From positions 558,001 through 622,000 of the forward strand of contig NZ_CP050497.1 in assembly GCF_018336815.1 (NCBI RefSeq): a stretch of DNA of 64,000 bases, in the 5' to 3' direction. The position numbers and the translations under genes were made by a program. Below are positions 1-64,000 of the stretch, in pieces. The first letter of the stretch is position 1. The number at the start of each line of letters is the position of its first letter. The stretch comes from Treponema vincentii (GTDB lineage Bacteria; Spirochaetota; Spirochaetia; Treponematales; Treponemataceae). The notes beneath the pieces were generated by a model, which searched no databases, was not told where the DNA came from, and worked only from the letters and a program-made list of their open reading frames with translations.

Positions 1-593
1 AGGAGCTGGTCTATCTTATGCCCGTAAGCGGGATCCGATGCCCACGTTCCGGCAAGGTTGTAAATATACGGCGCCTTGCCTTTTGGGTTTACATAGCGAT
101 AACGCGGATCTACGGACGGAAGGTTGAGCGGTTCGGCACTGGCATACGCCTTTAAATGCTGAATATGCGCCCTGACTCCCATTTGTTCGTCGGGGAACGC
201 CAAGCCCGGGTTTTCTGCGTTGACGGCGCCGAGTCCGCAAAAATTGTTCATGTCTGCGGTTACCAATCCGCCGAACCGTAAAAAGCCGGTTTCCAAGCAC
301 ATCTGCACAAAAGCGATATCGGCATTTATCCCTTCGGCGGCGGACTCTTCCAGATAATACCCTGCTAATCGTTTTACTTTTTCCTGATCGGCTTCGGCTG
401 CTTGCGCTAAGGCGGTTTGCGTTAAAAAAAACGAAACAAGTTGCTCCTGCGTCATGCGTCCGGTTCCCATAATCGCTTTAGGAATGGATGGCGGAACCGA
501 CCGGCATGAAAAACAAAGCAATACCGCAAGCATGGTAATAAGGGTAAAAGGATGGTTTAAAAAACGCTTTATGCGAAAGTGGGAAATGCTCAT
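1..593 (-). CDS. Glucosaminidase-like lipoprotein (C-terminus beyond window)
   Basis: The minus-strand reading frame is open from the window edge to an ATG at 591-593, 9 bp after the guaA stop, with GGAG about 12 nt upstream. The N-terminus is a lipoprotein signal: a basic start, a hydrophobic core and a lipobox ending LCFSC (Cys30). The following residues, with an extracellular Glu-containing helix (AFVQMCLETGFL) and NNFCGLGAV, resemble the FlgJ/Bax-type glucosaminidase fold that cuts the peptidoglycan glycan strand. It would act on the cell wall from the outer face of a membrane. The start is close enough to guaA for co-transcription. The 3' end is missing, so total length and any extra domains are unknown. 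The family call is from motif memory only. Confidence 0.7.
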   Translation of the reverse strand, partial: MSISHFRIKRFLNHPFTLITMLAVLLCFSCRSVPPSIPKAIMGTGRMTQEQLVSFFLTQTALAQAAEADQEKVKRLAGYYLEESAAEGINADIAFVQMCLETGFLRFGGLVTADMNNFCGLGAVNAENPGLAFPDEQMGVRAHIQHLKAYASAEPLNLPSVDPRYRYVNPKGKAPYIYNLAGTWASDPAYGHKIDQL

Positions 594-602
594 ACGGTTA
601 TG

Positions 603-2150
603 TTACTCCCATTCAATGGTTGCAGGAGGCTTGGGCGTAATGTCATACACCACACGGTTGATGCCTTTTACTTCGTTGATGATGCGGAGCGTAATCTTTT
701 GCAGCAGCGGATATGGGATTTCTGCGACCTCAACCGTCATCGCATCGACGGATGTTACCGCCCGTATTGCTATCAGGTTGTCATACGTTCTGCCGTCGCC
801 CATGGCGCCGACCGTGCGGACATTGGGGAATACGGTAAAATACTGCCAAATAGAATCCGCCAAGCCCGCCTGCGCAATCTCTTCTCGGAGAATGGCATCG
901 CTTTCGCGTACCCAATGTAGTCGTTCGGGAGTGATTTCTCCTAAGATACGCACCGCAAGTCCCGGGCCGGGGAAGGGCTGCCGCTTAACCAGTTCGTCGG
1001 GAATACCGAGCGCCGTGCCGAGCGCCCGTACCTCGTCCTTAAACAGCATCCGCAGCGGTTCAATCAGTTCCTTAAAGTCGATATGTTCGGGAAGCCCGCC
1101 GACATTGTGATGGGATTTTATGACCGCCGCCTTTTTGCTGCCGCCGGATTCAATAACATCGGGATAGATGGTTCCTTGTACTAAAAAATCGACGGTGCCG
1201 ATCTTTTTTGCTTCTTCTTCAAAAACACGGATAAATTCTTCACCGATAATCTTCCGCTTGCGTTCGGGTTCGGTTACTCCGGCAAGTTTTTTTAAGAACC
1301 GCTCTGAGGCATCCACATGGATGATGTTAAGACCGAGTGTTTCACGGTATGTTTTTAATACCTGTGCCGCTTCGTCTTTGCGTAAAAGACCGTGATCGAC
1401 AAAAATACAGGTAAGCTGATCGCCGACGGCTTTATGCACCAGCACCGAAGCGACGGAGGAATCAACTCCGCCGGACAGAGCCGATATAACCTTTTTGTTG
1501 CCGACCTTTCGTTTTATTTCCTGAATAACCGTGTCGGCGGCGGTTGCGGCGTTCCAGACTTCGGTACATCCGCAAATACCGCGCACAAAGTTTTTGAGCA
1601 TTTGTGTGCCGTATACGGAGTGTAATACTTCGGGATGGAATTGTACGCCGTAATATTTGCGCTCGGTATTCGCCATTGCGGCGATAGGACAGTTATCCGT
1701 TTTCGCAATAACGGTAAAGCCTTGGGGAAGGGCGGATACGCTGTCGTTATGGCTCATCCACACGATGGAGTCTGCCGGGCAATCTTTCCAGAGCGCTGCA
1801 CCCGCTGCATCTCCGCCGGTGTACAGCTTCGTCTTACCGAATTCGCTTTTTTCTGCAGGCTGCACTTTTCCGCCGAGCAAATAGGTCATCAACTGCATTC
1901 CGTAGCAGATACCCAACACCGGTACTTTTAAGTTGAATATTTCAGGGTTACAGGTTGCCGCATCATCGGCATATACCGAATCGGGCGCTCCGGTTAAAAT
2001 AATCCCTTTTAAAGAAACGCTTTGTATGCGGGAAAGTTCCGCGTCGAAAGGAAGGACTTCGCAATATACTCCGCATTCGCGGACACGGCGGGCAATGAGC
2101 TGGCTATACTGCCCTCCGAAATCAAGGATAATAATTTTTTCTGTGTGCAT
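603..2150 (-). CDS. guaA: GMP synthase (glutamine-hydrolysing)
   Basis: The 515-residue protein has the full GuaA layout. An N-terminal class I glutamine amidotransferase carries the nucleophile in GICYGMQ (Cys82) and the His-Pro-Glu of the triad (His172, Glu174). An ATP-pyrophosphatase domain follows with the P-loop SGGVDSS at about 226-232. The C-terminal dimerisation domain ends in KPPATIEWE, the usual GuaA terminus. It converts XMP to GMP in the cytosol using ATP and glutamine. The length is normal. No strong Shine-Dalgarno is seen before the ATG. The lipoprotein gene at 1-593 follows within 10 bp and is probably co-transcribed. Confidence 0.97.
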
Positions 2151-2216
2151 AGCGTACTATATCAGTGTATGAGCTGTTAGACAAGCAGTCTTTCGATTAG
2201 AGGTCAAGACTTTCCG

Positions 2217-2242
2217 AACCGCCATGGATAGCGGGCGGTTTT
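2217..2242. terminator. Short inverted repeat, possible terminator
   Basis: AACCGCC (2217-2223) pairs with GGCGGTT (2234-2240) across a 10-nt loop. Only a short T run follows on the plus side and none on the minus side, so function as an intrinsic terminator between the GH114 gene and guaA is doubtful. Confidence 0.25.
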
Positions 2243-2267
2243 GATATGTTATGCCATTTGTCTAACC

Positions 2268-3089
2268 TCAAAATAGCTTATCGAGTTGTAATGAAGGGGA
2301 TATGTCGTAGGTAAATCCGTTGCGTTCGCAATATGCTTTTATTTCTTTTGTCAGCTTTTTCGTTGCGCCGTATTCGAGTATATAGACGGCGAGGCCATAC
2401 CTTTTACATTGAGCCAGATATTCCAAAAAATACTCTCTATCTTCTGCAGACTTTGCTCCGAATGTATTATTCTTAAAATGTATTTCGGTAAAGACGCTTT
2501 CTTGATTAACCCCGTGTACCATCACTTTAATGGAATCTTGCCGCATCGCTTCGGTTATAAACGTATCGCCGCCGTTAATGATAATGGGTTTATGCTCCGT
2601 ATGTATTGTATGCAAGAGAGCTATCAGTCCCTGATATATTTCGGGTGTGTGATAATGATAATACACGTCAGCGTTATCAAGAAAAAAACCGTCTATGCCT
2701 TTTTGAGACAAAAGCTGCGCCTTATTTTTTATTCTGTTCTGCCATTTTTTATCCGCAACATTTACCCATTTTTCTTCATCCCAATTTTCGTAGTGTCCTA
2801 ACGCCGTATCTGTAAATGCTGCGTAATCATCGCGGAATGTTTCGATAGAGCCGATATTTAAATAAGAAAAGATATACGTGTTTCCGTTTTTGTGAAGCTG
2901 TGCAATATCTTCTTGAGAAAAAAATTCCGCATCAATTACCAGCGTCTTAATTCCTTTAAGCTGTACCGCCTTGTCGGGCGACATACCGATCAGCACTTTA
3001 TAATCTTTGGTACTTTCTGCGGATATACCGTTTATCACAATAAGTGCAAAAAAAATGAGGGACATACAAAAGGTTTTTACGGTTCGCAT
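2268..3089 (-). CDS. Secreted GH114-like (endo alpha-1,4-polygalactosaminidase family) protein
   Basis: About 273 residues. The start is placed at 3089 because AGGAGC lies 5-6 nt upstream of that ATG; the frame is open to an earlier ATG at 3122 that lacks a ribosome site. The new start gives a clean signal peptide (MRTVKTFCMSLIFFALIV...). The mature part has the TIM-barrel features of the GH114/TM1410 group: FSYLNIGSIE after strand 3, GIDGFFLDNADVY with the Asp-Asn pair, and a late IINGGDTF strand. Family members cleave galactosaminogalactan-type polymers, but many are uncharacterised, so the substrate here is unknown. It is probably periplasmic or surface exposed. The neighbours are unrelated housekeeping genes. 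Confidence 0.7.
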   Translation of the reverse strand: MRTVKTFCMSLIFFALIVINGISAESTKDYKVLIGMSPDKAVQLKGIKTLVIDAEFFSQEDIAQLHKNGNTYIFSYLNIGSIETFRDDYAAFTDTALGHYENWDEEKWVNVADKKWQNRIKNKAQLLSQKGIDGFFLDNADVYYHYHTPEIYQGLIALLHTIHTEHKPIIINGGDTFITEAMRQDSIKVMVHGVNQESVFTEIHFKNNTFGAKSAEDREYFLEYLAQCKRYGLAVYILEYGATKKLTKEIKAYCERNGFTYDISPSLQLDKLF

Positions 3090-3156
3090 AAGTTGCTCCT
3101 GATCAAAATGAGAATATGACATCTATAAAAGATCGGGAAAATTTGCTACGCATCCT

Positions 3157-3894
3157 TCAAAATACATTTTTTTTTGCAACATATACTACAGCGTAATCCT
3201 CTGCACGGCTTTCGGTAAAACTGTAGTCCGAATAGGCGGCAGCGGACTGGAATCCCGTCTGTTCAAATAAGGTTAAAAGTGTTTGCCGTTGCAGCGGATG
3301 CAGCACCGTAAAGTCTGAATCTATAGTATCGTGCGTCTTGTCGGTAAATTCTATAGTAAACTTGATATTCCCGTCCGGTAAAAAATCATAGCGCCGCTTA
3401 AAAATAAAGGCGTCCGTTTCTTTATCCTTAAAGTTCATTTTTTTCTCAGCAAGGATGCGGTCGTAATTGAGAACTTCAACAATAAAAATACCGTACCCCT
3501 GTAACGACTGATACACGGAACTGAAAAAACGGCGAAGCGCTGCTTCATCAGGTAAATGCGGGAGCGTATTGCCGAAACACAGTACGCCGTTACAGGTACC
3601 GAATTGCAGAATATCGGCGATGTTCGCTTGATGGAATGCCAATTCTCCTGATGTGCGGATACCGAACGTATAGGCAGCTTTTTGTTCGGCAATTCCGATC
3701 ATCTTTGCATTTAAGTCAAGTCCGTATATATCGTATCCGCGTTGATGTAATCCCAACGCCAGATCGCCGGTTGCACAACCGGCATCACACAATCTGCCCG
3801 GCAACGGACAAAGGTGTTGGATAAAATCAAGCTTTTCCGCCTCAACTGGGAAAAGTTCGCTGTAATGGTCTGCAATCAAATCATATACGTTCAT
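3157..3894 (-). CDS. Class I SAM-dependent methyltransferase
   Basis: 245 residues. SAM-binding motif I is visible as LCDAGCATGDLAL (about 35-47), followed by the acidic strand end in IYGLDLNAKMI and a post-motif strand GVLCFGNTLPHL. The C-terminal half (NGVLCFGN to SAAAYSDYSF) follows the usual Rossmann methyltransferase order. A GGAGAAGAG site lies immediately before the ATG. The substrate cannot be told: motif I and the HLPDEAAL region fit small-molecule methyltransferases of the UbiE/SmtA type. It sits alone between convergent or loosely spaced genes. Confidence 0.75.
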   Translation of the reverse strand: MNVYDLIADHYSELFPVEAEKLDFIQHLCPLPGRLCDAGCATGDLALGLHQRGYDIYGLDLNAKMIGIAEQKAAYTFGIRTSGELAFHQANIADILQFGTCNGVLCFGNTLPHLPDEAALRRFFSSVYQSLQGYGIFIVEVLNYDRILAEKKMNFKDKETDAFIFKRRYDFLPDGNIKFTIEFTDKTHDTIDSDFTVLHPLQRQTLLTLFEQTGFQSAAAYSDYSFTESRAEDYAVVYVAKKNVF

Positions 3895-4054
3895 TTACTC
3901 TTCTCCACCGCTGCAATTATGGTATACTATATCGATACAATGTGCTATAGGAGAACGATATGATCAAAATGACGAAATGAGCTTATAACCTAATTTGCAG
4001 TTATACAGATAACAGATACGGGGTGATTGTAAGGAATAAATCTACGGCGGAAAG

Positions 4055-4633
4055 TTAAGCTGCAGCGCTGTGACCCCACAGATAATAATACACCCCGATA
4101 TTCCAAAGGCCGTGGACTGCGGCTACTAGTGCGATACTCGCCGCGGGATGAGTCACCTGTTTGAGCTTGAGATAGGCAATGCGGAATACGATTCCGGCTC
4201 CTGCGGCAAAGAGCATGGAAGAGAGTCCGAGGTAACGGTGTGCCAGTGTGAAGAGCAAGAGGGCGGAAAATTCGGTGAAGCACAATTCAAAAAACGACGC
4301 GATGTTATTCTCGCTGCATATATAAGAGAAAGACGAAAGCGGTAAACGTGCAGAGCATTTTGCTGCGGGCGAATTTTTTTGCAAGCGCGGTTCGACATAA
4401 TGAGTGTAAATGCGATGCAGCCGATTCGGAGTATAGAGCCGGTATAGTATTTCTTCATACACAGCTGCGCATATCGTGTAACAGCAAAAAACGCTCTGCG
4501 CATATAGTCCGGTCGGCTTAGGCGGAAGGGTAAACGGTACCGCTGAAAACAGCGGAGGAAGTAATAAAAAAGCGGTTACCGCTGCAAATTCACTAAAGAA
4601 GAGTGCATCTTTTTTACTAAAGCGCCATTCCAT
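4055..4633 (-). CDS. CPBP-family (CAAX-protease-like) intramembrane metalloprotease
   Basis: 192 residues with several hydrophobic segments. The three CPBP signature blocks are present: EEILYR (Glu60, Glu61, Arg65), LAHRYLG (His132) and HGLWN (His174-Asn178), which in the family line a membrane-embedded metal site. Members include CAAX prenyl endopeptidases and bacterial proteins tied to bacteriocin immunity or membrane protein processing, so the substrate is unknown. The gene starts 43 bp upstream of the hydrolase stop codon at 4676. No strong ribosome site is obvious. Confidence 0.7.
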   Translation of the reverse strand: MEWRFSKKDALFFSEFAAVTAFLLLPPLFSAVPFTLPPKPTGLYAQSVFCCYTICAAVYEEILYRLYTPNRLHRIYTHYVEPRLQKNSPAAKCSARLPLSSFSYICSENNIASFFELCFTEFSALLLFTLAHRYLGLSSMLFAAGAGIVFRIAYLKLKQVTHPAASIALVAAVHGLWNIGVYYYLWGHSAAA

Positions 4634-4675
4634 TTCATCCCGCTATTTTATTGTAATCTTTTCCTTAAAAGCAGG

Positions 4676-5590
4676 TTATAGCCTGTTTTCTATCCATCCC
4701 AAGATATCGGCTTTTACTTCTTCTTTATTTGTCTCATTTAAGATTTCGTGTCGGGCGTTTTCGTATAGTTTTAACGTTACATCCCGTATCCCGATATTCT
4801 GATAGATACGATAAAGGGTTTTCAGCATTTTGCCTCCGTTGGAAACGGGGTCTTCCGAACCGGCGGTAATGAGAATAGGTAAATCAGTTGGTATACCTTT
4901 TAAAGCTTCTTGCGTATGGAGCCTTTTTAAACCGCGCATAAAATCCTGAAAGAAACCTGCAGTACAGACAAATCCGCAGTATTCATCATCGATATATTTT
5001 TTTACTTCGTTTTCATCCCTCGAAAGCCAGTCAAAGGCTGTGTGCGGATTTTTGATTCTGTTGTTATACGAACCGAAAACTAATGCATTCATAAACTTGG
5101 CAACGGATTTTCTCCCTTTGAATGCGCAGGTAAGGCTTGCAAGCAGCGAGGCAACAGATACGCTGGGGTTAGGACCTGCAGAACCGATGAGAACGGCCGC
5201 CTTTACCGTTGTACCGTACCGTTCGATGTATTCCTGCGTTACAAAGGAGCCGAACGAATGCCCGACGATGACATTTGGAAGTGCAGGATACTGTTTTTGT
5301 ATCTCCGCATTGATTTCTTTTTGATCTTCGACAACACGTCCGAACCCGTCTCCGTCGGCAAGGTACCCCATTAAGCCGCTCTTTGCACCGGTCTTTCCGT
5401 GACCGCGGTGGTCGGATGCAACTACGGCAAAACCTTTTTTGCACGCTGCCTGTGCAAAATCATCATACCGGAGAGCGTGCTCCGCCATCCCGTGCACGAT
5501 ATGCAGCACCGCCTTCGGATGTTGTTCAGGAAGCCATGTATAAACGGCGAGGGAAGCGCCATCGCTCATTGTCTGATACGTAGTTTGCAT
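4676..5590 (-). CDS. Alpha/beta hydrolase, monoacylglycerol lipase / lysophospholipase type
   Basis: 304 residues. The hydrolase fold is clear: an oxyanion strand HIVHGMAEHALRY (30-42), DHRGHGKT (60-67), the nucleophile elbow GHSFGSF with Ser112, an Asp in ITAGSEDPVSNGG and the catalytic His in ARHEILNET. This is the pattern of monoacylglycerol lipase-like enzymes (serine aminopeptidase S33 domain), probably acting on host-derived lysophospholipids or monoglycerides. The notable point is upstream: the ATG sits directly behind a 160-bp multi-hairpin repeat that recurs in front of ygeY. The repeat supplies the GGGAG ribosome site. Confidence 0.85.
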   Translation of the reverse strand: MQTTYQTMSDGASLAVYTWLPEQHPKAVLHIVHGMAEHALRYDDFAQAACKKGFAVVASDHRGHGKTGAKSGLMGYLADGDGFGRVVEDQKEINAEIQKQYPALPNVIVGHSFGSFVTQEYIERYGTTVKAAVLIGSAGPNPSVSVASLLASLTCAFKGRKSVAKFMNALVFGSYNNRIKNPHTAFDWLSRDENEVKKYIDDEYCGFVCTAGFFQDFMRGLKRLHTQEALKGIPTDLPILITAGSEDPVSNGGKMLKTLYRIYQNIGIRDVTLKLYENARHEILNETNKEEVKADILGWIENRL

Positions 5591-5598
5591 CGTCTTTA

Positions 5599-5758
5599 TC
5601 TCCCATAAAAAGTCAAGAAGAAAGTATCAACTTTCGATTGACTTTTTACGCACGTTCACAACGAAGTGAGAACGTGCAGATGATATACAAGTTTGCGTTT
5701 GAGCAAACTTGAGTAAATAAAAGCCGTGCCATTTGTACGGCTTTTATTTTACACTCCT
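5599..5758 (-). repeat. Structured leader repeat, copy A (in front of the hydrolase gene)
   Basis: Read on the minus strand, this 160-bp block starts AGGAGTGTAAAAT and ends GGGAGA, 8 nt from the hydrolase ATG. It contains four hairpins in order: AAAAGCCGT...ACGGCTTTT followed by ATTT, CAAGTTTGC...GCAAACTTG, GCACGTTC...GAACGTGC, and AAAAAGTCAA...TTGACTTTTT with an inner GAAAGT/ACTTTC stem. Copy B at 39488-39647 matches it nearly base for base. The hairpin-2 loop differs while its stem is kept. It begins 8 bp from the hexosaminidase stop, so it fills the whole intergenic space. Confidence 0.9.
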
Positions 5759-5765
5759 TTTTGCC

Positions 5766-7722
5766 TTACCACGTTTCTCGGCAGGCGGTCATAATGCGTA
5801 AGGCACGGTTATAGCGTACCGCTTGCGGTTCAAGTGTTTTATTCGCTTCGGGGCATGGATCGAGCCGTTCTTCTTCAAGTTCATCAATGTGCGTAATCTT
5901 ACCCTGTATATAATCGGCTAGTAATTCCTGCGTAACTTCCAGCCGCATCAACATTGCCCCGAAGCGATGATCCAACACCTCTGAACCGAACCCGCGGCAT
6001 TCTTCCATCCATACCCGCCGCCGTGCCTTCGCCATTGTGGCTAATGCCATTTTGAGCGGTTGTATCTTCTTTTCGATCAATGCCTGCAATGCTCTTTTAT
6101 CCGCTTTTTTATAGGCCTCCCAAATATCCAAGGGGAGTCTCCACTTATAGTAAAGCGTCTTCATCATCAATGCATAAAATTCGGCAATGCTGCGCTGAAG
6201 AGGATTATCCGTATTGGCTGCATCCTCGGTAAAGGCTTGCTCCAGTTTTTTATAGACGGCATCCATATCAGTTGTCAACGTCCGTATATAATACAGAAAT
6301 TTTGAACCGAGCGGGTCTTGATATAACAGATACTTCGACGGCGTTATATCATAATCGTTACCGGTTGTTCCTTCAAACAAATCCGGCTCTCCCTGTCGCA
6401 TCCATTCGTCAAGCCCCATACCGGTATAGAGCCTTAGATACTGCGCAAATCCCGCTTCTTGATATTTGGGATGACAGTCAAGATAGGCGAAGAGCACCAA
6501 ACCGAACATACAGGTATAGAGCGGAGCCTCGCTGCCGTCATCACCCCATGAAGTAACGATGACTTCTTTGACTTTTTCCTTTCGGCAAGCTTCAATAGCA
6601 GCAAGTGTTGTTTCAAGGGTTTTCTTATGATGCGGTATATATCCCGTCCAGCGCCATGCTCCGCCGGCAAACATGGTCTTTTTCGTAAGCGCTCGGCATA
6701 CTTGCAGGTGTTTTCGGTAATGCTTGGTCAAGCAGCTATAGTAATCCCAGTACATTAATCCTACCTGATGGGGGATAATCGGCTCAGTATTTTCTTTGTT
6801 ATTGGAATAGCGGCCAAAGAACATATCATCCCAAACGATAGGCTTAAAGCCGTATGTTTTGCAGAGGTTTTTCATAAAAGCAAGATGCTCCTCCATAATA
6901 TTCCTCTTTTGTTTGAGTCCGTTTTCATCCAAATAGCGCCCACGTCCCAGATTATGGGCTTCGTCCATTCCGATATGGATAATATCCGAAGAAAATGCTT
7001 TGCGTAACGACGCAATCATCCGTGTAAGCAGTACCCGGACTTCAGCATTAGCAATATTAAAGATGTTATCGATATCTTTATACTTGTATTCTATCGCCTC
7101 CCACATAAAATATTGATCCATGTGAGCAAGCGTCTGGATGCACGGAACCAACTGTACGCCGAAAATCTGCGCATAGCGGTCGAGCTCCTGCAAATCTTTG
7201 ATGGAATACCGTCCGCGTAATGCACCAAAGTAAGGAGCGCCTTCAACTTCGTACACATCTTCCATATACAGCATAAACCACGAATGTCCCATAAAGGCCA
7301 TTTCGCGAATAAGCTGTTTTAGCATATCGATATGTGCAACAGCATTACGGGAAAGATCGAGCATTAAGCCGTTTTTTTGTAAAAACATGATCCATGCGGA
7401 ATTCCAATAAACGCTGGGCATCCCGCCTTGAGTAGAGCAGAGAATCTTCAATTGTTTGACTTTTAAGCAACAACATCGACAACGCAAAATAAAAATGCGG
7501 CGCAGAATCCGCTTCAATTTCGCACACGCCGTTTCTAAAAGTTGTGGAAATTTCGGAGTTCTTCACTTTTTTGAACATAACGGGAATACCGTCTTCGCTA
7601 ATTCTAAGCGGATAGCTTTTTCTCAGTTCTGCAACTGCGAGCGTCATTTTTTCGTCAAGATCGGATAGATCAAGTTTTAACGGTTTCAACGGTTTTATTG
7701 CCATACACATTATTTTATCCAT
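5766..7722 (-). pseudogene. GH20 beta-N-acetylhexosaminidase, broken by one frameshift
   Basis: Two overlapping minus-strand frames make one protein of about 650 residues. The N-terminal part (from ATG 7722) covers the small GH20b-like domain. The C-terminal part begins near NGLMLDLSRNAV and contains the GH20 barrel with the catalytic Asp-Glu pair in HIGMDEAHNLG and the substrate wall VTSWGDDGSE. The frames join at an A7 tract (7372-7378): removing one A gives VFTKNGLMLDLSRN in one frame, which fits the family. The enzyme would remove terminal GlcNAc/GalNAc from glycans. There is no signal peptide, so it is probably cytosolic. It could be an assembly error, a slippage site or a real pseudogene. 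Confidence 0.85.
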
Positions 7723-7843
7723 CAAAAATAATTAAAGAAACCCTCTAAAAATTTTAGGTTTTAGAGTTTCTAAATAGTAAAGACCATTATACCACAGTTA
7801 TAAAGAAATGACAGCGCAAATTTTGCGTAAATTTTGCATAGGC

Positions 7844-7872
7844 TTTTAAAAAATTACTAACGAAGGTATAAT
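7844..7872 (+). promoter_or_regulatory. Possible promoter for the B3/4-domain gene
   Basis: TATAAT at 7867-7872 with a weak -35 (TTTTAA, 7844-7849) at 17-bp spacing lies 86 bp before the ATG at 7958. The -10 is consensus but the -35 is poor. Confidence 0.35.
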
Positions 7873-7957
7873 TAGAAATAGGAATTATATACAATAAACC
7901 TGTTCGAAAACGCAGTTATCGAATAGGTCTAATATAAGAATTCGGAGGCATGCTGCT

Positions 7958-8632
7958 ATGAAATGTATTATCGATAAAAGTATCGTTGAACTCGGGATTA
8001 CAAGTGTTGTGATTGGCGTTGCAAAAAATATCGATCCGCACGCGAAATTATCCGATTCATTCTTAAAAAAGCAAAAAAAGATGGAAGATTGGGCATTACA
8101 GTGCGATGTTGATGAGGTTTTGCATAATCCGATTACTCAAGGCTATGCCGATTTGCTGCAAAGCGTCGGGCGCAGTATCAAAAAGTATCCGCCGACTGTT
8201 CCCGCATTTATTCGGAACATTCAGCGCCGCGGTTCTATGCCGCACATCAATAGTGTTATCGATATCTACAACGTCGAATCATTACATTCGCTTTTAGCGA
8301 TTGGCGGGCACGATCTTGATAAGATAGACGGGCAGATAGAATTTACCGTCAATAAGGAAGCGGGGGTTTTTCTTCCGATTTCATCGACTGAGAAGCATGT
8401 TGCCGAAACCGATTACGTATACCGCGACTCTAAAGGTATTATTGCATGGCTTGGTGTCCGCGACGGGGAAGATTATAAATTTGACGACGGAACAAAAAAC
8501 GCAATCTTTATTATCACAGGGAATGCCGATACTTCCGTAGAAATGCGTGTGGAAGCGCTTAAGCGGATTCAAAGCGATTTGGCGGAGTGTATGCCTCAGC
8601 TGGAATTTGAGATACAGGTTATCGAAGGATAG
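7958..8632 (+). CDS. B3/B4 tRNA-binding-domain protein
   Basis: 224 residues, with GGAGG 9 nt before the ATG. The sequence matches the free-standing B3/B4 domain otherwise found in the phenylalanyl-tRNA synthetase beta chain: RRGSMPHINSVIDIYN, the GGHDLDKIDG turn, EVGVFLP-like KEAGVFLPI, and a C-terminal ITGNADTSVEM block. Free-standing copies are thought to act in editing or tRNA/amino-acid binding, but the role is not settled. It is convergent with lepA, with a 10-bp gap. No extra domains are seen. Confidence 0.85.
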   Translation: MKCIIDKSIVELGITSVVIGVAKNIDPHAKLSDSFLKKQKKMEDWALQCDVDEVLHNPITQGYADLLQSVGRSIKKYPPTVPAFIRNIQRRGSMPHINSVIDIYNVESLHSLLAIGGHDLDKIDGQIEFTVNKEAGVFLPISSTEKHVAETDYVYRDSKGIIAWLGVRDGEDYKFDDGTKNAIFIITGNADTSVEMRVEALKRIQSDLAECMPQLEFEIQVIEG

Positions 8633-8642
8633 GCTCAAACCG

Positions 8643-10448
8643 CTATTCGCTCTTGGTTTTGAGTACCGAAAGGAAGGCAGACTGCGGCAGCTCCACATCG
8701 CCGACCATCTTCATGCGCTTCTTTCCCTCTTTCTGCTTTTCAAGGAGCTTGCGTTTGCGGGTAATGTCGCCGCCGTAGCACTTTGCCAGCACGTCCTTGC
8801 GCACCGGATTAACCGTTTCCCGTGCGATAACTTGGCTGCCGATTGCGCCTTGAATAGCGATTTTGAACTGCTGGCGCGTAATTTCTTCCTTTAGCTGCTC
8901 GCACACGTGGCGCGCCTTGTTGTAGGCGTTGGGTTTATACGAAAGCTGCGCAAGTGCGTCCACCGGTTTGCCGTTCAGCAGAATATCAATTTTAACCAGC
9001 TCCGTCGGGCGCATTTCGATTACTTCATATTCAAACGACGCGTAGCCGCGGCTGATGCTTTTAAGCCGGTCGTAAAATTCAAACAGTACTTCCGCAAGCG
9101 GCATTTCATACGTAACCTCTACCCGTTTTTGGTCAAGGTAGTTCATATTGGTCTGCACGCCGCGTTTTTCGATGCAGAGGGAGATGATATTACCGAGGTA
9201 TTCCGTCGGGGTGATGATATTCGCTTTGATATACGGCTCATCCGCAGAAGCGATCTTACCTTCGTCGGGGTATTCGGCGGGGTTGTCGCAGATCATCGTT
9301 TCTCCGTTCCGCAGATGGATGCGATACTGCACGGACGGCGCGGTAAAGATAACCGCTTGGTCGAATTCCCGTTCAAGTCGCTCTTGCACAATCTCCAGAT
9401 GGAGCAGCCCCAAAAAGCCGCAGCGGAACCCGTGCCCAAGCGCAACGGAAGAGTCTTTTTCGTAGGTGAGGCTTGCGTCATTGAGCTTGAGCTTGTCAAA
9501 GGCATCGCGCAGCTGTTCGTAGTCGTTGGTGTCGACGGGATACACGGAAGAAAACACTACGGGCTTAACCGCTTTAAACCCTGCACGGGGTTCCGCACAG
9601 GGGCGTGCCGCATCGGTGATCGTGTCGCCGACTTGCACATCGGAGACTGTTTTAATCCCCGCGATAATGTAGCCGACTTCTCCGGCACGGAGAGAATCCC
9701 GCTGCACAAGGTCAAGGATAAAAACACCGGTTTCTTCTACACGGTATTCCGCATTGCTGTGCATAAAGCGGATGGTCATTCCGGGCGTTACCGTCCCTTC
9801 AAACACCCGCAGGTGGATAATAACGCCGCGGTATGCGTCGTAGTGGCAGTCGAAGATGAGCGCCTGCAAGGGCGCTTCTGCAGAACCGGTCGGCGGCGGA
9901 AAGTGTTTTACAATAGCTTCAAAAAGCGCATCGATATTTTTGCCGGTCTTTGCCGAAACCGCAACGGCGATATCGGAATCAAGCCCTAAATCGTGATCAA
10001 TCTGAGCAGACACTGCCGGAATATCCGCCGCCGGTAAATCGATCTTGTTGATGACCGGCAGAATTTCGAGGTTATGCTCAAGCGCAAGGTACATATTGGA
10101 AAGTGTTTGAGACTCCACACCCTGCGTCGCATCTACAATCAAAATTGCCCCCTCGCAGGATGCAATAGCGCGGGAGACCTCATACGTAAAGTCAACGTGT
10201 CCGGGAGTGTCGACAAAGTTTAAAAGATAATCCTGCCCGTCGGCGGCACGGTACGGGATGGTAACCGCTTGGCTTTTGATAGTGATGCCGCGCTCCCGTT
10301 CAATGTCCATGTTATCGGTCATCTGCGCCCGATAATAGCGTTCGTCGATAACCTTTGCTTTTTCTATAAGACGGTCGGCAAGCGTAGACTTTCCGTGATC
10401 GATATGAGCAACAATACAAAAATTGCGGATATGGTCGATTGAATACAT
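8643..10448 (-). CDS. lepA: Elongation factor 4 (LepA) GTPase
   Basis: The start at 10448 is chosen because GAGAACCT lies just upstream and the protein then begins MYSIDHIRNFCIVAHIDHGK, the usual LepA N-terminus; a TTG-type extension to 10496 is less likely. It has 601 residues, which is normal. It shows P-loop AHIDHGKST, switch I RGITIKSQ, DTPGH, NKIDLP, then the EF-G-like domains and the LepA-specific C-terminal domain (LLEKQKEGKKRMKMVG). It promotes ribosome back-translocation or recovery under stress and possibly 30S assembly. Confidence 0.97.
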   Translation of the reverse strand: MYSIDHIRNFCIVAHIDHGKSTLADRLIEKAKVIDERYYRAQMTDNMDIERERGITIKSQAVTIPYRAADGQDYLLNFVDTPGHVDFTYEVSRAIASCEGAILIVDATQGVESQTLSNMYLALEHNLEILPVINKIDLPAADIPAVSAQIDHDLGLDSDIAVAVSAKTGKNIDALFEAIVKHFPPPTGSAEAPLQALIFDCHYDAYRGVIIHLRVFEGTVTPGMTIRFMHSNAEYRVEETGVFILDLVQRDSLRAGEVGYIIAGIKTVSDVQVGDTITDAARPCAEPRAGFKAVKPVVFSSVYPVDTNDYEQLRDAFDKLKLNDASLTYEKDSSVALGHGFRCGFLGLLHLEIVQERLEREFDQAVIFTAPSVQYRIHLRNGETMICDNPAEYPDEGKIASADEPYIKANIITPTEYLGNIISLCIEKRGVQTNMNYLDQKRVEVTYEMPLAEVLFEFYDRLKSISRGYASFEYEVIEMRPTELVKIDILLNGKPVDALAQLSYKPNAYNKARHVCEQLKEEITRQQFKIAIQGAIGSQVIARETVNPVRKDVLAKCYGGDITRKRKLLEKQKEGKKRMKMVGDVELPQSAFLSVLKTKSE

Positions 10449-10512
10449 AGGTTCTCTATAGTATTGGAAATACGGGCGGCTGTCCAGAGCGCGCATTTAT
10501 AGCTATGAATTC

Positions 10513-11505
10513 TTAATTATGAATTATTTCGATGAGTAGGGCGCATTCAGCTTCCGCTTTTTCGGCAATGCGCGGGACTTGTTTAAGCATATCCTGAGAA
10601 ACGGCAGTATAGTTGCGGATTAGATCAGTGGGGGTACTTGCAAAGCGCTGTTGTTCCAGCATAGCATAAAAGATGTAAAATAGATCGGCAATATTTCGTT
10701 TTGGAGCAAATAGTTCCGTAAGGGTTTTCGTTAACTCCGTGTATGTCGCGCTTAAAAAATATGCTTCATCCTTTGTTGGGGCTTCACAGGTATTGTCCAT
10801 ATACAAAGCCCATATATAGTTGCGAAGGCAGCGATCAATGCCCGCATACCAGCTTTCTATGGCGCTTTTCGTATTTTGAGAAACTTCGCCGGCAATCGAG
10901 TTCATATCCGCAGAAACCGGATTTGTATCGAAAGCTGCACCGAGCGGAGGCATGTGTTTTTGAATTTTCCGTGCTGCTTTATATAATCGCTTTAGCTGCT
11001 TACGCAGTACCGCCAGCCGTTTTCTTGCCGTGCCAAGTGTTTTTTTTCGTAGTTTACGAAGCAGCAGCCATACTCCGGTACCTACCGCCGCAAGCAGCCC
11101 GACACTTATAATCGCCGCGCCGTATAATAAAAAATCGGTTCCCGGCGGTAATAGCGGCGGCTTCGGCGGCTGAAGGCTTACCCGTTCGCCGGTTCCTAAG
11201 AGTGAAGAAACGGAGATTGCCGGAAGTTTACGGTGTAATTGTAAGAAAGTAAGAGCGGGGAACTCAATTTCGCCTGTTTCCCATGGGACGAATGTAATGG
11301 CGAGGTAGTACCCTGTTTCCCGTTTCACAATCATGATTTCGTTGATTGTCATTACGTCGCTTTGCGTCATGCCTTTAAGCGGAATAGGTACGGCAGCAGT
11401 AAAGCCGCTCGCGGTTAAAGATTTGTATTCTTTTTCGGACAACGGGAAAAGAAACTGCGCCGTATCGCCGACAAAGATACGCTGAGGAATGAGTACCCCG
11501 TTCAT
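10513..11505 (-). CDS. Membrane protein partner of DUF58 protein (BatD-like)
   Basis: 330 residues, not assigned to a precise family. An N-terminal beta-rich part (IPQRIFVGDTAQFLFPL...) looks like the oxygen-tolerance (BatD) first domain. One transmembrane segment follows at about 127-150 (FLLYGAAIISVGLLAAVGTGVWLL), then a very basic stretch and a helical cytosolic domain. Its ATG overlaps the stop of the DUF58 gene by 4 bp, so the two are translationally coupled. That pairing is typical of MoxR-associated/Bat operons of spirochaetes. The MoxR ATPase itself is not in this window. The function in T. species is unknown. Confidence 0.55.
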   Translation of the reverse strand: MNGVLIPQRIFVGDTAQFLFPLSEKEYKSLTASGFTAAVPIPLKGMTQSDVMTINEIMIVKRETGYYLAITFVPWETGEIEFPALTFLQLHRKLPAISVSSLLGTGERVSLQPPKPPLLPPGTDFLLYGAAIISVGLLAAVGTGVWLLLRKLRKKTLGTARKRLAVLRKQLKRLYKAARKIQKHMPPLGAAFDTNPVSADMNSIAGEVSQNTKSAIESWYAGIDRCLRNYIWALYMDNTCEAPTKDEAYFLSATYTELTKTLTELFAPKRNIADLFYIFYAMLEQQRFASTPTDLIRNYTAVSQDMLKQVPRIAEKAEAECALLIEIIHN

Positions 11506-12467
11506 AATGCCGTATCCGCTTGCGGCCGGTATCGGCTAAAGGGGTGAGCACCGTATTTGCCGGTCAAAAAAAATTGATTTAAGAGCTTTACCGTATTGCC
11601 GTCGTATGGTAGCACGAGCGGATATGCTCCGCAGCGTATACAGGTGTTTTCCCATTGTTGGGTGTCTTCGGTTATACGGCGGATACGATCCTGCCGGAAC
11701 TGATGCGAATTGGTCGGTAATAGCCGCTCCAACCCCGTTTCGGGGTCGGCAAAGCGTAATATCCCTGCGGCGGGCAGCGCTTCATCATAAGGGGCTGTGA
11801 TACGGATTGCTGCAACGTCATGACGGCGCGCCAATAGACCCAACTCTTTTTCAAAATTTTCTACTTTAAAATCGGAGAGAATAATAACGAGCGCCCGCTG
11901 CCGTAGCAGCTTTGCCGCCGCTTCAAGCGCAGGCGCTAGGGCGGTTCCTTTGCTTTTAGCGCCCGAAACGGCAATCCGTTCCAGAGCGCTCAGTATATGC
12001 AAGCTTGGCTCTCTTCCGCGCCGGAGCTGGAATATTCGCGCAACCTTTCCGTCAAAAGCGAGGAGTCCCGTATAGCTATGTAAGTGTTCCGCTGCAAAGG
12101 TGATCAGCGCTGCTGCTTCCAATAGTTTTTCTTGCGGTGAATCAATAGTACAGCCTGCTTCCATCGAAGCGGAAACATCGGCAATCAAAAAAAGCCGCAA
12201 GTCCCGTTCTTCACGGTAGAGCTTCACAAAGGTTTTGCCGCTCCGTGCCATCAAGTTCCAGTCGATACTGCGGATATCATCCCCCGCTTCATATTCACGC
12301 AGTGCATCAAACTCAATGCCTCTGCCGCGAAAATGACTGCGGAAGCTTCCGGCTTGCATTCCCTGCGCGATGGAGAGCGCTGCCAGCTGTAACTGTTTTG
12401 ACCGTTCCGCTAAATAACCGGTTTTCATCTGCCTCGTATCCGGAATCGGCAGCTGCTTCGTGAGCAT
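11502..12467 (-). CDS. DUF58 domain protein (MoxR-associated, VWA-like)
   Basis: About 321 residues. The DUF58 signature is unmistakable: YEAGDDIRSIDWNLMARSG followed by KLYREERDLRLFLIADVSASM, a VWA-like metal-binding turn (D-S-A-S). The start is uncertain: ATG at 12467 has GGGGAG about 12 nt upstream, while a TTG at 12494 gives 9 more residues. DUF58 proteins work with MoxR AAA ATPases in envelope or stress functions. The gene lies 20 bp downstream of the argS stop and is coupled to the BatD-like gene that follows. Confidence 0.85.
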   Translation of the reverse strand: MLTKQLPIPDTRQMKTGYLAERSKQLQLAALSIAQGMQAGSFRSHFRGRGIEFDALREYEAGDDIRSIDWNLMARSGKTFVKLYREERDLRLFLIADVSASMEAGCTIDSPQEKLLEAAALITFAAEHLHSYTGLLAFDGKVARIFQLRRGREPSLHILSALERIAVSGAKSKGTALAPALEAAAKLLRQRALVIILSDFKVENFEKELGLLARRHDVAAIRITAPYDEALPAAGILRFADPETGLERLLPTNSHQFRQDRIRRITEDTQQWENTCIRCGAYPLVLPYDGNTVKLLNQFFLTGKYGAHPFSRYRPQADTAL

Positions 12468-12513
12468 CTGCGCAGCTGTCCGCTCCCCGTACAATTGTTA
12501 AAAGGCTGCTCGC

Positions 12514-14277
12514 TTACATAACCTCAAGGAAGGGAACAATCACAAGTCCTGTTGCATTTTTCAGTACGATATATACGGCTTTTGCAAGCGCAAGCCGGGT
12601 TGCAGCAACATCGGGATCTTCCGCACTGAGGATGGGGCAGTCATGATAGAAGCGGCTAAACAGCTTGCAGAGGTCGTAAAGATAGCTTGTTATCAGCATC
12701 GGTGCATACTGGGCGGCGGCCTTGTCTACTTGAGCGGGAAATTCTTCCAGTTTTTTCAGTAATTCCCATTCTATATCGGAGCTAAGCAGTTCCGGCTTGC
12801 AAACGCCTGCCTTCGCTTTTTTGCCTTCTTCAGTATCAGCCTTGCGTAAAATAGAAGAAATACGGGCGCCCATGTATTGGATATAGGGACCGGTGTTGCC
12901 GTTGAACGAAAGAGATTCGGAAGCATTGAACAGCATATCTTTTATCGTGTCTACTTGAAGCAAGAAGTAGTGCAATGCACCGAGTGCGACTTTTTCCGCG
13001 ACTTCTTCAGGATTTCCTACCGCGTCTTCGCGTCCCTTGGAGGCGATCTCCTTTAACGCGCTATTTTTAAGTTCGGTAATAAGATCGTCCGCATCGACAA
13101 CGGTACCTTCGCGGCTCTTCATTTTACCTTCAGGCAAGTTCACCATACCATAAGCGAGGTGATACAAACCGGCATACCAATCATAGCCAAGCAGCTTCAT
13201 AATATAGAAGAGTACTTTAAAATGGTAAATTTGTTCATTACCTACGACGTAGATGAGCTTGTCAAACGGCCATTCACCGTGGCGGGTTATTGCAAGTCCG
13301 ATATCTTGCGTAATGTACACCGACGTTCCGTCTCCGCGCAGTAACAGTTTCTTTTCAAACCCGAGTGCTTTAAGGTCAACCCAAATGGATCCGTCCTCGT
13401 CTTTGTAGAAGATACCTTTTTTTAAGCCTTCCATAATTTCAGCGCGACCTTTGCGGAATACATCGCTTTCAAAGAAAAGCTTATCGAACGAGACACCCGT
13501 GCGTTTATATGTTTGTTCAATACCCTGCAGCGCCCAGCCGTTCATCGTCTTCCACAGCTTCATTGTTTCAGGATCGCCCGCTTCCCATTTTCGCAGCATC
13601 TCCTGCGCTTCATCTTCGGCTTCGGGATGATCTTTGCTGTATTTGTGAAACTGAACATACATATCGCCGACAAACTTATCGGGTTTTATGCCTTCCTTTA
13701 CAGGATCGATACCGTTTCCGAAAAGTTTATACGCGAGCATCGATTTACAGATGTGTACGCCGCGGTCGTTGATGATGTTGGTTTTGTATACATCCGCTCC
13801 GCTGAACTGGAGAATGCGGGAGAGGCTTTCGCCGATAGCGTCATTACGCAGGTGTCCGAGGTGTAGCGGTTTATTGGTGTTAGGGCTTGAAAACTCAACC
13901 ATGATTTTTTTACCGGCAAGGGTCGTTGTCTTTCCGTAGTTTTCATTCTCGCTAATAATGGTGTTGAGAATCTGAGCAGCCGTTTCACCCTTGGGCAAAA
14001 AGACGTTAATATACGGCCCCACCGCTTTCACTTCTCCCTTTCCTTTGAGGGCAGCATCGGCTTGCAGCTTGGGTAACAGTTCCGTTGCTATTTTAGCAGG
14101 AGCGGAACGCAATGTTTTTGCAAAACTAAAAAGCGGAAAACCTAAATCGCCCAGATTCGGATCGGGTGGCGTTTCCATTGCAATTCGCTCCGCCGTAACG
14201 GCTTCGGCGCCTTCAGGCAGCATCGATGTAAGTGCGCGTGCAATACTTTCTTTCCATAATAACCGTATATCGTTCAT
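12514..14277 (-). CDS. argS: Arginyl-tRNA synthetase
   Basis: 587 residues. It has an N-terminal Add1-like domain and a class I catalytic domain with the HIGH-type motif HLGHL (139-143) after SPNTNKP. GKMKSREGT stands in the place of KMSKS, as usual in ArgRS, and a C-terminal DALR anticodon-binding domain ends in IVPFLEVM. GAGGTAATT precedes the ATG. It charges tRNA-Arg in the cytosol. It is divergent from the arc operon (320 bp apart), so arginine charging and arginine breakdown share an upstream region. Confidence 0.97.
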   Translation of the reverse strand: MNDIRLLWKESIARALTSMLPEGAEAVTAERIAMETPPDPNLGDLGFPLFSFAKTLRSAPAKIATELLPKLQADAALKGKGEVKAVGPYINVFLPKGETAAQILNTIISENENYGKTTTLAGKKIMVEFSSPNTNKPLHLGHLRNDAIGESLSRILQFSGADVYKTNIINDRGVHICKSMLAYKLFGNGIDPVKEGIKPDKFVGDMYVQFHKYSKDHPEAEDEAQEMLRKWEAGDPETMKLWKTMNGWALQGIEQTYKRTGVSFDKLFFESDVFRKGRAEIMEGLKKGIFYKDEDGSIWVDLKALGFEKKLLLRGDGTSVYITQDIGLAITRHGEWPFDKLIYVVGNEQIYHFKVLFYIMKLLGYDWYAGLYHLAYGMVNLPEGKMKSREGTVVDADDLITELKNSALKEIASKGREDAVGNPEEVAEKVALGALHYFLLQVDTIKDMLFNASESLSFNGNTGPYIQYMGARISSILRKADTEEGKKAKAGVCKPELLSSDIEWELLKKLEEFPAQVDKAAAQYAPMLITSYLYDLCKLFSRFYHDCPILSAEDPDVAATRLALAKAVYIVLKNATGLVIVPFLEVM

Positions 14278-14461
14278 AATTACCTCACTTATAGGAACCG
14301 CTAAAAGATTTCGTTTTTAGAGATGCCTTTGTGTTTCTGATTTAGGAAAAACCTCCGGAATTATCGATTGTAAGAGGCTCATATCAGTATAGAAAATTCC
14401 GTGGCTTAGTGCAAGAGTATTTATAATTATGAATTTGCTCTAATTTTATTGTAAATTTTGC

Positions 14462-14489
14462 TTGCATTTAAGAAAAACTGTGTTATAAT
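14462..14489 (+). promoter_or_regulatory. Promoter of the arc operon
   Basis: TTGCAT (14462-14467), 16-bp spacer, TATAAT (14484-14489). The predicted leader is about 100 nt and includes a small hairpin GCGGTA...TACCGC before the AGGAGG at 14587-14592. The rest of 14278-14461 holds a short inverted repeat, CTAAAAG...TTTTTAG, near 14300 and nothing else that I recognise. Confidence 0.65.
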
Positions 14490-14597
14490 TATTTCTATCT
14501 TTTGCAGGGAGACACGGCTGATAGTGTTTTTTTACGCGAAGCAGCCTTTGGGCGGTATAGTTACCGCATCCTGCACTATAAGTTATAGGAGGCTTAT

Positions 14598-15824
14598 ATG
14601 TCCGTATTAAGTGTTACCAGTGAAATTAAAACACTGCGTAAAGTATTGCTTCATAGGCCTGGTGCCGAACTACTTCATTTAACTCCCGACACCTTAGGCG
14701 AACTGCTGTTTGACGACATTCCGTTCTTAAAAGTCGCTCAGGCAGAACACGACGCCTTTGCCAAGATTTTGAGAGATAACGGAGCCGAAGTTCTGTACCT
14801 CGAAGACCTTGCCGCAGAAGCAATTAAAAAACCGGAAATTAGAACAAAGTTTATTGAGCAGTTTATTAACGAAAGCGATGTTTATTCCGAAAAACACAAG
14901 GAAAGCATTCGCGAACTGCTGAACAACATCAAAGATAACAAACAACTGATTTTAAAAACGATGGAAGGTATTGATATTAAAGAACTTAATATCAAAGGTA
15001 ATGCCTCGTTGGTAGACTTCGTTGCCGATTCCGATTCGTCAATGGTTGTCAATCCTATGCCTAACCTGTATTTTACCCGCGATCCTTTTGCTACAATCGG
15101 AAACGGTGTAAGCTTGAATAGAATGTTCTCCGTTACTCGTAACCGTGAAACAATCTATGCCGAATATATCTTTAATCATCATCCCGATTATGCCGGTAAA
15201 GTACCCAAGTTCTACGATCGCTATGATCCGCCCCACATTGAAGGCGGCGATATCCTCAATATAAATGAAAAAGTTTTAGCCATCGGTATTTCCCAGCGTA
15301 CAACTGCAAATGCCATCGATATTATCGCAAAAAAGATTTTCTTTAACAGCGATTCAAAGATTGAAACGATCCTCGCGTTTGATATTCCGGTAAGCCGCGC
15401 ATTTATGCACTTGGATACGGTCTTTACACAGATCGATCACGACAAGTTCACAATCCATCCCGGTATTCTCGGCCCGCTCCGCGTATTCACCATTACCAAA
15501 GGCGCTACGAAAGGCGAGTTGAAGATCGTAGAAAATGATACGACGCTCGAGAAAACGCTTGCTCAGTACACCGGTACCGGCCATGCAGAACTGATTCAGT
15601 GTGCAGGCGGCGACAAGATTGCTGCAGCGCGTGAGCAGTGGAACGACGGTTCAAACACACTGTGTATCGCTCCCGGAACAATCGTTGTATACGAAAGAAA
15701 TGATGTTACCAACGAGATTCTCGCAAAGCGCGGACTGAAAGTTTTGACTATGCCGAGCGCCGAGCTTTCACGCGGACGCGGCGGTCCCCGCTGTATGAGT
15801 ATGCCGCTCGTACGCGACAACTAA
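14598..15824 (+). CDS. arcA: Arginine deiminase
   Basis: 408 residues. Family blocks are present: [13 protein letters not shown] (about 156-168), HIEGGDIL (213-220), [10 protein letters not shown] (271-280) and the catalytic Cys399 near the C-terminus in [14 protein letters not shown]. It hydrolyses arginine to citrulline and ammonia in the cytosol, the first step of the ADI pathway. It is preceded by a clear TATAAT promoter and AGGAGG. The next gene, arcB, follows after a 166-bp hairpin-rich spacer. In spirochaetes this pathway gives ATP and acid protection. Confidence 0.97.
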
Positions 15825-15836
15825 ATCATACATTTT

Positions 15837-15951
15837 GTGCGAAATTTTATTCAAAATTTTGCACTCGTTTTCCAGAAATGGGAAGCGTCTTCGTACGAAT
15901 AAGTATTGGAGGCGTTTCCCTTATTCTTTACTGCCTGCAAGGGAGCAGGCA
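15837..15951 (+). repeat. Three consecutive hairpins between arcA and arcB
   Basis: GTGCGAAATTTT...AAAATTTTGCAC (15837-15864) belongs to a small family also seen at 26590 and 43458. It is followed by GGGAAGCGTC/GGCGTTTCCC (15890-15920) and TGCCTGC/GCAGGCA (15932-15951). No T run follows, so these look more like mRNA processing or stability structures that could set the ArcA to ArcB ratio. Confidence 0.6.
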
Positions 15952-15990
15952 TCAATTTAGCGCTATGTATAACAATAGCAAGGAGTTTTT

Positions 15991-16983
15991 ATGGGTGTGA
16001 ATCTTTTAGGACGCAGCTTCTTAAAGTTATTGGATTTCAGCTCAGCAGAGATCAGGTATTTGTTGGATCTTTCAAAAGAATTAAAAAAGTTGAAGATGAC
16101 ACATACCCCGCACGATCACTTAAAAGGAAAAAACATCGTATTGCTGTTTGAAAAAACCTCAACACGCACACGCTGTTCTTTTGAAGTCGCCGCAATGGAT
16201 TTAGGTATGGGTTCAACCTTCCTTGATCCGGCAAGCTCCCAAATGGGACATAAAGAAAGCATCGAAGATACCGCACGGGTTTTAGGCCGTATGTACGACG
16301 GTATCGAATATCGCGGATTCAGCCAAGAGATTGTTGAAAAACTGGCAAAATATGCAGGCGTACCGGTTTGGAACGGATTAACCAACGAATTCCATCCCAC
16401 TCAGATGCTCGCAGACGTACTCACCGTTGAAGAGCACTTCGGTCATTTGAAAGGTATCAAGCTGACGTTTGTCGGCGATGCTCGCAATAACGTTGCCAAT
16501 TCATTGATGATTGTCTGCGCAAAGATGGGTATGCACTTTACCGCATGCGGCCCCAAGGATCTGTTCCCCGCAGCCGACTTAGTAAAGACTGCTGAAGCGA
16601 TTGCAAAAGAGACCGGCGCAACCATCACCCTTACCGATGATGTAGAAAAAGGCTGTAAAGATGCAGACGTATTGTACACCGATATATGGGTATCGATGGG
16701 TGAACCCGACAGCGTATGGGAATCCCGCATTAAGTTGTTGAGTAAATATCAGGTGAACAAGAAGATGATGGCTCTGGCTAACCACAATGCTATCTTCCTG
16801 CACTGCTTGCCCTCGTTCCACGATTTGAACACAAAAGTCGGACGCGAAGTAAATGAAAAATTCGGTATTCCTGAAATGGAAGTAAGCAACGAAGTCTTTG
16901 AATCGGTACAGTCAAAAGTGTTCGATCAGGCTGAAAACCGCATGCATACCATTAAAGCGGTTATGTATGCAACCTTAAAATAA
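15991..16983 (+). CDS. arcB: Ornithine carbamoyltransferase (catabolic)
   Basis: 330 residues starting [10 protein letters not shown], with AAGGAG 7 nt before the ATG. The carbamoyl-phosphate loop FEKTSTRTR lies at 53-61, with a second loop HPTQMLAD and the ornithine/catalytic motif HCLPSFHD. In the ADI pathway it runs in the phosphorolytic direction, citrulline to ornithine plus carbamoyl phosphate. The arc context supports arcB over anabolic argF, though sequence alone cannot separate the two. Confidence 0.95.
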
Positions 16984-17002
16984 AGCGAGCGTTACTACGA
17001 GT

Positions 17003-17947
17003 ATGAAAAAAGAAAGAATTGTTGTAGCGCTTGGCGGAAATGCACTGGGAAACAATCCGCAGGAGCAGCTTGCGTTAGTAAAAGAAACGGCAAAATCGAT
17101 TGTCGCATTGGCGGAAAGCGGCTATGAGATCGTTATCGGGCACGGTAACGGACCACAGGTCGGTATGATCAATTTGGCGATGGACTATGCAGCAAACGGA
17201 AGTGCGGGAACTCCAGCAATGCCGTTCGCCGAATGCGGAGCCATGAGCCAAGGATACATCGGCTATCATTTGCAGCAGGCAATCGGCGACGAACTGAAAC
17301 GTCGGAATGTTAAGCGCGATGTTGTATGCCTTATCACGCAGGTTTTAGTATCGGAAAACGATCCTGCGTTCACAAACCCCAGTAAGCCCATCGGTATGTT
17401 CTATACAAAAGAACAGGCTGATAAAATTAAGGCTGAAAAACCGGATCAAACATTTGTTGAGGATGCAGGCAGAGGCTACCGCCGCGTAGTTCCGTCGCCG
17501 CAGCCGGTCGCGATTATCGAGCGTCCCGTTATCGAAGAGTTGGTTGCCGCAGGGCATATCGTTATTACCGTCGGAGGCGGCGGTATTCCGGTTCTGCAAA
17601 AAGCAGACGGTTTACACGGCGTTGATGCGGTTATCGACAAAGATAAATCCTGTGCAAAGCTTGCAGCGGATGTGAAAGCCGATAAGCTCGTCATTTTAAC
17701 GGCGGTAGAGCAGGTTTGTATCAACTTTAACAAACCCAATCAGCAGGCTTTAAGCAAACTGAACATTGCCGAAGCGGAAAAATACATTGCCGAAGGGCAT
17801 TTTGCAAAGGGCAGCATGCTCCCAAAGGTAGAAGCATGTTTACAGTTTGTCCGCAATCACAAAGAAGGACAAGCGGTTATTACCTCGCTGGCAAATGCGG
17901 GCAATGCGCTGAAAGGCGGTAACAGTACGGTTATTACCGCTAACTAA
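17003..17947 (+). CDS. arcC: Carbamate kinase
   Basis: 314 residues. It opens [12 protein letters not shown] and has [19 protein letters not shown] and the C-terminal [12 protein letters not shown] block of the amino-acid kinase family. It transfers phosphate from carbamoyl phosphate to ADP, the energy-yielding step of the ADI pathway. It starts 19 bp after arcB with no intervening promoter. Confidence 0.97.
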
Positions 17948-17955
17948 TTTACGGT

Positions 17956-18040
17956 ACTGCGGATAAATATACGTTATTTACCGCAGTGCTTCCGGTTATT
18001 TCCGGTATTCCGGTTGAAAAGACGTTGTCTTTCTAACCGG
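17956..18040 (+). other. Two hairpins between arcC and yfcC
   Basis: ACTGCGG...CCGCAGT (17956-17987, extended by an A/T-rich stem) and CCGGTT...AACCGG (18010-18040, with an inner AAAGAC/GTCTTT stem) fill the spacer. Neither has a T run. They could separate the soluble enzyme genes from the membrane carrier gene by RNA processing. Confidence 0.5.
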
Positions 18041-18105
18041 AGCTTGCATCGTATAAGGATTGTATATCATGCAAACCGGTTTTTAAATAAATTGGAGGAA
18101 AAAAA

Positions 18106-19527
18106 ATGGGAAAAGATAAAAAAAAGAGGTCTTCTCTCTCTGCATTCTCTATTTTGTACATCATTCTGCTCGTCTTGGCAGTAATCACATGGATTATTCC
18201 CGATGTACAAAGTGCGACGCTCGGAACAATTGTTATGGCGTCATACAACGGATTTGCCAATGCGCTTGACGTTTGTTTCTTCGTATTGGTACTCGGCGGT
18301 TTCTTGGGCATTGTAACGAAAACCGGCGCTCTTAATGCAGGGATTACTCACCTTGTAAAAAAATTAAAGGGCAATGAACTTATCCTTATTCCGATTCTGA
18401 TGACGTTGTTCTCAATCGGCGGTACTACTTACGGTATGGCTGAAGAGACTGTTGCATTCTATGGATTGCTTGCTGCAACGATGGTTGCCGCCGGTTTTGA
18501 TTCGGTGGTCGGTGCTGCTACGGTATTGCTCGGTGCGGGTGTCGGCGTTCTCGGTTCAACGGTAAACCCCTTTGCAACCGGTATCGCTATTGACAGTGTT
18601 AACAAGAGCTTTGAAGAACTTGGTATTCAGAGCAGCGTAAATAACGGTATTGTTATTGCATTGGGTATTGTTCTTTGGCTTTCTTCTCTTATCATCGCAT
18701 GTGCATTTGTCATGTCTTATGCAAAGAAAGTAAAGAAAGATAAGGGTTCTACGATCCTGTCTTTACAAGAACAAGAAATCATGAATGAGGAATTTTCAAA
18801 AAAAGATACGGATGTCGAAGTTGCATATACCGGAAAAATGAAGCTTTCAATGGCTATCTTCGCGTTCGGCTTCTTCGTGATGATTATTTCCGTTATTCCG
18901 TGGGATAAGTTCAATGTTACCGCATTCCAAGGTTGGTCTTCTTTCCTGACAGGCGCTGCAATCGGTGAATGGTGGTTCGGCGAATTGGGTATGTGGTTCT
19001 TTATCATCGGTTTGATTATTGCATTTATCAATAGATTTACCGAAAATGAAATTGTTTCCGCATTTATGGAAGGCGCAAAGGATATTATGGGCGTTGTTCT
19101 CGTTATCGCTGTTGCACGTGGCGCTTCCGTATTGATGGGTGAAACCGGTTTGGATAAGTATGTTCTTGAGCATGCTTCACAAGCGTTGGAAGGTTTGCCG
19201 GCATTTGCATTTGCACCGCTTTCATACATCCTGTATGCTTTGCTGTCATTTGTTATCCCATCAACCTCCGGTTTGGCAACCGTATCAATGCCGATTATGG
19301 GACCGCTTGCGCAGAACTTAGGCTACAACCCCGCTGTTATGGTTATGATTTTCTCTGCAGCATCCGGTATCCTGAACCTCTTTACCCCCACAAGCGGTGT
19401 TGTTATGGGTGGTCTTGCAAGTGCTCGTATCCAATACAGCACATGGCTCAAGTTTGTCGGTAAGATACTTGCTGTACTGTTTATCGTCAACCTTGTCGTT
19501 CTGACTGTAGGAATGATGGTTCTTTAA
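18106..19527 (+). CDS. YfcC-family carrier, probable arginine/ornithine exchanger
   Basis: 473 residues with about 12 hydrophobic segments. It has a basic N-terminus and the DcuC/YfcC-type duplicated loops (FSIGGTTYGMAEETVAFYGL and FVIPSTSGLATVSMPIMGPL), whose TTYGMAEE and PSTSG turns mark the family. In spirochaetes and clostridia this type replaces ArcD in arc operons, so exchange of arginine for ornithine (or citrulline) is the likely job; that is context-based. It has strong AGGAGG 8 nt before the ATG. A terminator follows at 19609. Confidence 0.8.
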   Translation: MGKDKKKRSSLSAFSILYIILLVLAVITWIIPDVQSATLGTIVMASYNGFANALDVCFFVLVLGGFLGIVTKTGALNAGITHLVKKLKGNELILIPILMTLFSIGGTTYGMAEETVAFYGLLAATMVAAGFDSVVGAATVLLGAGVGVLGSTVNPFATGIAIDSVNKSFEELGIQSSVNNGIVIALGIVLWLSSLIIACAFVMSYAKKVKKDKGSTILSLQEQEIMNEEFSKKDTDVEVAYTGKMKLSMAIFAFGFFVMIISVIPWDKFNVTAFQGWSSFLTGAAIGEWWFGELGMWFFIIGLIIAFINRFTENEIVSAFMEGAKDIMGVVLVIAVARGASVLMGETGLDKYVLEHASQALEGLPAFAFAPLSYILYALLSFVIPSTSGLATVSMPIMGPLAQNLGYNPAVMVMIFSAASGILNLFTPTSGVVMGGLASARIQYSTWLKFVGKILAVLFIVNLVVLTVGMMVL

Positions 19528-19608
19528 AAATAATCTTTAGGCGTAAAAGCCTGATGTATCGGACATCTAAAAATTTCGGTTTTTACGGTGTCTATCATAT
19601 TTAACGAA

Positions 19609-19649
19609 AACAGCCTATTAACCCGTTTGGATTAATAGGCTGTTTTTTT
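19609..19649 (+). terminator. Rho-independent terminator of the arc operon
   Basis: A 13-bp perfect stem, AACAGCCTATTAA with TTAATAGGCTGTT, is followed by a run of T (19643-19649). It ends the arcABC-yfcC unit and faces the convergent lipoprotein gene. Confidence 0.9.
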
Positions 19650-19660
19650 ATACATGCTGT

Positions 19661-20300
19661 TTATTGATAAATCTCTATCGTAACCTTATCTTTTAAAAGA
19701 TGCATAATCGGTATCTCGATTAGATATTCATCGTATAAATCAAGATAACTTACTTCTGTAGTTTTTTTTGACCTTTTAAGAATAACTTTACTGATAGAAG
19801 GCATGCAGGATTTACTGACCAGTAGCCGATATTTGCTGGCTGCTAAAAACAATTGAAACATTTCGTTATCGGTTTGTGAGGAATCATCACCTTGCAGCGA
19901 ACCGACGTAAATTGACATTTTCTTTTTTGCATATTTCGGTATAAAGTCAATATCCTCTGCATTAATGGCTTTAAGTATGTCCTTATTTTTATAGTTGAGA
20001 TTTATATCGATAAGGTATCCGACATTGACCTGATCATTTATCTTTGTTATTTTTGCACCGAATTGCTCATATTCTTTCATATCCGATGTGCTGAATTCGG
20101 AAAAAAGCTCATCATAATTAACAGGAGCATTATTCTGCATAGCTGCCGCCATCTCCAATATCGCTTTTGCGACAGTAATGCTGATGGTGTTTTGATCCGT
20201 TCCGTCACTTTTACGAGTGACATGTTGGACGATGTCGATACAGCCTGTTAAACTTAGACAGCATAATCCGATACAAATACCAAGTCCTATTTTTTTTCAT
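19661..20300 (-). pseudogene. Treponemal lipoprotein gene, frameshifted in an A8 tract at its start
   Basis: AGGAG and an ATG at 20298-20300 are followed directly by eight A (T8 at 20290-20297 on the plus strand). As written the frame hits a stop after about 28 codons. With seven A the protein reads MKKIGLGICIGLCCLSLTGC, a good lipoprotein signal with its lipobox Cys, and runs on into the long frame ending KVTIEIYQ (about 210 residues in all). I do not recognise the mature domain. The tract sits exactly where length changes would switch expression, so either a sequencing error or phase variation is possible. Confidence 0.75.
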
Positions 20301-20567
20301 ACAAAACTCCTTTCTATGATTCTATAAGGTGCTAGATGACATGTCAATGCCGTGCCGTAACAGTCCTGAGGGATGTTGTAAAGGGCAAGCGTTCCAATCT
20401 TGTGTTATACTCGCCTCACAAAAATATTTTTAGCAAAACGCGCTCTTCCCTACTTGAAGCTCGTGGAAACTGCAAAAGAAAGTATTAAGCATTAGAATTG
20501 ATGCCTGTGTGGCAATATCCGCGATGGAATATTCCGTATTGTGTAATTCCAGTACAAAAGCGCATCA

Positions 20568-20610
20568 ATGCAACAGTTTCCAAAGTTCACACGTTGTTCA
20601 ACTGTTGCAT
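20568..20610. other. 11-bp inverted repeat beyond the secA stop
   Basis: ATGCAACAGTT (20568-20578) is matched by AACTGTTGCAT (20600-20610), followed by TTTT on the plus side only. It may act as a weak secA terminator. The rest of the 20301-20652 gap shows no gene that I can support. Confidence 0.35.
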
Positions 20611-20652
20611 TTTAAGGATCTTTTTTGATAGCCCCGTTCGGGTTAAGCTGCC

Positions 20653-23400
20653 TTACCTGCCGCAGCAGTGCTTGTATTTTTTACCGGAGCCGCAGGGGCA
20701 GGGATCGTTTCTGCCGACTTTAGGCGCGGTGCGTACTACTTGGACGTTTTCCGGCTTGCTGCTGGAACCCATCGGGGAGCTGCTCTGGTGGAAAGAAGCC
20801 ATGGAGCTGTGGTGCGCGGAGCCTTGCGGAATACGGCGCCCCTGAGTGCGCGAAGCGGGTTCTTCGGTGCTAATCCGTACCAATACCAGTAAGGAGGCAA
20901 TGGAGAAGCGGATTTCGTCGAGCATCGCGTAGAAGATGTCGAAACCTTCAAGCTTGTATTCCGTAAGCGGGTTTTTTTGACCGTAAGAACGAAGATAGAC
21001 GGCTTCGCGTAAGGCTTCCAGATTTTCCAAGTGATCGAGCCATTTACGGTCTATCGCCTGTAAATACTGATAACGAATGAACATATTGAGGTTTTCGTTA
21101 CCGGCAAGCGCGATTTTTTCTTCGATATTTGCTTTGAGCGCGGCGTAGATTTTCTGTTGCAGTGCGGCGGTATCGCCAGCTTGAGCCAGCTTCGTATCCT
21201 CATCACTGAAGATGTAGCCGAATTTTGCCTTGAGATTTGCTTGCAGTTCCTTGAGTTCTTCCGGTTTTTCCTTGCGGGAACCGTGCTTGAACTGCTCGAA
21301 TGCATCATCGAGGTACTCTTCTATCGTGGTGTAAATGCGCTCAACGAGGCGCTCATCCTGCAAAATTTTATCACGCTGTTCATAGATAAAGCCGCGCTGC
21401 TCGTTCAGCACGTCGTCGTATTCAAGGAGATGCTTACGGATATCGAAGTTGCGCTCTTCAACCTTGGTTTGCGCCTTTTCAATACTCTTGTTGAGCCACG
21501 GGTGTTCAATCGGCTCGCCGGGTTCCATACCGACCTTTGCCATCACCCGCTTGAGGTTTTCGCCGCCGAACAGACGCATCAGGTCGTCATCGAGGGAAAG
21601 GAAGAATTTTGAACGCCCCGGATCGCCCTGCCGTCCGGAACGGCCGCGCAGCTGATTGTCGATACGGCGGCTTTCGTGCCGTTCGGTACCGATAACATAC
21701 AACCCGCCGAGCGATTTAACTTCCTTGTAGTCTTCCTGCCACTTCTTGTATTCTTCGTCGTATATTTTTTGATACACTTCCGGCTCGGCTTCGGTTCCTG
21801 CCCGTCTGCGTGCCCTAAATTCGGGACTGCCGCCGAGCTTGATGTCGGTACCGCGTCCCGCCATGTTTGTTGCAATCGTAACCGAGCCTTTTGCGCCCGC
21901 TTCCGCGATGATGAGCGCTTCCCGTGCGTGGTTCTTGGCGTTCAATACCTCGTGCCGGACACCTTTTCGGGTGAGTAGTGCCGAAAGCTTTTCCGATTTT
22001 TCGATAGACACCGTACCGACCAGTACCGGCTGTCCGCGTTTATGCGCTTCGGCAATTTCGTTACAGAGCGCTTCCCATTTTTCCGCTTCGTTTAGGTAGA
22101 CCACGTCGTGCTCGTCCTTGCGGATAACCGGCAAGTTGGTCGGGATAACCACAACATCAAGCGAGTAAATCTTGTTGAATTCAACCGCTTCGGTGTCCGC
22201 CGTACCGGTCATACCGGATAGCTTGTCGTACATACGGAAGAAGTTCTGAAAGGTGATGGTTGCCATCGTGCGGTTGCGTTGGGCAATGCGGATATGCTCC
22301 TTTGCTTCGATAGCCTGATGCAAGCCGTCCGAATAGCGGCGTCCTTCAAGAATACGCCCTGTGAACTCATCAACAATCTGCACCTGCCCTTCTTTTACAA
22401 CATAATCGACATCGATGTGATAGAGGATGTGGGCGCGTACCGCCTGCGTAAAGTAGTGGATATATTCAAAGTTTTCTTCTTCAAAGAGACTGCCGTTAAT
22501 CAGCCCCTGTTTTTGCAGAATATCCTGAATGTGCAACATACCGGAGTCGGTAAAGGACACACGGCGGCTCTTTTCGTCGAGCGTGTAGTCGCCGATAATC
22601 TCTTCCCCTTCCAGCTCGTTGGGATATTCGCCGGTTTCGGGATTTTTCTTGACCTCTTCAAGCTGATCGACGAACTTATCGACATCAAAATATCGCTTGG
22701 TGTCATCCTCGGCAGCGCCGGAAATAATGAGCGGGGTACGCGCTTCGTCGATAAGGATGGAGTCTATTTCGTCCACAACCGCGAAAGAAAAGCCGCGCTG
22801 CACTTTTTCTTCTATTGTAAGTTGCATATTGTCGCGCAGATAGTCAAAACCGAATTCGTTATTGGTACCGTAGGTAATGTCCGCATTGTAGGCAGCCTTC
22901 CGCGCGGCGTTATCCATGTTGGAAAGGATTGCGCCGACACTGACTCCGAGATATGCGTAGACGGGACGCATCCAATCGGCGTCGCGTTCTGCAAGGTAGT
23001 CGTTGACGGTTACAATGTGTACACCCTTCCCGGAAAGGCTGTTGAGATATGAAGCGGCGATACTCATCAAGGTTTTACCTTCACCGGTCTTCATTTCGAC
23101 GATGCGTCCCGAATGGAGAACCAGCGAACCTAAGAGCTGTACATCGTACATACGCTCGTGCAAAATACGCCGCGCAGCTTCCCGTGCAAGCGCAAAGGCT
23201 TCGGGAATAAACGCATCGAGGGATTCGCCTTTTGCAAACCGCTCCTTAAACTCGGCAGTCTTTTGCTTAAAATCTTCGGGAGCAAGAGCGAGCGCCCATG
23301 CTTCTTTTTCATTTATCTGATGAAGAACGGGAAGGAGCGCTTTAATGTCCCGTTCGTGCTGTGAACCGAAAACGGCTTTAATTATTTTATCTGCAATCAT
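20653..23400 (-). CDS. secA: Preprotein translocase ATPase SecA
   Basis: 915 residues. It shows Walker A in MKTGEGKTL, Walker B in VVDEIDSILIDEARTPLI, the NMAGRGTDIKLG motif, the helical scaffold and a C-terminal zinc tail CPCGSGKKYKHCCGR that binds SecB or lipids. It drives Sec-dependent export at the inner membrane. The length is normal and all motifs are intact. Confidence 0.98.
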   Translation of the reverse strand: MIADKIIKAVFGSQHERDIKALLPVLHQINEKEAWALALAPEDFKQKTAEFKERFAKGESLDAFIPEAFALAREAARRILHERMYDVQLLGSLVLHSGRIVEMKTGEGKTLMSIAASYLNSLSGKGVHIVTVNDYLAERDADWMRPVYAYLGVSVGAILSNMDNAARKAAYNADITYGTNNEFGFDYLRDNMQLTIEEKVQRGFSFAVVDEIDSILIDEARTPLIISGAAEDDTKRYFDVDKFVDQLEEVKKNPETGEYPNELEGEEIIGDYTLDEKSRRVSFTDSGMLHIQDILQKQGLINGSLFEEENFEYIHYFTQAVRAHILYHIDVDYVVKEGQVQIVDEFTGRILEGRRYSDGLHQAIEAKEHIRIAQRNRTMATITFQNFFRMYDKLSGMTGTADTEAVEFNKIYSLDVVVIPTNLPVIRKDEHDVVYLNEAEKWEALCNEIAEAHKRGQPVLVGTVSIEKSEKLSALLTRKGVRHEVLNAKNHAREALIIAEAGAKGSVTIATNMAGRGTDIKLGGSPEFRARRRAGTEAEPEVYQKIYDEEYKKWQEDYKEVKSLGGLYVIGTERHESRRIDNQLRGRSGRQGDPGRSKFFLSLDDDLMRLFGGENLKRVMAKVGMEPGEPIEHPWLNKSIEKAQTKVEERNFDIRKHLLEYDDVLNEQRGFIYEQRDKILQDERLVERIYTTIEEYLDDAFEQFKHGSRKEKPEELKELQANLKAKFGYIFSDEDTKLAQAGDTAALQQKIYAALKANIEEKIALAGNENLNMFIRYQYLQAIDRKWLDHLENLEALREAVYLRSYGQKNPLTEYKLEGFDIFYAMLDEIRFSIASLLVLVRISTEEPASRTQGRRIPQGSAHHSSMASFHQSSSPMGSSSKPENVQVVRTAPKVGRNDPCPCGSGKKYKHCCGR

Positions 23401-23486
23401 TGTATCAATGTACCGCGATTTGAGCTAAATGTCAATTTTCGGAGAAAAAACCTATAAAACATCAAAAAAAGTAACAATGCGAGGGC

Positions 23487-23515
23487 TTGTAAAAAGCCGC
23501 TTTTTTTTTTATACT
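23487..23515 (+). promoter_or_regulatory. Possible tRNA-Arg promoter
   Basis: TTGTAA (23487-23492), 17-bp spacer, TATACT (23510-23515), with the tRNA starting 63 bp further on. The T10 run in the spacer makes an overlapping terminator-like reading possible. Confidence 0.4.
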
Positions 23516-23578
23516 CACTCAGATACAGGCTGTTTAAGAAGCATAGTTGATATGCCGATATAGGCAGCATGATTTTTT

Positions 23579-23652
23579 GATCCGTTAGCTCAGGTGGATA
23601 GAGCGGTTGCCTCCTAAGCAGCAGGTCGCACGTTCGAATCGTGTACGGGTCA
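23579..23652 (+). tRNA. tRNA-Arg (anticodon CCT)
   Basis: The cloverleaf folds fully. The acceptor GATCCGT pairs with ACGGGTC with one T-G wobble. The D arm is AGCTCAGGTGGATAGAGC. The anticodon arm GTTGC/GCAGC encloses CTCCTAA with anticodon CCT at 34-36. The T arm is GCACG/CGTGT around TTCGAAT, and the discriminator is A. CCA is not encoded. Confidence 0.95.
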
Positions 23653-23672
23653 TTCTTTAATAGGAGGTTGGT

Positions 23673-23921
23673 ATGATTGCGCTTATTATTGGGGCAGCAA
23701 TGATTCTCTTTACAGTCTTTGCAGCGCTTCCGCCGGAGACTGCCGGTTTCGGACTCGGCTGGGGAAAAGATATCCTGCTCTTTTTGCGCGGCGGCTTACC
23801 GATTTTTACGGCCTTTGTCGGCTTAATTGCTGTGTTCATCGGTATTGCGGACATTAAAGACAAACAGGATGCGAAAAAAGAAGAAGCGGCGATGAAAGCA
23901 GGAGAAAATAAAAACGAATAA
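23673..23921 (+). CDS. Small two-TM membrane protein
   Basis: 82 residues with TAGGAGG 8 nt before the ATG. Two hydrophobic helices (about 2-20 and 42-61) are joined by a Gly/Pro-rich loop, and a charged Lys/Glu tail follows (IKDKQDAKKEEAAMKAG). The strong ribosome site and conserved hydrophobic pattern support a real gene. I do not recognise the function. It lies between tRNA-Arg and the rplM promoter. Confidence 0.7.
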   Translation: MIALIIGAAMILFTVFAALPPETAGFGLGWGKDILLFLRGGLPIFTAFVGLIAVFIGIADIKDKQDAKKEEAAMKAGENKNE

Positions 23922-23933
23922 AGTTCTGCGGGT

Positions 23934-23963
23934 TGACTGCATAGCTGATTTTTTGATATAGTA
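23934..23963 (+). promoter_or_regulatory. Promoter of rplM-rpsI-recX
   Basis: TTGACT (23934-23939), 18-bp spacer, TATAGT (23958-23963), 47 bp before the rplM ATG. Confidence 0.6.
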
Positions 23964-24009
23964 CTCTACCCACATTATCTGCAATAAAAATATATAAGGT
24001 ACACAAAAG

Positions 24010-24438
24010 ATGAAAACAATTTTTTATAAAGAGCGCGAAATACCGCGAAGCTGGTATGTTATCGACGCTGCAGGAAAGCCGCTTGGACGGGTCGCTGCAA
24101 AAGTTGCTGCAATGGCGCGAGGAAAGCACAAGGCTCTCTATGCGCCCCATCAGGAATCAGGCGATTATATTATCGTTATCAATGCCGATAAAGTTGCCGT
24201 TACAGGGAATAAAGATAAGGATAAGATGTATTATCATCACACCGGTTTCCCCGGAGGGCTTAAATCCGTCAATTTTAACACCCTTATCGGGAAAAAGCCG
24301 ACCGAACCGTTGTATATCGCGGTAAAAGGTATGCTGCCCAAAGGCCCGCTCGGACGTAAACTGCTTAAAAACGTAAAAATTTATGCAGGTAGCGAACATC
24401 CGCATGCGGCACAAAATCCTGTTGCGGTAGCGTTATAA
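24010..24438 (+). CDS. rplM: Ribosomal protein L13
   Basis: 142 residues. It has the L13 hallmarks [41 protein letters not shown] and the late [20 protein letters not shown]. It is an early-binding 50S assembly protein. It pairs with rpsI 15 bp downstream, the near-universal L13-S9 operon. The ribosome site before the ATG is weak (no GGAG). Confidence 0.97.
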
Positions 24439-24453
24439 TTTAGGAGAATGGTT

Positions 24454-24843
24454 GTGAAAAATATCGGAATAGGAACAGGACGAAGAAAAACCTCGGTGGC
24501 GCGGGTATATATCCGCGAAGGAAAGGGTTCGGTAACCGTCAACAATAAGAATATGGACGACTACTTTGCGACTCCCGAGCAAGTTCAAATGGCAAAACGG
24601 CCTTTGTTTGTTACCGGCAGCGATACCCGCTATGATATCATCATTACCGTATATGGCGGTGGTTTAAACGGACAGGCAGGCGCTTGTTCTCATGGTATTG
24701 CACGTGCACTTGCACAGGTAGATGCCTCTAACCACAGTTCACTTAAAGCGAATGGCTTATTAACTCGTGATTCCAGAATGGTTGAACGCAAAAAGTATGG
24801 CCAACGCGGTGCTCGCCGACGCTTCCAGTTCAGCAAGCGTTAA
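24454..24843 (+). CDS. rpsI: Ribosomal protein S9
   Basis: The GTG at 24454 is preferred as the start over ATG 24448 because AGGAG at 24442-24446 is 7 nt from the GTG but only 1-2 nt from the ATG. It encodes about 129 residues with GTGRRKTSVARVYI at the N-terminus, GGGLNGQAGACSHGIARAL and the basic tail KKYGQRGARRRFQFSKR that reaches the P-site tRNA. Its 3' end overlaps recX. Confidence 0.95.
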   Translation: MKNIGIGTGRRKTSVARVYIREGKGSVTVNNKNMDDYFATPEQVQMAKRPLFVTGSDTRYDIIITVYGGGLNGQAGACSHGIARALAQVDASNHSSLKANGLLTRDSRMVERKKYGQRGARRRFQFSKR

Positions 24844-25459
24844 TCCTACCCTTATTGCGGTGGAGTATACATCCTCGGATACCGTCAAACTGCTACTTTC
24901 CGGGGATATTTCTATCGTAAGCCGGTTTTGTTACTTTGATGAACCGCTTACGATAGATGACCTTCCGCTCCCTCTTACAGAATCCCAAACAGAATATCTC
25001 TATCAGGCAGGTCGGCGTTTTTTAGCTGAAAAGCATGCTGTTGCTTATCTTAACCGCGCCGAACATTCTTCTTATCAACTGACAATCAAATTGCAAAAAA
25101 AAGGCTATATAAAAAATGAATATCAGCCTGCGTTGGATTATTTACGCGCCGAAGGCACGCTTGACGATTCCCGCTTTGCCGGTGCATATTTACATACGAG
25201 AAGCCTTTCAAAAAAAGAGGGGTATGCACGCCTCTTTTCGGAACTGCGTAAGCGCGGAATCGCTGCGGACACGGCAAAGCAAGCGCTCAACGATTTTTTT
25301 TCGGAGGTTGACGAAGCAGCAGTATGTGAAGGCGCCGCACGCAGCCTTATTCGTAAGGGCTATACCGAACAAAAACTCTACAACGCCCTTCAACGGAAAG
25401 GCTTTCCATTCTCTATGATTAAGCGGTGTGTTCGACACCTTTCATCCTCCGCATCGTAA
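24797..25459 (+). CDS. recX: RecX-family regulatory protein
   Basis: About 220 residues if started at ATG 24797, which overlaps rpsI by 47 bp; an earlier in-frame ATG at 24767 is possible. The RecX repeat helices are visible: YLNRAEHSSYQLTIKLQKKG, then DYLRAEGTLDDSRFAGAYL and SELRKRGIAADTAKQAL. RecX binds RecA filaments and limits them. RecA itself is not in this window. The gene overlap implies expression tied to ribosomal protein synthesis. Confidence 0.85.
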   Translation: MANAVLADASSSASVNPTLIAVEYTSSDTVKLLLSGDISIVSRFCYFDEPLTIDDLPLPLTESQTEYLYQAGRRFLAEKHAVAYLNRAEHSSYQLTIKLQKKGYIKNEYQPALDYLRAEGTLDDSRFAGAYLHTRSLSKKEGYARLFSELRKRGIAADTAKQALNDFFSEVDEAAVCEGAARSLIRKGYTEQKLYNALQRKGFPFSMIKRCVRHLSSSAS

Positions 25460-25475
25460 AATTAAAGGGGAACCT

Positions 25476-26234
25476 ATGAAATTTTCAAAATATCCTTTCC
25501 GGTTTATCATTATTGCCTGCCTTTGTGTGCAAAGCGCCTTTCTGTTTGCTCTTGACGTTCCGCCGCTGAACGGTCCGGTCAACGATTATGCACATATATT
25601 CAGCGCAAGCGAGTCACAGGAATTAAATGCGTATTTATATAGCATTGATCACCAAAGCGATTTACAGATAGCGGTATTGACCATTCCCTCGTTGGAGGGG
25701 GAAAGCCTTGAAGATTACTCCATCCGCGTCGCGGAAAAATGGCAGATCGGGCAAAAAGGGAAGGACAGCGGTGTTATCTTAGTAATTGCTGTACAAGACC
25801 GAAAGCTGCGCATCGAAGTGGGATACGGACTCGAGGATCGTATCACCGATGCACAAAGCAGCAGGATTATCCGTTCAATCATCGCACCTTACTTTAAACA
25901 GCAGGAATACGGAAAAGGTGTTCTTTTAGGGGTAAAAAATCTTGCAGGACTTGCACTCCAAGACAAAAGCCTCATCAACGAGGCTGTAAAAGAGGCTGAC
26001 CGGCAGGATGACGATTCTATTCCGCTGCCGCTCATCATTTTCCTGATTATTATCTTTCTATTCGGCTCCCGTTTTATGCCAGGCGGTTTATTCTGGCCGT
26101 TGCTATTTCTTTCATCAGGACGGAGAGGCGGTTATTCAGGACGCGGCGGAGGTTTTGGCAGTGGAGGCTTTGGCGGCGGTTTCAGCGGAGGCGGAGGCAG
26201 CTTTGGCGGAGGCGGTTCTTCCGGCTCGTGGTAA
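25476..26234 (+). CDS. TPM-domain protein (YgcG type)
   Basis: The ATG at 25476 has AAGGGG upstream and gives a 252-residue protein; the frame is open further 5' inside recX but without a ribosome site. It has a signal peptide (FIIIACLCVQSAFLFA), then the TPM domain with LNGPVNDYAHIFS, DLQIAVLTIPSLEG, VAEKWQIGQKGKDSG and EVGYGLEDRITDAQSSRI. A transmembrane helix sits near 190-210, and a Gly/Ser-rich tail ends GGGGSSGSW. TPM proteins are envelope proteins, some with phosphatase activity. The 3' end abuts a repeat element (26240). Confidence 0.85.
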   Translation: MKFSKYPFRFIIIACLCVQSAFLFALDVPPLNGPVNDYAHIFSASESQELNAYLYSIDHQSDLQIAVLTIPSLEGESLEDYSIRVAEKWQIGQKGKDSGVILVIAVQDRKLRIEVGYGLEDRITDAQSSRIIRSIIAPYFKQQEYGKGVLLGVKNLAGLALQDKSLINEAVKEADRQDDDSIPLPLIIFLIIIFLFGSRFMPGGLFWPLLFLSSGRRGGYSGRGGGFGSGGFGGGFSGGGGSFGGGGSSGSW

Positions 26235-26239
26235 GGTAC

Positions 26240-26663
26240 GCAGGGCAAACGCATCAGGCCTTTTGAAAATATGCGGGCATCTGCGTTGTCGCTACGCCAA
26301 AATAAATGCTCAACGTACAACAAGTACGTCTCCGCTTTATTTCGGCTAGCTTCTAGCATCTGCGCCACCTATTTTCAAAAGGCTTACGAAGAGACTGTTC
26401 AATCGGAACTGCCATGGATGGCAGTGGTACCATGCAGTAGAGATGTTTTGTGCGCGCACAAAACTCGCCTTCAACTGATGTACACGGATGTACATCAGTT
26501 GAAGATGGCTCAAATGGTCGCCCAACCTCTGTTATTCTGCGACTTTTATCTATACGGTCTGATGCATTTGCCCGCTTGCTGAAAAAAATGTGCGAAATTT
26601 TATTTAAAATTTCGCACAGATGGAAGGCAACCGCTTAAAATATTTCCGATGCGTTTGACCTGC
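26240..26663. repeat. Palindrome-packed element with GCAGGGCAAACGCATC ends
   Basis: The block is bounded by GCAGGGCAAACGCATC (26240-26255) and GATGCGTTTGACCTGC (26648-26663), a one-mismatch inverted repeat. Inside are AGGCCTTTTGAAAATA/TATTTTCAAAAGGCTT (26256-26385), ACTGCCAT/ATGGCAGT (26408-26425), the 18-bp palindrome at 26446-26463, a perfect 16-bp stem at 26469-26504 and GTGCGAAATTTT/AAAATTTCGCAC (26590-26617). It fills the whole convergent gap, from 6 bp after one stop to the first base of the next stop codon. A second element with the same ends lies at 43503-43648. Confidence 0.85.
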
Positions 26664-26968
26664 TAGCTTACTGCCGGATCATTGATATTTTTATCATGCA
26701 GTACAAACAGTTTTATTCCCTCCGTTGGAAATTTTAACTTTATATACCGAACAATCTGCGCAACCTTCTGCTCGACGGTATTATCTGCGTAGGCAATTAA
26801 CACAAAGTTAGTCTCCGGCCACGTACTGTTGCCAAGTTTATACGAATCTCTCCCCCTCCCGTAAGCCAACGGAATGGAAGTATAGAGAAAATCCGGCAAA
26901 CAGGCTTCAAGATTTGCAATGAGTTCCGGATAAACGGACTGGTTTGCTATTATTTCAATTCTAATCAT
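26663..26968 (-). CDS. PG0541-like transporter-associated protein
   Basis: The ATG at 26968, with AAGGAGG 8 nt upstream, gives 101 residues; a longer frame into the RND gene is not used. It begins MIRIEIIANQSVYPELI, has a small ferredoxin-like (PII-type) alternation, and the LPDFLYTSIPLAYGRGRDSY block typical of the small protein co-encoded with RND efflux pumps (PG0541 family). Its role is unknown, perhaps regulatory. It overlaps the RND pump stop by 8 bp and so is the last gene of the efflux operon. Confidence 0.7.
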   Translation of the reverse strand: MIRIEIIANQSVYPELIANLEACLPDFLYTSIPLAYGRGRDSYKLGNSTWPETNFVLIAYADNTVEQKVAQIVRYIKLKFPTEGIKLFVLHDKNINDPAVS

Positions 26969-29900
26969 TGTTATTTCCTCCTTGTCCCTGTGTTTCTGCT
27001 GTAAAATATTCAGCCCTAATCGCGGCAAGATCCGGAGGAAGGGACATCGTCGCTTTTGCATTTGCCTTTCCGTTAAATAAAGAGTAAATCACCGGAATAA
27101 TAAACAATGTTACCAAGGTACTGGAAAACAAGCCGCCGATTATACACAAGCCGATCGGCTGCGTTACGCTTGCACTGTCTCCGCCGAAGAACGCCATAGG
27201 GATCATTCCCAAAATAGTCGTAAGCGTAGTCATCAAAACGGGACGCAACCGGCTCGCTCCAGCTTCCTCACATGCTTGCAGCACAGGACGGCCTCGCCGT
27301 ACTAAGAGGTTTGTCTGGTCTACCAAGATGATACCGTTATTGACAACAATTCCCAGCAGCATAACCACTCCGATTAACGACACCATACTGAACGCCTGTC
27401 CTGTTATCAGATGAATAAGAACAACGCCGACAACGAGGAAGGGCATCGTGAAGAGGTTGATAAAGGGATTTTTAAAATCCTCATAAGTTCCAGCCATAAC
27501 GCCGAATACGAGGATAATCGCCAATATGATAATAGAAAGAAACACATTGGAGGTATTTCTGGTATTTTTCCATGAACCCTCATACGTGAGCGTTATATTG
27601 TCCGGAATTACCAGATTATCGCTTATCAACTGCTTTATTTGCTCTTCTACTTCCCGCGCGCTGCTGCTTGAATCTTTGAGCCCCGCAGTCAGGTGAATAA
27701 TGCGGGATTGATTTTCGCGATTGATGGAAACCGGTCCTGTACCGCGGATAATTTCTGCAAAGTTTGCTACGGAATAAAGACCGGATCGCCCTGCAACATA
27801 AATCTTTTCCAAATCGGGAATTTCATCTCTATCCTCTTTCATAAGCAACACAACGACATCGTAACTATCGCCGTTTTTATGATAGGTGGTAGCTGTCATC
27901 CCGTTGATGCAATAGTTAATTTCATTTGCAATCGACATGATAGAAATTCCAAAACTATATGCCCGTTCACGGTCAACCTTTATTTCAACTTGAGGTAACC
28001 CATCTTGCATATCAATCTGAGGTTCGGTAACCGAAGGAAGCTGCTCTTTTATCAGTGCTTGAATTTTCTTTGCGAGGGCAACACTTGCATCCAAATCATT
28101 TGAACGGAAAACAATATTAACATCGTTTCCGCTCATTTGCTGCATCATCCCTTCATTAAAGCTCAGCGTTGCTGCAGGATAAGAATCAAAATGGGCTCTG
28201 AGTTTCTCTTTTACCGTTTGGGCATTATCAATTTGCTTGGATGCATCGGGTAGGTAGACGGTTAACGAGCCTTTATACGACGTATCCGACATTCTTCCCC
28301 CGCCGCCGGAACCGATACTGACCACGATATTATCATAGCCTTTAATTTCATCCTGCGCAAACTGATAAAAGTCATCGAGGATTGCCTGAGTCTCTTCAAG
28401 TTTTGTCCCCAAGGGTAAGGTAACATTTAAGGAAACCGAGGAATCGTTAAAATTGGACATAAAACTTATGTTTAGACGGCCGATCAGTACAAGCGATGCT
28501 GCAAAAATTCCGAAGGCAATAACAACGGTTGCAAAGCGGCGGCGCAAAACAAAGTGTAAACCTTTCTGATACAGAGTTGTAAGCCGATTCAACGCCCTTT
28601 CAATACTCTTATCGCATTTTGCAAGAAACTTATTTTTGATAGGATGCTCTTTTCTATTACTGACCGGCAAAAACTTTCCTGCTAAGACCGGTACTAGGAA
28701 CACGGCAACAAAAAGCGAGGAAAGAATCGCAATTAAGATAACGGACATCAAGCTGCTGAACATTTGTCCAAGCATTTCAAGCTTATTTTTAAAAACGAAG
28801 AAGGGGATAAAGACGCAAATAGTCGTAAGGTTTCCGGCAGCTACGGAAGCCATTACTTCTTGAGTGCCGATAACAGCGGCGGTCAAAGCCTGTGTTCCTC
28901 GATTCCGATAGACATAAATATTTTCCAATACGACAACGGAAGCGTCCACAACCATACCGAGTCCTAAAATTAAACCGGTCATGGTAATCATATTCATCGT
29001 TATGCCGGCAAACGACATAATGGTAAGGGTGATTAAAATACAGAACGGGATGGAAATAGCCATAATAAAGGTACTTCGTCCGCTGCGCAAAAATATGAAT
29101 AGGACTAAAACTGAAAGAATAAAACCTTGCACAATCGATTTAATAAGCTCGGTCAAGGTATCACTGACTGATGTAGAATCATCGCTGATAATTTCTATTT
29201 TTATATCGGCAGGCAGTGTTTTTTCAATTTCCTTTATTTTTTCTTTTACCGCTTTTGCAACATTAACCGTGTTTGAACCGCTTTGTTTTTGAACGGAAAC
29301 ATAGACACCGGGTTTTCCGTTTATGTAAATTTTACTTGTTGCATCAGAGTAGCCCATAAAGGCAGTCCCGATATCTTCAAGCTTTACATCATACCCGTTA
29401 TACGTTCCGACAACACTATGGTTAATGTCATCAATGGACTCAAATTCGCCGGTTGTTCTAACCGTATATTTTTTTGTTCCTTCACTGACACTTCCGCCGC
29501 CTACTTCGATATTTTGAGAAGAAAGACCTCTCGCAATAGAAGACAGAGTCAGACCGTACGCTTCCAGCCGATTTTGATCAAGTTCAATTCTTACGATTGC
29601 ACTGCGTCCGCCGCGGACTGAGGCTTGTGCGACACCGTCCGCTTGCTCTAATAAACTGGAAATTTGTTCATCGGCTATTTTCTTTAGCGACTCTTCCGAA
29701 CGGTTGCCATTGACGGCAAGCGTGATAATAGGCATGGAAGACGTATCAAATTGAAAAATAGAAGGGGTAGTCGCGTTAGTCGGCAATGCCTGCTTGACCT
29801 TATCGATCTTATCTCGTAAGTCATTTACCGCAACATCCATATCCGTGCCGTAGTTAAATTGAAGCGAGATGGAAGACATCCCTTCCGATGAAGTCGAGGT

Positions 29901-30140
29901 CATCTTCTTGAGATTCGTTACACTGATAAGACTTCCCTCTAACACTTGTGTAACCGACTTTTCAACCGTTTCCGGCCCTGCATTCGGATACGAGGTACTG
30001 ACCATTGCTACCGGCATATCCATATCCGGCATCAAAGCGATAGTTATATTCCCCAGCGTAAACACTGATACAATCGCAATCAATACGAAAGTACAAAGCA
30101 TTAATACCGGATGTTCGAGTATTTTTTTCGATATACTCAT
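26961..30140 (-). CDS. RND efflux pump inner-membrane transporter
   Basis: 1059 residues, the AcrB/HAE1 size. A first transmembrane helix (VLMLCTFVLIAIVSVFTLGNI) precedes the large periplasmic porter loops and a second block of helices. The motif GLILGLGMVVDASVVVLENI (about 390-410) carries the Asp of the proton relay. A second set ends with GVVMLLGIVVNNGIILVDQ. AGGAG 6 nt before the ATG. It exports hydrophobic compounds by proton motive force. It works with the adaptor (30149-31123) and the TolC-type gene (31181-32485). Confidence 0.93.
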   Translation of the reverse strand: MSISKKILEHPVLMLCTFVLIAIVSVFTLGNITIALMPDMDMPVAMVSTSYPNAGPETVEKSVTQVLEGSLISVTNLKKMTSTSSEGMSSISLQFNYGTDMDVAVNDLRDKIDKVKQALPTNATTPSIFQFDTSSMPIITLAVNGNRSEESLKKIADEQISSLLEQADGVAQASVRGGRSAIVRIELDQNRLEAYGLTLSSIARGLSSQNIEVGGGSVSEGTKKYTVRTTGEFESIDDINHSVVGTYNGYDVKLEDIGTAFMGYSDATSKIYINGKPGVYVSVQKQSGSNTVNVAKAVKEKIKEIEKTLPADIKIEIISDDSTSVSDTLTELIKSIVQGFILSVLVLFIFLRSGRSTFIMAISIPFCILITLTIMSFAGITMNMITMTGLILGLGMVVDASVVVLENIYVYRNRGTQALTAAVIGTQEVMASVAAGNLTTICVFIPFFVFKNKLEMLGQMFSSLMSVILIAILSSLFVAVFLVPVLAGKFLPVSNRKEHPIKNKFLAKCDKSIERALNRLTTLYQKGLHFVLRRRFATVVIAFGIFAASLVLIGRLNISFMSNFNDSSVSLNVTLPLGTKLEETQAILDDFYQFAQDEIKGYDNIVVSIGSGGGGRMSDTSYKGSLTVYLPDASKQIDNAQTVKEKLRAHFDSYPAATLSFNEGMMQQMSGNDVNIVFRSNDLDASVALAKKIQALIKEQLPSVTEPQIDMQDGLPQVEIKVDRERAYSFGISIMSIANEINYCINGMTATTYHKNGDSYDVVVLLMKEDRDEIPDLEKIYVAGRSGLYSVANFAEIIRGTGPVSINRENQSRIIHLTAGLKDSSSSAREVEEQIKQLISDNLVIPDNITLTYEGSWKNTRNTSNVFLSIIILAIILVFGVMAGTYEDFKNPFINLFTMPFLVVGVVLIHLITGQAFSMVSLIGVVMLLGIVVNNGIILVDQTNLLVRRGRPVLQACEEAGASRLRPVLMTTLTTILGMIPMAFFGGDSASVTQPIGLCIIGGLFSSTLVTLFIIPVIYSLFNGKANAKATMSLPPDLAAIRAEYFTAETQGQGGNNND

Positions 30141-30148
30141 ACGTACTC

Positions 30149-31123
30149 CTATAAAGCGCTTGCCGTATTTGCGGCTGCTTCCTTTATTTGCGCTCCTTCG
30201 CTCAAGTTTTGTGTTCCGTCTACAACTATTTTATCCCCTTCCGAAAGTCCGTTCACAATTTCCACAATACCGTCTACATTCACACCGATGTCTACATTGC
30301 GTACTGTTACTGTTGAATCGGATTGAACTACATACACAAAATTTTTACCGTCCAGAGTTTGAATTGCATCGATAGGAAGACAGAGCGCATCTTTATGCAG
30401 TACGGTTAAAAGTTTAATTTTTGCATACATTCCGGCGTTTATCTTAGGATCGATGGTATCGAATGCCAGATATATTTCTTTAGTTCGCGAAACCTCATCT
30501 ACAATTGGAGACACCCGTATAACATGAGCATCAAAAATCTGATTTTTATAAGCAACAAGAGAGACTTGAGCTTTCAGATCTTGTTTTAGTACCGAAACAT
30601 CCCGCTCCGGCACCTTTGCTTTAATCTGGAGTTCACGGATATTTCCAATCTGAGCTACAGCGGTATTTGTGTTGACGGAGGTTCCTACCGTTAACGGCAA
30701 CGCCGTAATTGTACCTGAAATCGGTGCATACACAGGACTTATTTCATAATACGTTCCGGGGGTTGAAGGATCGATTTCGGCAAGTTTGTCTCCTCGTTTT
30801 ACGATTGAGCCGAGCGTTACATACACACGGGTAATTTTTCCTCCGATTCCGGGATAAACGGAAATGGTGTTATTAGCTTGGACATTGCCGTTCATGGTTA
30901 AATATTCCTGCAACTCTGTTTTTGACAACACTTGTGTTGTTACGGAATAAACAGTTGCCGCAGCATTTGCAGACGCTCCGTGCATTCCATCTTTGCTGTC
31001 CGGCATACTGCCTGCACCGCCGGACATTCCGCCTTTGTTTTTGGGCAATAGTGCAATGATTGCAATAACCGCAATAACACCGGCTACTAATAAAATCCGT
31101 CGCATAATTTTCTTTGATTTCAT
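30149..31123 (-). CDS. RND efflux periplasmic adaptor (MFP) subunit
   Basis: About 324 residues from ATG 31123 (GGAG 6 nt upstream; ATG 31138 is an alternative). It has one N-terminal membrane anchor (RILLVAGVIAVIAIIALLPK), a lipoyl-like domain (NGNVQANNTISVYPGIGGKI...GDKLAEIDPS), a beta-barrel (YKNQIFDAHVIRVSPIVDE) and a membrane-proximal domain with GLSEGDKIVVDGTQNL. The alpha-hairpin is very short. It bridges the pump and the outer-membrane channel. It lies 8 bp upstream of the pump gene. Confidence 0.9.
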   Translation of the reverse strand: MKSKKIMRRILLVAGVIAVIAIIALLPKNKGGMSGGAGSMPDSKDGMHGASANAAATVYSVTTQVLSKTELQEYLTMNGNVQANNTISVYPGIGGKITRVYVTLGSIVKRGDKLAEIDPSTPGTYYEISPVYAPISGTITALPLTVGTSVNTNTAVAQIGNIRELQIKAKVPERDVSVLKQDLKAQVSLVAYKNQIFDAHVIRVSPIVDEVSRTKEIYLAFDTIDPKINAGMYAKIKLLTVLHKDALCLPIDAIQTLDGKNFVYVVQSDSTVTVRNVDIGVNVDGIVEIVNGLSEGDKIVVDGTQNLSEGAQIKEAAANTASAL

Positions 31124-31180
31124 AGTGTTCTCCATCATTTCTCACTCAGTTAAGGAAGTTCTTTAGAGAGCTTCTCAAGG

Positions 31181-32485
31181 TTATTTGCCGATAAGACTTT
31201 TAAGCGTTAGTCTGCTGTTTATCAAAGACAGTTGCTGATTTTTATACTGAAGTTCGGCATTGCTATACGCATTGTGAATAGCTTGCAAGCTATTCAAATC
31301 TTTCGTTCCGTTTTTATAGGCAATCTCTGCCATTTCATAACTTTTCTTTGCCAACTCACTATTTAACCGGCAGTTTTCCAAACCTTCCTTCGCAATCTCA
31401 ATTTCATTCAGTATTTCGATGATATTTGTTTTTATCTGCTGTCTTTTTTTATCGAGCTGCATTTCGAGCGTTTTAATCGAATCATCCATATCTGCAATAT
31501 TGTCCCTCACGGCAGATCCCGGAATATAATTATCTAATGCAAACGAGAGACCTGCAGAAACAGACCAACTGTCTCTTTTACTTCCCATTTTATTAGGTAA
31601 ATTATAGGAATACGAATAGGGACTGATATTGGCGCTGAGCATTATATTGGGAAGATATGCAGATAGGGTAAGTTGAGAACGGGATATTTTATTTTTATTC
31701 AAGGTATTCTTTATAGTACGGATAGCGGGACTATTTTCTATCAGCTCATCCAAGTTTCCTTGTGAAAGCTCAAAATCATTTGCATTTACATAATCATCAA
31801 GGCTTCCCTCAAAAGAAACGCGCTGCCCCGGCTCCACATTGACACCGATTTCATTTAAGAATTTAAACGTTGCAGTAAAGTATGCCTTTTCGGTATTCCG
31901 TAAATTGATTTTTGCCGTTTCATAATTTACCTGACTGGTCAATAAATCAAGCTCTGTAACAAGACCTTGGCTCTTTTTAATCTTTGTCTGATTATATTGT
32001 GCTTCGTTGGCGTTTACCGATGCCCTACTGATGTCTACCTGTCCTTGCATATATAAAAGCGAATAAAAGCTCTTACGGATTTCCGTTTCAATTTCGCGGA
32101 CAGTATCTTCATAATCTTTTTGTCCGCTTTCGTATGCTGCTTTTAAAGCGGCAATCTTTTTACCGACGCCGAGACTGATATTCAAATTTGTATTGATTCC
32201 GGTAGAAAACGTAAGCGCATTGGTTGCCGTAGAGGTCAAGCCGCCATTTGCACCGCCGCTTACGTTTGCCGAAAGAGACGGCAAAAAATTATTCTACGAA
32301 TGTTCATACTTCCTTTTGGTTTGCTCAAGCTGTATTTCACTTTGCCTAACCGAAAGATGTGTTTGTAACGCTGACTGTACGGCAGTTTCCACATCAATAG
32401 TTTTATCAGGAATTTGTGTTTTTTCTCCAAAACTATTGAACGTAAATAGGATCGACAGCGCAAGTATGATGAGTTTCTGCTTCAT
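31181..32485 (-). pseudogene. TolC-family outer-membrane channel, interrupted by an in-frame TAG
   Basis: The N-terminal 63 codons (signal peptide MKQKLIILALSILFTFNSFG, then the first TolC helix AVQSALQTHLSVRQSEIQLEQ) end at TAG 32296-32294. The same frame continues NNFLPSLSANVSGG and runs 370 more residues through two TolC repeats to LINSRLTLKSLIGK. KYEHS-stop-NNFLPSLS strongly suggests a Trp codon (TGG to TAG), as in family members. The efflux system would lack its channel unless the codon is read through or the base is a sequencing error. Confidence 0.85.
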
Positions 32486-32677
32486 GCTTCCCTCCTATAT
32501 GGGATAAGACAGACGTTGCTCGGCTTATGTAAGGTATAAGCCGATTGCATAATAATAGTAAAACATTTCATCTAAGTACAGGTTACCGAGGGGGCTGAAT
32601 CAGGGCAACCGCGTCAGACGTTTTTTACTATCGCAGAGCGCTCACCTTTTCACTTTATTCGTGTGGAGGATTTAACG

Positions 32678-32697
32678 CCCCGACGCTCACGTCGGGG
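32678..32697 (+). repeat. CCCCGACG...CGTCGGGG palindrome
   Basis: An 8-bp perfect stem with a 4-nt loop, followed by TTGTTT, so it may terminate. Related palindromes are at 57149 and 59231. The remaining sequence of 32486-32728 holds nothing that I recognise. Confidence 0.55.
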
Positions 32698-32728
32698 TTG
32701 TTTATTGTCGATAAATGAAACAACCCTG

Positions 32729-32757
32729 TTGACATTTTTATCGGGTTTATATATAGT
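32729..32757 (+). promoter_or_regulatory. Promoter of tRNA-Val
   Basis: TTGACA (32729-32734), 17-bp spacer, TATAGT (32752-32757), 14 bp before the tRNA 5' end. Confidence 0.75.
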
Positions 32758-32771
32758 CTTTTCTGTTATTA

Positions 32772-32845
32772 GGGCGCTTAGCTCAGCTGGTACGAGCGTT
32801 TGGTTTACACCCAAAATGTCGGCGGTTCGATCCCGTCAGCGCCCA
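32772..32845 (+). tRNA. tRNA-Val (anticodon TAC)
   Basis: The acceptor GGGCGCT pairs fully with AGCGCCC. The anticodon arm TTTGG/CCAAA encloses TTTACAC with TAC at 34-36. The T loop TTCGATC is closed by a GGCGG/CCGTC stem with one mismatch, and the discriminator is A. CCA is not encoded. 32846-33007 shows nothing further. Confidence 0.93.
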
Positions 32846-33007
32846 TAGTTTCCTTCCTTGCTATATATAGACTTATCAAATCATTGCTTTTAATTGATTT
32901 TTAACAGGTCAAGTCGGGAGTTTATATATGGATTATCATATAATAGCTAAAACCAAGAAGACTATCCGAATACTCATATTTGTGGACATTCCTCGCTAAA
33001 CACACTA

Positions 33008-36000
33008 TCAAATTGTTCCGCCGACTCCTTTGAATTTTTCAACAAAAGCAACAATTTTTTGAAAGACCTTTTGTTTTTTTGTTAAATACTCAGGATTGAG
33101 CGGGCTGAGTTTGGGCAAAACGGCATTCAGATCGGTACCGATTTCGCTGGCATACTCGTGTTTTAATGAGGTTTGTATATATCGTTTTGCAGCTTCTTCA
33201 TTAAGCTTTTCTTCGGCAATCAGCGCAGCGGCCTCCTCTTTCTGCTTTTTCTGAGCATACATAAAGAACGCTTGGATAACTTCTGCCTTATCTTTAATCG
33301 GCTCAAAATCCGTTTCGTTGATAAAATCAACAATCAAGCTTTCTTTTGCCCTATTTCCAATACCGGATCTGATTATCCTGCGCACATCATCTACCAATTT
33401 TGCTTTATCGTTTGTCTTCTTATTATGTTCAAAAATAAGAGCCAGAATATAGTCAAGGTCGATCTCTTGCGATTTCAGCAAATCAACTTCAAAAACCACA
33501 TCATCCCAATCTATTTTTGTATGTTCCGGACTCTTACCGCCCCGCTCCCGTCTAAACCAGTCTCGTATATCGTTATATGTAGAACAATAATCCTGCACAG
33601 CCCGTTCGGTCAGCACATCTATTTTCTGCATTTCTGTAAACGCTTCATCTGTTAAAAAGCAGCGGTCTTTAAATGCTTGGAGAGCAACGCGGTCTGTCGG
33701 ATCGATAGACTGCAAGGCTTTCAGCTGTGTAAATTCATCATAATTGCGCAAGATGTTTTCGATGCGAAGGTACTCACCGAAAAGCTGAACAAAGACTTTT
33801 TTTAGCGGCTTCGGTTGTTATTGCGTCCGGCTTAGGAAATTGCGCTTTCAGTTCCCGAACGACCTCTGTGTAGCCCCTGTGTACTTCACCGGTTACACTA
33901 TCGGTGAATCCGTCGATATATTCTTTGTAACTTTTTTCAAGCACCACGTTCTTGGTATTCTGACTACCGAAAAGCGTAATTGCATCTATTGTTGCTTGCT
34001 CCAAATCTCTAAACGTAACGATATTGCCGAATGTTTTTGTTGCATCATAGATACGGTTGGTACGTGAAAATGCCTGTATCAAACCATGATAGCGTAAGTT
34101 CTTGTCTACAAAGAGTGTGTTCAATGTTTGCGCATCAAAACCGGTAAGAAACATTCCAACCACAATCAAAAGGTCGATCTCTTTGCTCTTCACTCTTTTT
34201 GCTAAATCGCGGTAGTAGTTTTGAAACTCCTTACTGTCTACACCGAAACTGGTCTGAAACATTTCGTTATAGTCGCGAATGGCTTTTGCCAAAAACTCCT
34301 TGGCGCTGGAGTCCATTGCAGACACTTCAAACGTTTCTTCAAGAATATCCCCAATGGCATTCTGTTCTTCGTTCGCTGCAAAAGAAAATATGGTTGCTAT
34401 TTTTAACGGCTTTTCACTTTCTTGCTGGAGGAGATTCAGTTGTTCATAATAGAGTTTGGCAGCTTCAACACTGCTGACTGCAAACATAGCATTAAAGCCC
34501 ATCCTGCTTCCTTGCATCCGATGAGTCTTTATACTAAAATTCCGTAAGATGTATTGAGCAATTTCTTTTATCCGGTCGGGATGGAGCAAGAGTTTCTTTT
34601 CTTCTGCAGCGCTGATTTTTGCTTCGTCCTGCTCTGTTTCCAAGGCTTTGAACGTGGGGCGCACATCGTTATAGTCAACCTTGAATTTTAATACTTTTTC
34701 ATCTCGGATTGCATCAGTGATAACATAGGAATGCAGCTCACGTCCAAACACACTCGCCGTAGTTTCTGTGCCCAATGCATTCTCAGGAAAAATAGGTGTT
34801 CCGGTAAATCCGAATTGATAATATTTCTTGAATTTCTTCCGTAAGTTTTTTTGCGCTTCACCGAATTGAGAGCGATGACATTCATCAAAGATAAAGACAA
34901 CCTGTTTTTGATAGATAGGTAAATCGCCTTCTCCTTTCATAAGGTTGTTCAGTTTTTGAATAGTTGTTACAATAATTTTATTATCGTCTTTCTCAATATT
35001 CCGTTTTAACCCTGCAGTGCTTTCCGAACCGTTTACACTATCCGGCGAAAAGCGCTGGTACTCTTTCATTGTCTGATAGTCCAAGTCTTTGCGGTCAACA
35101 ACGAAAAACACCTTATCGATAAATTCAAGCTGCGTAGCAAGGCGAGCAGCTTTAAAGCTCGTGAGTGTTTTTCCGGAACCGGTCGTATGCCAAATATAGC
35201 CGCCGCCATCCGGTGTACTCCATTTCTTTGCTTGAAACGAACTTTTTATTTTCCATAAGATACGTTCCGTTGCAGCAATTTGATACGGGCGCATAATGAG
35301 CAAGGTATTGCCGGTATCAAACACGGAATAGGTAAGCAATACTTGCAGCAGTGTATTTTTCTGAAAGAAGGTCGCCGTAAAATCTTTAAGGTCTTTAATC
35401 AGTGTATTGTCCGATTTTGCCCAATTCATTGTAAAATCAAAACTGTTTTTATCTCTCTTTACCGTATTGGCAAAATAGCGGGTATCTGTTCCGTTGGAAA
35501 TAATAAACATTTGCAGGTATTTATATAAGGAACTTTCGCTATTAAAACTTTCCTTGCTATAGCGGTGTACCTGATTAAACGCTTCGCGGATTGCAACTCC
35601 TCGTTTTTTCAGCTCTATCTGTACCAGCGGCAGCCCATTCACCAAAATAGTTACATCATACCGGTTTGCCTGTGTGCCCGTTTGTTCAAACTGGTTGATC
35701 ACCTGCACTTTGTTGCGGGCAATGTTCTGTTTGTCGACCAAATAGATATTTTGAATGTGCCCGTCGTCAAAAACAAAATCATAGATATAATCATCGTGTA
35801 TCTTCCGTGTTTTATCTATAATACCTTCACTCGGTTTATCCAAATACTCATCCAGAAACCGCTGCCATTCCGCATCGGTAAAAACAGTCTTGTTGAGTTC
35901 TTGTAACTGCTTTCTTACATGAGCGAGGAGTGCAGCGGGAGTAGTAATATCGGGAAGATACTCGTAGCCTTGGTTGCGTAAATCTTGGATCAGCTCCCGT

Positions 36001-36116
36001 TCCAAAGCAGCTTCCGGCTGATAGCCTACAGAGGGTTCGCTCACCATTGAATCTTTGGTGTATTTATCAAGGACGATAAAGTTCGGCAATTCTGCTATTG
36101 TGCCGTATTGTGTCAT
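33008..36116 (-). pseudogene. hsdR: Type I restriction endonuclease subunit R, frameshifted
   Basis: The start at ATG 36116 (AAGGAG upstream, 4-bp overlap with the hsdS stop) gives a protein of about 1035 residues split in two frames at an A7 tract (33797-33803). One A fewer yields [21 protein letters not shown] without interruption. Domains: HSDR_N nuclease with [17 protein letters not shown] (Asp/Glu...QxEXK), helicase Walker [20 protein letters not shown] box, motif VI-like QAFSRTNR, then the helical C-terminus that docks to the methylase. It needs HsdM and HsdS to translocate and cut. An assembly error or real inactivation/phase variation is possible. Confidence 0.88.
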
Positions 36117-37285
36117 TGCGGTGTCTCCTTCCGGCATTGAGGTCGTTGTGCCGTTACCTCATGTTTTGGAAATGATAGTAATTGCTCCCGGTAATACTCA
36201 TACTGCTTACGGCGCAGCGCTATTTCTTTCGGTAACCCCTCGCTGATGGAATTGACCAAGGTATCGAACTTATCGAGGATGGCAACGATACGGGCTTGCT
36301 CAGAAAGCGGTGGAACGAAAATAGGAAATTTCTTCAACATTGGTAAACGTAAAGAAGTTACTGATGAATGCACAGACTGTTTCATTATAAAATTATAGAA
36401 ATGAGCCAAGAAGAAATAATATAAGAATTTAGGATTCAGCTGCGATTTATCCTTTACAATAAAACGATAAGCCCTTTGGTGTAAAGCATATTTACCTGAA
36501 ATATAATGAAATACCTTACCAACCCCTACACCATCTCCAGCGGTGATTACTGCCGTTTCATCAAAATCATACGATCCAATGGCTCTCGGAATTTGTGAAC
36601 GGACAAAAAAGGGATATTCTCCATTATCTAAAGCTTCATTCGTATTATGTAAACCCGTTCCAATCTCCGTTATTTCCCCCAGCGGTTTCCATTCCACCTC
36701 ATCGCCAAAGGTAAGCAGATTGTCTCTATAATACTCATACTGTTTTTTACGCGCCTCCAGCTCCGCCTCCAGCTCCGCCTCCAGCTCCGCCTCCAGCTCC
36801 GTGAATTTGTCGAGAATACGAACGATCTCTTCCTGAACAGGGCGAGGCGGAAGAGGGATTTTTTTATGAGAGTAATTGCTTATCCATTGTCGTTTATGAT
36901 CTCCTTCGGCAAGTTCACTTGGTAAGGTATTCAGCCAATGATAAATATACTGTAATAATACTTGAGTTTCATCTTTAGATGTAATCATTTTCATTGCAGA
37001 TGATTTTGCTTTAAAATCAAAATCTACCCATTTGTGAGCGGTAGTAAAATCATCAAAAATAATTACAGGATGTACGGAAGCCTGATAGATACCATCTGTT
37101 TCATCGGTATACCCAAGAATAAACGTCTTTCCTGCAGTCAGCACAGGGGTAGGATACTCTGCCTTGTAATTTGTTGATTTTACCAAATACGCGGTAGGCT
37201 GCTCATATTCGGTAACCTCTCCCAGCGGCTTCCATTCCACTCCGTTGGGGCAGTGCTCTTGCAATAACTGTTGTATCTTATTCAT
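36113..37285 (-). CDS. hsdS: Type I specificity subunit S with a tandem-repeat spacer
   Basis: 390 residues with two target-recognition halves (about 15-150 and 198-345). Each is followed by a conserved coiled spacer: [21 protein letters not shown] then [12 protein letters not shown] in the middle, and [14 protein letters not shown]...[12 protein letters not shown] at the end. The central spacer holds four identical ELEA units. HsdS binds the bipartite DNA site and positions HsdM and HsdR. Its ATG overlaps the small gene before it by 4 bp, and its stop overlaps hsdR by 4 bp, so the whole locus is coupled. Confidence 0.9.
36753..36800 (-). repeat. 4 x 12-bp exact repeat within hsdS
   Basis: Four perfect head-to-tail units (plus strand GCCTCCAGCTCC) encode ELEA x4 at about residues 163-178, between the two recognition halves. 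In EcoR124I-type enzymes the number of such 4-residue repeats sets the spacer length of the DNA target. Confidence 0.95.
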
Positions 37286-37527
37286 CTTTTTTCTCTTTTC
37301 TCTTTTGATACTGCTTTTAGGCTATTTGCCTTTTTTGCTGTTTGCGCTAACATAGTGATGGAGTTTAAATAATCTTTTTCCACATTGCTCAAAGTCTTGG
37401 CCTTGTATTTTTTATATTCTGCGATTGCTTTTTGTGTGAGCCAAATGGTCTCGTCTTTGACAATCGCATTTACCGACGCCGCGCCTTCGGGCGTATTATA
37501 AACTAAATATTGCAATTCTTTATTCAT
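37282..37527 (-). pseudogene. Remnant of a rhuM-like gene between hsdM and hsdS
   Basis: 81 residues. The first 32 (MNKELQYLVYNTPEGAASVN, then IVKDETIWLTQKAIAE) match the N-terminus of RhuM/virulence-protein family members of about 330 residues that often sit between hsdM and hsdS. The rest (YKKYKAKTLSNVEKDYLNSI...) matches their C-terminus. The middle is missing, so this is an internal deletion that kept the frame. The short product may be inert. It is kept in the coupled reading order (5 bp after hsdM, 4-bp overlap with hsdS). Confidence 0.65.
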
Positions 37528-37531
37528 TCAT

Positions 37532-39085
37532 CTACCTCTCCAACTCCGCTATTATTTTGTCGATATCTGCCCGCAGTGTGTCTATCCGTTTGACTGTTTC
37601 TGCTACTTCGGCATTGACTTTGACGATATCAATAACCTCGCGTTTATCTTCTGCTTCCACATACGAACTGACGGAAAGGTTGTAATCGTTTTCCGCTATT
37701 GTGCTGTTTTCAACCGATATGGTGGTATAGGCGACATCCTTTTTTTTCTCAAAAAGACTGACAATCTTTGCAATATGCTCATCGGTGAGCACATTGTTAT
37801 TCGTTTCTTTTTTAAAGAATGCCTCTCCGCTGGCATCTATGAACTGTGTCTTTGTGTCCTGCTTGTGCTTGGAAAGTACGAGGATGTTGACGGGGATACC
37901 CGTACCGTAAAACAGATTAGGCGCCAGCGAGATAACTGTTTCGACAAAGTTATGCTCTACCAGATATTGCCGTATTTTCTTCTCAGCTCCGCCCCGATAA
38001 AAGATACCGGGAAAGCATACGATAGCCGCGCGCCCCTTAGCCGAAAGATAGCTGAGAGAATGTAATACAAACGCAAAGTCGGCTTTGGACTTGGGAGCCA
38101 ACACACCGGCTGGAGCAAATCGGTCATCATTGATGAGCGTAGGATCATCACTGCCTACCCATTTTACCGAATAGGGCGGATTTGAAACGATGGCATCGAA
38201 GGGTTTTTCATTTCCGTACATCGGATTGATGAGCGTGTCCCCCTGCGATATATTAAACTTATCGTAATTGATATTGTGCAAAAACATGTTCATACGCGCG
38301 AGGTTGTATGTGGTGTGGTTAATTTCCTGCCCGAAAAAACCTTCTTCTATTAAATGGGCATCAAATTGCTTTTTAGCTTGCAGCAGTAATGAACCGGAAC
38401 CGCACGCCGGATCGTAAATTTTATTGACGGATGTTTGTCCCAACAGCGCTAATTGCGCAATCAATTTTGAAACATTTTGAGGAGTAAAAAACTCTCCGCC
38501 GGATTTACCGGCATTGGCAGCATAGTTGGAAATCAGAAATTCGTAGGCATCGCCGAACAGATCAATTTCATTATGCTCAAAACTACCGAAGTTTAGGCGT
38601 TCCACTCCATTAATGACGGCTGCTAAACGCTTACTTTTTTCTTTTACGGTGCTGCCTAAGCGGTTACTTGTCGTATCGAAGTCGGCAAAAAGGCCCTTAA
38701 TGTTGTGCTCGGAGGCATATCCTTGAGCTGAACTTTCTATCGCCTGAAAAATATTCGCTAAATCCGTGTTTAACTGCTCATTGGTATTGGCTGTCTTGGC
38801 AATGTTGGCAAAAAGTTGACTGGGATAGATAAAATACCCTTTTGTTTTGATGGCATCGTCTTTTATTTCAGGCGTAATTACATCGTCAGATAGCTCGGCA
38901 TAGCGGACATTTTCATCACCGTTTTCAATAAAGGCGGTAAAATTTTCGCTGATAAAGCGATAAAAGAGTGTTCCTAAGACGAATTGCTTAAAATCCCATC
39001 CGTCAACGGCACCACGTACCTCATTGGCGATGCTCCAAATCTGAGCTTGCAAGGCAGCCCGTTGACTTATACTTGTGTTTATCAT
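37532..39085 (-). CDS. hsdM: Type I DNA methyltransferase subunit M
   Basis: 517 residues. It has an N-terminal helical HsdM domain ([20 protein letters not shown]), a SAM motif [17 protein letters not shown], and catalytic NPPYSVKW (N6-adenine type, motif IV). It appears intact, so adenine methylation could persist even if hsdR is broken. It is the first gene of the locus; a possible TATAAT-like -10 lies near 39110 on the minus strand. Confidence 0.95.
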
Positions 39086-39354
39086 GAGTAACCGATCCTT
39101 TGGTTTTCTTAATTATAGTATATTACATTTTTAAATATTGTTCTTAGAATATCATAATCAAAATGAGTTGTCATTATATATCTTACTCCTGTGACATTCA
39201 GGACGTTATCTATCAACTGTAGTTGACACAAAACACGCACCCCTTCAATATCCATCGTTCCTCCATCAGATTGTCCAAAAACGTCCTAACAGTTGACTTT
39301 TTTACAAAGCTAAAAAATAATTAGTATAGCTAAAAAAACTTTAGAAGATTATGC

Positions 39355-39383
39355 TTGACATAAGAATTTTTCGCTTCTATAAT
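39355..39383 (+). promoter_or_regulatory. Perfect sigma-70 promoter upstream of ygeY
   Basis: TTGACA (39355-39360), 17-bp spacer, TATAAT (39378-39383): both hexamers and the spacing are consensus. The direct repeat AGCTAAAAAA at about 39309 and 39329 just upstream may be an operator or UP-like element. The predicted leader is about 260 nt and contains leader repeat copy B. The part 39086-39354 has no gene that I can see. Confidence 0.85.
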
Positions 39384-39487
39384 TAAATTAACCTAAGGTT
39401 CCTTCATCCGGATATATTTTTACGTATTTTTATAGGAGCCGGGTTGTAATCAATATCGTATTGAGCGGAATGCTTGAAAAGCGATAG

Positions 39488-39647
39488 AGGAGTGTAAAAT
39501 AAAAGCCGTACAAATGGCACGGCTTTTATTTACCCAAGTTTGCGTGCTGCAAACTTGTATTATTATATGCACGTTCTCACTTCGTTATGAACGTGCGTAA
39601 AAAGTCAATCGAAAGTTGATACTTTCTTCTTGACTTTTTATGGGAGA
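39488..39647 (+). repeat. Structured leader repeat, copy B (in front of ygeY)
   Basis: This matches copy A (5599-5758, opposite strand) from AGGAGTGTAAAAT to GGGAGA. It has the same four hairpins in the same order. The first is terminator-like, and the last has a 10-bp AAAAAGTCAA/TTGACTTTTT stem directly before the ribosome site. The changes relative to copy A fall in loops and spacers (for example the hairpin-2 loop), while stems are kept. That pattern points to an RNA role. Confidence 0.9.
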
Positions 39648-39651
39648 AAAC

Positions 39652-40998
39652 ATGAGTTTGGATTTTAACAAGATTAAAACTGCAGCAGAAGGATATAAGG
39701 CCGACATGACCGCCTTTCTGCGCGAAATTATCCGCCTTCCCAGCGAAAGCAGTCAGGAAGGGGAAAAAGCAAAGCGCATCCAAAAGAAAATGGACGAGCT
39801 CGGATTTAACAAAACGTGGATCGATCCGCTTGGTAACGTAATGGGATGGATGGGTACCGGCCCGCACATTGTTTGTTTTGACGGTCATATCGATACGGTC
39901 GGTATCGGTAACCGCGACAACTGGAAGTTTGACCCCTACGAAGGATTCGAAGACGATATATTCATCGGTGGACGTGGGGTTTCGGATCAAACCGGCGGCG
40001 TTGTTTCTGCAATGTATGCCTGTAAGATGATGAAGGACTTAGGCCTTCTTAACGATAAATACACCGCTATGGTAGTAGGCTCCGTACAGGAAGAAGACTG
40101 CGACGGTATGTGCTGGGAGTATATCCTGAAAAAAGACGTCAAAGTACCCGGATATGAAAAACTCTGCAAGCCCGACTTTGTCGTTTCCACCGAACCGACC
40201 GACGGCGGTATTTACCGAGGGCACCGCGGACGTATGGAAATCCGCATCGACGTTAAAGGCGTTTCTTGTCACGGTTCCGCACCGGAGCGCGGCGATAACG
40301 CAATCTACAAGATGTCCGACATCCTGCAGGAAGTACGCAAGTTAAACGAAAACGATGCTGCAGACGGCACCGAAATTAAAGGTCTCGTCAAAATGCTCGA
40401 TAAAAAATACAACAAGGAATGGGAAGAAGCAAACTTCCTTGGCCGCGGAACCGTTACCGTTTCCGAAATTTTCTATACCAGCCCGAGCCGCTGCGCCGTT
40501 GCGGACTCCTGCTCCGTTTCGCTTGACCGCCGTATGACGGCCGGAGAAACATGGGAATCCTGCTTGGAAGAAATCCGCCAGCTTCCCGCCGTTAAAAAGT
40601 ACGGAAAAGACGTAAAGGTGTCGATGTACAATTACGACCGGCCGTCATGGACGGGAGAACAATATCCGATCGAATGTTTCTTCCCCACGTGGGTACTGCC
40701 GAATGAGCATGTCGTTGCCCGCTCAATCGTGGAAGCATATCACAACTTGTACGGCGATAAGCGTATCGGCCCGAAAGATCAGATCGCAATGCGCGAAGCC
40801 CGCCCGCTCGTCGATAAGTGGACATTCTCCACAAACGGCGTGTCCATTATGGGACGGAACAAAGTCCCCTGCGTCGGTTTCGGACCGGGAGCGGAAGCAC
40901 AGGCTCATGCCCCGAACGAAATTACTTGGAAACAGGATTTGGTAACGTGCGCTGCTGTGTATGCCGCGCTGCCGTCCATATACGTTGAAAAACTATAA
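39652..40998 (+). CDS. ygeY: YgeY-family M20 hydrolase
   Basis: 448 residues from ATG 39652 (GGGAG 5-8 nt upstream; ATG 39640 is an alternative). It is very like E. coli Yge[16 protein letters not shown] with metal His/Asp, [55 protein letters not shown] and [12 protein letters not shown]20-type dinuclear zinc hydrolase, cytosolic. In E. coli and gut anaerobes ygeY sits with ygeW, ygeX and hyuA in a selenium-linked, purine/ureide-degrading cluster. The exact substrate is not settled. Only ygeY-ygeW are kept here. Confidence 0.93.
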
Positions 40999-41004
40999 AA
41001 AAGC

Positions 41005-41041
41005 GGGGATGGTAAAAAGCAGCCGCTTTTGAACCATCCCC
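41005..41041 (+). other. Hairpin between ygeY and ygeW
   Basis: GGGGATGGT pairs with ACCATCCCC, with an inner AAAGC/GCTTT stem (41016-41030). No T run follows and AGGAG for ygeW comes 10 bp later, so it is more likely an RNA-stability structure than a terminator. Confidence 0.6.
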
Positions 41042-41059
41042 ATGCCCTTAGGAGTAATT

Positions 41060-42259
41060 ATGGCCTTGATTATGGATCCGTACATTACAAAGCTCAATAG
41101 TTTGAGCTTTAAGAAGATGTACAACAATGACTTTTTCCTGACATGGGAAAAAACCTTCGATGAAATTCTTGCAACATGGACGGTAGCCGATGCGCTGCGC
41201 ACCTTGCGGGAAGCTAACATTTCCACCAAGATTTTTGAAAGCGGCCTCGGAATTTCGCTGTTCCGCGACAACTCAACCCGTACTCGGTTCAGCTTTGCGT
41301 CTGCTTGTAACCTGCTCGGCTTGGAAGTACAGGATTTGGACGAAGGAAAGTCTCAAATTGCCCACGGAGAAACCGTCCGCGAAACCGCTAATATGGTTTC
41401 GTTTATGGCGGACGTTATCGGTATCCGCGACGATATGTACATCGGTAAGGGCAATACCTATATGCACACCTTTATGGATGCGGTTGCCGAAGGCAATAAG
41501 GACGGCGTGCTCGAACAGCGCCCGACTCTTGTCAATCTACAGTGCGATATAGACCACCCCACACAGATTATGGCGGACACGCTCCATATCATCCATGAAT
41601 TCGGCGGACTTGAAAACCTGAAAGGCAAGAAAATCGCCATGACATGGGCATATTCACCCTCTTACGGAAAACCGCTTTCCGTTCCGCAGGGCGCAATCGG
41701 CCTGTTCTCCCGCTTGGGAATGGACGTTGTGCTTGCGCATCCGGAAGGATACGAGATTATGCCTGAGGTTGAAGAAGTCGCAAAGAAGCAGTCCAAAGCA
41801 TCGGGCGGTTCCTTTACCAAGACCAACAGCATGAAAGAAGCCTTTAAGGGCGCCGATATTGTGTATCCTAAGAGCTGGGCGCCCTTTACCGCAATGGAAA
41901 AACGGACGAACCTCTACGGCGCAGGCGACTTTGACGGCATCAAAGCCCTCGAAAAAGAGCTGCTTGCTCAGAATGCTAAACATAAAGATTGGGAATGCAC
42001 CGAAGATATGATGAAGCTGACCAAAGACGGTAAAGCGCTCTATCTGCACTGCTTACCGGCGGATATTACCGGCGTCAGCTGCAAAGAGGGCGAAGTTGCC
42101 GGTTCGGTGTTCGACCGCTACCGCATACCGCTCTACAAGCAAGCAAGCTTTAAGCCGTACATCATCGCCGCAATGATCTTCCTTGCGAAAGTACGCTATC
42201 CGCAGCTTACGCTGGAAGAACTGGAAAAGCGGGCAACGCTCCGCCATACCGGCAGATAG
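41060..42259 (+). CDS. ygeW: YgeW-type knotted carbamoyltransferase
   Basis: 399 residues from ATG 41060 (AGGAG 6 nt upstream). It has the carbamoyl-phosphate loop FRDNSTRTRFSF, a second loop DHPTQIMADT, TWAYSPSYGKPLS, and the motif LHCLPADITG followed by an insertion typical of YgeW-like enzymes (SCKEGEVAGSVFDRYRIPLYKQ). The C-terminus KPYIIAAMIFLAKVRYPQL belongs to the knotted group. The natural second substrate is not ornithine or aspartate, but a ureido/diamino compound in current proposals. It is in one operon with ygeY. Confidence 0.93.
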   Translation: MALIMDPYITKLNSLSFKKMYNNDFFLTWEKTFDEILATWTVADALRTLREANISTKIFESGLGISLFRDNSTRTRFSFASACNLLGLEVQDLDEGKSQIAHGETVRETANMVSFMADVIGIRDDMYIGKGNTYMHTFMDAVAEGNKDGVLEQRPTLVNLQCDIDHPTQIMADTLHIIHEFGGLENLKGKKIAMTWAYSPSYGKPLSVPQGAIGLFSRLGMDVVLAHPEGYEIMPEVEEVAKKQSKASGGSFTKTNSMKEAFKGADIVYPKSWAPFTAMEKRTNLYGAGDFDGIKALEKELLAQNAKHKDWECTEDMMKLTKDGKALYLHCLPADITGVSCKEGEVAGSVFDRYRIPLYKQASFKPYIIAAMIFLAKVRYPQLTLEELEKRATLRHTGR

Positions 42260-42314
42260 CCGGGCATCTAAAAAAGCTCGGTTAGTTTTTTAACAGTTAA
42301 AAATAAACCGTTAA

Positions 42315-42358
42315 GGAGCCGAGAATACGTAGCTTCGGTTGTGTATCCGGCTCTTTAA
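42315..42358 (+). terminator. Terminator after ygeW
   Basis: GAGCCG(A)GAATAC pairs with GTAT(C)CGGCTC and is followed by TTTAATT. A long loop and a short T run make it moderate. Confidence 0.6.
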
Positions 42359-42436
42359 TTCTCCGATAGATGCCACTTGATTTACACCATGAAGCCAGTA
42401 TAAAAATAACCTGCATCAATATTGCTATAAACTTTG

Positions 42437-42465
42437 TTGACAACTGCCTTTTTTTTACGTATCTT
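42437..42465 (+). promoter_or_regulatory. Promoter of dps
   Basis: TTGACA (42437-42442), 17-bp spacer, TATCTT (42460-42465), about 67 bp before the ATG. Confidence 0.6.
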
Positions 42466-42532
42466 AAAAACAATACTTATGATGCATTTCTTTAGAAGTG
42501 CAAAAGAGTAAATCTTTCAATAGGAGCCGAAT

Positions 42533-42973
42533 ATGACAAAAGAATTAGGACAGAAATTAAATCTGTATCTTGCCAATCAACTGGTCGATTATGTAAAAAA
42601 ACATAATCTGCACTGGAATTTAAAGGGAAGTAACTTTTTTACTCTTCATGCAAAACTTGAAGAATTATACGACGAAGCGGGCGACATTCTTGATGAAGTT
42701 GCTGAACGCATTCTCTCGCTCGGCGGTAATCCTGTTTCCAACATGAAAGAAGCACTCGCAATTGCAACGATTAAAGAACTGGAAGACGGTCCTAAATCAA
42801 CCGAGCAGACAATAAAAACGCTCATTGCCGATACCGACTGTTGGATTAAAGATTCGAAAGAAATTGTCGAACTTGCGGAAAAAGAAGAAGATGGCGTTAC
42901 GGCTGATATGTTCAACGGTTATACCAAAGACTATCAAAAACTGGCGTGGATGCTAAAAGCATATCAGAGCTAA
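42533..42973 (+). CDS. dps: Dps/ferritin-like protein (TpF1 type)
   Basis: 146 residues. The Dps ferroxidase signature NLHWNLKGSNFFTLHAKLEELYDEAGDILDEVAERI is present (shown here in part: HWN His about 26, then Asp/Glu in LYDEAGDILDE about 48-58). A four-helix bundle length and no signal peptide place it in the cytosol. It stores iron and protects DNA from peroxide; the treponemal homologue is the TpF1 antigen. TAGGAG precedes the ATG. Own promoter and a strong terminator make it a single-gene unit. Confidence 0.92.
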   Translation: MTKELGQKLNLYLANQLVDYVKKHNLHWNLKGSNFFTLHAKLEELYDEAGDILDEVAERILSLGGNPVSNMKEALAIATIKELEDGPKSTEQTIKTLIADTDCWIKDSKEIVELAEKEEDGVTADMFNGYTKDYQKLAWMLKAYQS

Positions 42974-43010
42974 GAGACGAGTGTTTAACGATTGTTGAAA
43001 GCGAACACAC

Positions 43011-43054
43011 AAGGAAATTCTAAAATAACAGAGTTTTGGAATTTCCTTTTTTTT
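43011..43054 (+). terminator. Terminator of dps
   Basis: GGAAATTC(T)AAAA pairs with TTTTGGAATTTCC, followed by eight T. Confidence 0.9.
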
Positions 43055-43457
43055 GTTGCTATGGGCATCTTTTAAAAACTCCTGATTTTTTGAATAAATT
43101 CATTTTTATGCTTCCAAAGGAGCTGTCCAAAAACTGGAAGCCTATCGGCTTTTCTGTAAGGAAATGATTTATCATATCCGCTAAAGCGGATTGCGTAATA
43201 GTTTTTGGGCAGTTTCCTTAGATCTAGATGCGATGTTACGATAAAAACGGTACGTCCTTGTACCGTCTTTATCTTCAAGTTTTCTCATCGAAAACTTGTT
43301 ACTGTTAAAACCACTGCCATCCATGGCTAATTTAAAAATCATTACTGTATAAAAACTTAACTTTAAACTCGTTATCAGCTATGCTGATGAGGGATGTCCG
43401 TGGTTATAAGCAGTAGCAAGATTTGTGTTACGCACGAATCTCGTCCCTTCCTTGGAT
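43055..43457. other. Hairpin-rich non-coding stretch
   Basis: It holds GGAGCTGTCCAAAAACT (43119) against AGTTTTTGGGCAGTTTCC (near 43200), TCCGCTAAAGCGGA, AACGGTAC/GTACCGT followed by CTTT, AAGTTTTC/GAAAACTT and ATCAGC/GCTGAT. A 68-codon minus-strand frame (43072-43278) crosses these palindromes and is not convincing. Confidence 0.5.
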
Positions 43458-43481
43458 GCGAAATTTTGTTCAAAATTTCGC
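43458..43481. repeat. GCGAAATTTT hairpin, third copy
   Basis: GCGAAATTTT/AAAATTTCGC, a perfect stem with a 4-nt loop, the same family as 15837-15864 and 26590-26617. Confidence 0.7.
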
Positions 43482-43502
43482 GCCCCCTTTTTTTCTCTGT
43501 AA

Positions 43503-43648
43503 GCAGGGTAAACGCATCAGACAGAATAAATATAAATCGCAAAATAATGAGGCTGTATCAGCAGAATTTCGCCACTTCGTGACTCAAATGCTGCTCCAGC
43601 CTCATTATTTTGCGAGAAACTACGCCCAAATGTCTGATGCGTTTACCC
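43503..43648. repeat. MITE-like hairpin element with GGGTAAACGCATCAGACA ends
   Basis: A perfect 18-bp inverted repeat, 43506-43523 and 43631-43648, encloses a second perfect 19-bp stem (43537-43555 with 43597-43615) and an inner AGCAG/CTGCT stem. The outer ends match those of the 26240-26663 element (GCAGGG(C/T)AAACGCATC). No coding capacity. Confidence 0.85.
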
Positions 43649-43805
43649 GGACGCTACAGCGATTTGCCGTTTCTCTCTATTTTAAGTACATTTAATCTGC
43701 CTTTTCATTTAAAAACAGCAAAGGCTTAAAAGCGGTATTACTTATCATTCAGTAATGAATAGGCTTCAAACCGCTCAAATTACTTACATATATTGAGGTT
43801 ATAGT

Positions 43806-45719
43806 ATGGCAAAGTATGAATTTCAAACGGAAGTTAATCAGCTGCTCCACCTGATTATCCATTCTCTGTATTCAAATAAGGAAATATTCCTGCGGGAGCT
43901 GGTGTCGAATGCCTCCGATGCGCTCGATAAGCTGAAATATCTGACCGTATCGGATGCCGCATTAAAAAATCTGCAATTCAATCCCCGTATCGATATTACG
44001 TTTAACGAAGATGCCGCAACACCAACACTGACTATCCGCGACACGGGTATCGGTATGAACGATGAGGATATCAAAAATAACCTCGGAACGATTGCCCGAT
44101 CCGGCACCAAGGCGTTTTTGGAGCAGCTTGCCGCGGATGATAAAAAAGACTCCAACCTGATCGGGCAATTCGGCGTCGGTTTTTATTCAGCCTTTATGGT
44201 TGCGTCAAAAATCGAAGTGATTTCGAAGAAAGCAGGCGAAAATACCGTATGGAAGTGGATTTCCGACGGTAAGGGCGAATATGAACTGGAGCAAACCGAT
44301 GATTCTGCGTTTCCGCTCATCGATGATGTTCCCGAAGGCGCCAACGGTACTTGCATCACCCTGTATTTAAACAATGAAGATTCCGAATTTGCAAGCCGCT
44401 GGAAGATTGAAGACATTATCAAACGCTATTCGGATCATATCGCATTCCCGATTTATCTCCATTATATTCACAAAGAATATGATGATAAGGGCAACGAAAA
44501 ATCGCAGGCAGCAAAGAGCGAGCAGATCAACGATGCGAGCGCTCTGTGGCAAAAACCTAAGTCTGAGCTGAAAGACGAGGACTACAAGAATTTTTATAAG
44601 TCGCTTTCGCACGATTCTACCGATCCTCTCTTATATGTCCACACCAAGGCGGAGGGAACGCTGGAGTACACTACGCTCTTTTATGTTCCGGCAAAAGCTC
44701 CGTTCGATATGTACCATGCCGACTACAAGCCCGGCGTAAAGCTCTTTGTAAAGCGGGTGTTTATCACGGAGGACGAAAAAGAATTGCTGCCGGTGTATCT
44801 GCGGTTTGTGCGCGGTATTATCGACAGTGAAGACCTGCCGCTCAACGTCAGCCGCGAAATCCTGCAGCAGAACCGTATTTTGAACAATATCCGCTCTGCA
44901 TCGGTAAAAAAACTCTTAGGCGAATTTAAAAAACTTGCAGAAAGCGATAAGGAAAAATACGAAACCTTTATCGCCGAATATAACCGCCCGTTAAAAGAAG
45001 GCTTGTACAGCGACTACGAACATCGCGACGAGCTTTTGGAACTGATCCGCTTTAGAACAACGAATGAGGAAAACACATGGACGAGCCTTGCCGACTATGT
45101 ACAGCGGATGAAGGAAGGGCAAAAGGCGATTTACTATATCACCGGCGGCGATGAAAAGGCGCTGAGACAGTCCCCGCACTTGGAAGCATACAAGGCAAAG
45201 GGCTTTGAAGTGCTGATTATGCCGGATGAAATTGACGATATTGTTATTCCCTCCGTCGGCAAGTATAAGGATTGGGAACTCAAGGCAGCAAACCGCGCCG
45301 GCTCCGACGAAGAGCTGAGCACCGACGAAGAAAAGAAAGAAGCAAAGCAGAAGGAAAAGGACTTTAAGCCGATTGTCGAAAAGATTAAAAACGCGCTCGG
45401 CGATGCGGTAAAAGAAGTGCGCCTCTCCAAGCGGCTTGCCGACTCGCCTTCGTGTATTGTTGTGGATGAAAACGATCCGAGCTTGCAAATGGAGCGCATG
45501 ATGCGGGCAATGGGGCAGCAGCTCCGCGGCGAGGTGAAGCCTATTTTGGAAATCAATGCGGAACACCCCATCCTACAGCGGCTCAAGGATACCGATGATG
45601 AAGCGTTCATTGCCGACACTGCATTTGTGCTGTTAGATCAGGCGCTGCTGCTGGAAGGCAGTACGCTCAAAGACACCGCCGACTTTGTAAAACGCTTGAA
45701 CAAGCTGCTTGCGAGGTAG
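43806..45719 (+). CDS. htpG: Hsp90-family chaperone HtpG
   Basis: 637 residues. The GHKL ATP-binding domain shows HSLYSNKEIFLRELVSNASDA, IRDTGIGMN and GQFGVGFYSAFMVA. The middle domain has LYVHTKAEGTLEYTTLFYVP and LPLNVSREILQQNRIL with the catalytic Arg. The C-terminal dimer domain lacks the MEEVD tail, as in bacteria. It is cytosolic. GAGG lies upstream of the ATG. No CIRCE element is seen. Confidence 0.97.
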   Translation: MAKYEFQTEVNQLLHLIIHSLYSNKEIFLRELVSNASDALDKLKYLTVSDAALKNLQFNPRIDITFNEDAATPTLTIRDTGIGMNDEDIKNNLGTIARSGTKAFLEQLAADDKKDSNLIGQFGVGFYSAFMVASKIEVISKKAGENTVWKWISDGKGEYELEQTDDSAFPLIDDVPEGANGTCITLYLNNEDSEFASRWKIEDIIKRYSDHIAFPIYLHYIHKEYDDKGNEKSQAAKSEQINDASALWQKPKSELKDEDYKNFYKSLSHDSTDPLLYVHTKAEGTLEYTTLFYVPAKAPFDMYHADYKPGVKLFVKRVFITEDEKELLPVYLRFVRGIIDSEDLPLNVSREILQQNRILNNIRSASVKKLLGEFKKLAESDKEKYETFIAEYNRPLKEGLYSDYEHRDELLELIRFRTTNEENTWTSLADYVQRMKEGQKAIYYITGGDEKALRQSPHLEAYKAKGFEVLIMPDEIDDIVIPSVGKYKDWELKAANRAGSDEELSTDEEKKEAKQKEKDFKPIVEKIKNALGDAVKEVRLSKRLADSPSCIVVDENDPSLQMERMMRAMGQQLRGEVKPILEINAEHPILQRLKDTDDEAFIADTAFVLLDQALLLEGSTLKDTADFVKRLNKLLAR

Positions 45720-45721
45720 GG

Positions 45722-45761
45722 TAAAAAAATCCCGATAGAAAGGCTTTCTTCCTATCGGGAT
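45722..45761 (-). terminator. Terminator for the chemoreceptor gene (minus), possibly shared with htpG
   Basis: ATCCCGATAG pairs with CTATCGGGAT; read on the minus strand it is followed by seven T. On the plus strand no T run follows. A C10 tract lies nearby at 45804-45813. Confidence 0.75.
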
Positions 45762-45959
45762 TACCGGAAAGGTTACTAGCAATGCCAACCGTCTGGTTCA
45801 ATACCCCCCCCCCTAAAAGTCAAGGCCCCCCTTACAGAGTTCGCAGGAGATGTTATAAACATAATAATAGTTTATAGAGGAAATTAAAAGCAGGTGGATA
45901 CATCCAAAGGGCAGACAACAAATTCGTCTCCCCTTTGGTGTATTTGTAAAACAGAGGTG

Positions 45960-48062
45960 TTAAACCTTAAACTTATTGACTTCGGCTACTAAGCCTTCAA
46001 TATTCTGTTTATTCTTTTGTGTAATTTCATTTACTTCCTGCACGGCATTATTGATTTGTACCGCGCCTGCAGCCATCTCATTCATGCTGTCGGTAATAAT
46101 ACGAGTAAGATCATTCAGCTTTTGCATCTCTTCCGCAACACCTTCGCCCCCTTTGAGCATTTCGGCAGAGCCCTCGCTTACTTCAATCGTTACCATATTG
46201 ATATTTTTAATTGCAGTAAGAACTTCCCTACTACCGTTTTCTTGTTCACGCATGGCTTCGGTTAAACGGTCGCTCATCGACTTTACCTGCTCCGATAAGT
46301 TAAAGATAGTATTGAATTTCTCTTCAGCTGTTCTGGAAGAATCCGAAAGCATTTCGATTTCTCCGCTTAATATTTTCAGTGTCGCAGTTATTGCCTTTCC
46401 TTGTGTTGCGGAATCTTCCGCCAGCTTTCGGATTTCGTCAGCAACAACCGCAAAACCCTTACCGGCCTCTCCTGCATGAGCAGCTTCTATTGCCGCGTTC
46501 ATTGCAAGCAAGTTTGTCTGCGAAGCAATATGCTGAATAACACTCGAAGCTTCCAGCAAACCACCTGACTCCTCTGCAATTTTTTGCGTTACGCTATTGG
46601 CGGTTACAACTGTTTCTTTTCCGTCTCCGGTTGCAGAGGCCAGCTTTTTAATCGTACTGTCGGTATTTTCAAGGGTCTTCGTGATTGAAGTGATATTTGC
46701 AACCATCTGTTCTACCGAAGCTGAGGACTGTGCAACACTTGCCGCCTGTGTTTCGATGCTGGTGTTAAGCTGTTTAATTGTCCGAACAATTTCTTCGATC
46801 GTGGCTGCTGTTTCCGTTACGCTTGCAGCTTGTGTCATTGCCTGCTGTTTTACCCCTTCGATATTGGCGCTGATTTGATGAATAGCGCTTGCAGTTTCGG
46901 TCATATTGGAAGCAAGCTCGGTTCCGATTTCTTCCATTGACTCACTATTGGTTGCGACAGCACGTACCGATAAAGCAATCTTTTCTATTGTTTCGTTGAA
47001 GTATGCGGACAAATTTGTTATTTCATCATTTCCGAAAACCGGCAAACGAACCGTTAAATCTCCTTCACCGCGAGCGATATCCCGTAATGCAGCCACAACC
47101 GACTGAATAGGACGCATAATTCTATAGGCGATAATATAAACAACAATAAGACTTATTGCAAAAAGAACAATTCCCAGAATACGGATGCTGATTCGAAGCG
47201 TCTTAACGGTTCCCATAAACTCATTAACAGGGGCTTTTATAATAACCGTCCAACCGGTTAACGAAATTGTCGCATAAGAAGCTATATTATCGATGCCGTT
47301 ATACTCATAGTATCCTACGGAAGAAACTTGCGATGCTAACGCCTGTTTTTCAAACGCGGACAGAGACTCAAGCGCTGCGTCTGTTTTCACTTTTTCTTGT
47401 GAATTAGCACGGCTCTGCACTAACGAGAAATCTCTATGCGCGATGACTGTACCCGACGAATCCTCAATATAACAGTATCCGTTTTGACCGACTACAATAT
47501 CACTTATTTCTTCAGAAAGCAGCTTTGCCGGCACGGCTGCGCTAAGGACACCGATGATGGTATTCGCATCGTCATAAATCGGAACGGCAAAGAGTATTTG
47601 CATATCATTCGTTATTTGAGAAAGGAACGGTTCCATAATATAACTTTTTCCTTTAGCAGCGGTTTGGAACCATACCCTGTCATTTACAAACGTAAGAGCT
47701 CTATGTGCGTCATACCGATTGCCTTCAAGATCGCATATCCCGAAATAGTCTATTTTTGCATTACGCTTCGCCTCTTGTTCCAACATTTGCGCTTTTTGCT
47801 GCAAAGAAAGGTTCTCGTCGCGTAAGAACGGCATACGGGCAAGACCTTCGATAAATTGCATAACCGCGGACATTTTTCCGTCCACAATCGCGGCGACATC
47901 CGTTGCCTTATCGGTAAGATGCGCCTCAATTTTTTCGATTACCGCTTTACGGGCTATTCTGACAGCTAAAACACCCATCGTAACACCGACAATTAAAATT
48001 AATGCACCGAAAAGCAAAGCAAGCTTATATCTAAGCGAAAAAATTTTCTTTCCCGTAGTCAT
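45960..48062 (-). CDS. Methyl-accepting chemotaxis protein
   Basis: The start at ATG 48062 has GGGAG 8 nt upstream and gives about 700 residues; the frame is open to 48155 without a ribosome site. TM1 ([21 protein letters not shown]) precedes a periplasmic dCache-type sensor domain with [21 protein letters not shown], then TM2 ([19 protein letters not shown]), HAMP, and the long coiled signalling domain with the hairpin tip [20 protein letters not shown]. It signals to CheW/CheA at the cell pole. The ligand is unknown; dCache domains often bind amino acids or purines. Confidence 0.92.
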
Positions 48063-48456
48063 AAGGTATCTCCCGTCTTGCAATGATGATTCCTGTATGT
48101 GTATAGGCTTATTGGCAGGTGTATGTATCGGGGGTATTATACTTTTTTCTTTCATTTTGTCAAGTATCTCCTTTTGATAATAGAATTATACATCAACTAC
48201 TGCATTACATTGAATACCGTGGAGACCGTCCGTGTTAGCAGTGAATAATTGCTAGAAAATCCGCTGTAATTATGGGGGTACTTCACTTGTAGGATGCGCA
48301 GCAAGCAAACGCTTGCCAATAGAGAAATGCTGATATTATGAGTCCCCGTATCAGCTTTCTCTAATTAGGAATAAATACTATCATTTTATTATTAACTGTT
48401 CAAGGTACGGCGTACGAAAGTACAGCAATGCTATGAACAATGCACAAATCGAAAAA
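48063..48456. other. Intergenic, no gene seen
   Basis: The start regions of the chemoreceptor (minus) and lepB (plus) genes diverge here. Apart from the lepB promoter at its end I see no RNA gene or clear repeat. Confidence 0.5.
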
Positions 48457-48485
48457 TTGACATTCTGAATGATAACCGCTACAAT
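48457..48485 (+). promoter_or_regulatory. Promoter of lepB
   Basis: TTGACA (48457-48462), 17-bp spacer, TACAAT (48480-48485), 24 bp before the ATG. Confidence 0.75.
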
Positions 48486-48509
48486 AAAAAATCATTTACG
48501 AGGTAATCC

Positions 48510-50240
48510 ATGGTGATATTTTTCCGTATTTGTACGGGACTGTCTTTTATTTTTTCACTTTTATTAGTTGTCAATAATATACACGGCTTAGCCATTACGG
48601 GGAGCATTGCCGGTATCGTTTTTTCTGCGGCGCTTGTGTATTCGCAATTGCAATTAAAGCGGAAAGGAACTTACATCTCGCTGGTTATCACAAGAAAGCT
48701 CTTTGATTACTGGCCGTTTGTTATGATTGCCTGTTTTATCTGCTCCCGTGCACTTGTAGAACATTCACCTTATATGTTGGATGCCATTCTTGCACTGCTG
48801 TGGTTCGGTATCGTTATTTTAAAAGCCGTTACCGTTCATTATCTGAAAAATAAAAATTTAAAAAAATATTTTCCGGATATTCAACCCATTCAATTAAAGA
48901 AAAAGATGTTTCCACGCAAGGGTAAAAAAGGCGGCGAAATACTAAAATCACTATTCATTGAATTACTCGAATGGGTCGATGCCGCTTTTTATGCAATCTT
49001 TTTTGTGCTGCTCGTCAATATCTTTATCTTTCAAGTATACCGCATTCCTTCGGAATCTATGGTGCCTGAATTTATGATCGGCGATACGGTGATCGGCGTT
49101 AAAACCCCTTCGGGGCCTGCTTTCCCGCTTTCTTCTTTTAGACTTCCTCAGTGGAAGCACTACAAACGCGGCGACATTGTTATCTTAAATAATCCGAATT
49201 ATCCCAATACGCCCAAGGCGCGGCTTAAAACTTTTATGTCGCAGCTGGTATATATGCTCACCCTTGCGCAAGTTAATATCAATACTGATGATAATGGCAA
49301 ACTGAAAGCGGATCCGCTGGTAAAGCGGGTTACGGGGCTTCCCGGCGAAAAGCTGATGCTGGTCGACGGGGTTTTGTACGTTAAACACCGCGGCGATACC
49401 GAATTTTTACCGGTAGAAGAAGATAGTCTCTATGCACATTGGGATTTAGCGAGTCTGCCTGAATCGGAGCGCCGTTTAATCAAAGACATATACATCGGCG
49501 CCGAAGAACTGCGTGTGCTGGAAGCGGTTGAATCGCAGCGGAAAGAACTCAACTTAGCCGATGCGGTACGGCAAACCGAATCGCTTATTAGACGTCTTGC
49601 TCTCTTAAAAGATAATAAGGATACGGCGGCAGCTGCAGATTTCTTGCGAGAATCCGAATATGAAATGAGTGCACTCTTCCGTGCCAACGATACGATAAGC
49701 CGCGAAATTTTAACCACCAACGGCGGGCTTGCATGGTTCCGCAGCTTTATGACAGGGTGGGTACCCTATTGGCAAAGCGGCGATACTCAGCACGCTTCAT
49801 TATACGAAAAACGGTTTGCGCAATTAAATGCGCTTATCAAACTCTGCTTCGGTAAAATCGTTATCCGCAATATCGAGCTATTCCGCGCAAACGCTACGGC
49901 GGAGCAATTCATCAACGACGAAGTGCGAAATAGGCTTTTGCAAGAAGCGCAAAATTACGCCTTTTATCTTGTATGGACTAATCAGCGCAATATGAATGTC
50001 TTCCCTGCCGGAGCGGATGAGTATATTCCCGAAAACGCATATTTTATGATGGGCGACAACCGGTTCAATTCAACCGATATGCGCCATACCACTGTTTTTA
50101 AATTAACTTCTGTTGATAAAAACGATGCGCAATCAATTCGATTTTTAAGTAATATCGAACCGAAATATGTCCCTGCAGAAAAAATACTCGGCACAACAAT
50201 ACTGCGGGTATTCCCCTTCTCACGATTTGGAGCTTTATAA
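48510..50240 (+). CDS. lepB: Signal peptidase I, unusually large
   Basis: 576 residues against about 200-330 in most bacteria. Three or four N-terminal membrane helices lead to the last anchor (FYAIFFVLLVNIFIFQVY). The catalytic Ser183 is in RIPSESMVPEF and the general base Lys272 in VKRVTGLPGEKL. The GDN box MMGDNRFNSTDMRH appears only near residue 520, so about 220 mostly helical, charged residues are inserted between the two halves of the catalytic domain. It cleaves signal peptides on the outer face of the inner membrane. It touches the next ATG directly (50240/50241). Confidence 0.88.
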   Translation: MVIFFRICTGLSFIFSLLLVVNNIHGLAITGSIAGIVFSAALVYSQLQLKRKGTYISLVITRKLFDYWPFVMIACFICSRALVEHSPYMLDAILALLWFGIVILKAVTVHYLKNKNLKKYFPDIQPIQLKKKMFPRKGKKGGEILKSLFIELLEWVDAAFYAIFFVLLVNIFIFQVYRIPSESMVPEFMIGDTVIGVKTPSGPAFPLSSFRLPQWKHYKRGDIVILNNPNYPNTPKARLKTFMSQLVYMLTLAQVNINTDDNGKLKADPLVKRVTGLPGEKLMLVDGVLYVKHRGDTEFLPVEEDSLYAHWDLASLPESERRLIKDIYIGAEELRVLEAVESQRKELNLADAVRQTESLIRRLALLKDNKDTAAAADFLRESEYEMSALFRANDTISREILTTNGGLAWFRSFMTGWVPYWQSGDTQHASLYEKRFAQLNALIKLCFGKIVIRNIELFRANATAEQFINDEVRNRLLQEAQNYAFYLVWTNQRNMNVFPAGADEYIPENAYFMMGDNRFNSTDMRHTTVFKLTSVDKNDAQSIRFLSNIEPKYVPAEKILGTTILRVFPFSRFGAL

Positions 50241-51413
50241 ATGCAATTGGAACCCGCACAAGAACAGATTAACGCTTGGTTTAAAAACCTTGGTTTTCCT
50301 TCTTTATTGATGCATGAGCCGAAAGCTCATTTTGACTTTACTACTGCCTCTCGCCGTATTCTGGTGGTCGGCCCGATGGGTTCGGGAAAAACAGAATATG
50401 CGGGGAACGTATGGCGGGATGCGCAAGTTGCCCGTACCAAAAGCGGCGCCGTGCAAAAACTGACCAGCGGTGCAAACTCTCAAAAAGACTTGTTTGACCC
50501 TGCAAGCGGTATCGGTTCGGCGGATAGACGGTACACGTTTTTTGCGCGCTACAGCCTCGATAAAGAACGGTTCCCCGATTATCCTGATGACGCGCTTGCT
50601 TACCGCGGCGGTTATCAACGGTGCGGAGAAAATATCGCGACGGTCGGCAATTCGTTTGCGCTTGAAAAACTATTGCAGGAAAACCCGCACATCGGTACGT
50701 GGATTATCGACGAGGCGGCTTTCTACGACGAACGGCTTGCATACGTGATTAAAAAGGAAAGCGACCGGCGCGGGCTTGTGTTTGTTATGCCGACCTTGCT
50801 ATTAAACTTCCGCGGCGAAATCTTCAATGCGACGGCGCGGCTCTTAGTGGAAACAGCGACGGAAATATATCCGTTCTCCGCCTATTGCGAACATCCCGAT
50901 TGTCTGCAAAACGGCTACAACACCTATCGTTATTATATTGTAAACGGTGTTGAATGTCCCGCACTCTATTTTGATCCGCTGATTATCATCGGCGGAGACC
51001 GCAAAAAAGAAGATCCCTTCGAGCCGAATTACTGTACCCGCTGCGACCAGCATCATTTTCTACCCGGCAAGCAATACACGTTCTTTACGTTAAAGCCGCT
51101 CGGAATAGAAGCAAGCAGAGGAAATATGCAGCCGCTTATGCAGGAGCTGGCAGCAATTCAAAATGATATGGAGCATTCCGTATTATTCAATACATTTAAG
51201 GCTGAATACCTCGACTGTGCCAATCCTTCGCCGGAACGGATCAATGCTCTCCGCGTTCCCTGTATTGCGGAGCGGGCGCTCATCTTCCTTTTTGCCGAAC
51301 AGAACCTGCTCTCCGCCGATCAAATGCGGACATTAGTAAAAGAGCTGCACTTAAATAAGGAATATCTTGATAAGCGGCTGTCCGATAACAAACGGCCGCT
51401 TGTGTGGAACTGA
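50241..51413 (+). CDS. Thymidine-kinase-like P-loop protein
   Basis: 390 residues, starting one base after the lepB stop. It has a TK1-type P-loop VVGPMGSGKTEYAG (44-51 core), a Walker B-like WIIDEAAFYDE, a lasso-like segment and two Cys pairs (CEHPDC and CTRC), which fit the zinc knuckle of type II thymidine kinases. The C-terminal third is extra and unfamiliar. A canonical TK1 has about 190-230 residues, so nucleoside kinase activity is likely but not certain. Translational coupling with lepB is odd and may be accidental. Confidence 0.6.
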   Translation: MQLEPAQEQINAWFKNLGFPSLLMHEPKAHFDFTTASRRILVVGPMGSGKTEYAGNVWRDAQVARTKSGAVQKLTSGANSQKDLFDPASGIGSADRRYTFFARYSLDKERFPDYPDDALAYRGGYQRCGENIATVGNSFALEKLLQENPHIGTWIIDEAAFYDERLAYVIKKESDRRGLVFVMPTLLLNFRGEIFNATARLLVETATEIYPFSAYCEHPDCLQNGYNTYRYYIVNGVECPALYFDPLIIIGGDRKKEDPFEPNYCTRCDQHHFLPGKQYTFFTLKPLGIEASRGNMQPLMQELAAIQNDMEHSVLFNTFKAEYLDCANPSPERINALRVPCIAERALIFLFAEQNLLSADQMRTLVKELHLNKEYLDKRLSDNKRPLVWN

Positions 51414-51465
51414 ACAGACGGCTCTAAAATTGAAGTCAACCATGTAGATTAAGAGCCGCCTGTTA
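51414..51465. terminator. Hairpin between convergent tk-like and clpP genes
   Basis: ACAG(A)CGGCTCT pairs with AGAGCCG(C)CTGT across about 24 nt. No T run on either side. Confidence 0.4.
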
Positions 51466-51527
51466 TCCATGTGAAAGGGTTAGTACCTGACGTTTTACGG
51501 CTATACACTGCGTCAAGGATGCTGTTT

Positions 51528-52136
51528 TTATTTTTTGGGAAGGTCGCTGCGGGTTTTAATGACCTGTAAGATCAGCCCGTAAGAGACTGCTTCATCAGCC
51601 GAAAGCCAATAGTCACGGTCGGTATCCTTTGCAACTGCCGCTACGTTCTTACCGGTTTCTTCGGCGATAAGCGCATTTATTTTTGCACGGATTTTTTCAA
51701 TTTCTTTTGCATGGATTTCGATATCCGTCGCGACCCCTTTGATGCCGGATAACGGCTGATGGATGAGGTAGTGGCTGTTCGGGAGCCCGAGCCGGTAGTT
51801 TTTCGGCGCCGCTAAAAGAATAAGTGCGCCTGCACTGGCTACTAATCCCATACCGATCGTATAAACCGGCGGTTTGATAAACCGGATCATATCAAAAATC
51901 GCAAAACCGGCATCAACATCTCCTCCAGGAGAATCGATATACACATAAATCGGTTTTGAAGCGGAATCGGCTTCAAGTATCAACAGCTGACGGATAACCT
52001 TTTCCGCCAGTTCTTTATTCACTTCACCCGATAAGATAATTTGACGAGTGTTCAGGAATTTTTGCATCAGCTGCTCATTCGCGCTATCGTTTGTTTTTTC
52101 TTTTGATGTTTCTTCCGCGTTATAAAAAGTATTCAT
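51528..52136 (-). CDS. clpP: ATP-dependent Clp protease proteolytic subunit
   Basis: 202 residues. The oxyanion strand IDSPGGDVDAG, the nucleophile in GLVASAGALI (Ser101), His126 in SHYLIHQPL and an Asp about residue 177 give a complete triad. It assembles as a double heptamer with ClpX/ClpA in the cytosol. The N-terminus (MNTFYNAEETSKEKTNDSAN) is longer and more charged than in E. coli. No ATPase partner gene is in this window. Confidence 0.95.
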   Translation of the reverse strand: MNTFYNAEETSKEKTNDSANEQLMQKFLNTRQIILSGEVNKELAEKVIRQLLILEADSASKPIYVYIDSPGGDVDAGFAIFDMIRFIKPPVYTIGMGLVASAGALILLAAPKNYRLGLPNSHYLIHQPLSGIKGVATDIEIHAKEIEKIRAKINALIAEETGKNVAAVAKDTDRDYWLSADEAVSYGLILQVIKTRSDLPKK

Positions 52137-52308
52137 TCAGCCGCCCTTTATAAGTTTAAATAAAAATACGGTTACCATAAAAACCGTTGAGGTTCTAACA
52201 TACTAAAAAAAATCGCTTTAGTACAGCGGCAAACCGGATTAGATTATTCTGCGGAGCTGTTAAAAAAACTCTGATGCGATTACTCTACATTAACTCAGTA
52301 TTAACGAT

Positions 52309-52337
52309 TTGACACGGCATTTCTATTGAGGTATACT
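52309..52337 (+). promoter_or_regulatory. Promoter of pnrA
   Basis: TTGACA (52309-52314), 17-bp spacer, TATACT (52332-52337), 28 bp before the ATG with AGGAGG. Strong, as fits an abundant lipoprotein. Confidence 0.8.
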
Positions 52338-52365
52338 TACTCAACTTATTTGAGGAGGCGCAAAT

Positions 52366-53457
52366 ATGCGAAAAATAAGCTTAAAAACAGTACTGGGAAC
52401 AGCTCTACTGGTATTCAGTGCGTTTGTCATTTGCTCATGTACAAAGAGCGAAGAAACGGCAAAGAAAGCTATGAAAGTCGGTATGGTTACCGACGCGGGG
52501 ACGATTGATGATAAATCATTCAATCAGGGAACATGGGAAGGTATTATCCGCGCAGAAAAAGAACTCGGCGTTGAAATTAAATACTTAAAGCCGGTCGGGA
52601 CAACCGAAGCGGACTATGTAAAAGAAATTTCCAACCTTTATGATTCAGGATATAAATTCATCGTGTGCCCCGGCTTTAAGTTTGAAACCGCAATTTTCAA
52701 GGCCCAGACAAAATATCCTGATGCAAAGCTCGTTATCATCGACGGTAACGCTCACCCGGCCGATTCTTATGATGCTCAAAACGGACCGAATACCATCGGT
52801 ATTCTCTTTGCCGAACAAGAAGCAGGCTTTGCCGCAGGACTTGCCGCAGCGCTCCAGTTGCAGGAAGGTCGTTTCGGCTTTATCGGCGGTATGGAAATCC
52901 CGGCTGTCCAGAAGTTTAACTGGGGATGGCAGCAGGGTATCAAATATGCCAATGAAAATCTCGGAACAAACATCGAAATGCATCCGGAAGACTTTGTATA
53001 TCAGGGGACATTCAGCGATATCGCAGCGGGACAGCAGATTGCAGCTTCTATGTTTGACCGCGGCGTTACCTGTATCCACGCGGCGGCAGGCGGTGTCGGC
53101 GTTGGCGTTATCAACGAAGCAAAAGCACGTCGTCAGGTTGGAAAAGACGTATGGGTTGTCGGCGTTGACGTCAATCAGTATAACGAAGGATTACTCCCCG
53201 ACGGAAAATCGATCATCCTGACCTCTGCAATGAAGTATGTCGATCGTGCGTCCTATGATATGATCAAAGATGAACTCGACGGAAAATTCAAGGGCGGAGC
53301 CACACTTGTATTGACTGCTAAAGAAGATGCGGTCGGTATTCCTCCTGAAAACCCCAATCTTTCCGATGATGTACAAAAGAAAGTAGATGAAATTTATCAG
53401 CAGATCAAATCGGGAGCCATCGTCGTTGCCGACAAGCAGGGCGATTTGTTCCGTTAA
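52366..53457 (+). CDS. pnrA: Purine-nucleoside-binding lipoprotein (TmpC/PnrA)
   Basis: 363 residues. The signal peptide ends in the lipobox VICSC (Cys25). The mature part is a BMP-family type I binding protein: VGMVTDAGTIDDKSFNQG, EADYVKEISNLYDSG, GFIGGMEIPAVQKFNWG and VWVVGVDVNQYN. The T. pallidum homologue TP0319 binds purine nucleosides, and the operon context (ATPase and two permeases) is the same. It is anchored in the periplasm. A terminator lies between this gene and the ATPase, so the lipoprotein is probably made in excess. Confidence 0.93.
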   Translation: MRKISLKTVLGTALLVFSAFVICSCTKSEETAKKAMKVGMVTDAGTIDDKSFNQGTWEGIIRAEKELGVEIKYLKPVGTTEADYVKEISNLYDSGYKFIVCPGFKFETAIFKAQTKYPDAKLVIIDGNAHPADSYDAQNGPNTIGILFAEQEAGFAAGLAAALQLQEGRFGFIGGMEIPAVQKFNWGWQQGIKYANENLGTNIEMHPEDFVYQGTFSDIAAGQQIAASMFDRGVTCIHAAAGGVGVGVINEAKARRQVGKDVWVVGVDVNQYNEGLLPDGKSIILTSAMKYVDRASYDMIKDELDGKFKGGATLVLTAKEDAVGIPPENPNLSDDVQKKVDEIYQQIKSGAIVVADKQGDLFR

Positions 53458-53476
53458 TCGATAATCGTTTTTTGTG

Positions 53477-53520
53477 AATCCGAGGCTGTATGAGTGCATA
53501 TACCTCGGATTTTTCTTTGT
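53477..53520 (+). terminator. Attenuating terminator between pnrA and the transporter genes
   Basis: AATCCGAGG (53477-53485) pairs with CCTCGGATT (53503-53511), followed by TTTCTTTG. It would let part of the transcripts read on into the ATPase gene. Confidence 0.75.
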
Positions 53521-53567
53521 TCGTTAATTAGATAAAAGTTTACAGTGTAAATAAAGGAAGGCCTGAT

Positions 53568-55098
53568 CTGTCTGAACAATATGCTATCGAAATGCGCCAT
53601 ATCCGCAAAGAATTCCCCGGTATTGTTGCAAATGATGATATAACATTGCAGGTAAAAAAAGGGGAAATCCACGCAATTCTCGGGGAAAACGGCGCAGGTA
53701 AATCCACCCTTATGAGTATCTTATTCGGTTTATATCACCCCGATGCGGGAGAAATCTTCGTAAACGGTAAGCCGGTAGTTATCAATAATCCGAATGATGC
53801 CAATGAACTCGGTATCGGTATGGTACACCAGCATTTCCAGCTTGTACATAACTTTACCGTTACCGAAAATATTATCCTCGGGAAAGAAGGCGGCTTTTTT
53901 CTTGACCTGCATAAGGCCGAAAAAAAGATTAAAGAATTAAGCGCCCGCTACGGATTACAAATCGATCCGAATGCACGCATTATGGATATAACGGTCGGTA
54001 TGCAGCAGCGCGTAGAGATTTTAAAAATGCTGTACCGTGATGCGGAAGTGCTGATCTTTGACGAACCGACCGCTGTCTTAACTCCGCAAGAAATTGAAGA
54101 ACTTATCCAAATAATGAGGAATCTGGTAAAAGAAGGAAAATCCATTATCCTCATCACCCATAAATTACAGGAAATTAAGGACGTTGCAGATCGCTGCACC
54201 ATCATACGGAGAGGAAAACTTATCGACGTGATAGACGTTGCGACTACTTCCAAAAATGAGATGGCGGCAAAAATGGTCGGGCGTCCGGTTGAATTTAAAG
54301 TACAAAAAGCCCCCGCCCAACCCGGTGAAGTAGTGCTTGATATACAACACCTCAAAGTTATCGGGGCAAAAAAAAGTACCTGCTGTCAACGATTTTTCGC
54401 TGCAAGTACGCAAGGGTGAAATCGTCGGTATCGCAGGTGTAGACGGGAACGGACAAAGCGAGCTTGTTCATGCACTTTCAGGCTTAATGCCGGTCGCGGA
54501 AGGATCTGTTCTGCTTTGCGGTAAGGATATTACCCAAACTTCAATCCGCGAACGTAACGAATCAGGTATGGGTTTGGTTCCCGAAGACCGCCAAAAGCAC
54601 GGGTTGGTTATGCAGTATTCCATTGCCGAAAACACGATTATTAAATCGTACTACAAAGAACCTTTCCAAAAGCACGGCTTCCTGCATAAAAACAAGATGT
54701 TCTCATTTGCAGGCGATATCACCAAACAATTCGACGTCCGTTCGGGTGAAGGCGTTTATTCCGCAGCACGCAACTTGAGCGGTGGTAATCAGCAAAAGGC
54801 TATCCTTGGCCGCGAAATTGCCCTTGACCCCGAATTACTGATTGCCGTGCAGCCTACCCGCGGGTTGGACGTCGGCGCTATTGAAGCAATCCATAAAGAA
54901 TTGGTAAAGCACCGCGACAGAGGACGGGCAGTTTTACTCATTTCCTTTGAGTTGGACGAAATCTTCAACCTATCGGATCGAATTGCGGTCATGCACCGCG
55001 GCGCATTAACCGGTATTGTCCGCCCGGAAGAAACCACAGTCGAAGAAGTAGGCTTGATGATGGCTGGGGACAAGCACAAACATGGAGGCCAACAGTGA
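53568..55098 (+). pseudogene. pnrC: ABC transporter ATPase (PnrC-like), frameshifted, CTG start
   Basis: This is a double ATPase of the sugar/nucleoside type. The first half has Walker A GENGAGKST and the signature-like GMQQRVEIL with Walker B VLIFDEPT; the second half begins near VNDFSLQVRKGEIVGIAG and has LSGGNQQKAILGRE. The halves are in two frames joined at an A8 tract (54368-54375); seven A would restore AKKVPAVNDFS. No ATG fits the AAGGAAGG ribosome site: the codon 6 nt after it is CTG (53568), giving LSEQYAIEMRHIRKEF. ATG 53592 is internal. The second half runs to the permease gene. Confidence 0.85.
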
Positions 55099-56198
55099 TG
55101 ATAAAAAAACACACGGCGCTTGCGGATAATACCCTCGTAATCAGCCTTTCTGCCGTATTGCTCGGTTTAATTGCAGGAGCAATTCTCATCGTTTGTATCG
55201 GTGAAAACCCTTTTATTGCCTTTAGCTATCTTTTTCGCGGCGGTTTGATGAACATCGAACGTATCGGGAATACGCTTGCAACGGCAACGACGCTTTTGTT
55301 GGTCGGCCTTTCCGTCTCATTTGCATTTAAAACCGGTCTCTTTAATATCGGAGGTTCGGGGCAAATGCTGATCGGCGGATTGCTCGGCAGTATGTTTGCG
55401 TTGTCGGCAACGTCCATGCCCCGCCCGCTCTTTTTTATTTTACTGATTCTTATCGGTGTCGCAGGCGGTGCGGTTTGGGGTCTCGTTCCCGGTCTATTAA
55501 AAGCTCTGTTCAATGTACACGAAGTCGTTTCCACCATTATGATGAACTGGATTGCCTATTGGTTGGTCTTTTATATCGTACCGGGTTACTTAAAAGCGGA
55601 ATATCTGGAAACGGAAAGTAAATCCATTGCAGTTGCCCGTTCGCTTCGTACTCCATGGCTTACCAACTTGTTCAGCAGTGAATACGTCAACTACGGTATC
55701 TTTCTCGGCATTCTTGCAATGATTCTTCTTAAAATTATTTTGGACAAAACAACCCTCGGCTTTGAATTAAAAGCAGTCGGTTATAACCGCAACTGTGCGG
55801 AGTATGCAGGAATTAAAGTAAACCGGAATATCGTTATTTCGATGATGATAGCGGGAGCGCTTTCGGGCTTGGCAGGGCTTACCTACTACACCGGCTATGC
55901 GCTGAATATGCAGATCGGCGTAATGCCCTCGCAAGGGTTTGATGGCATCGCAGTTTCTTTGCTCGGCGCAGGGACACCGATTGGAGTTGCACTCAGTTCA
56001 ATTTTCTTCGGTGTGCTGCACGTCGGCAAAGGCTTTATGAGCGCGAACACTATTGTTCCGCCGGAAATTGCAGACACTATCATTGCGGTTATTATCTATT
56101 TTACTGCAACCAGTCTGCTCTTTAAACGCTTCTGGGGAACTATTTCCAAAAAGATACGTACACGCCAAACAGCCGGGCTTTCTGCAGAGGAGGTATAA
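55098..56198 (+). CDS. pnrD: ABC transporter permease 1 (PnrD-like)
   Basis: About 366 residues. The start overlaps the ATPase stop (GTG 55095 or ATG 55098, with GGAGG upstream). About nine hydrophobic segments; BPD_transp_2 family blocks are visible as FKTGLFNIGGSGQMLIGG, NVHEVVSTIMMNW, GYNRNCAEYAGI and the late IAVSLLGAGTPIGV. It forms one half of the inner-membrane channel for purine nucleosides. Confidence 0.9.
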   Translation: MIKKHTALADNTLVISLSAVLLGLIAGAILIVCIGENPFIAFSYLFRGGLMNIERIGNTLATATTLLLVGLSVSFAFKTGLFNIGGSGQMLIGGLLGSMFALSATSMPRPLFFILLILIGVAGGAVWGLVPGLLKALFNVHEVVSTIMMNWIAYWLVFYIVPGYLKAEYLETESKSIAVARSLRTPWLTNLFSSEYVNYGIFLGILAMILLKIILDKTTLGFELKAVGYNRNCAEYAGIKVNRNIVISMMIAGALSGLAGLTYYTGYALNMQIGVMPSQGFDGIAVSLLGAGTPIGVALSSIFFGVLHVGKGFMSANTIVPPEIADTIIAVIIYFTATSLLFKRFWGTISKKIRTRQTAGLSAEEV

Positions 56199-56201
56199 CG
56201 T

Positions 56202-57134
56202 ATGTGGCATATTTTAACCTTAATTTTTCCCTATGTAATTGCATACACAATTCCTCTTTTGATTACTTCCCTCGGCGGATTATACAGCGAACGAAGCGGG
56301 GTTACCAACCTCGGCCTTGAAGGTTTGATGCTGATCGGAAGTTTTTCCGCAGCGGTAGTTATCAATTTACTGCAGCACTCCATCCCGGCAGGACTGGTTA
56401 TTCCGATCGGCTTGCTGGTTGCGGCTATAGCCGGCATTCTTTTTTCGCTGCTGCATGCGTTTGCATCGATTACGCTGAAAGCGGATCAGGTTATCAGCGG
56501 TACGGCCATCAACATGCTCGCCGCTGCGTTGACGATTTATATTGCCCGTACCGTAACGGGATCAGGCAACGTGCGTGTCGCAAGTATTATCCGGCAGGAC
56601 GTCCCCGGGCTTTCAAAAATCCCCGTATTGGGACCGCTTTTCTTTTCGCAAGCATACTGGAGTACGTGGCTGGTATTGGTAATATTGATTTTATCGTGGA
56701 TACTGCTGTATAAAACTTCATTCGGATTACGGCTACGTGCCTGCGGCGAGCATCCGTCCGCCGTTGCGAGCGCCGGTATCAATGTACACCGAATGCGGTA
56801 CTTCGCGGTATGTGCGAGCGGTGCGCTTTCCGCACTCGGCGGCGCTATTATCCTCGTAACCTATTCGGGAGAATTTAACGGCAGCGTAGACGGCCTCGGC
56901 TTTTTGGCCATCGCAGCATTAATCTTCGGTCAATGGAAGCCGTTCGGAATCCTCGGTGCAACCTTCTTCTTCGGCTTTGCCCGTACCGTAGCAAATGTCT
57001 CGCAGGTCATCCCCGCTTTAAGCGGTATACCGCCGGTATGGCTCAAGATATTCCCCTACCTTGTTACGCTGATAGCCCTCGTGCTGTTCAGTAAGAACTC
57101 CGCCGCTCCTAAAGCAAACGGCGAACCGTATTAA
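56202..57134 (+). CDS. pnrE: ABC transporter permease 2 (PnrE-like)
   Basis: 310 residues, AGGAGG 8 nt before the ATG, 3 bp after the previous stop. The same family, with SERSGVTNLGLEGLMLIG, LKADQVISGTAINMLAA, GLRLRACGEHPSAVASAGI and VDGLGFLAIAALIFGQWKP. Pairs with the previous permease. The operon ends at a palindrome at 57149. Confidence 0.92.
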   Translation: MWHILTLIFPYVIAYTIPLLITSLGGLYSERSGVTNLGLEGLMLIGSFSAAVVINLLQHSIPAGLVIPIGLLVAAIAGILFSLLHAFASITLKADQVISGTAINMLAAALTIYIARTVTGSGNVRVASIIRQDVPGLSKIPVLGPLFFSQAYWSTWLVLVILILSWILLYKTSFGLRLRACGEHPSAVASAGINVHRMRYFAVCASGALSALGGAIILVTYSGEFNGSVDGLGFLAIAALIFGQWKPFGILGATFFFGFARTVANVSQVIPALSGIPPVWLKIFPYLVTLIALVLFSKNSAAPKANGEPY

Positions 57135-57148
57135 AAAATTATCCCTTT

Positions 57149-57177
57149 ACACCCCGGCGCTCTACGTCGGGGGTGTT
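57149..57177 (+). repeat. ACACCCC...GGGGTGT palindrome, probable pnr terminator
   Basis: ACACCCCGGCG/CGTCGGGGGTGTT forms a GC-rich stem with a short T-rich tail. It is related to palindromes at 32678 and 59231. Confidence 0.6.
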
Positions 57178-57256
57178 GATTGATATAGATTTACAAAGAA
57201 ATTCAAAATATTACATCTTTTTTCACTTATTGATAACCTCATTTTCTGCCTCTTGC

Positions 57257-57328
57257 TCGGTTATGGTTTACACCTACATCCTCAACCGCGATGCTCTCGG
57301 GGTGCAGATTCCCATAGATAGGCAGTAA
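57257..57328 (+). pseudogene. C-terminal remnant of an integron-type tyrosine recombinase
   Basis: The frame SVMVYTYILNRDALGVQIP ending IDRQ-stop matches the very C-terminus of IntI-type recombinases, which typically read YTHVLNRGG-GV-SP-D, and keeps the catalytic Tyr in VYTYILNR. Nothing upstream (57181-57256) continues it, so the rest of the gene has been lost. It lies on the same strand as the cassettes that follow, the orientation recalled for T. denticola. Only about 24 codons remain, so the call is tentative. The remaining DNA up to 57480 shows no other gene. Confidence 0.5.
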
Positions 57329-57485
57329 TTTTTCTTTAATCTGTTTAGTGAAGATAGGCCTAATCCGGCTGTTGATGATGTGTTCCGGTGGGATACTATG
57401 GAAGAAAGATTAATTGCTTATCTTGTAGCAGTTTAGATTGCAAACGGGTAGTTTTTATGGTATTATGAGGAAAGGTCGAAAAGAT

Positions 57486-57523
57486 GTTAGGTTGATGGCG
57501 CAGTGCGCCACTTGCTGTTAGTA
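57486..57523 (+). other. attI/attC-like core site
   Basis: GTTAGGT at 57486-57492 fits the recombination core GTTRRRY. It is followed by GGCGC/GCGCC (57497-57509) and a second GTTAGTA (57517-57523). It lies between the recombinase remnant and the first cassette gene. Confidence 0.4.
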
Positions 57524-57581
57524 AGATAAATCTTCCGACAGATTTTCTCCAAAAAAGGAAATAAAATCATAGGAGGATTTT

Positions 57582-58076
57582 ATGAGAAAACTATTTTTAT
57601 ATCTTGCAATTTTAGCAAGTATTTTTTTTACAAGTTGTGCTACTAGATTAGGAACATTCACTGTTATATCGACCAAAAACATTGAGTGGAGTAGAGCAAA
57701 TGAATATCAAAGAAATAGCAATAGAGTTCTTGGCGAAGATGTTTGCCATATAGTTGTATTCGTTCCAACAAAAGGGAATATAACTATTGAAGATGCAGTC
57801 GATAATGCTTTAGGAAAAGTGCCTGGAGCTGTTGCTTTGGTTGATGCAGTTTTGCGTTCACAGTCCTTTTATATTCCATATGTCTATGGGAAACAAGCAT
57901 TTATAGTCGAGGGAAGTGCTTTAATTGATCCTAAGTTGGTCGCAAATGATGATAGTAATGAAACAATATACTATCATGGGTATTATGATAAAAACAAGGA
58001 GTTTAAGCTATCAAAAATTGAAAAAACTCAGTTTGATAGTATTCAAAAAGATATAGCCCAAAAAGCTTTAGATTAA
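57582..58076 (+). CDS. Cassette-borne lipoprotein of unknown function
   Basis: 164 residues with AGGAGG 8 nt before the ATG. It has a lipoprotein signal: MRKLFLYLAILASIFFTSC (Cys19). The mature sequence (LGTFTVISTKNIEWSR...) resembles small TRL-like lipoproteins of treponemes, but I cannot assign a function. Base use is AT-rich compared with the core genes. Two hairpins follow the stop (58076-58105 and 58114-58136). Confidence 0.75.
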   Translation: MRKLFLYLAILASIFFTSCATRLGTFTVISTKNIEWSRANEYQRNSNRVLGEDVCHIVVFVPTKGNITIEDAVDNALGKVPGAVALVDAVLRSQSFYIPYVYGKQAFIVEGSALIDPKLVANDDSNETIYYHGYYDKNKEFKLSKIEKTQFDSIQKDIAQKALD

Positions 58077-58113
58077 TATTTAGCCAAGTTCATCTTGGCT
58101 GAATATTTTGTAC

Positions 58114-58136
58114 GGCGGGGCAATCCCGCCTTTTTT
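58114..58136 (+). terminator. Rho-independent terminator
   Basis: GGCGGG pairs with CCCGCC across CAAT, followed by TTTTTT. Preceded by a TTTAGCCAAG/CTTGGCTGAA hairpin. Confidence 0.85.
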
Positions 58137-58205
58137 ATAATATACTTGTAAACATACTTGATTTTTGCGATAAAATGTTATACTTTTATACTAAGAGGTG
58201 CGAAA

Positions 58206-58427
58206 ATGCCGCAATTATCATTGTATGTTACGCAAGAGCAGTTTCTCAAAATTGAAAACGAAGCTCATGCAGAAAAAATGTCGCTTTCAAAATGGGTTGT
58301 AAGCAAAATTATGGAAAGGATAGAACCGCATTATCCGGAGGGCTGGGCTGATTTGTTCGGTTCTGTTTCAGATTCGTCATTTACCAGACCGGATCAACCA
58401 AAACTTGGAATGCGAGAGGCTTTTTAA
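58206..58427 (+). CDS. Antitoxin of VapBC pair 1
   Basis: 73 residues from ATG 58206 (AAGAGGTG upstream; the open frame starts earlier, at 58158, without a ribosome site). It starts MPQLSLYVTQEQFLKIENEA, looks like a ribbon-helix-helix DNA-binding N-terminus, and ends with a flexible tail that would wrap the toxin. Its stop shares bases with the toxin start (TAATG). Such pairs repress their own promoter. Confidence 0.75.
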   Translation: MPQLSLYVTQEQFLKIENEAHAEKMSLSKWVVSKIMERIEPHYPEGWADLFGSVSDSSFTRPDQPKLGMREAF

Positions 58428-58828
58428 TGTATTTTGTAGACTCAAACACTTGCATTTACTTTATGAATGGAAAGTATCCGTCTGTTCGAGAAAAATTCTT
58501 GTCAGTTTCACCAAAAGAGATAAAAATTTCTTCAGTAGTAAAAGGAGAGCTTTTGCTGGGTGCATTTAAAAGCAAGACAAGAGAAAAGACTACAGAGAAA
58601 GTGGAAAAATTTTTAAAGCCGTTTGAAATTGTGGATTTTACAGACAAAATGTCTTACGACTATGCAGAAATCCGAAAAGATTTGGAGCATGCAGGTACAC
58701 TGATAGGTGCAAATGATTTGCTTATTGCCGCCGCCGCACTGCATGAAAAAGCGACTCTTATTACTCACAATACGAATGAATTTTCAAGAGTAACCGATTT
58801 GAAAATTGAAGATTGGGTAGAAGAATGA
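58427..58828 (+). CDS. vapC: PIN-domain toxin (VapC), pair 1
   Basis: 133 residues. The PIN acidic residues are in place: Asp5 (FVDSNTCIYF), Glu41 (VVKGELLLGA) and Asp97 (GANDLLIAAAALH), with THNTNEFSRV near the end. VapC cleaves tRNA or rRNA when freed of the antitoxin. It ends 4 bp before an attC-like site, as is usual in integron cassettes. Confidence 0.88.
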   Translation: MYFVDSNTCIYFMNGKYPSVREKFLSVSPKEIKISSVVKGELLLGAFKSKTREKTTEKVEKFLKPFEIVDFTDKMSYDYAEIRKDLEHAGTLIGANDLLIAAAALHEKATLITHNTNEFSRVTDLKIEDWVEE

Positions 58829-58831
58829 AAA

Positions 58832-58897
58832 CCTAACACCGTTTTCAAAGCCGACAGCGCAGGCAAGCTGCGTTGCGGTTTAAAACGCAAGTTAGAA
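58832..58897 (+). other. attC-like site 1
   Basis: CCTAAC (58832) and GTTAGAA (58891-58897) are complementary outer cores. Inside, GTTTT/AAAAC, CCG/CGG and GCGCAG/CTGCG pair with a GCAA tip and unpaired bulges. This interrupted palindrome of 66 bp is the form of a folded attC site. Confidence 0.6.
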
Positions 58898-58977
58898 CGA
58901 CATATTGCTGACATTTTTCTACAAATTCCTAGATATTATGATAAAATTATGATATTATCTTGATAATGGAGATTCGT

Positions 58978-59271
58978 ATGATGCACATTAGACCTGTTTC
59001 AGATCTGCGTAATAAATTTTCAGAAATAGAAAATATAGTTTCAGCAAACAGAAGTCCTGTATTCCTTACAAAAAATGGTTATGGCTCTATGGTTGTGATG
59101 AGTCTTGATTTGTACGAAAGCCTTACACATACTATTGAAAGCCAACTTAATGAAGCGGATACTCAAGCGGCATCAACAAATGCTCGTCTTTCGCATGAAG
59201 AAGTTTTTTCTCATATCCGTTCTCAAATCAACAACCCCGACGCAGAGCATCGGGGTATGTTGTTCTCATAA
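58978..59271 (+). CDS. Phd/YefM-type antitoxin with altered C-terminus
   Basis: 97 residues from ATG 58978 (GGAG 6 nt upstream). It starts with MMHIRPVSDLRNKFSEIENI and the Phd fold VFLTKNGYGSMVVMSLDLY. After THARLSHEEVF-SHIRSQI the last residues (NNPDAEHRGMLFS) are encoded by a palindromic repeat, so the natural end has been replaced. The partner toxin downstream is only a fragment. Confidence 0.75.
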   Translation: MMHIRPVSDLRNKFSEIENIVSANRSPVFLTKNGYGSMVVMSLDLYESLTHTIESQLNEADTQAASTNARLSHEEVFSHIRSQINNPDAEHRGMLFS

Positions 59272-59330
59272 GATGGTTGCAGTCGGGCTTTAATACCCTG
59301 AGTTGCGGCGCAGAGCGCCGGAGTATTAAA
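59231..59330. repeat. Two palindromes replacing the end of the antitoxin and start of the toxin
   Basis: ACCCCGA/TCGGGGT (59234-59256) and TTTAATAC/GTATTAAA with an inner GGCGC/GCGCC (59289-59330). Both carry the CGCAGAGC loop and resemble those at 32678 and 57149. Confidence 0.6.
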
Positions 59331-59337
59331 CCCTCCG

Positions 59338-59460
59338 CACGAATATCCGTATAGAAAGATTAATGTAGGCAATTATACGGTTTGGTATGTGGTAATTGAT
59401 CATATAATGGAAGTGAGACGAATTTTATATTCACGGAGGGATGAAGAGACTTTGATTTAA
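59338..59460 (+). pseudogene. C-terminal fragment of a RelE/ParE-type toxin
   Basis: 40 codons: EYPYRKINVGNYTVWYVVID, then HIMEVRRILYSRRDEETLI-stop. The basic strand VRRILYSRRD matches the RelE/ParE end. The first half of the gene is missing where the palindromes begin. It was presumably the partner of the Phd-type antitoxin. Confidence 0.65.
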
Positions 59461-59492
59461 AAATAGCGACTTTACACCGATTGAGGAATAAA

Positions 59493-59933
59493 ATGGACAA
59501 GAAACTAATTGAGTTTTTAATAAAAGCTAAACAGAAAACGTATGCAGGAAAAGGATCTGAAACGGTTTCTTCAAGAGAAAAATCACATGACTTAGTATAT
59601 CGTGAAAATAATTTTATGTATTATGATACCTATCTTGGCGGGGAAAAATTTGCCGGAGAAGAAGCTCTTTGGATTGCAGATAATCCGTATTGGAGCATGA
59701 ATTATATTGGACGTGTGACTGGAGAAAATTTTAATGTAGATTTTTTGAAGGAAGCATTATTGAATGTTCCTTTTGAAAAACCGTTTAGAGGTCCGGAAAA
59801 ATATGAAGACGGTAGTTATGAATATAAATGTTCTATAAATGGGAATTTTGATTGGTTTCAAGGGAAAGAAATAATAAGTTTCTGCGGAAAAGAAGTTTAT
59901 GAATGTTATTTTCATGGCGGGTTGATAAAGTAG
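59493..59933 (+). CDS. DUF5680 domain protein
   Basis: 146 residues from ATG 59493 (GAGGAATAAA just upstream). It starts MDKKLIEFLIKAKQKTYAGK and carries SHDLVYRENNFMYYDTYLGG, WSMNYIGRVTGENF, and FDWFQGKEIISFCGKEVYECYFHGG. The DUF5680 family is common in mobile and cassette DNA and has no known function. The gene ends 4 bp from an attC-like site. Confidence 0.8.
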   Translation: MDKKLIEFLIKAKQKTYAGKGSETVSSREKSHDLVYRENNFMYYDTYLGGEKFAGEEALWIADNPYWSMNYIGRVTGENFNVDFLKEALLNVPFEKPFRGPEKYEDGSYEYKCSINGNFDWFQGKEIISFCGKEVYECYFHGGLIK

Positions 59934-59937
59934 AAGC

Positions 59938-60080
59938 GTTCTAACACCCCCTTCAACGCTGACATTTGTTTTGTCACGAAACTTGCTTGGGCGGTCGCCT
60001 CTGGCTCCCTTTTTATGCAACTTTCGCGCCAACTTTGCCGCCGCTTTGCGCGACGGCAAAGGCACAAATGCAGGTTAAGC
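59938..60080 (+). other. attC-like site 2
   Basis: It starts GTTCTAACACCCCC (59938) and ends AATGCAGGTTAAGC (60080). CATTTGT near the left end pairs with ACAAATG near the right, and an inner TTTGCCG/CGGCAAA stem lies at about 60030-60063. The end segments are shared with the sites at 61620 and 63425. Confidence 0.55.
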
Positions 60081-60208
60081 AGATTTCAAAACTTGTTCAG
60101 AGAATCAAAGAGTTATAAGTCCTTCGGACGGTCATAGAGATGTCTTTATTCACGAGTAGTAAAAAATATGAAATATAAATTGCAAGAGGTATTGCCCCAA
60201 AAAGGATT

Positions 60209-60818
60209 TTATGCTATCCGCTGATACGAGCGTTCTTTATACTGCTTTTCTAATATATCGATTGTTTTGACAATCGTTTCCGGTTTCTTATTGGGTATCT
60301 TAACTATCAGTTCTTTCCTTGTTACCCGTTCGGTAAGGACTTGCAGACAAGCTTTGCCTTTACCTACCACTTGCATCCATTTCCCAGTGCAAATGCTCAC
60401 TGAAAAGGTCAGCCTCTGCGCTTTTATTTCTCCTATAGCCGCATCTGGAGAGAACTTATCGTCTGCAATACGCTTCTCTAAATGCTTCAACAGTGCCTGA
60501 TCGCCTTTAATCTTTAAGTCACGTCCTTTCCATAGTTTCTTGCGCTCAGCATATTCTTGTCCTCTTTTTGCAGAATAAAAGACTTTTTCAAGATAATCGG
60601 GTACCTGAGGGTTGCGGCTGAGGTATGTATTTTCAATACGTTTGCAGACGGTGCCTTTTTTTATTTCCCGCTCAATAGTTCTTCTATCCCGCTGTAAGGT
60701 CTCTAGCTATTTGTTTTGGCTTGAACTCTTCTTTTAATAAGAGTTCAATACTGTAGCGCTCTCTTTCGCTCAAGTATGTCCGCGTTCTTCTTTTTGTACT
60801 ACTATCAAGACGGTTCAT
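60209..60818 (-). mobile_element. IS30-family transposase remnant
   Basis: The ATG at 60818 has AGGAGG upstream and MNRLDSSTKRRTRTYLSERE, then LLLKEEFKPKQIARDLTAG, the IS30 helix-turn-helix. The frame breaks near 60690. The next frame continues through DDKFSPDAAIGEIKAQ and SVSICT, then jumps to a shortened WMQVVGKGKACLQVLTER, so about 80-100 residues with catalytic Asp are deleted. The C-terminus is also missing. It cannot be active. No terminal inverted repeats are clear. Confidence 0.75.
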
Positions 60819-60865
60819 CTGTTCCTCCTATTATCTTGTTTCACAAACTCATTATAATGGTTTTT

Positions 60866-60889
60866 CGGTTCAGGTGAACCGTTTTTTTT
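60866..60889 (+). terminator. Rho-independent terminator
   Basis: CGGTTCA/TGAACCG with T8 after it, reading on the plus strand. Confidence 0.7.
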
Positions 60890-60997
60890 CTCCTTTTTTG
60901 GGCATTTTATTTTACAACTTACCGTAAAAGATACTATACTGTATTTTCCTTGCGATTACACACTATTATGTGTATAATATATGTGTGGAGGTTTAGT

Positions 60998-61195
60998 ATG
61001 GCTACGAATCTTGCAATAAGCGAAACACTTCTCGAAACGGCCTATAAGATAGGCGGTTACCATTCAAAGAAAGAAACAGTGAATACAGCCTTAAAGGAGT
61101 TTATCCAAAGGCGGCAATCGGAAGAACTGATACAAATGTTTGGCCAGATAGAATATGATTCAGACTATGATTACAAAAAAATGAGAAGCAGATGA
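60998..61195 (+). CDS. VapB-type antitoxin, pair 2
   Basis: 65 residues from ATG 60998 (GGAGG upstream). It starts MATNLAISETLLETAYKIGG and has KKETVNTALKEFIQRRQSEE, the VapB DUF2191 pattern, and an acidic toxin-binding tail (IEYDSDYDYKKM). Overlaps the toxin start by 4 bp. Confidence 0.85.
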   Translation: MATNLAISETLLETAYKIGGYHSKKETVNTALKEFIQRRQSEELIQMFGQIEYDSDYDYKKMRSR

Positions 61196-61626
61196 ATTTT
61201 ATACTTGTAGATACATCGGTGTGGTCATTGATTCTCAGAAAAAGAGAGCTTTGTCAAAAAGACAAAAATCTTGAATTGTATTTGATCAATCTGATACGAA
61301 ATGGATGTGTGATAATGCTTGGCCCGATACGTCAAGAAATTTTAAGCGGCATTTCTGATTTAAATACCTTTATAGTTCTGAGGCAGAGGCTTGAAACATT
61401 TTCAGACTTTGAAATAACAACAAAGGATTATGAGACAGCTGCTGAATATTTTAATCTTTGCCGGAAACATGGGTTACAAGGTTCTCATATTGATTATTTA
61501 ATTTGTAGCGTAGCAGTGAATAATAACTTTTCTATACTTTCTTTAGATAAGGATTTTTGGAATTATAAAAAATATATTGATATAGATATTATTAATGAAA
61601 ATAAATGGGATATAGAAACGTTCTAA
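61192..61626 (+). CDS. vapC: PIN-domain toxin (VapC), pair 2
   Basis: 144 residues, of a different branch from pair 1. Acidic residues: Asp7 (ILVDTSVWSLIL), Glu49 (GPIRQEILSG), Asp101 (GSHIDYLICSVA) and Asp119/121 (SLDKDFW). The stop codon TAA is the middle of the attC core GTTCTAAC, so the gene and the recombination site share bases. Confidence 0.9.
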   Translation: MNFILVDTSVWSLILRKRELCQKDKNLELYLINLIRNGCVIMLGPIRQEILSGISDLNTFIVLRQRLETFSDFEITTKDYETAAEYFNLCRKHGLQGSHIDYLICSVAVNNNFSILSLDKDFWNYKKYIDIDIINENKWDIETF

Positions 61627-61883
61627 CACCCGCTTCAACACTGACAAAAGCCTTTGTCATGTAAATTGCTTGTGTCGCTGCGCCGCTAAAGCGGCTACGC
61701 TTCTTTTATGCAATTTCCACGCCAAACCCTATACGGGCACGGCAATGCAGGTTCAACGGGCGGTGGAACATCCGCCCGTCGTCAAGCGCACAGCGCCGTC
61801 CAACACGCAAATTAAGCTGACGGCGAAGCTCAAAAGCCTTACGGCCTTCTCGCTTCTTGCAGCTTATCCGCCGCCTGTTATGC
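61620..61883 (+). other. attC-like site 3 (long or composite)
   Basis: It starts GTTCTAACACCCGC and ends CCGCCGCCTGTTATGC (61877-61883 = GTTATGC core). An internal GCAATGCAGGTTCAAC near 61760 looks like another right end, and CGGGCGG/CCGCCCG follows. The 264 bp may be two fused sites. The starting block ACTGACA is shared with sites 2 and 4. Confidence 0.5.
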
Positions 61884-61912
61884 TCACACGCCTGAATGCG
61901 TTGCAGTAATAT

Positions 61913-62359
61913 ATGGAAGAATTTGTGTCTGAAAAATTTGATGAAAAGAAAAAAGTTAAAGCAAGTGAAAAATTTGAAGGATTTAAATCATATCAATATA
62001 CAGATAATGATTTTGAAAAAGTATTTAAAAATGAAGAAAAGATTAAAGAAAAAGTAAAAAAAGGAAATTTTGGAGAATATGCTGATTATATACCACTTTT
62101 CTTTGAAATGTTGAAAGATGTTTTTTCTGGAAAATATAAAGAAGTTCCTGTAGGTGCTATTGCTGCAATAATATGTACACTTTTGTATATTTTATCCCCA
62201 ATTGATTTAATTTTAGATATTATCCCTGTAATTGGATGGCTTGATGATATTTTTATTTTAGGATTATGTATTCCATTTGTAAAAGGTGATTTGGATAAGT
62301 ATAAAACATGGAAACAGAATTCGAAAATATTAGACGAAGAATATGCCGAGGAAAAATAG
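61913..62359 (+). CDS. YkvA-family (DUF1232) membrane protein
   Basis: 148 residues. The charged N-terminal half (EKFDEKKKVKASEKFEGF) is followed by one or two hydrophobic helices and the DUF1232 signature LYILSPIDLILDIIPVIGWL, DDIFILGLCI. The function of the family is unknown. AT-rich, cassette-like base use. No clear ribosome site before the ATG; it starts 30 bp after the attC-like core. Confidence 0.8.
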   Translation: MEEFVSEKFDEKKKVKASEKFEGFKSYQYTDNDFEKVFKNEEKIKEKVKKGNFGEYADYIPLFFEMLKDVFSGKYKEVPVGAIAAIICTLLYILSPIDLILDIIPVIGWLDDIFILGLCIPFVKGDLDKYKTWKQNSKILDEEYAEEK

Positions 62360-62363
62360 AAAT

Positions 62364-63425
62364 ATGGAAATGATCGGAAATAATACTTACCAACTTCCTA
62401 CTATCCAAGTTTTACCTGATACTGAAGAACGCAAGAATCGAAAAGAAATAGGTTCTGCAAATATGCTTATTAATCAAATTCCCAATATGATTACAGCAGA
62501 GCAGTTATCAAAATCTTACAAAGTTATTTTTCCTAAAGGCGTTACAGGAACATTAATGGAAATTAAAAATGGAACAAATGCTGGCTTAAATACAACTAGT
62601 ATAATTGATGGCTCTGGTAGAATTGTTGGACAAGAGGGATTGCAATCATTATCAAATTTAGTATCTCCGTTAGCAGTTTTTTCAGTGGTTTCAATGATTA
62701 CCGGTCAATATTTTATGGCTCAAATCAATCAATCGATAAAAGCTCTTACGGAAAATATCGAAGAAGTCCAGCATCAGATTGATACAACACAAGAAGCTTT
62801 GATTTTTTCTTCAACAATATTTCTGCAAGAAATAAAAAATGATTAGACTATAATCTTAGAATTAGAGACTTATAGAAATTCTATTATTTCAAATATAATT
62901 ACAACAATAAACAATCTAACTTCACAAATCTATTATTTTGAAAATAGATTAAATTCAAAAATAAATGAATTAAAAATATTGTTAGAAAGAAATAAAATAG
63001 CAGATGGTTCACTTAGAAATGAATTGGGAAGAAATAAAGATTTCTTGAAACTTGCATATGAAACTCGAAGTTGTTTAAAATTGATTGTTCTTTTCTTGTC
63101 TTCAAGTATTACAGAAAAAAATGCTGAAGATATAAAGTCTGTATTAAATACAGATGATGATGTTCTCTTTTTAAACACAGTAAAACAGTTAGACTACAAA
63201 ATTGATATTATAATTCATCAATTAAAAAATGCTTCAAATATAAAAATGCAACAACAAGTAATTGAAATAAAATCAATAATTACAGGTATTAGAGAAATAA
63301 CTCGGGACAGGTATAATAATTCTATAAAAGCTAATATTGAAAGTACAATCGAAAATATAAGAGAGTTAGATTCTAATGGAAAGATATTTTATATTGAACG
63401 TGACAAATTATATATTGAAGAATAG
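62364..63425 (+). pseudogene. Cassette gene of unknown function with an in-frame TAG
   Basis: From ATG 62364 the frame codes 160 residues with a KVIFPKGVTGTLMEIKNGTN block and a hydrophobic SMITGQYFMAQIN stretch, then coiled coil, and stops at TAG 62844-62846. The same frame continues TIILELETYRNSI for about 190 helical residues to ERDKLYIEE-stop. The whole looks like one 353-residue protein with a membrane-active or soluble coiled-coil tail. The first block resembles proteins of unknown function in other bacteria. I do not know its role. It ends at the attC-like core (GAATAG-CATAAC). Confidence 0.65.
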
Positions 63426-63571
63426 CATAACACCCCTCTTCAATACTGACATTTGTTTTGTCACGAAAGTTGCTTGCTGTGTCTATACGGCACCGCAACT
63501 TTCTCGCCAACTTTGTCTTACGCTTCGCGACAGCAAAGGCGCAAATGCAGCTTATCCGCCGCCCGTTATGT
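63425..63571 (+). other. attC-like site 4
   Basis: It starts CATAACACCCC (63426) and ends CCGCCGCCCGTTATGT (63565-63571). CATAAC/GTTATG and CATTTG/CAAATG pair. This is the best complete example: the left core touches the stop codon of the previous gene. Downstream 63572-63811 has no gene that I can support. Confidence 0.65.
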
Positions 63572-63811
63572 GACCAGCCTATCAGCAAGCAGTAATAGAT
63601 CTATTCAGAATGCTATACCAAAGACGCGATCATGTAGATGATTTAAAAAACTCTATTTTTGCAAGAAAATGAATTATACATCTAAGGAAGTGCTGATTAA
63701 AGCGAGGAGCGCATTTACGGCTTATATGCATTCTGTTTGCGAAATTCACTCCATACGAACACTGGAGGAAAGCTCCTGCATCTGAAATATTCCAAGTGGC
63801 AGGCTTCCTTT

Positions 63812-63840
63812 TTGACATTTCCCCGATTTCGCTATATACT
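63812..63840 (+). promoter_or_regulatory. Promoter of ackA
   Basis: TTGACA (63812-63817), 17-bp spacer, TATACT (63835-63840), 85 bp before the ATG. Confidence 0.75.
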
Positions 63841-63925
63841 GAACACTCATAGATGATAGGAGCTCTTTAAAGAGAGAAAGTCTATCGGTATTCTACATTT
63901 ATTATCAATAAACAGGAGTTTTTTC

Positions 63926-64000
63926 ATGGTTATTTTGACATTGAACTGCGGCAGTTCTTCGGTAAAGTATCAGGTGTATGATTGGGACAATAAAAGCGTC
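63926..64000 (+). CDS. ackA: Acetate kinase, N-terminal part (cut by window end)
   Basis: CAGGAG precedes the ATG. The first 25 residues, [20 protein letters not shown], then DNKSV, are the conserved acetate kinase start (LVLNCGSSSxK). It makes acetate and ATP from acetyl phosphate, the end of anaerobic fermentation. The body lies outside the window. Confidence 0.85.

Follow-up and report, generated by a model that had tools for sequence, protein, structure and literature searches.

Why two unrelated genes should share nearly the same multi-hairpin leader is the question raised by a 64,000-nucleotide stretch of the Treponema vincentii genome (the window). The initial annotation proposed either a riboregulator that had spread or an insertion element that had become a leader. 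Both copies were confirmed where it had placed them, in the same orientation relative to the gene, one upstream of ygeY and one upstream of an alpha/beta hydrolase gene (Table 1). The copies are identical in 148 of 159 alignment columns (93.1%), and each has four hairpins and ends at a ribosome site. The claim that stems are kept while loops vary is likewise borne out by the comparison: no difference between the copies falls in any stem, and the differences lie in the linker between H1 and H2 (one), the H2 loop, the linker between H2 and H3, and the H3 loop. The fold energy is -57.5 kcal/mol, compared to a mean of -33.9 kcal/mol in 200 shuffles (z -5.9), and the 10-bp stem of H4 stops 3 nt upstream of GGAG. 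An in-frame ATG for ygeY is also present at the end of the element (39640). The predicted promoter upstream of ygeY would place the element in the 5' UTR.

Table 1. Coordinates of the two elements, their parts and the adjacent genes in the window
Feature	Position	Strand	Remarks
GGAG, left copy of duplicated target	39489..39492	+	empty site with one GGAG in G001, G002, G004 and G006; overlap of the flank matches exactly 4 bases
TD-1 core, subfamily A, 150 nt	39493..39642	+	without counterpart at the locus in four relatives; Rfam RF03155, 74.9 bits
GGAG, right copy, Shine-Dalgarno of ygeY	39643..39646	+	5 nt upstream of ATG
Hairpin H1, 13-bp stem	39497..39531	+	arms 39497-39509/39519-39531; 5' arm beyond Rfam match
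Hairpin H2	39535..39557	+	arms 39535-39543/39549-39557
Hairpin H3	39569..39596	+	arms 39569-39576/39589-39596
Hairpin H4	39599..39639	+	outer arms 39599-39608/39630-39639; outer stem 10 bp, inner stem 6 bp, internal loop UC/UUC
ygeY (selenium metabolism-linked hydrolase)	39652..40998	+	TIGR03526, 624 bits; start is the ATG of the relatives
Predicted sigma-70-like promoter, TTGACA-17-TATAAT	39355..39383	+	12/12 consensus matches; ca. 105 bp upstream of element
Second element, whole	5600-5757	-	limits set from empty sites
GGAG, left target copy of second element	5754..5757	-	empty-site comparison
Second TD-1 core, 150 nt	5604..5753	-	G001 without element; G002 and G006 with element; Rfam 63.2 bits
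GGAG, right copy, Shine-Dalgarno of hydrolase gene	5600..5603	-	9 nt upstream of ATG
Alpha/beta hydrolase gene	4676..5590	-	PF12146

Contrary to the initial annotation, which knew of no named RNA family of this kind, positions 39524-39645 match the Rfam family TD-1 (RF03155) at 74.9 bits, above the gathering cut-off of 64.5. The second copy (5601-5722, minus strand) scores 63.2 bits (E 6e-8) over the full model length, 1.3 bits short of the cut-off, and since it is 93% identical to the first copy the cut-off is missed by a narrow margin only. Both window copies span the full length of the Rfam model, and the first 31 nt of the element, including the 5' arm of H1, lie beyond the match. Rfam assigns TD-1 the type Cis-reg and places it in clan CL00124 together with TD-2 (RF03162). 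Sequence and structure of the Rfam family and the window element are the same, but the cis-regulatory type stands against an insertion with a 4-nt target duplication as described below; TD-1 is thus an RNA family already named, and the evidence for mobile insertion is new here. In the open-licence literature no paper was found on TD-1 or TD-2 by name, and a term search of the main text of PMC2864571 gave no mention of either. No title on a ribosome-site-targeting element or on Treponema repeats was found there, which for open-licence literature is weak evidence of absence.

The genome that contains the window (G000, 2.71 Mb) harbors at least 58 TD-1 matches with E-values up to 0.001 (150 of 327 candidates scored). 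The family is present in at least 14 of the 40 genomes searched, G000 included (up to 67 candidates scored per genome); a 1.1 Mb genus member gave no TD-1 match in this search. Treponema parvum ATCC 700773 has 67 matches, and the metagenome-assembled genomes behind loci L183 and L178 have 12 and 27, respectively. Sorting of the 58 G000 copies by eye gave 10 copies of subfamily A, the type of both window copies (GGAG-TGTAAAA ... CTTTTTATG-GGAG; two of them degenerate), and six of subfamily B (GATAAA ... TTTTTATA-GGAG). The remaining 42 matches comprise 24 copies of subfamily C (TTTATTTT or TATAACTTCGG ... TTTTAAGG), 11 of subfamily D, which is C-like and lies within one larger repeat, and seven without anchor. 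The subfamily A copy of T. parvum is 96.2% identical to the hydrolase leader of the window, whereas the window copies are only 93.1% identical to each other; because of this closer match, horizontal spread of TD-1 is possible. Tandem arrays also exist, with four and five units in G003 and GGAG at every junction.

When DNA of the ygeY locus was searched against the genus genomes, the site proved to be empty in all four comparable relatives (G001, G002, G004 and G006). These have AGAGGAG-GAAGCATGAG, with one GGAG, whereas the window has AGAGGAG, 150 nt, and then GGAG-AAAACATGAG. G003, with matches only within ygeY and elsewhere, and G005, with no match, fall outside this count. At the hydrolase locus the site is empty in G001, G002 and G006 carry the element, and the DNA of G004 is different there. 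A relative's site was compared at 20 loci (18 fetched loci with 20 sites, and the two window loci), the junctions being read by eye. The 4-nt duplication is clean at 15 loci, with a single copy in the empty site, and imperfect at two (1737469 and 2540238); three loci (979362, 1836360 and 139379) gave no verdict. Among the 15 clean loci, the relative's site differs by one base at 2674347 and 1522165, and locus 763954 is clean in the G002 and G006 copies and has three extra bases on the left in the G000 copy. At the same site in related genomes the element is either present or absent, and the occupied site carries a 4-nt target duplication.

The target sequence differs between subfamilies. In subfamily A the 4-mer is GGAG in 30 of 41 copies on the left and in 32 of 41 on the right. 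In subfamily C the 4-mers vary on both sides together (GACG, GATG, AAAG, GAGG, AAGA, AACG, with AAGG common), and the repeat is therefore a target duplication and not a fixed end of the element. Exact agreement between the two 4-mers was found in 11 of 23 C copies (12 of 24 with a misfiled copy), where re-pairing of the ends would give 4.1 and none of 50,000 re-pairings reached as high; with AAGG pairs removed, five of 17 agree and 1.0 is expected (p 0.001). For this count 35 of the 58 matches were anchored and 12 were set aside as subfamily D, the misfiled C copy 2674347 among them. The other half of the C copies has no exact 4-nt repeat, through mutation or otherwise. A pair of A copies, L231 in G006 and L086 in G000, precedes the same gene as judged by its N-terminus, with different junctions; the repeat of L231 is ca. 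9-10 nt long and G002 is empty at that locus. From these junctions the two are possibly independent insertions at one ribosome site.

The relation to gene starts was analysed for 41 subfamily A copies, chosen for good alignment with the window copy (8 in G000, 21 in G006, 4 in G002, 2 in G004, 5 in G001 and 1 in T. parvum). The set leaves out the two degenerate G000 copies and the copy at the hydrolase locus of G006, which precedes the same start. According to a script, the ATG of an open reading frame of at least 40 amino acids lies 2-14 nt past the right 4-mer in 37 of the 41 copies, at 5-9 nt in 31 of these. Inspection raised the number to 40, by two copies before a gene with an in-frame TGA and one before a short fragment resembling IS3 orfA by eye; only the T. 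parvum copy has no start codon after it. Loci are partly shared between species, and L235 and L236 look like one, so these copies correspond to about 30 independent loci by hand count. Nearly every subfamily A copy that was examined occupies a GGAG-like site 2-14 nt ahead of a start codon, and the genes are unrelated. In 368 kb of G000, counting the sites of the elements themselves, 121 of 1910 GGAG and 63 of 450 AGGAG sequences are spaced from a gene start as a ribosome site would be. As only 6-14% of such sites serve as ribosome sites, the motif alone fails to explain the placement of subfamily A.

The link to start codons that the initial annotation asked about holds for subfamily A but not for most other TD-1 copies of the genome. 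An ORF ATG follows within 16 nt in 14 of the 16 A and B copies of G000, compared to two of the 42 other matches (Fisher p ca. 1e-9). Of the two exceptions among A and B, one is the leader of a gene with an in-frame TGA and the other is the first unit of two in tandem. In 13 other genomes, an ORF ATG lies within this distance for 18 of the 28 best matches. Eight C sites, taken from 10 C loci with a fetched relative, were checked, with ORF products named by eye. Six lie in ORFs that are seemingly open in the relatives (an AraC-type regulator, GNAT, an ABC ATPase, a restriction-subunit-like protein, a PIN-domain protein and an unassigned product), and of the remaining two sites, one is a ribosome site. 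With such sites, some TD-1 copies probably interrupt genes, unlike a regulatory leader.

The genes that follow eight of the 10 G000 A copies encode YgeY, the alpha/beta hydrolase, aspartate carbamoyltransferase (pyrB), an FGE-sulfatase-domain protein, a family 5 solute-binding protein, a Na/H exchanger, GAPDH and a CC/Se selenoprotein, and a common theme is not evident. Two A leaders, G000:C1:381488 (L085) and G006:C1:1043791 (L217), precede a gene with an in-frame TGA. With TGA read as selenocysteine, the G000 protein matches NF041239, a family of CC/Se-motif (seleno)proteins, at 63 bits (cut-off 40).

The comparisons make it highly probable that the leader represents one copy of TD-1, a short mobile element without coding sequence, which in two of its subfamilies inserts into a Shine-Dalgarno sequence and whose duplicated target restores the GGAG. 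A mobile origin in itself is strongly supported by the empty sites, the 4-nt target duplication and the unrelated downstream genes. The second origin envisaged in the initial annotation, an insertion element turned leader, fits. Mechanistically, a putative enzyme that recognizes the hairpins would make a staggered 4-nt cut, the element would insert into the Shine-Dalgarno sequence, and the target duplication would return GGAG to the gene at about the same distance from the ATG. Because the target is duplicated the gene would regain GGAG, and the insertion would only lengthen the 5' leader by ca. 154 nt; because the target is asymmetric, the orientation to the gene is fixed. The four hairpins, which vary in paired fashion between subfamilies, would be the recognition feature, as folded DNA or as RNA, and we propose that any effect on expression is secondary. 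The start linkage of subfamily A could come partly from selection after insertion. Counterpoints to a mobile element are the irregular junctions at 1737469 and 2540238, the extra bases at 763954, the longer repeat of L231, the T. parvum A copy that lacks a start, the half of subfamily C in which the 4-mers do not agree exactly, the lack of inverted repeats at the ends of the five elements tested and the lack of a tested enzyme family common to all carriers searched.

Conservation of the hairpins was analysed in alignments of the family. The RNAalifold consensus of 47 diverse copies keeps 28 pairs, all 28 with two-sided changes, and 89.9% of the cells in this alignment are paired, compared to 60.2% for shuffled controls and no more than 50% when slid. 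Within subfamily A (40 rows), 98.0% of the cells are paired and seven pairs show two-sided changes versus 1.1 in shuffles; since the structures come from the very sequences tested, and the copies are related to one another, both covariation controls overstate somewhat. Alignment A1 was made without copy 623306, which is joined to a TD-2-like sequence, and A2 without L236, which is the same as L235. The test for covarying stem changes suggested at the outset thus gave a positive answer, both across the family and within A. Variation is 0.022 in stems versus 0.093 in unpaired columns. This shows that pairing matters, and it is compatible with RNA or folded DNA as the selected molecule.

The Rfam type corresponds to a different explanation, in which TD-1 is a true cis-regulatory RNA and a regulon leader spread by giving each gene useful control. 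The start linkage of nearly all A copies, the structure kept through covariation, the proximity of H4 to the Shine-Dalgarno sequence and the position of the ygeY element downstream of a predicted promoter agree with it, as does the count of G-U pairs over 53 copies (81 in sense folds versus 54 in antisense folds, p 0.007). Strong selection on the sense RNA would be expected to give a clear G-U excess, but the difference is not significant among 33 dissimilar copies (51 versus 37, p 0.11), and G-U is not above A-C within subfamily A (18 versus 27 cells). In the family alignment about 40 G-U and 29 A-C cells were counted (hand sum), and antisense folds are more stable than sense folds. The unrelated genes downstream (hydrolases, pyrB, GAPDH, an antiporter, a solute-binding protein, a selenoprotein), the lack of the ygeY leader in four relatives and the six of eight C sites within relatives' ORFs also argue against a regulon leader, which we consider unlikely.

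A higher probability, still short of even, is given to insertion at GGAG-like sites anywhere, followed by selection that spares copies at ribosome sites, with no real targeting. This is compatible with a mobile element and differs on targeting only. In its favour, duplication keeps the ribosome site and its spacing intact and GGAG is common; however, 59 of the 69 wholly intergenic GGAG sites in the window are not ribosome sites and subfamily C persists at other places, so that under selection alone some A copies would be expected outside ribosome sites. An origin of the copies through ordinary recombination or gene conversion between repeats, and not by transposition, is very improbable: tandem arrays and internal deletion derivatives do occur, but the flanks vary between copies, and variable 4-mers duplicated at the ends are not expected from repeat recombination. 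A more specific version of the mobile-element explanation, in which the putative enzyme recognizes the element in its folded form and is guided to regions of translation start, with ribosome-binding sites as a genome-wide safe harbour, is put forward tentatively and is less likely than not. If true, the leaders of dozens of genes in carrier genomes would be interchangeable and made by a transposon.

Candidate enzymes for mobilization of TD-1 were searched as PF01797 (Y1), PF00078 (RVT_1), PF12784 (PDDEXK_2) and PF01609 (DDE_Tnp_1) in 25 genomes including 10 TD-1 carriers (G000-G004, G006, G009, G010, G013 and G015; carriers G018, G020, G021 and G023 are outside these sets). None of the tested families is common to all carriers, each being absent from at least two of the 10. 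RVT_1 was found in five carriers and not in G001, G002, G003, G010 and the 70% complete G013, which applies to present genomes only, and DDE_Tnp_1 was found in four and not in the other six. PDDEXK_2 tracks TD-1 best, with eight of 10 carriers (missing in G003 and the 70% complete G013); tried as a TD-1 helper it was rejected, since it also occurs in three of six same-family non-carriers and therefore shows no tie to TD-1. In REP elements with RAYT and in IS200/IS605, hairpins are recognized as single-stranded DNA. TD-1 likewise has hairpins, which may be recognized in that form, but a Y1 transposase was found in none of seven genus genomes and among the 10 carriers in G013 only. IS200/IS605 elements are not known to make a target duplication.

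Terminal inverted repeats beyond those of shuffles were absent in all five elements of subfamilies A, B and C (p 0.14-0.91), which is unusual for a cut-and-paste MITE. A search for an autonomous parent gave 13 partial matches, taken with 150 nt of flank, none with two ends around a transposase gene. Several of these are internal deletions with one end kept beside the ribosome site. The deletion forms L159 and L160 (G001, G006) and L157 (G000) retain only H1, or H1 and H2, and end at the ribosome site; the deletion in L159 seems to join two TTTTAT stretches. Copies at G021:C1:587284 and 892502 (L116, L117) have ca. 70 extra nt in the H4 loop, and the ORFs after them, one of which is short, resemble PDDEXK-type putative transposases by eye.

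Similar to bcr1 and the other Bacillus cereus repeats, which PMC6542083 describes as 100-400 bp long, with mobile features, a repeated short TTTAT motif and a mean of about 39 copies per strain in the case of bcr1, TD-1 is a short repeat with many copies, mobile features and a short repeated motif. Unlike TD-1, bcr1 repeats TTTAT and belongs to another phylum. MITEs, treated with the pneumococcal BOX, RUP and SPRITE elements in PMC3049150, are characterized there as short, non-coding, AT-rich and base-paired, with target duplication, and transcription of BOX as operon extensions is mentioned as possible. By this description TD-1 resembles MITEs in being short (150 nt core), non-coding, AT-rich and base-paired, with many copies (at least 58) and a 4-nt target duplication, and differs in having four separate hairpins and no inverted repeats at its ends. 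For IStrons, insertion is reported to be harmless to the host gene (PMC4227781), through self-splicing, whereas harmlessness of TD-1 would come from ribosome-site duplication.

On the evidence here, an RNA motif that was predicted by computation and classed as cis-regulatory is a transposable element, and its location before genes is therefore explained by the landing site, not by a ligand. Covariation together with a 5'-UTR location is insufficient as proof of a riboregulator. Ribosome-site duplication would be a simple route into the control region of a gene without breaking it, and the set of occupied and empty sites is usable for a direct test of leader effects.

The window also contains two copies of TD-2 (RF03162), at 26408-26507 (plus strand) and 43236-43330 (minus strand), both in intergenic tracts dense in repeats. 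Parts of these tracts have matches at dozens of places in several genomes of the genus, and most of the ca. 450 bp that surround the TD-2 copy at 26408-26507 are missing from G001. Elsewhere in G000, near 1836500 on C1 (L066), a run of about 18 G lies beside a subfamily C copy, and G002 also has a G run at the matching place; this run is possibly a phase-variable tract.
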